Below, in pieces: positions 1-34,329 of a stretch of 34,329 nucleotides of DNA; the stretch's first letter is position 1, and every line of letters starts with the position of its first letter. The stretch lies in assembly GCA_905478975.1 (NCBI GenBank), contig CAJQKW010000109.1, forward strand, positions 1 to 34,329. The letters are read 5' to 3'. Origin of the DNA: an uncultured Pseudomonadales bacterium. Lineage in GTDB: Bacteria > Pseudomonadota > Gammaproteobacteria > Pseudomonadales > Porticoccaceae. Under the pieces are notes generated by a model. That model was not told the DNA's origin, did no database searches, and saw only the letters and a program-made list of their open reading frames with translations. Position numbers and translations under genes: made by a program.

Positions 1-1
1 C

Positions 2-27
2 TATTCAGTAAAGCTATTTAGCAAAGC
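2..27. repeat. two 13-nt tandem repeats downstream of the LysR gene
   Basis: Read on the minus strand, GCTTTGCTAAATA is followed directly by GCTTTACTGAATA (11 of 13 identical), about 17 nt past the LysR stop codon. The array may continue beyond the window edge. The unit resembles repeat units found after the serine hydrolase (ACTGAATA) and after the GH10 gene (GCTTGCTACTAAATA). Confidence 0.5.
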
Positions 28-43
28 GATTAAACCAATGAGC

Positions 44-985
44 CTACCGAGCGATCTCTGAAGAGACATCTTTGATCATCTGGCGCAGCCACTTATGACC
101 GGGATCTCTCTGTAATAGCGGACTCCAGACCATCTTTAGACGCATCCGTGGTATCTCAAAGGGCGGATCAAGAATCACCACCTTGGGGTTATTCGACATG
201 GTGCGCGCCGCGATAGTGGGTATGGTGACAATGAGATCCTCCTGTTCCCCGAGCAACAGCGCCGCTTGATAGTGCCGGGTAAATACGGTGATTTCACGCT
301 TGGCGTCGAGCTTGCCCAGAGCCTCATCTACCCAACCCAGTCGCTGCACATCGTCAGAGCTCATGCCGACGCCGACACCCATACCGGTCTTGCTGACCCA
401 CACATGCTTGTGCGACAGATAACTGTCGAGGCTCCAGTTTTTAATTACCGGATTCGAGGCACTCATCACGCAGGAGAAGCTGTCATCCCAGAGATGCACC
501 TGATGAAAGGACTGTGGCAGCGTATCAAAGCGATTGATCACCAGATCCACCTTGCCGCGCTCGACATCGTGAAAGCTCACATCACTGGGGGTCATGATAT
601 CCAGGCGAATGTTTGGTGCTTCCTTGCGCAGCCGGGTTAACAGCTGGGGAAGCAGCGTCACTTCGGTGTAGTCACTGGCCATAATGCGGAAGATACGGTC
701 GGAGGCAGCAGCATCAAAGATTGTCTTGGGCAAGACTGCGATCTCAGCAGCAGCCAGCACATTACGTATCAATGGCTGTAGCTCTAGGGCACGATCGGTG
801 GGCGTCATTCCATCACTGGTACGAACCAATAGCGGGTCATCGAAGAGATCCCGCAGACGCCTCAGGCTATTCGACATGGCAGGCTGGCTAATACCCAGCT
901 CTTCGGCAGCGCGAGTAACATTGCACTCCCGCAACAGCACATCTAGGTAGACCAATAGGTTTAAATCAACTCGCGCTATATTCAT
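44..985 (-). CDS. LysR-family transcriptional regulator
   Basis: DNA-binding transcriptional regulator of about 313 residues, the usual LTTR length. The N-terminal winged helix-turn-helix is clear (VDLNLLVYLDVLL, then NVTRAAEELGISQPAMSNSL), followed by a periplasmic-binding-protein-like effector domain (about residues 90-305). The longest reading starts at a TTG at 1015, but LTTR proteins of this type begin just before 'RVDLNLL', so I use the internal ATG at 985; its ribosome site is weak. It is divergent from isocitrate lyase with about 100 bp between them, the classic arrangement for a regulator controlling its neighbour, so it may regulate the glyoxylate shunt. I could not identify a clear T-N11-A box. 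The effector is unknown. Confidence 0.9.
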   Translation of the reverse strand: MNIARVDLNLLVYLDVLLRECNVTRAAEELGISQPAMSNSLRRLRDLFDDPLLVRTSDGMTPTDRALELQPLIRNVLAAAEIAVLPKTIFDAAASDRIFRIMASDYTEVTLLPQLLTRLRKEAPNIRLDIMTPSDVSFHDVERGKVDLVINRFDTLPQSFHQVHLWDDSFSCVMSASNPVIKNWSLDSYLSHKHVWVSKTGMGVGVGMSSDDVQRLGWVDEALGKLDAKREITVFTRHYQAALLLGEQEDLIVTIPTIAARTMSNNPKVVILDPPFEIPRMRLKMVWSPLLQRDPGHKWLRQMIKDVSSEIAR

Positions 986-1089
986 AATAAAAATGCCCGC
1001 AATAGAAACTATCAATTAGATTTATACCGGCATCATACCTAAACTCACCGCACTGTCAAACGAACCGACTTCAATTAAGGGTTTTAAAT

Positions 1090-2670
1090 ATGTCCAACTT
1101 TTCAAATGATCTTGCAGCCGTTGCCAAACTAAAAGAGCAACACGGCGGGAACTGGGGCGCGATCAGCGCTGACTCTGCGGCACGTATGCGCACTCAAAAC
1201 CGTTTTCAAACCGGTATCGAAATTGCTAAGTACACCGCGGCGATCATGCGTGAAGATATGGCGGCATACGATGCTGACTCATCTCAGTACACTCAGTCTC
1301 TTGGTTGCTGGCACGGTTTTATCGGTCAGCAGAAGCTGATTGCGATTAAAAAGCACTTCGGTACCACCAAGCGTAAATACCTTTACCTCTCAGGTTGGAT
1401 GGTTGCAGCGCTGCGTTCAGAGTTCGGTCCCCTGCCCGACCAGTCAATGCACGAGAAGACCTCGGTTGCCTCATTGATCGCTGAGCTCTACACATTTTTA
1501 CGTCAGGCTGATGCCCGCGAATTGGGCGGCCTGTTCCGTCAGTTGGACGCTGCTCCGGGCGACGCCAAGCAAGCCATTCAGGATCAAATCGATAACCACG
1601 AGACACATGTAGTGCCCATCGTTGCTGATATAGATGCCGGTTTTGGTAATGCTGAAGCGACCTACTTGATGGCCAAGCAGATGATTGAAGCCGGCGCTTG
1701 CTGTATCCAGATTGAAAATCAGGTGTCTGATGAGAAGCAATGTGGTCACCAGGATGGCAAGGTTACCGTTCCACACGAAGACTTCCTCGCTAAGATCAAT
1801 GCGGTTCGCTACGCATTCCTTGAGCTGGGTGTAGATGATGGCGTTATTGTTGCCCGTACCGATTCATTGGGTGCTGGCCTGACTAAGCAGATCGCTGTAA
1901 CACGTGAGCCTGGGGATCTCGGCGATCAGTACAACTCATTCCTCGATGTTGAAGAAATCAGCCCCGCTGATATGAAGAACGGCGATGTCGTCCTTAATCG
2001 CGATGGCAAGCTGGTACGTCCTAAGCGTCTGCCAAGCAACCTGTTCCAGTTTAAGGCTGGCACTGGCGAAGCACGCTGTATTCTCGACAGTATCACTAGC
2101 CTGCAAAACGGCGCCGATATGATCTGGATCGAAACTGAGAAGCCTCACGTTGGCCAGATTGGCGCAATGATGGCTGAGATTCGTAAAGAGGTGCCTAACG
2201 CCAAGCTGGTTTACAACAACAGCCCATCGTTTAACTGGACCCTCAACTTCCGTCAGCAGATCTTTGATAGCCTGAGCGAATCCGGTGCAGATGTTTCAGC
2301 CTACGATCGCGCTGACCTGATGAATGTGAGCTACGACGACACTGATCTTGCTGCTCTTGCAGACGACAAGATCCGTACCTTCCAGGCCGACTCGGCTCGT
2401 GAAGCCGGCATCTTCCACCACCTGATTACACTGCCTACCTACCACACTGCGGCTCTGTCTACTGACAATCTGGCCAAAGAGTACTTCGGTGAGCAAGGCA
2501 TGTTGGGTTATGTTGCTGGTGTTCAGCGCAAGGAAATCCGTCAGGGTATCGCCTGTGTGAAGCATCAAAATATGGCCGGTTCCGATATGGGCGACGACCA
2601 TAAAGAATACTTTGCCGGTGATGCTGCACTGAAAGCATCAGGTAAAGACAACACCATGAATCAGTTCTAG
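1090..2670 (+). CDS. aceA: isocitrate lyase (long, Pseudomonas-type)
   Basis: Cleaves isocitrate to glyoxylate and succinate, the first step of the glyoxylate bypass, in the cytoplasm. It allows growth on acetate and fatty acids. At 526 residues it matches the long isocitrate lyases of Pseudomonas and Acinetobacter rather than the roughly 430-residue enterobacterial form. The catalytic loop reads EKQCGHQDGK, with the active-site Cys at about residue 218; the metal-binding DIDAGFGNAEATYLM stretch precedes it. The ATG at 1090 has AAGGG eight bases upstream. A rho-independent terminator follows at 2693-2722. No malate synthase gene is in the window. Control by the divergent LysR protein is plausible but inferred. 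Confidence 0.97.
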   Translation: MSNFSNDLAAVAKLKEQHGGNWGAISADSAARMRTQNRFQTGIEIAKYTAAIMREDMAAYDADSSQYTQSLGCWHGFIGQQKLIAIKKHFGTTKRKYLYLSGWMVAALRSEFGPLPDQSMHEKTSVASLIAELYTFLRQADARELGGLFRQLDAAPGDAKQAIQDQIDNHETHVVPIVADIDAGFGNAEATYLMAKQMIEAGACCIQIENQVSDEKQCGHQDGKVTVPHEDFLAKINAVRYAFLELGVDDGVIVARTDSLGAGLTKQIAVTREPGDLGDQYNSFLDVEEISPADMKNGDVVLNRDGKLVRPKRLPSNLFQFKAGTGEARCILDSITSLQNGADMIWIETEKPHVGQIGAMMAEIRKEVPNAKLVYNNSPSFNWTLNFRQQIFDSLSESGADVSAYDRADLMNVSYDDTDLAALADDKIRTFQADSAREAGIFHHLITLPTYHTAALSTDNLAKEYFGEQGMLGYVAGVQRKEIRQGIACVKHQNMAGSDMGDDHKEYFAGDAALKASGKDNTMNQF

Positions 2671-2692
2671 TACTGGTTTTTGTGTGATCGAG

Positions 2693-2722
2693 AAGAGCGG
2701 CCTCAGGGTTGCTCTTTTTTTT
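2693..2722 (+). terminator. rho-independent terminator after aceA
   Basis: GAGCGGCC-TCAG-GGTTGCTC forms an 8-bp stem (two G-U pairs) with a 4-nt loop, flanked by AA/TT, then a run of T. It starts 23 nt after the aceA stop codon. Confidence 0.85.
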
Positions 2723-2868
2723 GTTCTTTTTTTAGTCTTTTTTATGCCCGCTTTCTATTACAGGCTTTTTAATGAAAAAGACTTTAATTGCCCTTACTCT
2801 GCAAACTCCCGTAGGATGGGATAAATAATAAGACTGCATAAGCAGCTTAAAGCTACCCTGGGGAAGAT

Positions 2869-4056
2869 ATGGCCATTTCACGCAACAGTGTTTTAATCGG
2901 CGCCACAGTACTATTAATCGGCAGTTTTTGGGCCCTACCCACAGCGCAGAGTCTCTACCGCGCCGTACACCTTTTTGACCAGGATCGCATTGTCGAAAAC
3001 TTCCGCTCCGCTGATCAGCTCGGGGCAATCAGCACTATGAGCGCCTCCTCAGAACCACGGCCCTACAGCAAAGGCACTGCCATAGAACTGCCGGAGGACT
3101 TTTTGTTTGCCGAGCAATCGTTTAATACCGCGAAGTTTTTAGCCGACTCCTGGACCACCGGACTTCTGGTTATTCAGGACGATCAAATCGTTCACGAAAG
3201 CTATTCTCTCGGCCACAGTGAATCCACCCGCACTATTTCCTGGTCCATGGCTAAGTCGTTTATCTCCGCTATGGTGGGTATCGCAGTGGATGAAGGCAGC
3301 ATCGCCAGCATTGAACAAACCGTTGATACCTATGCCCCAGAACTAAAAGGTTCAGGCTATGACGGCGTGCGCATTAAAGATGTACTGCAGATGTCATCGG
3401 GGATAGCCTTTAATGAAGACTACGGCGACTTTAACAGCGATATCAATCGCTGGGGCCGCGGCTTTGCGTTAGGCAGCCCCCAGGATGACTTTGCCGCCAG
3501 CCTGACGCGTGGGCGCGAACCCGGCACGCTAAACCACTATGTCAGTATCGACACCCATGTTCTGAGTATGGTGCTGAGTCGCGCCACTGGAAAATCAGTC
3601 ACTGACTATATGCAGGAGAAACTCTATCAGCCTCTGGGTATGGAATACGACGGTTATTGGATCGTCGATGGCGACGGCAAAGAGATGGCTCTTGGTGGTC
3701 TCAATCTAACCTTGCGAGATTTTGCCAAGCTCGGGTCACTCTATTTACACGAGGGTTCACTTGATGGAAAGCCGATTGTTCCCGCTGAGTGGGTCGCCCT
3801 GTCAACTGCTGCCGACGCCCCGCACATCCAGCCAGAGGAAAATGACTTTGGTTATGGCTACCAGTGGTGGTTGCCGCTCTCAGAGGACGGCGAATATATG
3901 GCAATGGGTGTCTATGGCCAGTATATTTATGTCAATCCAGTGAACAACACAGTCATCGTTAAACTCTCCGCCAACCCCCACTACAACGACCTCAGCTATA
4001 TCCCCAGCAGTGACTACAGTCATCTAGCCTTGTTTCGCAGCATAGCCACTGAATAA
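2869..4056 (+). CDS. beta-lactamase-family (class C type) serine hydrolase, membrane-anchored
   Basis: 395-residue serine hydrolase of the beta-lactamase/PBP4*/NylB fold (PF00144). One N-terminal hydrophobic segment (about residues 8-28) suggests an inner-membrane anchor or uncleaved signal with the enzyme in the periplasm. The nucleophile motif is S126-M-A-K129 (SWSMAKSF); the second motif is the Y-x-S type (HYVSIDTHVLS). The arrangement resembles 6-aminohexanoate-dimer hydrolase and EstB esterases more than true beta-lactamases, so the substrate is open. ATG at 2869 follows GGGGAAG. The last five codons and the stop lie inside a 16-nt tandem repeat array, and a decayed copy of the C-terminal coding sequence appears at 5648-5725, beyond the neighbouring transporter. 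Confidence 0.85.
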   Translation: MAISRNSVLIGATVLLIGSFWALPTAQSLYRAVHLFDQDRIVENFRSADQLGAISTMSASSEPRPYSKGTAIELPEDFLFAEQSFNTAKFLADSWTTGLLVIQDDQIVHESYSLGHSESTRTISWSMAKSFISAMVGIAVDEGSIASIEQTVDTYAPELKGSGYDGVRIKDVLQMSSGIAFNEDYGDFNSDINRWGRGFALGSPQDDFAASLTRGREPGTLNHYVSIDTHVLSMVLSRATGKSVTDYMQEKLYQPLGMEYDGYWIVDGDGKEMALGGLNLTLRDFAKLGSLYLHEGSLDGKPIVPAEWVALSTAADAPHIQPEENDFGYGYQWWLPLSEDGEYMAMGVYGQYIYVNPVNNTVIVKLSANPHYNDLSYIPSSDYSHLALFRSIATE

Positions 4057-4166
4057 AATAGCCACTGAATAAAATAGCCTCTGAATAAAATAGCCTCTGA
4101 ATAAAACAGCTTCTGGATTAAAAGGCTCTAAATTAAAAGGCTCTGGATTAAAAGCTTTTGGATAAA
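4042..4166 (+). repeat. degenerate 16-nt minisatellite, 8 units, overlapping a stop codon
   Basis: Units: 4042-4057 and 4058-4073 are identical (ATAGCCACTGAATAAA); 4074-4089 and 4090-4105 are identical to each other and differ from these by one base; 4106-4122, 4123-4137, 4138-4152 and 4153-4166 are progressively diverged and 14-17 nt long. The first unit encodes the final residues (IATE) and stop codon of the serine hydrolase, so the array appears to have grown from the gene's own 3' end. There are no spacers, so it is not CRISPR. Confidence 0.9.
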
Positions 4167-4181
4167 GCCGTCTTAGGGTTC

Positions 4182-5471
4182 CTACCTCAAAAGATCTAGG
4201 GCGCTTAACACCATGCGGACTCCAAGGGAGCTTGTGAGCACCACAATAGTGAGTCCGATAATATTGCTGACCCATGTATTTGTATGTTTGCCGAGCAGGC
4301 TCTTCTGATTCATCACCACCACTAAAAACAGCGCGATAATCGGCAACAAAAGGCCATTGGCCAACTGGGCAAAGAGTATGATTTCTAAAGGCCGCAATTC
4401 TAACAACGCAGAGAGTGAGCCGAAGGCGAGAACACTCAGAGCAATAAAGCGAAAGACTGTGCCAGTAGTATCTGACTTCATTCCCAGTATCTCAGACACC
4501 GCATAGGCTGTTGCCATAGGCGCAGTAATTGCAGAGCTAAGGCCCGCAGCAAACAACCCTGCCGCCAGTAGGTATTTGGCAGAGTCGCCAAAAACCGGTT
4601 CCAGTTGATAGGCCATATCCCCAGCATTTTCGATAACAGCCCCACTACCAAAGAAGCTTGCCGCCGCGGTTGAAAGAATCAGTATAGAAACCAAGCCACC
4701 AATACTGATTGAAATAATAGTGTCCGAGCGCGCAGCCTTGAGTGCGTTTTCAGCCCTGAGCCCCTCTACAGCCCTGAGCCCCTCTATAGCCCTGGGCCCG
4801 TCTACAGCATTGAGCCGGTCTAAAGCTTGCCAGCGTGTGCGGGCAGCAGATGAATGCAGAAATAGGTTATAGGGAACGACAGTGGTACCAATCAGGGTAA
4901 TCAATGTGGATAAACCGCCCTCAGGTATTACCGGCACTACTGCTCCTTGCAATAGCGCCGACAGGTTCGGCTTTACAACCATAAACGTAGTGATAAACGC
5001 GAGGCTCATAAACAGCACTACAACAATCAAAAATCGCTCTATCAGCCTGTAGGATCCCCGTAAAAAGACCGCCCCAGCAATCAGCGCTATTAGTCCTGCA
5101 TAGACTTTCACACTGGCATCATCGCCAGTGACCGCGGCAACACCCAAGGCTGCTCCGGTAAGATTGCCCGCTTGATAGGCTGAGTTGCCAACATACAGGG
5201 CCGAAATAACCAGTAGAATCAACGGCCATTTCCAAACACTCCCGGCCAAGCTGTCAGCTAGGGTTTCACCTAGGCCTTTTTGCCCAATGACTCCCAGTCT
5301 GGCGGCCATTTCTTGAAGGGCAATGGCTGAGAGCATGGCCACAACAAGTCCCCAGGCCAAAGCGTAGTGAAATTGAGCGCCGGCTATGGTGCAGACAGTG
5401 ACAGTTCCAGGGCCAATAAAGGCTGCTGTGACCAAAATGGCAGGACCGGTATTTTTTAATCGTGAAAGCAT
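4182..5471 (-). CDS. Nramp-family divalent metal transporter homologue, atypical metal site
   Basis: Inner-membrane protein of 429 residues with about 11 hydrophobic segments and the Nramp (NRAMP/MntH) fold pattern: GPAILVTAAFIGPGTVTV in TM1 and TTVVPYNLFLHSSA in TM6. In canonical Nramp proteins TM1 carries D-P-G-N and TM6 carries M-P-H; here these read G-P-G-T and V-P-Y, so the usual Asp, Asn and Met metal ligands are missing and the substrate cannot be assumed to be Mn or Fe. The hydrophilic loop after TM6 holds four 18-nt tandem repeats (RAVEGL-like hexapeptides). ATG at 5471 has AGGGGAAA upstream. The gene is convergent with the serine hydrolase and stands alone. Confidence 0.85.
   Translation of the reverse strand: MLSRLKNTGPAILVTAAFIGPGTVTVCTIAGAQFHYALAWGLVVAMLSAIALQEMAARLGVIGQKGLGETLADSLAGSVWKWPLILLVISALYVGNSAYQAGNLTGAALGVAAVTGDDASVKVYAGLIALIAGAVFLRGSYRLIERFLIVVVLFMSLAFITTFMVVKPNLSALLQGAVVPVIPEGGLSTLITLIGTTVVPYNLFLHSSAARTRWQALDRLNAVDGPRAIEGLRAVEGLRAENALKAARSDTIISISIGGLVSILILSTAAASFFGSGAVIENAGDMAYQLEPVFGDSAKYLLAAGLFAAGLSSAITAPMATAYAVSEILGMKSDTTGTVFRFIALSVLAFGSLSALLELRPLEIILFAQLANGLLLPIIALFLVVVMNQKSLLGKHTNTWVSNIIGLTIVVLTSSLGVRMVLSALDLLR
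4751..4822 (-). repeat. in-frame 18-nt tandem repeat inside the Nramp gene
   Basis: Four 18-nt units: 4751-4768 and 4769-4786 identical, 4787-4804 and 4805-4822 diverged. On the coding strand they give hexapeptides of the type R-A-[VI]-E-G-L in the loop following TM6. The reading frame is kept because the unit is a multiple of three. Confidence 0.88.
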
Positions 5472-5793
5472 ATTTCCCCTACTAATAGAAACAGAATTAT
5501 TGCCTGACCAATAACCGCCCTCTTATAAATAGACGTTTTTTATAGCCAGATATGATTAAAATTTAAGCTAGCCATGACCTACCCAGATTAAGCGCAAATG
5601 AGGGGCAGATTAGATAGCGGTAAGTTAACTTATTGAGTAGCTGAAGCCTCCCGAGAGCCAACCCCAGAACCAGTAAAGGTCACCTAGCCTTTTTTCGCAG
5701 CATAGGCACAAGAGAGGCAGATTAATTCTTTAAAATCGGTATAATCTCGACCTGCGTATACCCTCCCACACAACTAGTTTCGAGCGAGCTATC
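5472..5793. other. 322-bp intergenic region with a decayed coding relic
   Basis: Holds the relic at 5648-5725 (separate entry). A TATAAT hexamer lies at 5740-5745, about 50 bases before the TTG start of the downstream gene, but no good -35 box is present at 16-18 bp. The rest (5472-5640) is AT-rich and I see nothing recognisable in it. Confidence 0.5.
5648..5725 (+). pseudogene. relic of a serine-hydrolase C-terminus
   Basis: 5681-5709 matches 4021-4049 (the end of the serine hydrolase gene) at 26 of 29 bases and in the same frame: the relic reads HLAFFRSIGTREAD then stop, against HLALFRSIATE then stop in the intact gene. Upstream of it, 'ANP' followed by a deletion also matches (SANP in the intact gene). 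An in-frame TGA lies at 5642-5644. I read this as the remnant of a duplicated hydrolase gene whose body was deleted or replaced by the transporter. A chance or short dispersed repeat is possible. Confidence 0.5.
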
Positions 5794-7434
5794 TTGAAAA
5801 CAGAATTTCTTGGCAAGACCCTCTCAGGCCCCTTTACAGTGCCATCCGGAATCGTCACCACCGCGGTGCCCATAATCCAATACATGTTTGATCATATGCC
5901 GCAAATTGGCGTGATCACCACCAAGAGTGTTGGTCCTGTGCCTCGCGAGGGTAACCGTGAACCGGTTTACAGCCAGTATTCCCCGGGTAATTTTGTCAAT
6001 GCCGTTGGCCTGACCAACCCAGGCGCGCTAGTAGCCGCCGAAGCCATGGCAAAACTGCGTATTCCCGAAGATCGTTTTTTACTGGTGTCTATTTTCGGTG
6101 GCAGCCTTGAAGAATTTGTCGAAGTCGCCAAGATCATGGCACCGGTAGCCGATGGCTTAGAGCTCAATCTCTCCTGCCCCCACGCCAAAGGTTATGGCAT
6201 GGCCATGGGCCAGGATCCTGAGATGGTTCGCGCCATTACCGCGGCGGTAAAAGCCGTGGTTGATATTCCAGTGATCCCCAAGCTGACACCCAACACGCCT
6301 AATATTGGTGAGATTGCTCAAGCCGCCGCCGCTGGTGGTGCCGATGGTATCTGCGCGATTAATACTGTTGGGCCAGGTTATACCGCATCTCATGGCCACC
6401 CGGTTCTAAGTAATGGCGCTGGTGGCATGTCAGGCAAAGGCGTACTGCCCATCGCATTAAAATGCGTCCGCGAAATACGTGAAGTGACCGATTTACCGAT
6501 TATCGGTTGTGGTGGTGCCAGCAGTGCTGCCGACACCAGAGAATTTATTAATGCCGGCGCGTCAATTGTTGGTATTGGCTCTGCTCTGACAGGCATGACC
6601 ACAGATGAAATTGGCAGCTACTTTAATCAGCTTGAGTCGGATCTCAGTTTCGACTCGGATAAGGCTGAAGCCCATATTCGTTACGATATAGATATGGATT
6701 ACTCGCCAGTGGTACTGGTGGAAAATAAGCGCGTCTGCAAGGATATCTGCGTCCTCACCTTTGATCGCAAAGTAAATATACAGGCCGGTGAGTTCGTTTT
6801 TCTCTGGGTGCCAGGAGTCGGCGAAAAGCCCTTCTCTGCACTTGCCGATGACCCTTTCCAACTGGCGGTGATCGATGTGGGTATCTTTACCCATGCACTG
6901 ATGGATCTAGACGTGGGCACTGAAGTCTATGTCCGCGGTCCCCATGGCATTCCCGTGTCGCCCGCTGAAGATGCCAAGATTATGGCCGTCGCTGGCGGAA
7001 CCGGTTTGGCTGCGGTTTATCAGCTGGCCAGAGACTTTGGCAATGCTGAGGTGTTTACCGGTGCTCGCACCGCTGAGCGTCTCTATTATCTCGAGGAGTG
7101 CAAAAAGATCGCCAAGGTTCACGTGGCCACAGATGATGGCAGTGAAGGGTTTAAAGGTGTTGTCACTGAATTGTTGCGCAGTCGCCTTGAAGAGATGGAT
7201 CAGCAAGAATTGGATAAGTTGGTGTTCTATAACTGCGGCCCTTCACCTATGGTCCATGCCGCAGCAAAAGTGCAGCGCGAGTTCTGTCGCGATGATCAGA
7301 TCTTTAGTGCGATTGATTATCTGACTAAGTGCGGTGTGGGTATCTGTGGCGCCTGTGCCTCGCCTGATGGTCGACGTATCTGTGTCGACGGACCCTTTAT
7401 GCAGGGTACGCCAGAGCGGCCTGTGGAGTTATAA
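5794..7434 (+). CDS. dihydroorotate dehydrogenase (class 1B-like PyrD) fused to PyrK-like electron-transfer subunit
   Basis: 546-residue cytoplasmic fusion. Residues 1 to about 290 are a class 1 dihydroorotate dehydrogenase TIM barrel (FMN), with NLSCPHAKGYG carrying the catalytic-base Cys of class 1 enzymes and a C-terminal phosphate-binding GCGGASSAAD. From about residue 305 comes a PyrK/ferredoxin-reductase module: FAD region near GEFVFLWVPG, NAD-binding AVAGGTGLAAVYQLA, and a [2Fe-2S] cluster C-x4-C-x2-C-x8-C (CGVGICGACASPDGRRIC). It should oxidise dihydroorotate to orotate with NAD as acceptor. PyrD and PyrK are normally separate genes, and gammaproteobacteria mostly use quinone-linked class 2 PyrD. 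A relative acting on another pyrimidine is an alternative. The start is TTG with a GAGCGAG site upstream. Confidence 0.85.
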   Translation: MKTEFLGKTLSGPFTVPSGIVTTAVPIIQYMFDHMPQIGVITTKSVGPVPREGNREPVYSQYSPGNFVNAVGLTNPGALVAAEAMAKLRIPEDRFLLVSIFGGSLEEFVEVAKIMAPVADGLELNLSCPHAKGYGMAMGQDPEMVRAITAAVKAVVDIPVIPKLTPNTPNIGEIAQAAAAGGADGICAINTVGPGYTASHGHPVLSNGAGGMSGKGVLPIALKCVREIREVTDLPIIGCGGASSAADTREFINAGASIVGIGSALTGMTTDEIGSYFNQLESDLSFDSDKAEAHIRYDIDMDYSPVVLVENKRVCKDICVLTFDRKVNIQAGEFVFLWVPGVGEKPFSALADDPFQLAVIDVGIFTHALMDLDVGTEVYVRGPHGIPVSPAEDAKIMAVAGGTGLAAVYQLARDFGNAEVFTGARTAERLYYLEECKKIAKVHVATDDGSEGFKGVVTELLRSRLEEMDQQELDKLVFYNCGPSPMVHAAAKVQREFCRDDQIFSAIDYLTKCGVGICGACASPDGRRICVDGPFMQGTPERPVEL

Positions 7435-7450
7435 AGGATTAGCAGCGTTA

Positions 7451-7710
7451 TAGTTGGTCAGACTTGGCGCCCAAGCCTGTCATCCTGAGCGAAGTCGAAG
7501 GATCTCCTGAACAGATATCCCAAACCATGAGTCAGTGCCAGCGTCTTGAAATCCCTCCACTGCGGTCGGGATGACAGCGTTGTAGTTGGTCAGACTTGGC
7601 ACCCAAGGTCATCCTGAGCGAAGCCGAAGGATCTCCTGAACAGATAACCCATGCTCTGGGTCAGTGCCAGCGTCGTGAGATCCCTCCACTGCGGTCGGGA
7701 TGACAGCGCT
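7451..7710. repeat. two tandem ~130-bp units, each a 97-nt imperfect hairpin
   Basis: The convergent gap of 358 bp between pyrD-K and fadB holds two similar units. The hairpin cores are 7479-7575 and 7608-7704, both exactly 97 nt. Each starts GTCATCCTGAGCGAAG and ends CGGTCGGGATGAC; the arms are about 28 nt, and 22 of 28 positions can pair in the second copy. Each core is preceded by AGTTGGTCAGACTTGGC, and a third truncated copy of this lead sequence follows at 7711. The GTCATCCTGAGCGAAG...GGATCTC motif is familiar as a dispersed intergenic repeat in many bacterial genomes. Likely roles are a transcription terminator or mRNA-stabilising element for both convergent genes. Confidence 0.85.
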
Positions 7711-7792
7711 GCAGTTGGTCGGGACTTCATAGCGAGCCTCTCTGGATTAGGCAGTAAAGCGCTCACAATGATGACCAGCTGGGCGGCAGATC

Positions 7793-9949
7793 TCAATACA
7801 ACGTTTCACCCTTAGCAGCCATAGCCCGCAACTTCTCAGTGGGCCGATACAACTCACTAATATGCGCATATTTATCACCGCGATCACAGACTTCCTGCAA
7901 ACCAATCTCATCCATCCAGCGACAGACGCCACCGCGGAATGCTGGGAAACCGACGCCGTAAATCAGCGCCATATCCGCTTCAGCCGGTGAGGCAACCACG
8001 CCCTCTTCCAAGCAGTGAACCATTTCCATGGCCATGGCAATCATCAGGCGATCAACAATCTGATCCCCATCCACCAACTTGGCGTCGCCATAGAGATCGG
8101 CAAACATATTAATAACTGTCTCATCCACGGCCTTGCTTGGCTTACCCTTTTCATTTAATTCGTAGCTGTAATACCCCAGCGCATTTTTCTGACCCAGGCG
8201 CTCGGCCTGATAAATCGCCTCAGTGGGCCACAGATCGGCGGTCTTCTTAAAGCGCTCTGGCAAGCCGTTGATCATCACCGGATAGCAGTGATTGATCGTG
8301 TCTATGCCAATGACGTCCATTAGGTAAGCAGGACCCATTGGCAGCCCCCAAGCTTCCATGACTTTATCCACCTGCTGGAAATCAGCGCCTTCAGAGATCA
8401 TAATTTCGAGACCAAAGAGCATGGCAAACAATACCCGGTTGACCAAGAACCCTGGGCAGTCATTAACCACAATAGGCTTCTTGCCAAGACCCAAAGCATA
8501 AGCACAGACTGCCGCGATGGTCGCATCAGAGGTGTTTTCGCCGCGAATAATTTCAACCAGTGGCATGGCGTGAACCGGATTAAAGAAGTGCATGCCGCAG
8601 AAGTTTTCGGGGCGCTTTAATGATTCGGCAAGGCGGTTGATCGAGATGGTTGAGGTGTTTGAAGTAATAACGGCGCTCTCGTCGAGCAGCGCTTCAACCG
8701 CTGGCAGTACCATTTTCTTAACGGACTCCAGCTCAACCACGGCTTCAACCAGCATATTGCAGGGAGCCACATCCTTATCTTCCAGGCTCGGCAGAATCTT
8801 ACTCAGTATCTGACCGGCTTTCTCTTCGGTTAACTTGCCACGCTTAACGCCCTTAGCCAGCAGCTTATTGGCTTCTTGAATACCCAGATCCAGAGCTGGC
8901 TGATTAATATCTTTCATTACAACCGAGTAACCGCGGATAGCGTTTTGGTAGGCAATGCCGCCACCCATAATGCCAGCGCCAATAACCCCAGCAGTTTTAA
9001 TTTCAGGCAACTTGTCCGCCAGGGCACGGCTGCGGTTTTTCGCCTGCTTAACAATATATTGATCGCTTAAAAACAAACCGACCATAGCTCTTGCCTGTGG
9101 GGTTTGAGAAATCTCATAGAAAGCTTCATTTTCCATTTTGATCGCTTCATCGCGGCCCAAATGCGCGGCGTTGGAGACCAACTCAACCGCCTTTAAAGGT
9201 GCTGGATAATGATTGCCAACCTTGCCGAGAATAGCGCTGCGGAAACCTGCGGCAGTGGCTTGCAGCTCGGCATCAGAAAGTGTCAGTGCTGAGGTCATCT
9301 GAGTACGTCGCGCTTGATAATCCCGCTCGCCGGATGCCAGCTCTTCGAGCAAAGCCAGTGATACGTCACGCAACTGCTCTGGCTCGGCGATGGCGTCAAC
9401 TGCACCGGCTGCTAAAGCCGCTTTAGGACGCTGCTGTTCACCGGAAGCAACCCAGTGAACTGCTGTGGAATAGCCAACCAAACGTGGCAGACGCACAGTG
9501 CCACCCCAGCCAGGAATAATACCCAGACCCGTCTCAGGCAGGCCTATAGCCGCCCTGGAAGAAAGCACTCGAGAATCACAGGCCAGACAGATTTCAAAAC
9601 CGCCGCCTAGCGCAAAGCCATTGATCGCAGCCACTGATGGGAAGGGCAAATCTTCGATCTCAGAGAACAGGCCATTGGCCGTCTGTGCCCCAGCAATAAA
9701 CTCTTCTTTGCTGGCAGTAAACATGTCCTTGAATTCAGTAATATCGGCGCCCACAACAAATACTGGCTTGGCGCTGCTGACTAAGAGACCGCGGATACCC
9801 GACTGAGCTTTCAGCTTATCCACCGCGTGGCGCAAATCAGCCAATGTCTGCTGGTTGAATTTATTCACCGACTCGCCTTGATTGTCGAATTGAATTTCTG
9901 CAAAACCATTGTCGATAAGCCTGAGACTGACTGTCTGTCCTTTATACAT
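7793..9949 (-). CDS. fadB: fatty acid oxidation complex alpha subunit (enoyl-CoA hydratase / 3-hydroxyacyl-CoA dehydrogenase)
   Basis: Multifunctional beta-oxidation enzyme, 718 residues (E. coli FadB is 729). The N-terminal crotonase domain has the GGGFE and LPETGLGIIPGWGG segments with both catalytic Glu residues. The Rossmann domain starts at GVIGAGIMGGGIAY, and the dehydrogenase motif is MHFFNPVHAMPLVEIIRG. The longest reading starts at GTG 9958, but that lies one base after the AAGGAA ribosome site; ATG at 9949 is ten bases away and matches the family start MYKG. FadB normally works with the thiolase FadA encoded directly downstream; here no fadA follows, only the hairpin repeats, so the partner must be elsewhere. 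It supplies acetyl-CoA that would feed the glyoxylate shunt (aceA). Confidence 0.96.
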   Translation of the reverse strand: MYKGQTVSLRLIDNGFAEIQFDNQGESVNKFNQQTLADLRHAVDKLKAQSGIRGLLVSSAKPVFVVGADITEFKDMFTASKEEFIAGAQTANGLFSEIEDLPFPSVAAINGFALGGGFEICLACDSRVLSSRAAIGLPETGLGIIPGWGGTVRLPRLVGYSTAVHWVASGEQQRPKAALAAGAVDAIAEPEQLRDVSLALLEELASGERDYQARRTQMTSALTLSDAELQATAAGFRSAILGKVGNHYPAPLKAVELVSNAAHLGRDEAIKMENEAFYEISQTPQARAMVGLFLSDQYIVKQAKNRSRALADKLPEIKTAGVIGAGIMGGGIAYQNAIRGYSVVMKDINQPALDLGIQEANKLLAKGVKRGKLTEEKAGQILSKILPSLEDKDVAPCNMLVEAVVELESVKKMVLPAVEALLDESAVITSNTSTISINRLAESLKRPENFCGMHFFNPVHAMPLVEIIRGENTSDATIAAVCAYALGLGKKPIVVNDCPGFLVNRVLFAMLFGLEIMISEGADFQQVDKVMEAWGLPMGPAYLMDVIGIDTINHCYPVMINGLPERFKKTADLWPTEAIYQAERLGQKNALGYYSYELNEKGKPSKAVDETVINMFADLYGDAKLVDGDQIVDRLMIAMAMEMVHCLEEGVVASPAEADMALIYGVGFPAFRGGVCRWMDEIGLQEVCDRGDKYAHISELYRPTEKLRAMAAKGETLY

Positions 9950-10066
9950 AGGGATCACTTTCCTTAATTGATAATTAAATTCTGTCGGTATTCTAGCTTT
10001 GTTAGCGCGTCAGTCTATGATTTACTGCGACCATACGTATCCAAGACAATAGTCGAGAGAGATCAG

Positions 10067-11461
10067 ATGACATTGCGTGACAGTATGCACCGGGAACAAC
10101 AGAGCAAAGCCCTGCTTGAGCAAGCCAAAGGCTATGCCTATGAATACGCCAACGGCGCGGCGGAGCGCAATGTATTCCCCTCCAAGCAGGCCTTAGCGGA
10201 TCTTGAACAGTTCGTCGAAGATCTACCGGCCTGCTCCGGTGATGCCACAGCCATCCTGCAACAGCTGCATCAGTATGGTTCCCCCGCCACCACGGCACAG
10301 ACCGGTGGGCGCTATTTTGGCTTTGTTAATGGCGGTATTTTACCGGTGACCTTGGCAACTAAATGGCTGAGTGATTTTTGGGATCAAAATACCGCGCTCT
10401 ATGTGATGTCACCCATTGCCTCGAAGCTCGAAGAAATCTGTGAAGGTTGGTTAAAGCAGCTATTCGGCCTGCCCGACACCACCGTGGCGGGGTTTGTTAG
10501 CGGTACCTCTTCCGCCATCCTCTGTGGACTGTCAGCAGCACGCTATAAACTGTTGCAAAACCAAGGCTGGGACTTTAACCAACAGGGCCATAATGGCGCG
10601 CCACCACTGCGTATTATTGCCGGTCGCCATATACACGGTGCAGTGACCAAGGCCGTCGCCCTGCTCGGGTTTGGTCTCGACAATATAGAGTGGGTCGAGG
10701 GAGATGATCAGGGACGCATTTTGCCCGAACAACTTCCCGATCTGGATGGCAGCTGCATCGTTTTATTACAGGCAGGCAATGTCAACTCTGGCTCTTTTGA
10801 TCCCTTTGAGGAAATTTGTGACAGGGCCAATCGCGCCGGTGCCTGGGTACATATAGATGGCGCCTTTGGGCTCTGGGCTGGCGGTACAAGGCGGCTTAAA
10901 CATCTGACTACAGGCATGGAAAAAGCCCACTCCTGGTCGGTTGATGGTCATAAGACTCTCAACACGCCCTATGACAGTGGTATTTTATTGTGCCGTGATC
11001 GAGACGCACTGATTATGGCCCTGCAAGCGTCTGGCGCCTATCTCAACTTCAGCGAAAACCGCGACGGCATGCTCTACACCCCAGAGATGTCACGCCGGGC
11101 TAGAGCGGTTGAGCTCTGGGCTGCGCTTAAATATTTGGGTGCCAAAGGCGTCGATGAGCTAGTTTATGGTATGCATAAACGGGCGCTACAGTTTGCCGAT
11201 GAGCTGAGGGCGGCGGGTTTCGACATACAAAATGATGTGGTATTTAATCAGGTGATCGTATCACCGGCTGATAACGATGCTGAGACCGATAGAATCCTGG
11301 CAGCGATTCAAGACTCCGGTGAGTGCTGGGTCGGCGGTTCAGTTTGGCAGGGTAAAAAGGTTATTCGCATCAGTGTCTGTTCTTGGATTACCGGTGCTGA
11401 GGATGTTAGCCGTTCGGTACAGGCTTTTATCGCTGCTCGAGATGCTATCGCTGGAATTTAA
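10067..11461 (+). CDS. PLP-dependent group II decarboxylase/aminotransferase-fold enzyme
   Basis: About 464 residues of the group II pyridoxal-phosphate decarboxylase family (glutamate/aromatic-L-amino-acid/sulfinoalanine decarboxylase-like). The PLP lysine is K296 in SVDGHKTLNTPYDSG; the cofactor-stacking region is VSGTSSAILCGL and the Asp that binds the pyridine nitrogen lies in WVHIDGAFGLWAGG. The amino acid substrate is not readable from the sequence. The longest reading begins at 9968, inside the fadB upstream region; I prefer ATG 10067, which follows GAGAGA and starts a conserved-looking N-terminus. The gene is divergent from fadB. Its last 17 bp overlap the 3' end of the convergent toxin gene. 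Confidence 0.85.
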   Translation: MTLRDSMHREQQSKALLEQAKGYAYEYANGAAERNVFPSKQALADLEQFVEDLPACSGDATAILQQLHQYGSPATTAQTGGRYFGFVNGGILPVTLATKWLSDFWDQNTALYVMSPIASKLEEICEGWLKQLFGLPDTTVAGFVSGTSSAILCGLSAARYKLLQNQGWDFNQQGHNGAPPLRIIAGRHIHGAVTKAVALLGFGLDNIEWVEGDDQGRILPEQLPDLDGSCIVLLQAGNVNSGSFDPFEEICDRANRAGAWVHIDGAFGLWAGGTRRLKHLTTGMEKAHSWSVDGHKTLNTPYDSGILLCRDRDALIMALQASGAYLNFSENRDGMLYTPEMSRRARAVELWAALKYLGAKGVDELVYGMHKRALQFADELRAAGFDIQNDVVFNQVIVSPADNDAETDRILAAIQDSGECWVGGSVWQGKKVIRISVCSWITGAEDVSRSVQAFIAARDAIAGI

Positions 11462-11894
11462 CTAGATCTGATCCAAGGTGTATTTCAACACCGGCCTTAA
11501 AGGCTGCTTTTACCAAGCCCTTATCAAGAGTCGCTAAGGGCAAACCCTCGCGAATTGCCAGTTCCAGATAAGCGGCATCATAACTACTCAGTTTGTAGGC
11601 CCTCGCCAGTGTTAGGATTCGACTGAAAGCCTGATGGGACGTCATAGTGTCTGTTTGAATTGCAAGATTCTCGAGCTGAGAGATAAAGCCTTCAATTTCA
11701 CCTAAACTGATCTCGTCGCGTTTCTCCGCCGACAGCAGCACACTAGTTGCTTCAAGGTGCCATAAGTTAGGAACCATGGCGCAGCCATTTAAAAGACTAT
11801 CTAAGACCTCCGTAGCATAGCGCTGATCATCTGCCTTATTGGTCTCCAGAAGCCAGCGCATGGCGACCGAATTATCTAAAACGAAACCAGTCAT
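11445..11894 (-). CDS. PIN-domain toxin of a type II toxin-antitoxin pair (VapC-like)
   Basis: 149-residue putative Mg-dependent ribonuclease. PIN-domain acidic residues are visible: the Asp in FVLDNSVAMRW near the N-terminus, the Glu in LEATSVL (about residue 48), the Asp in SSYDAAYLELA (about 118) and the Asp in ATLDKGL. Its ATG overlaps the antitoxin stop by four bases (ATGA), so the two are translationally coupled. The toxin is encoded second, the usual order. The tail overlaps the 3' end of the convergent PLP enzyme gene by 17 bp. The target RNA cannot be predicted. Confidence 0.9.
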   Translation of the reverse strand: MTGFVLDNSVAMRWLLETNKADDQRYATEVLDSLLNGCAMVPNLWHLEATSVLLSAEKRDEISLGEIEGFISQLENLAIQTDTMTSHQAFSRILTLARAYKLSSYDAAYLELAIREGLPLATLDKGLVKAAFKAGVEIHLGSDLVKFQR

Positions 11895-12130
11895 TTGCGG
11901 CCTGATTCCATCATTTCCTTGAGTTCAGAGTCCGACAGTTTATGCTTTTTGGCTTTCTTAATATTGGCAATAGCGGCAGCGGTTTTTAGGTGGCTATTGG
12001 CGCCGCTTGGTACCACGTCAGCGACCGGTTTGCCGCGATTGGTAATAGTGAAAGATTCCCCGGCTTCAACTCGGCGAAGGATCTCGGGCAACTTGGTCTT
12101 GGCATCATAGGATCCGATTTTTTCCAGCAT
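11891..12130 (-). CDS. Phd/YefM-family antitoxin
   Basis: 79-residue antitoxin. The N-terminal Phd/YefM DNA-binding fold is recognisable from IGSYDAKTKLPEILRRVEAGESF and ITNRGKPVADVVP; the Lys-rich C-terminus (after about residue 48) is the part that would wrap the toxin. ATG at 12130 has AGAGGAAA upstream. The family represses its own promoter by binding a palindrome; a perfect one overlaps the -10 box here (12154-12171). Pairing of a Phd-type antitoxin with a PIN toxin is common. Confidence 0.92.
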   Translation of the reverse strand: MLEKIGSYDAKTKLPEILRRVEAGESFTITNRGKPVADVVPSGANSHLKTAAAIANIKKAKKHKLSDSELKEMMESGRK

Positions 12131-12153
12131 AACAATTTCCTCTACCTACTATT

Positions 12154-12171
12154 AGACTAGAATACTAGTCT
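12154..12171. promoter_or_regulatory. antitoxin operator palindrome
   Basis: AGACTAG-AATA-CTAGTCT, a perfect 7-bp inverted repeat with a 4-bp centre, 24 bp upstream of the antitoxin start. It covers most of the -10 hexamer, so binding by the Phd-like antitoxin would block transcription. Confidence 0.8.
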
Positions 12172-12187
12172 GATAAAAAGAAATCAA
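12159..12187 (-). promoter_or_regulatory. sigma70-type promoter of the toxin-antitoxin operon
   Basis: On the minus strand TTGATT (12187-12182), a 17-bp spacer, then TATTCT (12164-12159). The spacing is ideal and the start codon lies about 29 bp downstream of the -10 box. Confidence 0.7.
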
Positions 12188-12242
12188 GGCCGAGTTCTTG
12201 CAGGCATCGAATGAGCGACAGGCCTTTAATGCTTAAGTATTA

Positions 12243-12899
12243 CTATTTTTCAAACAGGATCACATCAGCGCCGATAAACTCCGGCGCACTACCCCACCTC
12301 TGCCCCAGATACTCAAAAGTCGCCACCGAAAAGAAGCTGATATGAGTGGGGTCAGACTTGTAGTGCCAATTGACAAACTTCTCTGGGCTGGCAACCAGCT
12401 TGGTCATAATCCCTAACTGCCCTCCCGGCTTTAACAGGCTCCAGAGTCTCTCCAATTCGAGCAGCGGCTGCACCAGATGCTCAACGACCTCGGTGGCGGT
12501 AATAAAATCATATTGCGACTCAAGCAACTCAGGATGGCTGGCATAATAAAGGTCATAGAGCGCAACAGTATGCCCCTGCTCTTCAAGTATCAGTGACAGA
12601 CAGGGGCCGGGACCAGAGCCAAAATCCAATCCCTGGCTCTTGGGGTTGAGTCTCTCCAATAAAGGCTGAGCCAGTCGATTGAGAAAGCTGCGGTAGCCCA
12701 AATCCTGAGGATCGTTTTGGTGGAGGTCGTACTCCGCTTTTTCCTGATCAGCGGAGAGATGAAAGCTTGTCGGCACAAATACCAGCCGACAAGCTGAGCA
12801 TTGCAGATAAGCGCGGCGTTGATCCCGGTGATACCCGACCACATCCGCCCCCGCGCAAAGCGGGCAGTTCTCAGAATCTTGAATGCTGTTGTTCGCCAT
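12243..12899 (-). CDS. SAM-dependent class I methyltransferase with N-terminal zinc-ribbon-like motif
   Basis: About 218 residues. An N-terminal CPLC...CSAC pattern looks like a small zinc ribbon, followed by a class I methyltransferase: motif I LDFGSGPGPCLSLILEEQG, a motif II acidic residue in VALYD, and TATEVVEHL before a 'LKPGGQLGIMT' segment. This layout (Cys cluster, then Methyltransf_12-like domain) is typical of small-molecule or glycan methyltransferases, but no substrate can be named. The longest reading starts at TTG 12932; ATG 12899 is preferred, although neither start has a good ribosome site. It appears monocistronic, divergent from tex. Confidence 0.82.
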   Translation of the reverse strand: MANNSIQDSENCPLCAGADVVGYHRDQRRAYLQCSACRLVFVPTSFHLSADQEKAEYDLHQNDPQDLGYRSFLNRLAQPLLERLNPKSQGLDFGSGPGPCLSLILEEQGHTVALYDLYYASHPELLESQYDFITATEVVEHLVQPLLELERLWSLLKPGGQLGIMTKLVASPEKFVNWHYKSDPTHISFFSVATFEYLGQRWGSAPEFIGADVILFEK

Positions 12900-13043
12900 A
12901 GTGGTCAAGTCACAATAAGTTGATAAAAACAAGTCTACCCAGCGCCCACCGCTCAGGGCATAATCTCGCGCCTAAACCGTGCCATTGCCAGCCAGCTAAT
13001 GGCTGTCTACATTTGACTCTACTCATCATCGTAAAAGGCCATT

Positions 13044-15416
13044 ATGCAATCTATCGCCAGTCGTATCGCCAATGAACTCAAGGTCAGTGAACATCAGGTT
13101 ACTGCCGCCATACAACTGCTCGATGAGGGCGCGACCGTACCTTTTATATCGCGCTATCGCAAGGAAGTCACCGGCGGCCTCGATGACACACAGATGCGTA
13201 ACCTCGAGGAACGCCTCAACTACATAAGAGAGTTGGAGGATCGCCGCAAGTCGATTCTCGCCAGTATCGAGGAACAGGGCAAGCTGACACCTGAACTGAA
13301 GCAGGCAATCAATCTGGCCGAGACCAAGACCCGTCTCGAAGATTTATATCTACCGTTTAAGGTCAAGCGTCGCACCAAGGGACAGATTGCCATTGAAGCC
13401 GGTCTTGAGCCCCTTGCGGATCTAATTTACGGCGATCCATCTCAGCAACCAGAACAGGCTGCAGCTGCATTTGTGAATGCAGAACTGGGTATCGCTGATA
13501 TTAAGGCCGCCCTTGATGGTGCCAAATTTATTCTGATGGAGCGCTTTAGTGAAGATGCCGAGCTGCTTGGACGGCTGCGCCAGTTTATGTTCGATGAGGC
13601 CAATATCACCGCCACATTAGTTAACGGTAAAGATAAAGAGCCGGGCAAGGAACAGGCTGCCGCCAAGTTTAAAGACTATTTTGAGCACAGCGAACCCCTA
13701 AACACCACACCATCACACCGTGCCCTGGCCATGTTCCGCGCTCGCCGCGAAGGGTTTATCAGCATTAAGGTGGATCTGATCACCGAGGACGATCTCGGCC
13801 ATCCCTGTGAGAGCATGATTGCTCGCCAGGTCAATATTGAGAATTTGGGTCGCCCTGCCGATGCCTGGTTAGGTGAAGTGGTGCGCTGGACCTGGCGTAT
13901 CAAGCTGCACACCCATTTGGAAACCGATCTACTGGGCAGCCTCCGTGAGCGCTCTGATCTCGATGCAATCAATGTCTTCTCGATCAATCTTAAAGATTTG
14001 ATCCTGGCTGCACCTGCGGGTCAAAAAGCCACTATCGGACTGGATCCCGGTCTCCGCACTGGGGTTAAAGTCGCGGTCGTGGACAGCACCGGTAAATTGC
14101 TGGATCACACGGCGATCTTTCCCACACTGCCCCAACGAAAGACTCATGAAGCCGAAGCCATACTCACTCACTTTTGCGAAAAGTACGATGTTGAACTGAT
14201 TGCTATTGGCAATGGAACCGGCAGCCGCGAGACCGAGAGTTTTGTGTTGGATATGCTGAAGAACAATTCAGCGCTGAAAGCCAAGCCGGTAATGGTCAAT
14301 GAAGCCGGTGCATCGATTTATTCTGCGTCTGAATTTGCTGCCAAGGAATTTCCCGACCTGGATGTGACCATTAGAGGTGCGGTGTCTATCGCCCGTCGCC
14401 TTCAAGATCCTCTGGCCGAGCTGGTGAAGATCGACCCCAAATCTATAGGTGTGGGCCAATATCAGCACGATGTCAGTCAAGTGAAGCTAGCCAGAAGTCT
14501 CGACTCAGTGATTGAAGACTGTGTAAACGCCGTGGGTGTCGAGGTCAATACCGCCTCCTCCGCCCTGCTGCGCCGGGTTTCCGGTCTCAGCCAAACCATT
14601 GCCGACAATATAGTCGACTACCGGGATCAGCAGGGAGCGTTTAAAAGCCGTGAGCAGCTTAAACTAGTCAGCCGCTTTGGCGAGCGCACCTTTGAACAGG
14701 CAGCGGGCTTCTTGCGCATTGCCAACGGTGATAACCCACTGGATGCCTCAGCGGTACACCCAGAGACCTACTCTCTGGTTGAGCGCATTGCAGAAGCCAA
14801 TAAAACCAGCCAGAAAGCGCTGTTGGGGAATAGCCAGCTGCTGCGCAAACTGGATCCAGCAAACTTTGTGGACAGCCAATTTGGTCTGCCCACCATCACC
14901 GATATCATTAGCGAACTGGATAAGCCCGGCCGCGATCCTCGCCCTGAGTTTAAAACCGCGACTTTTAAAGAAGGTATTGAGACGATTAAGGATCTCAAGC
15001 CCGCTATGCTCCTTGAAGGGGTGGTGACCAATGTCACCAACTTTGGTGCCTTTGTCGATATTGGCGTTCATCAAGATGGCTTGGTGCATATCTCGGCCAT
15101 CGCCAATCGTTTTGTCAAAGATCCCCATGAAGTGGTCAAGACCGGCGATATAGTGAAAGTAAAAGTGATGGAAGTGGATGTTGCGAGAAAGCGCATCGCG
15201 CTGAGTATGCGAACCGATGATGAAGTGACTCCGGCACAGTCTGATAAAAGGCCGGATCGCAAAGCCAATGATACGACCAAGGACAAGTCGAAGAATGGGA
15301 CTAAGCCCACTCAGAAACATAGCAAACCCCAGAACCGCCCCCCAGCTCGAGCGCCAAAACCACAGACCAAAGGTAGCATGGCGGCACTCTTTGAAAAGGC
15401 TCTTAAGAAGCCATAG
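13044..15416 (+). CDS. tex: Tex-family transcription accessory / RNA-binding S1 protein
   Basis: 790-residue cytoplasmic nucleic-acid-binding protein, the normal Tex/YhgF length. Helical N-terminal Tex domain from [32 protein letters not shown] (split here: conserved [11 protein letters not shown] at about 32-42), a YqgF/RNase H-like domain ([17 protein letters not shown]), helix-hairpin-helix modules ([15 protein letters not shown] and following), and an S1 RNA-binding domain at about residues 650-722 ([20 protein letters not shown]). The last 60 residues are a Lys/Pro/Arg-rich disordered tail. ATG 13044 follows AAAAGG. Tex is thought to act on transcription complexes and RNA degradation. 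Confidence 0.96.
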
Positions 15417-15545
15417 GGAAATCAGTAAAAGCAAGCCATAGCGGAAAAAACCATGGTGATTTTGGCTTACTGAGCGGTTAATAAAACTAAGCCGCGAGGA
15501 TTGCCAAAAAGTTACAGATTATTTAGCTGATAGTAGTATTTCGCA

Positions 15546-15574
15546 TTGACGGTAACCGGTCCGATCAGTATTAT
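15546..15574 (+). promoter_or_regulatory. promoter of the tRNA cluster
   Basis: TTGACG, a 17-bp spacer, TATTAT, then a GC-rich discriminator (GCGCCC). The first tRNA begins about 36 bp after the -10 box. The GC-rich discriminator is the hallmark of stringently controlled stable-RNA promoters. Confidence 0.8.
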
Positions 15575-15609
15575 GCGCCCTCTCGTAAGAGACCGCATGG
15601 TAAGACATT

Positions 15610-15686
15610 CGGGAATTAGCGCAGCCTGGTAGCGCGCCTGCTTTGGGAGCAGGATGTCGGGGGTTCGAATCCCTCATTCCCGACCA
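15610..15686 (+). tRNA. tRNA-Pro (UGG)
   Basis: 77 nt with encoded CCA. Acceptor stem CGGGAAT/ATTCCCG, T loop GGTTCGAATCC, anticodon loop CTTTGGG giving anticodon TGG. First of three co-oriented tRNA genes. Confidence 0.97.
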
Positions 15687-15705
15687 CTTTCCGGCTTTGT
15701 AAAAT

Positions 15706-15782
<77 letters not shown>

Positions 15783-15836
15783 TCTTTACTATCAGATGGG
15801 CCCACATGTAGGACTGGTCAAGCAGTAATACTCAAT

Positions 15837-15913
15837 GGTGGACGTAGCTCAGTTGGTAGAGCCCCGGATTGTGATTCCGGTGGTCGCGGGTTCAATCCCC
15901 GTCGTCCACCCCA
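15837..15913 (+). tRNA. tRNA-His (GUG)
   Basis: Starts with the extra G(-1) typical of tRNA-His, then GTGGACG pairing with CGTCCAC, C73 and encoded CCA. The anticodon loop is TTGTGAT, giving GTG. It is 54 nt after tRNA-Arg. Confidence 0.97.
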
Positions 15914-15936
15914 TTTGATACCCTCCTGTGACCCTA

Positions 15937-15990
15937 TTTTTTTACACCACGCCTTTTTTTTACACCACCCCTGTTTTTTTGCACCATTCC
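15937..15990. repeat. three T-tract/ACACCAC tandem units
   Basis: Just after the tRNA-His gene: T7-ACACCAC, T8-ACACCAC and T7-GCACCAT follow each other at about 17-20 nt spacing. The T tracts could end transcription of the tRNA operon, although I see no strong hairpin before them. Otherwise the 176-bp gap to folD has no gene. Confidence 0.6.
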
Positions 15991-16089
15991 TATTAAATTT
16001 TCTTATGCTCTGCGAAAAAGGTTGCTTTAGCCGCACACGTTGCCTATTTTGTTGCCCTTCTTTATTAACCGATTTAAACAGGTCTAAAC

Positions 16090-16935
16090 ATGTCTGCACC
16101 GATTCTCGATGGTAAAACCCTTGCCGCTCAAACCGAAGCCGAACTGTCCGAAAGAGTCGCCGCCCTTAAAGCAGCCAATAATGGTCAGGCCCCTATTTTG
16201 GCAACCATTCTCGTCGGCGGCGATCCTGCATCAGCCACCTATGTAAAGATGAAGCAAAACGCCTGTAAGCGTGTTGGCATGGACTCCATCGCAGTAGAGA
16301 TGGCCGATGACACCAGCACTGAACAGTTGCTGGCAAAAATTGAAGAGCTCAACAGCAACCCAAACTGTCATGGCATCCTGTTGCAGCACCCCACGCCCAA
16401 GCAGATTGATGAGCGCGCCTGTTTCGACGCCATTGCACTGGCAAAAGATGTCGACGGCGTTACCTGTCTCGGTTTTGGTCGCATGGCCATGAACGAAGAA
16501 GCTTACGGATCCGCTACACCTCAGGGCATTATGCGTATTCTTCAAGGCTACAATATTGAGATGTCAGGCAAGCACGCCGTTGTTGTGGGTCGCAGCCCTA
16601 TTCTCGGTAAGCCAATGGCGCTGATGCTGTTGAACGCCAATGCAACAGTGACCATCTGTCACTCGAAAACAGAAAACCTTCCAGAATTAATTAAGCAGGC
16701 TGATATTTTAGTCGGCGCAGTAGGTCGGCCCGAATTTATTAAAGCCGAGTGGATCAAAGATGGCGCTGTGGTTGTTGATGCCGGCTACCATCCTGGCGGT
16801 GTTGGCGATATTGAACTGGCTCCGCTGGTTGATCGCGTTGCCGCGTACACCCCTGTTCCAGGCGGTGTGGGCCCAATGACCATTAACACGCTGATTCTAC
16901 AGTCGGTGGTTGCTGCTGAAAAAAGCCTTGGCTAG
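16090..16935 (+). CDS. folD: bifunctional methylenetetrahydrofolate dehydrogenase / methenyl-THF cyclohydrolase
   Basis: 281-residue cytoplasmic one-carbon enzyme: 5,10-methylene-THF to 10-formyl-THF with NADP. The catalytic Tyr51 and Lys55 are in [25 protein letters not shown], the NADP-binding [17 protein letters not shown] and the signature [14 protein letters not shown] are all intact, and the length is normal. ATG 16090 follows AGGTC. It lies directly after the tRNA cluster and ends in a bidirectional terminator shared with the convergent sulfatase gene. Confidence 0.98.
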
Positions 16936-16951
16936 CATTACTATAGATAAC

Positions 16952-16990
16952 AAAAAAGCCGCTAGCTCTTTAAGAACTAGCGGCTTTTTT
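16952..16990. terminator. bidirectional rho-independent terminator
   Basis: AAAAAA-GCCGCTAG...CTAGCGGC-TTTTTT with a short partly paired loop; A and T tracts on both sides allow it to work for folD (plus) and for the sulfatase gene (minus), which ends at 17025. Confidence 0.95.
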
Positions 16991-17024
16991 GTGGGTCTTT
17001 TAATAAGAGATTATTAAACCGAAC

Positions 17025-18539
17025 CTAACGGCTTTCTCTCAGAACAATCAATTGCTCATGAAGCTCCGTTACAAGTGATTCATAACCTTTATGTTCAGCC
17101 AGATTAACGCTCTCACTGGGGTCATTTAGGTGATCAAAAAGCATTCGCGCCGTCACCTGGCCGCGTTGATCAAACCACTCTGTCATGGCATAACGATCGG
17201 TTTTAATCACATCTGCGGCGTGCCAGCGTGGAAACACCGCTGCTTTGCCTGGGGCGCTGCTATCGAGTAGCTGGCTAACGAAGCTATCTCCCTGCAACTG
17301 CGGAAGCATGGGCTTGCCCAACAGCTCGAGTACGGTGGGGAATATATCGACAAATTCGACCAAACCCTCGGCAACACCGACCCCCGGGTTCAAGATTGGT
17401 GTAGGCTCATCTCTTTTAGAGAGAGTGCTTTTAGAGAGGGTGCTTTCAGATAGAGTGCTTCCCAGCAGCCGCCCCATAGTCGATGTCTCGGTCAAGGCTG
17501 TTGGCAACTTAACAATTAGAGGCGTTCTTGTGGCCACATCAAAAGGCGAGTGTTTGACCCATAAACCATGCTCACCGAGACTAAAGCCGTGGTCTCCCGC
17601 GACTATAACAATGGTGTTGTCGTCGAGATTGAGCTGTTCTAATTTGGCTAGCAGTTTACCCACCTGAGCGTCCGAGTAACTGACGCTGGCAAGATAACCA
17701 TGAACCAGTTTCTTCGCCATAGCATCAGGTACCGGATGCGGTGCCTTGGGGATACCGTCAAATTTGCGCAACTCACCCCAGCTGTGGATGGCCTGGCGGG
17801 GTGCTCCCATCGGCATAAGTGGATTGCTGGCAAGGTTGATATCCGCTTCGTTATAAAGATCCCAGTAGCGGAGAGGCACAGTAAAAGGCAGATGAGGCTT
17901 TAAAAAGCCCACCGCCATAAAGAAAGGCTGATCGCGCTCACTGGCGGATTCAAGAGATGCTAAGGCCTGATCGGCAATCATGCCATCAAAGTAATGATTA
18001 TCCGGCACATCCGCGGCTTCATAGGCAGGGCCAACACGATTCTTTAGAAAGCTGGCAATGTTTTCCGCGCTCTGGTAATTGCGGTGCCCTATGCGCTTAA
18101 TCTTGCCCGTCGGATTCCAGGGTGGCGTGCTCCAGTCCGCCTTAGAATCCTCGGAAAAATGCAATATCTTGCCGATACTTTCGCTGTAGTAACCCTGCTT
18201 TTTGAGGTAACCAAACAGCGTTTCAGCCCCTTTGGCATCCTCATCAATACGCGCTTGATAACCGACGAAGCGTTTCTCCGTCGGTCTGATACCCGACATC
18301 ATACTCGCTCTCGACGCACCGCAGACCGGCACGTTGACATAGGCATTGGCAAACAGCACAGCCTCGCTGGCCAGGCTATCTATGTTCGGCGATTTAACCG
18401 CTGTGCTGCCGTAAGCACCCAGTTCGGGGCGCAGATCATCAATCATGATAAACAGCACATTGGCCGGCTTGGGGTCACTGGCAATAGCGTTGCACGCCAG
18501 TGACAGGCCACATACAACGGTTAAAAACAGATTCTTCAT
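17025..18539 (-). CDS. exported type I sulfatase, iduronate-2-sulfatase-like
   Basis: About 504 residues. A Sec signal peptide (MKNLFLTVV...LACNAIA) suggests the periplasm. The sulfatase fold begins with NVLFIMIDDLRPELGAYG (metal-binding Asp pair). The formylglycine signature is C73-G-A-S-R with a following MMSG, and the second metal site lies in GDHGFSLGEHGLW. The pattern is that of iduronate-2-sulfatase-like (SulfAtlas S1_7-type) enzymes, but the true substrate is unknown. ATG 18539 has GAAAGG seven bases upstream; the GTG at 18554 overlaps that site. A short in-frame repeat (STLSK/STLSE) sits in a loop before the C-terminal region. It is last in the minus-strand polysaccharide run. Confidence 0.92.
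   Translation of the reverse strand: MKNLFLTVVCGLSLACNAIASDPKPANVLFIMIDDLRPELGAYGSTAVKSPNIDSLASEAVLFANAYVNVPVCGASRASMMSGIRPTEKRFVGYQARIDEDAKGAETLFGYLKKQGYYSESIGKILHFSEDSKADWSTPPWNPTGKIKRIGHRNYQSAENIASFLKNRVGPAYEAADVPDNHYFDGMIADQALASLESASERDQPFFMAVGFLKPHLPFTVPLRYWDLYNEADINLASNPLMPMGAPRQAIHSWGELRKFDGIPKAPHPVPDAMAKKLVHGYLASVSYSDAQVGKLLAKLEQLNLDDNTIVIVAGDHGFSLGEHGLWVKHSPFDVATRTPLIVKLPTALTETSTMGRLLGSTLSESTLSKSTLSKRDEPTPILNPGVGVAEGLVEFVDIFPTVLELLGKPMLPQLQGDSFVSQLLDSSAPGKAAVFPRWHAADVIKTDRYAMTEWFDQRGQVTARMLFDHLNDPSESVNLAEHKGYESLVTELHEQLIVLRESR
17413..17457 (-). repeat. in-frame 15-nt tandem repeat in the sulfatase gene
   Basis: Three 15-nt units (17413-17427, 17428-17442, 17443-17457) that differ by one to three bases and encode STLSK/STLSE pentapeptides. 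They lie in a likely surface loop of the sulfatase. Confidence 0.8.
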
Positions 18540-18573
18540 AGAGCGGCCTTTCACTATCGAATTTAATGGTTTG

Positions 18574-20238
18574 TTAGTGCGCTGCAGGTTTGCCCTTAGA
18601 TAGCCCTGCCCTAACCCTATCCGGTTTCATAAAGTAGCGCAGATCCTGCTCGCTACCATCCCGTAACCATTGCCTTGGGAACTCAGCCGCTTTTGATCGT
18701 TCGCCTTCACGGAACACTGCACCATGACTAAACTTCTCAGTGTATGGGACACTTAAGCCATCGCGAGAATCCCCTAGACGAGCAAATAGCTTGCTGCGCA
18801 GATCGGCGACTACGGCCAGAGAGTCTGGATCGTGAATCAGGTTGTGCATCTCTTTAGGATCAGTACGCATATCATAGAGTTCTTCGGTATCCCAAAGACC
18901 GTGATAGGTAATAAATTTATAGTCGTCTGTCCGCAGCGCAAAGGTGGTGGGTGTGCTCGGATAATTAAACTCCCAGTAGTATTCATAGAGAAGATCATCG
19001 CGCCACTGGCTTTCTGATTCGCCTCGCGCCAGAGAATACAGGCTTTCTCCTTCAAATTGCTCGGGCGATTCGACCCCAGCAATATCCAGTATGGTCGGCG
19101 CAATATCGATATTGGCGGCAATCTCTTTAACCACATGATTAGTCTTCAAGCCATTACCCCAGGCTAAAAGCGGTACCCGCATGGATTCCTCGTAGGCATT
19201 GCGCTTATCGATTAGACCGTGCTCACCAAACATAAAGCCATTGTCACCCATCAGCATGACAATCGTGTCGTCGGCATGGCCATTGTCTTCGAGCCACTGG
19301 AACAGACGGCCGAGGCTCTCGTCCACAGCAGAGAGTGCTCGGTGGTAGCGCATCTTGTAGGCCTGAACATCCAGCGAGCTGTGATAGGGAAAGTCAACGC
19401 CGTGCCAGCTATTGCGCTGATTCTTTACCCACATCGGCTTACCCTCATAATTTTCAGGGGTATCAGCTTGGCTCTCAGGCACCGGAATAGTTCTGTCGGC
19501 ATACTGCTCCGTGTGACGTTGAGCCGGGGCAAAATTGGCATGTACCGCCTTGTGAGAAAGGTACATAAAGAACGGTTCTTCGCTATCGCGACTGTCCAGC
19601 CAATCCACGGCGTAATCGGTCAACTCATCAGTGATATAACCTTTTTGTTTAACCGGATCACCGTTGACATTGAGCATGCTCTGCTCGCCATTGGGTTTGG
19701 TGGGATAGTAGTGGCCCTGACCGGCAAAGCTAACCCAGTGATCAAATCCTGGTTGTGGATCATCAAGCTTACGTCCCGCTGGCGCCAATTCACCCATGTG
19801 CCACTTGCCGACAAAGGCGGTGTTGTAGCCGGCCTTTTGCAAGTACTCGGGAAAGAAAATAGTGCCTTCGCGGGGTGGCTTATTATTATCGACCACGCCG
19901 TGGTTGTGCATATACTGGCCGGTGAGGATCGAAGCGCGACTCGGAGAGCAGAGAGCCGTGGTGACAAAGGCATTCTCAAAATGCACACCCTCGGCGGCCA
20001 TACGATCCATATTCGGCGTGTCTATAACGGGATTCATAAAACCCAGTTCATCGTAGCGCTGATCGTCGGTGAGAACATAGATAACGTTCTTTGGCTTGTT
20101 GACCGGTTGAGCACTTTCTAGAACCGCACTTTGCCCGCCACCCTCTGTGTCATTACAACCAACCAGTGCCGAAATCAATATTGTTACAGCAGCCTTGCCT
20201 ATGAGGCTATTTGACCAATCGCGTTTAAAACCATTCAT
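18574..20238 (-). CDS. sulfatase lipoprotein (arylsulfatase / N-acetylglucosamine-6-sulfatase-like)
   Basis: 554-residue type I sulfatase. The N-terminus has a hydrophobic segment ending in the lipobox LVGC (Cys28), so it is probably membrane-anchored. NVIYVLTDDQRYDELGF carries the first metal ligands; the formylglycine motif is C97-S-P-S-R followed by ASILTG; the second metal site is MGDNGFMFGEHGLIDKRNAYEESMRVP. This last pattern is common in N-acetylglucosamine-6-sulfatase-like enzymes (S1_11 type), but that does not fix the substrate. ATG 20238 has AAGGAT eight bases upstream. It is 34 bp from the preceding sulfatase gene and 57 bp from the GH3 gene, consistent with one transcript. Confidence 0.93.
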   Translation of the reverse strand: MNGFKRDWSNSLIGKAAVTILISALVGCNDTEGGGQSAVLESAQPVNKPKNVIYVLTDDQRYDELGFMNPVIDTPNMDRMAAEGVHFENAFVTTALCSPSRASILTGQYMHNHGVVDNNKPPREGTIFFPEYLQKAGYNTAFVGKWHMGELAPAGRKLDDPQPGFDHWVSFAGQGHYYPTKPNGEQSMLNVNGDPVKQKGYITDELTDYAVDWLDSRDSEEPFFMYLSHKAVHANFAPAQRHTEQYADRTIPVPESQADTPENYEGKPMWVKNQRNSWHGVDFPYHSSLDVQAYKMRYHRALSAVDESLGRLFQWLEDNGHADDTIVMLMGDNGFMFGEHGLIDKRNAYEESMRVPLLAWGNGLKTNHVVKEIAANIDIAPTILDIAGVESPEQFEGESLYSLARGESESQWRDDLLYEYYWEFNYPSTPTTFALRTDDYKFITYHGLWDTEELYDMRTDPKEMHNLIHDPDSLAVVADLRSKLFARLGDSRDGLSVPYTEKFSHGAVFREGERSKAAEFPRQWLRDGSEQDLRYFMKPDRVRAGLSKGKPAAH

Positions 20239-20295
20239 GTATAAATCCTTAAATACTCTTATTGAATTTTTTTGTTTTTGTTTTTATTCTTGGCA

Positions 20296-22611
20296 TTAGT
20301 CTTTAACGCGCAGCTGAATACTTTTTAGATCAGCTCCACGAGACGACGAACCCACCATCAAGGTGAAGGCTCCGGGCTCGACTACCCACTCCATAGCACG
20401 GTTGTAATAGGCCAGCATCTCAGGCTCTACGGTAAAGCTAACGCGCTTTGACTCGCCCGCCAGTAGATAGATCTTTTCAAACCCCTTGAGCTCCTTTACC
20501 GGCCGGGTTATTTCGCTGTAATTGTCACGGACATAAAACTGTACCGTTTCATAACCCGCGCGATCGCCACTGTTAGTAACGGTCACCGATAGTTTGGTGC
20601 TCTCGGTTTTTTCAATGCTTTTGTTATCCAGAACTGGCTGAGAAAAAGCAAATTCGGTATAGCTAAGACCGTAACCAAACTCAAATAGATTGCGGGTCGG
20701 CGCATCGGCATATTTATGCTTGTAAGCCGAGGGTTTGTGGTTATAGATCGCCTGAGTGTGGCCGATGCTATAGGGCACAGTGATGGGCAATTTACCGCTG
20801 GGATTAGTCACCCCATAGATGATTTCTGCCAGTGCCTGTCCGCCCATTGCACCGGGCTCCCAGGCTTCAATAACAGCAGCACTGTTATCCACGACCCAGG
20901 GTTCAGCGATCGGTCGGCCATTAACCAAGACCACAATCACCGGTGTTCCAGTTGCGTGAATGGCCTGTACCAACTCAAGCTGTCGGCCGATAAGATTGAT
21001 CGACGAGCGGGCAACATTTTCCCCGGAGGTCTTGCCTTTTTTGTCGTAGCGCAGGGGGTTTTCACCGACTACCACAACCGCGACCTGAGACTGGCTCGCG
21101 CGCTTGGCGGCACCGAGAATATCCTCTGTAGAAAGATTTTTAACCTGTTTGCCAACATCGTAAAAATCAATATCTTTAGGACTGGCGGCAACTGCTCTTA
21201 GTCCTTCGAGTACGGTTGTGACATTGTTTTCTGGCTGTTGCAGCACCCAGTCCCCAAGAATCGTATGGTTGTCAGCATTGGGGCCGGTAACAAAGACTTT
21301 AGTGTTTTTTTGCAACGGTAGAATACTGGCGTTATTGGTTAGCAGTACGATTGCCTGACTCGCCATGTCCAGTGCCGTTTGCTGGTGGGCTGCGGTAAAT
21401 ACCGACTGTGCAACCAGGCTTTCATCGACGTAGGGATTTTCAAATAATCCGAGACGAAATTTGGCTAGCAGCATTGGGCCCACAGATGCATCTATGCGCT
21501 CCTCGGAGAGTCGACCTTCATTGACCAGTTCCACGAGAGGCTCAAGAAAGTCAGGCCCGTGCATATGCATATCCATTCCCGCATGCACGGTTTGGAAGAC
21601 CGCCTCCTTTTGACTGGTGGCAACTCGATGAAAGGTATGCAAGCGTTCGATGTCCATCCAATCACTGACCACAAAGCCTTTAAAGCCCCACTCCTCACGC
21701 AACACATCATTGAGCAGATAACGACTGCCATGGGCGGGTTCACCATTGATCTCATTGTGCGCAGCCATAAAGGTAAACACGCCGGCATCGACTGCTCGCT
21801 TAAAGGGTGGGAAGAAATCCTGGCGCAGACTGCGCTCGGAGACATCCATGGGTGACAGATTAATACCATTGATCGGATCACCACCGGCAACCCAGTGTTT
21901 GGCGTTGGCAATGACCTTCTGTGGCCCATCGAAGTCCCCCTGCTGGAGGCCCTCTATTGTTGCCACACCCATTTCAGCGACGAGGAAGGGATCTTCGCCA
22001 AAGGTTTCACCGACTCGACCCCAGCGCGGATCACGGGCTATATCCACATTCGGTGTAAAGCTCCAGTGAGAGCCTGTGGCGCGCATCTCACGCGCGGTTT
22101 CGACACTTGCCTGTTTAACGAGTCCAAGGTTCCATGAACTAGCCATGCCCAGAGGCGCAGGATAGACCGTGGAACCACTGACCATGGCGTTGCCGTGGAT
22201 CGCATCTATACCAATTAGCAAAGGGATACCCAAACGGCTCTGTGCCGCGTGGCGCTGTAATAAGTTAGCCTCAGTAGCGGTCAATACATGAAGGAATGAA
22301 CCGACTTTGCCGGTCTCGATAAACGCTGGAATCTGCGACGAGTGAAGATCGGGATAGAAACCATGGGCGTCACTCTTGGCGAGGTCATCAATGGACATGT
22401 GCTGCTCTGATTCAGCAGTGTGATCAATACCTACGTACTGACACATCTGCCCCACCTTCTCCTCCAGGGTCATCCGTGGCAATAGATCGGCCACCCGCTG
22501 CTCAGCGGTTAGGCTGGCGTCTAGGTAGGCGGGCAAAAGTTCACTGCTGATCGAGGTTAAGGACGCAGTAGAAATCAGTAAACCGGTAAAGCTAAGTAAT
22601 AATTTTTTCAT
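20296..22611 (-). CDS. GH3 family beta-glycosidase (beta-glucosidase/beta-xylosidase)
   Basis: 771-residue secreted glycoside hydrolase of family 3 with a Sec signal peptide (first ~22 residues). The TIM-barrel domain contains the conserved KHWVAGG (238-244) and nucleophile D317 in GFVVSDWMDIERL. A C-terminal alpha/beta sandwich follows (GENPLRYDKKGKTSGE), then an FnIII-like domain from about residue 660 (SVTVTNSGDRAGYETVQFYVRD). The layout is that of BglX. Clustered with a GH10 enzyme it could be a beta-xylosidase, but GH3 specificity cannot be read from these motifs. No clear ribosome site precedes ATG 22611. Confidence 0.94.
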   Translation of the reverse strand: MKKLLLSFTGLLISTASLTSISSELLPAYLDASLTAEQRVADLLPRMTLEEKVGQMCQYVGIDHTAESEQHMSIDDLAKSDAHGFYPDLHSSQIPAFIETGKVGSFLHVLTATEANLLQRHAAQSRLGIPLLIGIDAIHGNAMVSGSTVYPAPLGMASSWNLGLVKQASVETAREMRATGSHWSFTPNVDIARDPRWGRVGETFGEDPFLVAEMGVATIEGLQQGDFDGPQKVIANAKHWVAGGDPINGINLSPMDVSERSLRQDFFPPFKRAVDAGVFTFMAAHNEINGEPAHGSRYLLNDVLREEWGFKGFVVSDWMDIERLHTFHRVATSQKEAVFQTVHAGMDMHMHGPDFLEPLVELVNEGRLSEERIDASVGPMLLAKFRLGLFENPYVDESLVAQSVFTAAHQQTALDMASQAIVLLTNNASILPLQKNTKVFVTGPNADNHTILGDWVLQQPENNVTTVLEGLRAVAASPKDIDFYDVGKQVKNLSTEDILGAAKRASQSQVAVVVVGENPLRYDKKGKTSGENVARSSINLIGRQLELVQAIHATGTPVIVVLVNGRPIAEPWVVDNSAAVIEAWEPGAMGGQALAEIIYGVTNPSGKLPITVPYSIGHTQAIYNHKPSAYKHKYADAPTRNLFEFGYGLSYTEFAFSQPVLDNKSIEKTESTKLSVTVTNSGDRAGYETVQFYVRDNYSEITRPVKELKGFEKIYLLAGESKRVSFTVEPEMLAYYNRAMEWVVEPGAFTLMVGSSSRGADLKSIQLRVKD

Positions 22612-22670
22612 GATCGGTGTAAAAGGCCCTATTGTTTAATGGATATAATTAACGTTGTTTGTAATTAACG

Positions 22671-22730
22671 GTTTGTTACCCGACTGTTTGTTACGGGATA
22701 GTTTGTTACGGGATAGCTTGCTACTAAATA
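22671..22730. repeat. four 15-nt tandem repeats after the GH10 stop codon
   Basis: Units GTTTGTTACCCGACT, GTTTGTTACGGGATA (twice, identical) and GCTTGCTACTAAATA, directly downstream of the GH10 gene on the minus strand (its stop is at 22739-22741). The unit length is a multiple of three although it lies outside the gene. No stem with a U tract was found in the 127-bp gap. Confidence 0.88.
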
Positions 22731-22738
22731 GCTGTTTT

Positions 22739-24040
22739 TCATGTCAGATTAATCTGGGCACGCACAGTGTTTGCTTTCAATGGCACTGCAAAGGTACCGC
22801 CGTTAGCCGCGCTCACCTGCATATGGTAGAGCCCCTTATAGCCGGTAAAATTAACCTCTCCTCGACTATCGGTGATTAATTCAACCTCGGTAGACCAGCG
22901 TTTATTGACTAGGTCATGCCACACCTGGCCATTAGGTTTCAATCGCAAGTTGCGATCAACCAGTGCTGCATCGGGCTTTGGTACGCTGTTTTTAGCGTAC
23001 TCAAAGGGCGTCCAGGTAAGCAGTCCGGTCATCTGCGGATGACTGAAGACAGCGGTCATAAAGTCTTCGCTATAACGTGCCTGAAACTCTAAATCCGGAG
23101 TTTCAAAATCAAACTCGGTAACCTGTAACTCGGTATTTAGCGTGGCGAAATCATTCATAATAGAGAGCAACTCTTGCGGCGCTGTAGGCGCAAACCCCTT
23201 GGGGATATGTGCTTGAAATCCAATCCCTTGAATAGCCGCGCCCTGCTTCAAAAGGCCCTGTATATAATTAAAATAAAAGGTTCTGTGACGCACTGAATTC
23301 TTAGTTAGCACTCCGTAGTCGTTGATATAGCGTTTAACCTCGGGCCGAATCTGCTGCACCTGTTTGAACCAATCGACAGCGACCTCGGGACCGAGAATAT
23401 CCATAAACTCATGACTACTAAAAGGCTCGTTGAGCACATCCCATTCAGTTAGGGGATGGCCATATTGGCTGACCATTTTGTCGATATGGTCATTGAGTAG
23501 CTTGCGTAACTGCACTTTATTGCCCGAATATCTGGCATGTTCTGCTGCAGCTCGTCTGAAACCGGGCCAGATTAAACAGTGCCCTCGAACCGGGATACTG
23601 CGCTCTGCACACCAATTCATAAAAGGTTGGATGTACTGGAGATTGTTGTCATGGTGCTTCCACTTAAACGCATTCTCAGGGGTCAGTTTGTGGAACAGTA
23701 AATCGCAGTAATCTAAATGACGCTGTCTTATCTCCTGAGGATATGGGCTGCCATAGAGGCGCCTTAAGCGCGGTGCCGCACCAAAACCAAAATCATGGCG
23801 ATAGAGATTTGCTTTAACCGGCAGATTTGCCAGGGGCATGCCCGCAGCGTCTGTTACCCTGACATTAAAGCGGCCTTTGCGAAGCACTTCGATGCGCTGC
23901 TTAGCGTCTTTTCGCCAACCGGCACTGTCTTCCATACCGGCATAAGAACTGGCTGCAATAGAAAGGTTTTCAGCCTGTTTTGCGAACCCGAAAGACGGAA
24001 CGGCCGCTGCCACAGAAGATATAAAGCGTCGCCTGTTCAA
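22739..24040 (-). CDS. GH10 family endo-beta-1,4-xylanase-like enzyme, Tat-exported
   Basis: 433 residues. The N-terminus MNRRRFISS is a twin-arginine signal. A short beta domain ending in YRHDFGFGAA precedes the GH10 barrel; this N-terminal 'HDF-FG' strand is seen in a plant/environmental-type branch of GH10. ENAFKWKHH and RGHCLIWPG match conserved GH10 positions, the acid/base is E205 in VLNEPFSSHE, and the nucleophile is E309 in LQVTEFDFE. A small beta domain closes the protein. The start is TTG at 24040, with GGGTGG about ten bases upstream; no ATG keeps the Tat motif N-terminal. It would cut xylan-like backbones in the periplasm, feeding the GH3 enzyme. Exact substrate unknown. Confidence 0.9.
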   Translation of the reverse strand: MNRRRFISSVAAAVPSFGFAKQAENLSIAASSYAGMEDSAGWRKDAKQRIEVLRKGRFNVRVTDAAGMPLANLPVKANLYRHDFGFGAAPRLRRLYGSPYPQEIRQRHLDYCDLLFHKLTPENAFKWKHHDNNLQYIQPFMNWCAERSIPVRGHCLIWPGFRRAAAEHARYSGNKVQLRKLLNDHIDKMVSQYGHPLTEWDVLNEPFSSHEFMDILGPEVAVDWFKQVQQIRPEVKRYINDYGVLTKNSVRHRTFYFNYIQGLLKQGAAIQGIGFQAHIPKGFAPTAPQELLSIMNDFATLNTELQVTEFDFETPDLEFQARYSEDFMTAVFSHPQMTGLLTWTPFEYAKNSVPKPDAALVDRNLRLKPNGQVWHDLVNKRWSTEVELITDSRGEVNFTGYKGLYHMQVSAANGGTFAVPLKANTVRAQINLT

Positions 24041-24117
24041 AATCCAATTACCACCCGTATTCAGTTAAAGTAAAAGCAGCTCTAAAGTGACCCTATCTGC
24101 ATGTTTGAAGGCTATAA

Positions 24118-24144
24118 CCCTCCCAGCGAGAACCGCCAGGAGGG
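24118..24144 (-). terminator. hairpin after the TonB-dependent receptor gene
   Basis: On the minus strand CCCTCC...GGAGGG with further inner pairs (10 bp, 7-nt loop), 15 bp past the receptor stop. It has no T tract after it, so it may stabilise or attenuate the mRNA between receptor and GH10 rather than end it. Confidence 0.45.
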
Positions 24145-24158
24145 CAATAGTCGGAGCT

Positions 24159-26912
24159 CTAGAACTTGTAACGGAGGCCCAGTGCATAACGCCGGCCAAA
24201 TTCACGATAGGAAATAATCCGTGATTCGTCGCCAGCAAAAGTGACTGGCTTTTCGTTGGTCAGATTAATCGCCTCTGCGGTCAACGTGAGGCCGGTATCA
24301 CCCACCTGATAACTCATGCTGGCATCAACCTGAGAATAGGCTTTGTGATAGATTGGCAGACCACCCAGGCTTGAGGTGAAGAGTAAGAAATCATCACGTT
24401 CGGTGTAGGAGATACGACCGGAAAAGTCCTCTTTTTCATAGAACAGCACCAGATTCATACTTGATTCCGAGAGTCCTTCCAATGGCAGTTCGTTGCCAAA
24501 TGGATCATCTCTACCTGTAGAGCTATCAATCATGGTGTAGTTAAAGATCGTACCCAAACCATTAAAGGGAGCCGGCAGCTCAGTGAAATTCTGCTGATAA
24601 GAGAACTCAAGACCCTGAATAGTAGCGCCTTCACCGTTAGACGGTGCCGTGACCAAATACTCTACCGCATCACCGTTGTCGTCTGTTTCAAACCCGGGAA
24701 CAACTTCGCTGAACTGAGTTGATGAAACGTAGGAGCTGACGTCTTTGTAAAATGCAGCGGTCGAGAGTAAACCACCCTTATTAAAATACCATTCCAGAGA
24801 CAGATCGAACTGATCGGCGAGAAACGGATTAAGGTCCGGATTACCACGAGTGGCTGTCTGTGCGCCCTGATTGACGTTATAGCCTAGGGTCAATTGCTGA
24901 AAGCTAGGACGAGACATCACTTTGGCATAACCACCACGCAGCAAGAGATCATCCTGAAGTACATAGACAATATTCATACTCGGCAATATTTCAGAATAGC
25001 TGCGTTTGTCGTTGAGTGGAATCAAGGCAGCGCCATCGTAGGTATTACTGTTACCTTCCTGATCGGTACTGACGTAGCGCAGACCAAAATTGCCGCGCAG
25101 CTTATCAGTGGCGAAGGTCGCCATGGCATAGACTGCAGTAATTTCTTCGCTAACATCCCAGTTACTAATACCGTCCTGCTTGGCTCGAATCACTGGGGTC
25201 CCTAATTGGCCGTCAGCATCGTAGGAATAATCTTCCAGAATCATGCTTGCCGATGGAAGGAACCAAGATGAAGGCATGCCGCCAGTAACGGAAAAGTCAT
25301 CGACTGGAAAAGTACTGTCGCCAATATAATCTGCCAAGGTACAGCTGTGAGCATCATCGCCACAGGTCGAGCCGCCTCTAGAGTTAACCGAATCGACAGC
25401 TTTGTATTGCTGCTTAGTACGATCACGGTATTTAGCGCCGAACTTTACGCTGGTGATCCAGCTATCATTAATCGTGCGTTCGAAATCTAACTGGGCGTAC
25501 TCTTCTTCGTCAGTGTTTTGTAGCACTGCGCGCGACAGATTCTGCCACACCAGGTCGGAGGGTGCAGACACCGCCTCACCGCCAGCCAAGGTCGCAGCCA
25601 GAGTGGAGAATTGAACACCGCGAGTATCATAGGAAACACTGCTTCCCTTTGGCCCAAAGGTGGCAAATAAAGCTGGATCCTGTTTGCCCTCACCATCGGA
25701 AGCGCCAACGCGTGCCGACACCAACCAATCTTCAGAGGTCCAATCTACAGAGAGATTGACGGCTTCGGTCGAATAGTTATATTCGCGATCAAAGGCAGCG
25801 ACAAAATAGCGCTGATGAAATGATTTGTTACTGGTGCTGTTAGTCACTGCGACAAAATTATCGCCGTCGAGAACGGCACTCTCAATCAGCGTATTGCCGA
25901 CACCACCTGGGGCATCAGTAAATCGATAAGCGCTGTTGCTGGCGTGCTCAAAACGGGTTAAGTCAGTGGTCAAATAATCTAACTTAACGTCGATGTTATC
26001 ATTCGGTCGATATTGAAAAACAACATTGAGACCGGAGCGCTCACGCTCTTCAAGGCGAATATTTTGACGTATATCCTTGGGCATATAACCGTAGTCAATA
26101 CCATCAACCGGTGCAGTTAACTTCGCTGGAGAACCTGCATCGCTAATCGTACCTGTAGCGGCGTTAAAACCCACATAGCGATAGCCAAAGGATTCGACAC
26201 TGTCACGACGGAAAGGCTCTTCGGAATTGTTGTAACTGACCAGGACACCTAATTCGCGGCCCTGAGAGTCAGTCTCAGAATCGGTGTATAAAAACGAATA
26301 GTTTTCACCTTCATCGTCCCGCAACTTGTTAAACGATTGCTTGAGATTGACTACCGCAGTGCGGTTTTTGAAATCCAATGGCGAACGCGTCTTGAGGTTA
26401 ACCGTTCCGCCCAGAGAACCTTCATCCTGGCTGGCCGAGGGTGTCTTAAACACTTCAAGGCTCTCCACTAGCTCTGGCGAGATGGTGTTGTAGTTAAAGC
26501 TTCGTGAACCACCGGATACAGAGGTGGTTGAAATAGTTTGGCCGTTTACTGTGGCGCGATTCAATGCCGGTGGCGTACCACGGACACTGACCTCACTGCC
26601 CTCTCCTACACCGTCGTTGTCGCCGGCACTAACGTTAGTACCGCGGCTAATTTGCACGCCGGTAACACGCTGTAGTGACTCGGCGACATTGTGATCGGGG
26701 AACTTGCCCAGATCTTCTGATGTTATGACCTCAACAAACTCATTTGAGTTGCGTTTGCGGTCAATTGATTTCTCAAGACTGGCGCGAACACCAGTCACAA
26801 CAACTTCTTCTATCCCAGCGTCCTGAGCCATGGACTGATGAGAAAATCCAGACGTGGCTATCACTACACATAGCAGCCTTAGTTTAAAAGACCCATTGGT
26901 TAAATTCGACAT
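24159..26912 (-). CDS. TonB-dependent outer-membrane receptor, Xanthomonas/Caulobacter carbohydrate type
   Basis: 917-residue outer-membrane beta-barrel transporter. Signal peptide ends near SMA-Q (residue 29). A plug domain follows, from IEEVVVTGVRASLEKSIDRK through SEDLGKFPDHNVAESLQRV and TGVQISRG, typical of the TIGR01782-like TonB receptors found next to glycan-degradation genes. The barrel runs to the end and closes with the terminal aromatic residue (GLRYKF). It should import oligosaccharides released from a polysaccharide, using energy from TonB/ExbBD. There is no SusD partner, as expected outside Bacteroidetes. ATG 26912 has GGGGA upstream. The 173-bp region before it holds a palindrome (27044-27061) that may be a regulator site. 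Confidence 0.95.
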   Translation of the reverse strand: MSNLTNGSFKLRLLCVVIATSGFSHQSMAQDAGIEEVVVTGVRASLEKSIDRKRNSNEFVEVITSEDLGKFPDHNVAESLQRVTGVQISRGTNVSAGDNDGVGEGSEVSVRGTPPALNRATVNGQTISTTSVSGGSRSFNYNTISPELVESLEVFKTPSASQDEGSLGGTVNLKTRSPLDFKNRTAVVNLKQSFNKLRDDEGENYSFLYTDSETDSQGRELGVLVSYNNSEEPFRRDSVESFGYRYVGFNAATGTISDAGSPAKLTAPVDGIDYGYMPKDIRQNIRLEERERSGLNVVFQYRPNDNIDVKLDYLTTDLTRFEHASNSAYRFTDAPGGVGNTLIESAVLDGDNFVAVTNSTSNKSFHQRYFVAAFDREYNYSTEAVNLSVDWTSEDWLVSARVGASDGEGKQDPALFATFGPKGSSVSYDTRGVQFSTLAATLAGGEAVSAPSDLVWQNLSRAVLQNTDEEEYAQLDFERTINDSWITSVKFGAKYRDRTKQQYKAVDSVNSRGGSTCGDDAHSCTLADYIGDSTFPVDDFSVTGGMPSSWFLPSASMILEDYSYDADGQLGTPVIRAKQDGISNWDVSEEITAVYAMATFATDKLRGNFGLRYVSTDQEGNSNTYDGAALIPLNDKRSYSEILPSMNIVYVLQDDLLLRGGYAKVMSRPSFQQLTLGYNVNQGAQTATRGNPDLNPFLADQFDLSLEWYFNKGGLLSTAAFYKDVSSYVSSTQFSEVVPGFETDDNGDAVEYLVTAPSNGEGATIQGLEFSYQQNFTELPAPFNGLGTIFNYTMIDSSTGRDDPFGNELPLEGLSESSMNLVLFYEKEDFSGRISYTERDDFLLFTSSLGGLPIYHKAYSQVDASMSYQVGDTGLTLTAEAINLTNEKPVTFAGDESRIISYREFGRRYALGLRYKF

Positions 26913-27043
26913 TGCAAAATCCCCGTGATTACTTTATTTGTGTTTTTAATTATTACTACTTCGACGCGTCATAGTTGCACTTTCGCCTATCTTGAATAAT
27001 CAGGAATTGCTTAAATGCAGCGTCAGGAAATGGGGATTTTTAA

Positions 27044-27061
27044 TGTAGGGTTTTTCCTACA
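27044..27061. promoter_or_regulatory. inverted repeat upstream of the TonB receptor
   Basis: TGTAGG-GTTTTT-CCTACA, perfect 6-bp arms, about 132 bp before the receptor start and 25 bp after the response regulator stop. It could be a binding site for the NarL-type regulator, or a small 3' hairpin of the regulator gene. No T tract follows on the minus strand, which argues against a terminator. Confidence 0.4.
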
Positions 27062-27085
27062 GGGCATAGAAAGGAGTCAGAATTG

Positions 27086-27730
27086 TTACAAAAGTAAACC
27101 CGACTTATTGGCATATAGAGTCAGCTCTGCATTGTTTGAAAATCCCATTTTCAGCATTAATCTTGATCTATGAGTGGCGATAGTCTTGGCACTCACCTGT
27201 AATTTCTCGGCAATATCTTTTGCCCTTTTACCTGAAGCCAATTCGAGAAAAATTTGATATTCCCGGTCTGAAAGTGACTCATAGAGAGAAAAATCATCTT
27301 CACTAGAAAAGCTCCGACTCATGCTGTTAGCTAAAAGTCCGCCCACAATTTCGTTGATATAGCGTCCACCTGCAGCAGCAGTTTTTACTGCCTTTACAAT
27401 TTCTGATTCTTCCGAGTCTTTTGATATATAGCCTGCTGCGCCAGCCTGAATCAATCTAATAGCGTATTGAGATTCAGGATAACTACTCAGAATCAGCACC
27501 GGTAGATGAGGCTTTTCTGACTTAATTTGTTTTAGTACATCGACACCACTGCGGCCGGGCAGACGGATATCCAGTACGACCAAGTTCCAGTCTTGACTTC
27601 TAACCTGATGTATCGCTTCGATTGCGTCATTGGCCTCACCGAATACCACCAAGCCCAGATGTTCAACAAGCATCTGTTTTAACCCATTTCTAACTACAGC
27701 ATGATCGTCAACAAGAAGAATGGATGACAT
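27086..27730 (-). CDS. NarL/LuxR-family response regulator
   Basis: 214-residue cytoplasmic two-component regulator. The receiver has the acidic pair D8-D9, phospho-acceptor D54 (VVLDIRLPG) and the conserved Thr/Ser and Lys positions (LILSSYPESQ, GYISKDS). The C-terminal LuxR-type helix-turn-helix reads LSDREYQIFLELASG, then AKDIAEKLQVSAKTIATHRS. ATG 27730 has AGGAT upstream. It is transcribed away from the histidine kinase gene at 27952, and toward the TonB receptor, so it probably works with that kinase and controls the polysaccharide genes. Confidence 0.95.
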   Translation of the reverse strand: MSSILLVDDHAVVRNGLKQMLVEHLGLVVFGEANDAIEAIHQVRSQDWNLVVLDIRLPGRSGVDVLKQIKSEKPHLPVLILSSYPESQYAIRLIQAGAAGYISKDSEESEIVKAVKTAAAGGRYINEIVGGLLANSMSRSFSSEDDFSLYESLSDREYQIFLELASGKRAKDIAEKLQVSAKTIATHRSRLMLKMGFSNNAELTLYANKSGLLL

Positions 27731-27951
27731 AACTTATCCTATGTAAAGGAGATTAATGATTTTATTTTGTCGCAAAGTAACAGATACTTGCCAAATCAGG
27801 AACCAGAAATGGTTGGTTTTATAAAAATATCTGACTAAAGTTTTCAACACCACATAAGTAACTTGTTATTTATTTCGGCTTGTAAGCTTTATGCAAACGC
27901 GATTTATAAGCCCAGTAAAGGGCATCAAGCCATAGAACCAAAGGGTCACTA
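27731..27951. promoter_or_regulatory. divergent promoter region between regulator and kinase genes
   Basis: 221 bp, AT-rich, between the start codons of the response regulator and the histidine kinase. It must hold promoters for both. I find no convincing -35/-10 pair and no copy of the TGTAGG palindrome. Confidence 0.5.
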
Positions 27952-29667
27952 ATGTCGGCACCGCTCCATCTTATCCTTGCATGCCTCACCGCCTGCACTG
28001 CCCTGTTTTTAACTGTGACTATGGCCAGTGCAGACATTCAGGTAGAGCAAGTTGGCAATGCCGACAAGCTAGTACTGCTATCATCACTCACCGAGCCAGA
28101 GCGTAACTGGCTGCGCAAACACCGAACCATCAGGCACGGTATCGTCAGCAACCAAATGCCTTTCGAATACGTGGACAGTAGCGGCCAGTATCGCGGGTTG
28201 ACCTCAGACTATATCGCCATTATCAGTGAACAGCTGGGCATTAATTTTGAGCCATCTTTCTTCTCCGATCTAACCACCCTATCAAACGGAGTTCGAGAAA
28301 AGCGCATAGACCTAGCCAGCTATCTGCCGCCGCCCCGAGGACAACTAAGCTACAGCGAAACGGTTATAGAAATGCCAATCGCCCTCTTTGGCCGACAAGA
28401 TTCCGCGCTAATCGTTGGCATTGAGTCGATTCGCGATGAACGTGTAGTCATTGAAAAGCCTTCCAAAGCACAGCAAATACTCTCTCAATACTATCCTCAG
28501 ATTACGGTTAGCTATGTGGATACGCCCGCCGAGGGTATTCAAGCAGTGCTCGCAGGAAAAGCTGATATATTCATTCACAATGTCTTTTCAGTCGAATACT
28601 ACACTCGTAAGCTGGGGTTGCCGCCGTTAAAAACGGTGTCTAACACCCCTTATACTTTTGATATTGCATTTGCGGTAACCGAGGAACTCAGGCCCTTTAT
28701 CCCGATCTTCCAAAAGGTGATCTCAGGCCTAAGCAAACGGGAAAGACAGCTAATTTTCGATAAGTGGGTCAATATTGAAATAACCCGCAAACTCGACCTC
28801 AAAAAAATAGGACTCTGGGCCGGTGGCGCCCTACTGTTTGTTCTACTGGTATTTCTGTCCATTCTGCGCTGGAACAAAATACTTCAGGAGAGAGTTGCCT
28901 ACAGAACCCAAGAGCTTGAGTTGTCTAGTAAAAACTTGCGCAGCCTTGCCCGTCATATGGATCAGGTACGAGAGGAGGAAAAGGCAAAGTTAGCCCGTGA
29001 AATTCATGATGAGCTCGGCCACACTCTGATTTCTCTGACCATGGCTGTGAGGCGATTGAAGAGTATAGCCTCGAAAAACTTTGATACGCCTGAGGCAAAC
29101 AGCCCTCAAATCCAGAGTTCGCAAATCAAGAACTCGCAAATAAAAAGTACTGAGCTAAATAAGCAATTTGATGAAATTAAGGCCTTACTACTGCAGGCGT
29201 CAAGTACCTCCAGGTCCATCATGTCTGACCTGCGACCCAGTGTTTTAGAGGATTTGGGATTGACTGCAGCCATAGAGTGGCTGGCCCATGAATTTGAAAT
29301 CCATCATCAAACTCTGTGTGTTGTTCGCGGCACCCAGCCCCCTGAGACCCTTTCACCCGCCATTGCTATCGCGGTATTTCGGATCGTTCAAGAGTCACTG
29401 ACCAATATCGCCAAACATGCCATCGCCAAGAAGGTTCAGATTAAGCTCAGCAGTGACAATGGGCTTCTTAAAGTAGAGATTATTGACGACGGCGTTGGCC
29501 TGCAGAGCGGCTGGAAAAATAAAGAAGGCTCATTTGGCTTCCAGGGTATGCGCGAGAGAGCAATGAGTTTCAACGGCGAAATCAGCGTCGCCAATGGCAA
29601 AAAGTCCGGGGTGGTCTTAAGACTCCAAATCCCCTATCAAACATCAGACGTCGACACTAAACAGTAA
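27952..29667 (+). CDS. histidine kinase with periplasmic SBP_bac_3 (Venus-flytrap) sensor
   Basis: 571-residue membrane sensor. Signal peptide or TM at about 8-27; a periplasmic type II solute-binding domain at about 45-275 (LTEPERNWLRKH, IRHGIVSNQMPFEYVDSSGQ, BvgS/EvgS-like); one TM at about 280-302; a HisKA_3 domain with phospho-His352 in AREIHDELGHTLISL; and an HATPase_c domain with VQESLTNIAKHA and IDDGVGL. HisKA_3 kinases pair with NarL-type regulators, and one is divergent next door. Unlike BvgS there is no PAS, receiver or HPt module and only one sensor domain. A 15-nt in-frame repeat lies in the DHp helical hairpin loop. ATG follows AAGGG. Ligand unknown; a glycan product or an amino-acid-like solute is possible. 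Confidence 0.92.
   Translation: MSAPLHLILACLTACTALFLTVTMASADIQVEQVGNADKLVLLSSLTEPERNWLRKHRTIRHGIVSNQMPFEYVDSSGQYRGLTSDYIAIISEQLGINFEPSFFSDLTTLSNGVREKRIDLASYLPPPRGQLSYSETVIEMPIALFGRQDSALIVGIESIRDERVVIEKPSKAQQILSQYYPQITVSYVDTPAEGIQAVLAGKADIFIHNVFSVEYYTRKLGLPPLKTVSNTPYTFDIAFAVTEELRPFIPIFQKVISGLSKRERQLIFDKWVNIEITRKLDLKKIGLWAGGALLFVLLVFLSILRWNKILQERVAYRTQELELSSKNLRSLARHMDQVREEEKAKLAREIHDELGHTLISLTMAVRRLKSIASKNFDTPEANSPQIQSSQIKNSQIKSTELNKQFDEIKALLLQASSTSRSIMSDLRPSVLEDLGLTAAIEWLAHEFEIHHQTLCVVRGTQPPETLSPAIAIAVFRIVQESLTNIAKHAIAKKVQIKLSSDNGLLKVEIIDDGVGLQSGWKNKEGSFGFQGMRERAMSFNGEISVANGKKSGVVLRLQIPYQTSDVDTKQ
29104..29163 (+). repeat. in-frame 15-nt tandem repeat in the kinase DHp loop
   Basis: Pentapeptides PQIQS, SQIKN, SQIKS and a fourth diverged TELNK, coded by 15-nt units. 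They sit between the two helices of the HisKA_3 dimerisation domain, where a length change would alter the hairpin loop and not the active His. Confidence 0.8.
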
Positions 29668-29743
29668 ATTAGTACGGACGAAAACTCTTTTCCGTGCCAG
29701 ACCATTTAAAGGGGACATAAATCATTCATCAAGGGATCTCTAG

Positions 29744-31375
29744 ATGCGTATAAGATTAAACATGGCGATTCTTTGCCTAGCGCTTGTGCCACTAACGGCC
29801 AGCGCACTTGCTCAGCAGCGACCGAATATTTTATTAATTATGGCCGAGGATATGAGCGCTAGAGTCGGTGCATTTGGTGATAGTGTCGCTGTCACACCCA
29901 ATCTCGATCGTCTCGCCAGCACCAGTGTTCGCTATCCTAATACATTTACCACTGCTGGCGTTTGCGCGCCGAGTCGCGCCGCGCATATACTCGCGGTACA
30001 CCAGATGTCAGTGGGTGGACAGCACATGCGCACCCGCTCTTTTAAGGAGTCCGCCTACCGCTCGGTCCCGCCAGCACATATCAAAGCCTATCCAGAATTG
30101 TTGCGTCGCCAAGGCTATTACACCTTTACCAGTTCCAAGCTCGACTATCAGTTCAGCAATACATCTGCCGGTTCAGGGCCTTTTAGTATCTGGGACTACG
30201 AGGGCCCGCAATCTACCTGGCAGGGTCGTGCAGAAGGTCAGCCGTTTTTTGGTTTCGTGACACTTAACCAGAGCCATGAGCGGCAGATGTTTCCTGACGT
30301 GGTGGCGGCAAACAATGCCACAGGTACTAGATCTCAGGTAGTCAATCCCGATCAGGTTCTGGTGCCGCCCTACTACCCCGACCATGCCGCTATCCGCGCT
30401 GATATTGCGCAGCATTACAACAATATTTTCACCATGGATCAGATGGTGGGCAAGTTGCTCCGCCAACTTGAGGAAGACGGCTTGGCTGATAATACGATTG
30501 TTATCTGGACTACCGACCATGGCGATGGCCTGCCCCGAGGCAAGCGGGAAATTTATGACAGTGGCATCAAGGTGCCATTAATTGTGCACTGGCCCGCGGA
30601 CCTTAAGCCTGCAATGTTGAATCCCGACAGTATTGATAAAAAGCTGGTTAGCTTTGTCGATATAGGGCCCAGTGTTTTGACCATAGCGGGGATCCCGGTG
30701 CCTGACTACATGCATGGCAGTGCTCAGCTAGTTCCGGGTGCCAGTCCCAAAAGAGACTATATCTATGCCGCCAAAGACCGGCTAGACGGCTTTAACTTTC
30801 GTGAGCGCGCAGTGCGCGATGGTCAGTTTAAATACATTGCGAACCTGCTCCCAGGCCTCCCAGGTGCCACGCACATTACTTACCGCGATCAACTGGCCAC
30901 CATGCAAACTCTCTGGCAACAGTTCGGTGCAGATAAGCTAAATGCAGCGCAACGCTTGTGGTTTGAGCCGCGCCCAGCAGAAGAGCTCTACGATATAGTT
31001 GCCGACCCCCATGAGATCAATAACCTCATAAACTCTGTCGAACAGGCAGCGACTCTGGCGCGAATGAGGAGTGCATTAACCGACTGGCGGGTCGCGATTG
31101 TCGACTACAGTGAGACAGCAGAATTACAGATGGCTAAGGATTTTTGGCCCAATGGAAAGCAGCCAGTCACTCAAGCACCTGAGATCTCAATTGATAACCT
31201 GGGCACCGCAAGCATAGCGCCTGCGGCAGTCGATGATTCAGTTGGATATAGGGTCAATGGCGGCGCATGGAAGCTCTACAGCAAACCTCTGTCACTGCCC
31301 AAAAGCGCTATCGTAGAGGCTAAATCGGTTCGCTATGGATGGGCAGAGAGCCAACTGACCCGTGCATCTCTTTAA
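29744..31375 (+). CDS. exported type I sulfatase with variant signature and C-terminal beta domain
   Basis: 543 residues with a Sec signal peptide (cleavage near ALA-Q). The fold starts with PNILLIMAEDMSARVGAFGD. The formylglycine motif is C74-A-P-S-R78, but the usual trailing T/L-G is L83-A84 (AAHILAVHQ); the following GGQHMRT stretch resembles heparan-N-sulfatase-like (S1_8-type) proteins. The second metal site is TTDHGDGLPRGKREIYDSG. From about residue 475 there is a small domain ending in VGYRVNGGAWKLY and SVRYGWAES, like the chitobiase/hexosaminidase C-terminal domain found in some sulfatases. ATG follows AAGGGATC. It is 76 bp after the kinase gene, so possibly co-transcribed. Confidence 0.92.
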   Translation: MRIRLNMAILCLALVPLTASALAQQRPNILLIMAEDMSARVGAFGDSVAVTPNLDRLASTSVRYPNTFTTAGVCAPSRAAHILAVHQMSVGGQHMRTRSFKESAYRSVPPAHIKAYPELLRRQGYYTFTSSKLDYQFSNTSAGSGPFSIWDYEGPQSTWQGRAEGQPFFGFVTLNQSHERQMFPDVVAANNATGTRSQVVNPDQVLVPPYYPDHAAIRADIAQHYNNIFTMDQMVGKLLRQLEEDGLADNTIVIWTTDHGDGLPRGKREIYDSGIKVPLIVHWPADLKPAMLNPDSIDKKLVSFVDIGPSVLTIAGIPVPDYMHGSAQLVPGASPKRDYIYAAKDRLDGFNFRERAVRDGQFKYIANLLPGLPGATHITYRDQLATMQTLWQQFGADKLNAAQRLWFEPRPAEELYDIVADPHEINNLINSVEQAATLARMRSALTDWRVAIVDYSETAELQMAKDFWPNGKQPVTQAPEISIDNLGTASIAPAAVDDSVGYRVNGGAWKLYSKPLSLPKSAIVEAKSVRYGWAESQLTRASL

Positions 31376-31416
31376 ATAGCACAGGTGATTAGAATAACAA
31401 ACACTTCGATATCGCT

Positions 31417-32166
31417 TTACTCACTGCTAATTTTTTTGATCATAGCCGCAATAGAATCCCGGGCGTAGGGTTGGTTAATCGACCAAACCTGCGCTGCGGT
31501 TTCAATCTCTAACATCTCTTTGTGACTATTGGTGCCGCCTGCTGTGCGCAGAGTCTGTTTGGTGCGCAACAGCAGCTCTTTCGGTAAGTCGCGTATATTG
31601 GCAGTGAATTCAAAGGCCTCTGCAACCAGATCCTCATCGCTGACACACTTCCAGGCCAGGCCCTTTTCAACCGCCTCACGACCACTCAATGATTGAGAAA
31701 ACAGCAGCATACCCGCCGCCGTATTCCAGTTAACAAGCTGTCGCAACATCCAAGTATTGCCGCCGCCCGGATGCAGGCCCAAACCAAAGAAACGCGGTTC
31801 AAAGCGCGCCTTCTCAGTGACAATACGCACATCACAACCCACAGCCATATTAAAGCCAGCGCCAACAGCTGCGCCATTCACTGCGGCTATGGTAGGTAAT
31901 TTACAGTTAGCGATGCTTAAAAAGCCGCTATAAATCGCTTCTAGGATCTCTTGGTCGGGAATCAAATCACTCAACTGCCCGCCAGCGCAGAATGCGCGAC
32001 CGCTGCCCGTGACGATTAAGGCCTTAACCTCTGGGTGCTCTTCCGCCTCTTTTACATAGCGAACAATCTCCGCGCAGACCTCGCGGGTCAACATATTGCG
32101 TTTATCGGGATTATTGAGAGTAAGCAGCGCCGCGTTATCACGGATTTCAAACAGCACATGTGACAT
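31417..32166 (-). CDS. crotonase-fold enoyl-CoA hydratase/isomerase family protein
   Basis: About 249 residues. Crotonase pattern: GRAFCAGGQLSDL (oxyanion hole), VNGAAVGAGFNMAVGCDVRIV, FEPRFFGLGLHPGGG. At the two positions where classical enoyl-CoA hydratase has catalytic Glu (E144 and E164 in the rat enzyme), this protein has Asn and Phe by my alignment, so it is unlikely to be a standard hydratase; isomerase, dehalogenase, thioesterase or decarboxylase-type chemistry is possible. ATG 32166 is preferred over TTG 32190 because the family starts at this point. The gene is convergent with the third sulfatase and divergent from the GDPD gene. Confidence 0.9.
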   Translation of the reverse strand: MSHVLFEIRDNAALLTLNNPDKRNMLTREVCAEIVRYVKEAEEHPEVKALIVTGSGRAFCAGGQLSDLIPDQEILEAIYSGFLSIANCKLPTIAAVNGAAVGAGFNMAVGCDVRIVTEKARFEPRFFGLGLHPGGGNTWMLRQLVNWNTAAGMLLFSQSLSGREAVEKGLAWKCVSDEDLVAEAFEFTANIRDLPKELLLRTKQTLRTAGGTNSHKEMLEIETAAQVWSINQPYARDSIAAMIKKISSE

Positions 32167-32292
32167 AAGATAAGTCTCGTTAAAGGCCAAAATGCAAGGA
32201 TAGCACTACAATGCTTCTATGGTGCAATGACATACCGTATAGTCGCGCAAATACCACTAGTACAATAGTCTTTAGCAATCAGGAGTTTTATT

Positions 32293-33039
32293 TTGACGCT
32301 GCAAAATACAACCAAGAAGCTCTCTGCCAATCGTCTTGTCGCCCATCGTGGCCTACAGGCGAGCTACCCAGAAAACACTGGGTTATCAGTGCAAAAGGCT
32401 ATTGAGGCCGGCGCCCTATTTGTCGAAATCGATATTCAGCTAAGCCTCGACCAACAGCCCATGGTCTACCACGATATCAGCTTAAAGCGTGTTAGTGGCC
32501 AGGACAGGACGATCTCATCCCTGACTTGCAGCGACCTGATGTCATTACCCGCCTATGAGCCGGAACGTCTCGGCGAAGAGTTTATCGACGAGACTATTTC
32601 ATCACTGAACCAGGTGGTTGACATCATTCTCAACCATCCACAGGTGACGCTGTTTGTAGAACTCAAAGAAGAATCCATTGCTGAATTTGGCGCCGAAATA
32701 ATGCTTGCGAATGTTTGTGACGCGCTCAAGCCAATTCGCGATCGGGCCGTATTAATCAGCTTTGACTACAGCATCATTGCCAGCGCCAAGGCCAACGGCT
32801 GGCCTCAAGCTGGCCCCGTGCTATTGGAATGGAGTCATATCCACAGCGACCAGATAACAGCCATCGCCGGAGACTACACTTTTGTAGATTACAAACTTAT
32901 TCCCGAGACAGAAAATCTAGACGGCCTAGCTTGCAAACTCGTCACCTACGAAGTGGGCACCGGGCAACTAGCCAACGAACTGGCAGGCCGCGGCGTCGCT
33001 ATGTTTGAAACCTTTGATATTGGCAGCCTACTCAAATAA
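32293..33039 (+). CDS. glycerophosphodiester phosphodiesterase (UgpQ-like)
   Basis: 248-residue cytoplasmic enzyme with no signal peptide, GDPD TIM-barrel family. It hydrolyses glycerophosphodiesters to an alcohol and sn-glycerol-3-phosphate. The catalytic His is in VAHRGLQASYPENTG, the metal-binding Glu-x-Asp in FVEIDIQLSLDQQPMVYHD, and the later Glu in FVELKEE. The start codon is TTG at 32293, with a strong AGGAG seven bases upstream. It is followed 16 bp later by glycerol-3-phosphate dehydrogenase, so the pair would turn phospholipid head groups into dihydroxyacetone phosphate. Confidence 0.93.
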   Translation: MTLQNTTKKLSANRLVAHRGLQASYPENTGLSVQKAIEAGALFVEIDIQLSLDQQPMVYHDISLKRVSGQDRTISSLTCSDLMSLPAYEPERLGEEFIDETISSLNQVVDIILNHPQVTLFVELKEESIAEFGAEIMLANVCDALKPIRDRAVLISFDYSIIASAKANGWPQAGPVLLEWSHIHSDQITAIAGDYTFVDYKLIPETENLDGLACKLVTYEVGTGQLANELAGRGVAMFETFDIGSLLK

Positions 33040-33055
33040 CGGAATACACTTTTTA

Positions 33056-34329
33056 ATGAATAGCGTAATAAAGAGCAAAATAAAGAGCAACATAAAGAGC
33101 CCAATGAATAACGATATGGAAATCCCTACACCACAAACCTATGACCTCTGCGTAATTGGCGGCGGCATTCAAGGCGCAGGCGTCGCCCAGGCCGCGGCAC
33201 TCAGCGGACTCTCCGTAGCGCTTATTGAAAAAAGTGATTGGGGTGCAGGCACCTCTTCCAAATCCAGCAAGCTTATCCACGGTGGCTTGCGTTACTTGCA
33301 GACAATGCAAATTGGCCTTGTCTACGAGAGTCTCCGGGAACGCCGCATCCTTTTGGATATTGCTGAAGACATAGTCAAACCGAACTGGTTCTACCTGCCG
33401 GTATATAAAAGCGACCGCTTTAAAGCCTGGCAAGTGCGCATCGGATTAATGCTCTACCGACTGCTGGCAGGGTGGAATAATCTAGCCGGATTTGAGCAGC
33501 TTCCGCGGGAACAGTGGCATCAATTACAGGGGCTCAATACATCGGACCTGGAATGCGTGTTTATCTACCAAGATGCCCAGACCGACGACAAAATATTAAC
33601 CCAACGCGTAGTCGCCTCCGCCGAACGACATGGCGCCACCCTACTCTGCCCAGCTAAGTTTTTAACCGCTGAAGAAAATGACAATGGCTATCTTGTCACC
33701 CTCGCCATCGGCGATGAAATCAGCAGCTTAAAGTGCCGTACATTGGTCAACGCCGGTGGCCCATGGGTCAATCGGATAGCCGAGACCATCGAGCCCAAAC
33801 CGCCAACTATCGACGTAGATTTGATCAAAGGAACCCACTTAGAATTTACTCAACGGCTCAGCGAAAAATGTTTTTATATTGAAGCCAAACAGGATCACCG
33901 GGCGATTTTTGTACTGCCTTTTAAAGGCGGCACATTACTCGGCACCACAGAGCAATTATTCGAAGGCAACCCCGACGGCGTAGTGCCCAGCGAAGAAGAA
34001 ACCAACTATCTCCTAGAGGTGATTCATAGTCATTTCCCTCACTTCAATCATCAGCCGAGTGAATCATGGGCTGGTCTAAGAGTCTTACCTGCAAGTGGAA
34101 ATAACCCCTTCAAGCGCAGTCGTGAAGTCCAGTTCGCAGAGACCAATAACTACCTGGCAATCTATGGAGGCAAGCTCACAGGCTATCGCTCCACCGCGGA
34201 AAATGCATTGAAAAGGATTTTGAAGTCGATGCTGCTGGAGGCTAACCAAGCAGAAAAGTTGGAGCCAACAGGTGCCAGTAAAAAGACAGACTTCTACAGA
34301 ATGGGCGACACATCAAAGGTTAAAATTTA
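33056..34329 (+). CDS. glpD: FAD-dependent glycerol-3-phosphate dehydrogenase (partial, cut by window end)
   Basis: The open frame runs to the window edge without a stop; about 424 residues are visible. Oxidises glycerol-3-phosphate to dihydroxyacetone phosphate at the membrane and passes electrons to quinone. The FAD-binding GGGIQGAGVA near the N-terminus, TSSKSSKLIHGGLRYL, VNAGGPWVNRIA, KGTHLEF, GTLLGTTE and YGGKLTGYRSTAENAL are GlpD/DAO-family segments. The start is uncertain: ATG 33056 (used here), ATG 33104 or ATG 33116. The first 16 codons contain three 12-nt repeats (IKSK, IKSN, IKSP), and each repeat contains an AAAGAG that looks like a ribosome site; the repeat part has no counterpart in GlpD. 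The sequence is probably an operon with the upstream phosphodiesterase gene. Confidence 0.9.
   Translation, partial: MNSVIKSKIKSNIKSPMNNDMEIPTPQTYDLCVIGGGIQGAGVAQAAALSGLSVALIEKSDWGAGTSSKSSKLIHGGLRYLQTMQIGLVYESLRERRILLDIAEDIVKPNWFYLPVYKSDRFKAWQVRIGLMLYRLLAGWNNLAGFEQLPREQWHQLQGLNTSDLECVFIYQDAQTDDKILTQRVVASAERHGATLLCPAKFLTAEENDNGYLVTLAIGDEISSLKCRTLVNAGGPWVNRIAETIEPKPPTIDVDLIKGTHLEFTQRLSEKCFYIEAKQDHRAIFVLPFKGGTLLGTTEQLFEGNPDGVVPSEEETNYLLEVIHSHFPHFNHQPSESWAGLRVLPASGNNPFKRSREVQFAETNNYLAIYGGKLTGYRSTAENALKRILKSMLLEANQAEKLEPTGASKKTDFYRMGDTSKVKI
33068..33103 (+). repeat. three 12-nt tandem repeats at the glpD 5' end
   Basis: ATAAAGAGCAAA, ATAAAGAGCAAC and ATAAAGAGCCCA in direct succession, in frame with the glpD-like gene if it starts at 33056, or lying in its leader if it starts at 33104. 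Confidence 0.85.

Follow-up and report, generated by a model that had tools for sequence, protein, structure and literature searches.

A Probable SAR92 Utilization Cluster for a Sulfated Xylose-Rich Glycan

Gene Content of the Cluster

The window, i.e., the whole analyzed stretch of 34,329 nucleotides, carries at positions 17025-31375 a cluster of eight genes (Table 1), and the MAG that holds it belongs to SAR92 (Porticoccaceae). Domain scans confirmed at these positions the entire gene set that had been proposed in the initial annotation. The outer-membrane receptor is of the Xanthomonas/Caulobacter type, matching its model above the cut-off. The Pfam scan detected no SusD domain in the 20 proteins of the window and, among the cluster proteins, no lyase, rhamnosidase or GH78 domain; the glycoside hydrolase domains of the cluster are limited to GH3 and GH10. 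A TonB receptor co-located with CAZymes and unaccompanied by SusD is the arrangement of a gammaproteobacterial PUL-like cluster.

Table 1. The eight cluster genes, with their positions in the window and supporting domain matches.
Gene	Position	Strand	Domain evidence
Sulfatase A	17025..18554	-	PF00884, 147 bits
Sulfatase B	18574..20238	-	PF00884, 221 bits
GH3	20296..22611	-	PF00933/PF01915/PF14310
GH10	22739..24040	-	PF00331, 131 bits
TonB-dependent outer-membrane receptor	24159..26912	-	TIGR01782, 703 bits (cut-off 310)
LuxR/NarL-type response regulator	27086..27730	-	PF00072 + PF00196
Sensor histidine kinase with SBP_bac_3 domain	27952..29667	+	PF00497 + PF07730 + PF02518
Sulfatase C	29744..31375	+	PF00884, 133 bits

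Conservation of the Cluster and Its GH10 in Related Genomes

All eight genes are found in unchanged order in each of the three genus relatives with a contig spanning the site (G012, G014, and G038); thus, they do not constitute a chance neighborhood, and the conserved synteny to which the initial annotation had tied its reading is indeed present. The relatives with this full synteny are the isolates HTCC2207 and H921, and BACL16. The cluster proteins of HTCC2207 are 86-96% identical to those of the window, and its cluster GH10 is the sole GH10 found in that genome (1 match). In a fourth relative, G044, GH10 and the receptor share one short contig and sulfatase A lies on a separate one, while sulfatase C was not matched.

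Matches to the GH10 protein at E<=1e-30 were obtained in 13 of 112 genomes of the family, six of them at >=52% identity (the window genome counted) and seven remote. One or more sulfatases similar to A, B or C flank GH10 in at least 12 of 62 related loci; since many of the contigs extend only a short way, the true number may be higher. Among the seven loci with GH10 at >=40% identity, six contain two or more such sulfatases, and the remaining one is on a contig of 4.4 kb that ends inside GH10. On the GH10 phylogenetic tree, which was built from 68 matches minus four short or weak ones (L092_0, L096_2, L096_7, and L097_4), with the weak matches L095_6, L034_4, and L096_9 retained by hand, the sulfatase linkage requires nine gains or losses, and hence does not reflect a single ancient event. 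A fused form of this linkage is found in two Flammeovirga genomes, which encode a 920-aa protein composed of a SulfA-type S1 sulfatase and GH10 (established by domain scan in one of the two); the fusion gene adjoins susC, susD and a GH3 gene whose product is 53-54% identical to that of the window.

Predicted Specificities of the Sulfatases

Each of the three sulfatases contains the C-x-[PA]-x-R motif with its maturation cysteine, namely CGASR at C78 in sulfatase A, CSPSR at C97 in sulfatase B, and CAPSR at C74 in sulfatase C. Together with the PF00884 domain and the single match to an FGE-type sulfatase activator in the window genome, where PF00884 has eight matches in total, these are the features of S1 formylglycine sulfatases. 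Sulfatases A and B share about 25% identity (from a tblastn search of B on A's own locus), and the nearest solved relatives of the three proteins differ, which bears out the earlier assertion that the sulfatases are of three different types.

The top PDB match of sulfatase A is 6HHM (253 bits), the endo-2-sulfo-D-xylose sulfatase P18_S1_7, followed by iduronate-2-sulfatase (5FQL/6IOZ). On the basis of this nearest solved relative, sulfatase A is predicted to be an S1_7-like 2-O-sulfohydrolase. Sulfatase C is most similar to the S1_8 sulfatases 9BB9/9BBD/9BBA, its best solved relative being a galactose-2-sulfatase from the lambda-carrageenan cascade. The known S1_8 activities cover both galactose-2S and xylose-2S, and include an exo-2-sulfo-D-xylose sulfatase, and sulfatase C is a predicted S1_8-like exo 2-O-sulfohydrolase. 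Galactose-directed members are also present in both S1_7 and S1_8. Sulfatase B, which has a lipoprotein-like signal as judged by eye, matches 7P24 and 5G2V best, with 7LHA ranked sixth; 6-O-sulfatases are thus among its near solved relatives (7LHA, and 5G2V according to its title). Xylose has no O-6, and this similarity therefore counts against a xylan substrate.

Predicted Activities of GH10 and GH3

The structure model of GH10 (pLDDT 90.9) has GH10 xylanases as its nearest solved folds, although the closest structure is remote at 24% identity. The catalytic pair E205 and E309 faces in the alignment the two alanines of 7D89, a double mutant (E182A/E280A). The fold and both catalytic glutamates point to a divergent endo-beta-xylanase as the predicted activity; its N-terminus appears twin-arginine-like (NRRRF, judged by eye). 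The window GH10 lacks a Trp that many of its relatives keep. This residue is absent in 11 of 12 sulfatase-linked GH10 rows and in 18 of 49 other rows, and the latter fraction makes its absence a mere hint of adaptation to sulfoxylan. These counts, and a test of phylogenetic pairs on the same rows, left out L092_0, L096_2, L096_7, L097_4, L095_6, L034_4, L096_9 and the truncated L040_1. In the test, which had three independent pairs on starred branches, the loss of Trp was not significantly associated with sulfatase linkage (median p 1).

For GH3, the top PDB match is the beta-xylosidase 7ZB3 (479 bits), and the best NCBIfam model is an exo-beta-1,3/1,6-glucosidase (576 bits, below the cut-off of 1330). 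Sequence similarity thus predicts an exo-glycosidase with a putative beta-xylosidase activity.

Xylose Metabolism Genes and a Variant Cluster in AG-916-D20

Another SAR92 genome, AG-916-D20, contains a version of the cluster that interleaves genes for xylulokinase, xylose isomerase, mutarotase, a second GH10, and a GH43 beta-xylosidase with the GH10, GH3 and sulfatase genes. Its order is SulfA-SulfB-GH3-GH10-mutarotase, then xylB-xylA-two sulfatases-unknown-SulfC-second GH10, then the TonB receptor, and finally MFS_2-GH43; as in the window, the cluster is located between FolD and a GDPD. The two loci are not identical gene for gene, because their TonB receptors share only 28% identity and no homologue of the kinase or the regulator was seen in the AG-916-D20 stretch examined.

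In the genus of the window, xylose isomerase (TIGR02630) was absent from all five genomes searched, and XylB above its cut-off from all four. NCBIfam typing of the window genome identified its pair of ILVD/EDD proteins as IlvD and Edd rather than xylonate dehydratase. Thus, no standard route of xylose catabolism is visible in the genomes searched. Of two FGGY kinases below the XylB cut-off, one (G000:C50, with a counterpart in G012) has a neighborhood that, judged by gene starts, does not look xylose-specific. In H921 and BACL16, a XylE-like porter (481 bits, cut-off 608) adjoins the cluster. We assigned little weight to this porter as support for xylose, since it occurs in 17 of 50 genus genomes, is absent from the window genome, and in HTCC2207 lies away from the cluster, amid genes that by eye resemble GH3 and a TonB receptor.

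The flanks of the cluster in the window genome and in HTCC2207 differ from that in H921, where an SDR (best model D-xylose 1-dehydrogenase, 274 bits, below the cut-off of 400) and an enolase-superfamily protein, for which every model is below its cut-off, are encoded nearby.

Proposed Function and Alternative Substrates

We propose that the locus is very probably a SusD-less, TonB-receptor-type SAR92 PUL for sulfated beta-xylan or a closely related sulfated xylose-rich glycan. A sulfated xylose-containing glycan had been suggested in the initial annotation and is the best reading of the present data, as it is supported by the linkage to xylA, xylB and GH43 in AG-916-D20, by the xylose-2-sulfatase relatives of the sulfatases, and by the Flammeovirga sulfatase-GH10 fusion. 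Habitat and literature suggest that the glycan may be of algal origin. The glycan or its oligomers would be imported via the TonB receptor. In the periplasm, a location suggested by signal sequences judged by eye, sulfatase A would remove 2-O-sulfate inside the chains, GH10 would cleave the backbone of the beta-xylan, chain-end sulfate would be cleared by sulfatase C (and B), and GH3 would release the monosaccharide. The presence of oligosaccharides would lead the sensor kinase and the response regulator to turn the locus on. We infer the order of these steps, the 2-O position and the inducer. A bolder and rather doubtful extension is that GH10 represents a remote clade adapted to xylan still bearing 2-O-sulfate, i.e., an endo-sulfoxylanase partnering the S1_7-type endo-sulfatase, in which case the SAR92 genus of the window would channel the xylose into a route lacking XylA and XylB.

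Counting against the xylan proposal are the xylose genes missing from the genus genomes searched, the differences from the AG-916-D20 locus, the 6-O-sulfatase relatives of sulfatase B, the galactose-directed members of S1_7 and S1_8, the remoteness of GH10 and its missing Trp, and the repeated gain or loss of sulfatase linkage. One alternative target is a glycan of sulfated beta-glucan, xyloglucan-like or mixed type that would release mainly glucose. The lack of xylA and of above-cut-off xylB in the genomes searched, the glucosidase model of GH3 (below cut-off), and the HTCC2207 porter homologue remote from the cluster would suit such a target, which is nonetheless improbable given the xylA, xylB, GH43 and second GH10 genes of the AG-916-D20 version and the activity of the sulfatase relatives on xylose-2-sulfate. 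Ulvan, or another rhamnose- and uronate-rich sulfated glycan in which xylose-2-sulfate is merely one residue, carries very little probability: an ulvan locus is the origin of the closest solved relative of sulfatase A and of a known S1_8 enzyme, but lyase and rhamnosidase domains are missing from the cluster proteins, and GH88/GH105 (PF07470) from all six genomes in which the cluster or a related version of it occurs.

A sulfated galactan such as carrageenan appears extremely unlikely, since the cluster encodes no glycoside hydrolase domains beyond GH3 and GH10; the carrageenan-cascade relative of sulfatase C does point that way, as do a DGOK kinase and a KDPG-type aldolase adjoining the cluster in H921, but the flanks in the window genome and HTCC2207 are devoid of the DGOK genes. 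The operon-like layout and conserved order, the existence of the sulfatase-GH10 fusion, and the action of the nearest relatives on sugar sulfates make it hardly conceivable that the sulfatases are sulfate scavengers placed by chance beside an ordinary xylan locus. The further PF00884 proteins of the genome would fit such a role, as would the presence of sulfatase C in G043, G050, and G053, which are outside the 13 GH10-matching genomes; even so, scavenging is unlikely.

Comparison with Known Systems

The initial annotation knew of no described system with this gene set, a hint of novelty that is not upheld, as GH10 with GH3 and three sulfatase domains has been published: in the excerpted account of PMC6794258, a sulfatase-domain GH10 with GH3 and two more sulfatases is a recurrent 'sulfated xylan' PUL pattern of marine Bacteroidetes. 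With a closely similar set of enzymes on record for other marine bacteria, the present find is solid yet mostly ordinary. Its significance is in placing sulfated-xylan use in SAR92, abundant responders to algal blooms that include the testable isolates HTCC2207 and H921. The sulfatase families also predict a checkable chemistry, 2-O-sulfated xylose within beta-xylan, for a phytoplankton glycan that the literature consulted deduces from gene lists, and the compact enzyme set is a possible probe for sulfated xylan. Xylan degradation has been reported for SAR92 HTCC2207, according to a passage of PMC10746254 (citing Xue et al., 2021).

Among gammaproteobacteria, the relevant part of PMC8371827 describes, for a single UBA7434 species, a xylan cluster that includes sulfatases and, there, names no SAR92 xylan cluster. 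By that description, the UBA7434 cluster resembles the window in being gammaproteobacterial, of the TonB-receptor type and equipped with sulfatases and with xylan enzymes, there of the GH10/GH11/GH43 families; it belongs to another clade. The xylan locus of Polaribacter BC5_Pol, as outlined in an excerpt of PMC6383258, has GH10, a sulfatase and a TonB receptor in common with the window; unlike the window, it has SusD, further GH families, and the xylA and xylB genes that are also present in AG-916-D20. The Formosa agariphila ulvan PUL (P18_S1_7 and P32_S1_8), as seen in parts of PMC9096561 and PMC8511951, shares GH3 with the window and has S1_7 and S1_8 sulfatases, to which the window sulfatases A and C are predicted to be similar from their nearest solved relatives; the window cluster differs in having no lyase or GH78 domain, and no GH105/88 was matched in the six genomes that carry this cluster or a related one. 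A close counterpart is pattern 1 of Formosa, Aurantivirga, and Polaribacter (PMC6794258, in the part cited above), which is likewise marine and brings together three sulfatase domains with GH10 and GH3. In these Bacteroidetes, GH10 is fused with a sulfatase and SusC/SusD serve for transport, whereas the window has a separate GH10, a Xanthomonas/Caulobacter-type TonB receptor without SusD, and regulation by an SBP_bac_3 kinase and a LuxR-type regulator. By analogy, the window locus would work like these Bacteroidetes sulfated-xylan PULs without being a member of that kind.

Gene content and enzyme repertoire of the cluster

The genes and coordinates proposed by the initial annotation were confirmed by an ORF listing and by Pfam and NCBIfam scans of the window, and the observed cluster is real. 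The window genome (2.24 Mb, 79.9% complete) contains one GH10 match, one match to formylglycine-type (FGE) sulfatase activators and eight sulfatase-family matches. The window GH10 scores 131 bits in Pfam, and its closest solved relatives are the XynA structures 7D88 and 7D89; the latter is the double mutant E182A/E280A, and both alanines align opposite E205 and E309 of the window protein, thus the catalytic pair is intact. The structure model of this GH10 (17 sequences) has a mean pLDDT of 90.9, with GH10 xylanases as the nearest folds. The closest solved relative of GH3 is a beta-xylosidase, yet the NCBIfam model that fits this protein best, at a score under the cut-off, is that of a glucosidase.

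Coordinates of the cluster genes (window positions) and of features in compared loci (L-numbers)
Feature	Location	Strand	Maturation motif or remark
Response regulator	27086-27730	-	
TonB receptor	24159-26912	-	
GH10	22739-24040	-	
GH3	20296-22611	-	
Sulfatase B	18574-20238	-	CSPSR (C97)
Sulfatase A	17025-18554	-	CGASR (C78)
Sensor kinase	27952-29667	+	divergent from regulator
Sulfatase C	29744-31375	+	CAPSR (C74); divergent from regulator
Activator gene (H921); BACL16 protein at same place	L030 16841-17806; L028 3173-4135		
Sugar-route candidates (H921)	L099 5257-9085; L030 27-1640		
Second sulfatase-rich locus (G000:C105)	L011 3569-20000; L012 1-2533		
Short cluster version (G053)	L154 4712-14769		at FolD/ECH site as in window
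Protein of AG-916-D20 cluster	L034 3802-5058		419 aa
Remote GH10, seven other-genus genomes	L021-L027; L035 4974-6335		32-33% identical
Sulfatase-GH10 fusions (Flammeovirga)	L084 8417-11176; L089 8411-11170		

Among solved structures, sulfatase A is nearest to 6HHM (253 bits), then to iduronate-2-sulfatase. In the accessible part of a review, 6HHM is P18_S1_7, an endo-2-sulfo-D-xylose sulfatase, and the same table lists the exo-2-sulfo-D-xylose sulfatase P32_S1_8 and also a galactose-directed S1_7 enzyme (PMC9096561). The nearest solved relatives of sulfatase C are S1_8 enzymes from a lambda-carrageenan cascade, S1_8 being described as a 2-O-sulfohydrolase subfamily in the available portion of PMC12549532, and those of sulfatase B are 7P24 and 5G2V. 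Next to sulfatase A in H921 is a gene for a sulfatase activator of the FGE type (240 bits to PF03781), and a protein that starts similarly occupies this position in BACL16.

The window genome has a second sulfatase-rich locus with four sulfatase-family matches, a sulfatase 69% identical to sulfatase B, and a GH3 65% identical to that of the window. This locus also contains genes for a TonB receptor, an MFS transporter, a LacI regulator, an Lcl_C/Big_2 protein and a right-handed beta-helix protein weakly similar to a lacto-N-biosidase (6KQS, E 2e-13).

Distribution and genomic context

The closest named relatives of the window belong to the SAR92 clade of the Porticoccaceae and are BACL16 and the isolates H921 and HTCC2207 (GH10 identity 90-92%), and all eight cluster genes occur in the same order in these three genomes. 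In another genome of the genus, G044, the cluster is broken by contig ends and sulfatase C has no match. GH10 was found in 13 of 112 genomes of the family (E<=1e-30): at least 52% identical in five genomes of the window's genus, the window genome included, and in AG-916-D20, and as a remote homolog in seven genomes of another genus. The short flanks of these seven loci contain no homologs of the cluster genes. Sulfatase C is present in 7 of 50 genus genomes.

In both the window and HTCC2207, the cluster lies between Tex-FolD and ECH-GDPD. FolD was matched in 40 of 50 genus genomes, and 30 match places with surrounding locus sequence were compared. FolD directly adjoins ECH at 15 of the 30 places, which represents the empty site, and sulfatase A adjoins FolD at four (window genome, HTCC2207, G044, and G053 at 56%). 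In BACL16 and H921 the site is empty and the cluster is located elsewhere. The short version in G053 has no GH10 and comprises sulfatase A, GH3, MFS_2, a NUDIX regulator resembling AraR/NrtR, and sulfatase C.

Outside SAR92, scanning genome contigs yielded 62 GH10 loci, at least 12 of which have one or more sulfatases resembling A, B or C within the covered flank, a lower bound because many contigs are short. No such sulfatase occurs in the covered flanks of six named loci (L071, L073, L075, L077, L078, L079) whose remote GH10 is of the kind found in the seven other-genus genomes. A Kiritimatiellales locus combines a GH10 (40%) with four sulfatases, the Pelagicoccus mobilis GH10 locus has two, and in two Flammeovirga genomes an S1 sulfatase-GH10 fusion (domains scanned in L084) adjoins SusC, SusD and GH3. 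The neighboring Flammeovirga GH3 is 53-54% identical to that of the window. On the GH10 tree, the sulfatase-linkage label needs 9 changes versus 12.9 when shuffled, with a count this low in 2 of 500 shuffles; near-copies favor a low count, and the result therefore indicates clustering rather than a single origin.

Proposed substrate of the cluster

The proposed sulfated xylose-containing glycan is well supported as the substrate, and the strongest evidence is the arrangement in AG-916-D20, which belongs to another genus and carries its cluster at the same site, between FolD and a GDPD. One strand encodes, in order, sulfatase A, sulfatase B, GH3, GH10 and aldose epimerase; next, on the other strand, are xylulokinase (TIGR01312, 520 bits) and xylose isomerase (TIGR02630, 664 bits), both over cut-off, two sulfatases, a 419-aa protein for which Pfam gave no hit at E<=0.001, sulfatase C at 56% and another GH10, this one canonical and scoring 325 bits. 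The cluster continues with a TonB receptor back on the first strand, followed by an MFS_2 sugar transporter and a GH43 that carries a beta-xylosidase C-domain. The two loci are not the same gene for gene, since the receptor is 28% identical to that of the window and no kinase or regulator homolog was seen in the AG-916-D20 cluster stretch.

As evidence against this substrate, xylose isomerase was found in none of five genomes of the window's genus and XylB over cut-off in none of four; the window MAG is incomplete, whereas completeness reaches 98-99% in HTCC2207, BACL16 and H921. The two ILVD/EDD proteins encoded in the window genome are IlvD and Edd. Either this genus has an unrecognized xylose route or its main product is something other than xylose. 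The H921 cluster has neighboring genes that may form an oxidative sugar route: they encode an SDR whose top model, D-xylose 1-dehydrogenase, scores under cut-off, a member of the enolase superfamily, a DGOK kinase and a KDPG-type aldolase.

Comparison with known systems

Degradation of xylan and laminarin by HTCC2207 is confirmed according to the available part of PMC10746254, citing Xue et al. (2021), and the only GH10 match of this isolate is located in the cluster. PMC8371827 covers 22 North Sea SAR92 species, and its accessible portion reports xylan clusters that lack sulfatases in three Alteromonadaceae species and one that includes them in a UBA7434 species; SAR92 is not named among them in that portion. 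No description of this cluster in SAR92 was found in the partly surveyed, mainly non-subscription literature. PUL136 of Formosa Hel3_A1_48 is described in PMC6298971, as far as that text was accessible. In marine Bacteroidetes, PULs combining a sulfatase-domain GH10, GH3 and two more sulfatases were assigned to sulfated xylans, and the window locus works alike, judging from the available text (PMC6794258). However, it lacks the sulfatase-GH10 fusion and SusC/D of that pattern, and therefore we file it not as a member but as a gammaproteobacterial TonB-receptor CAZyme cluster.
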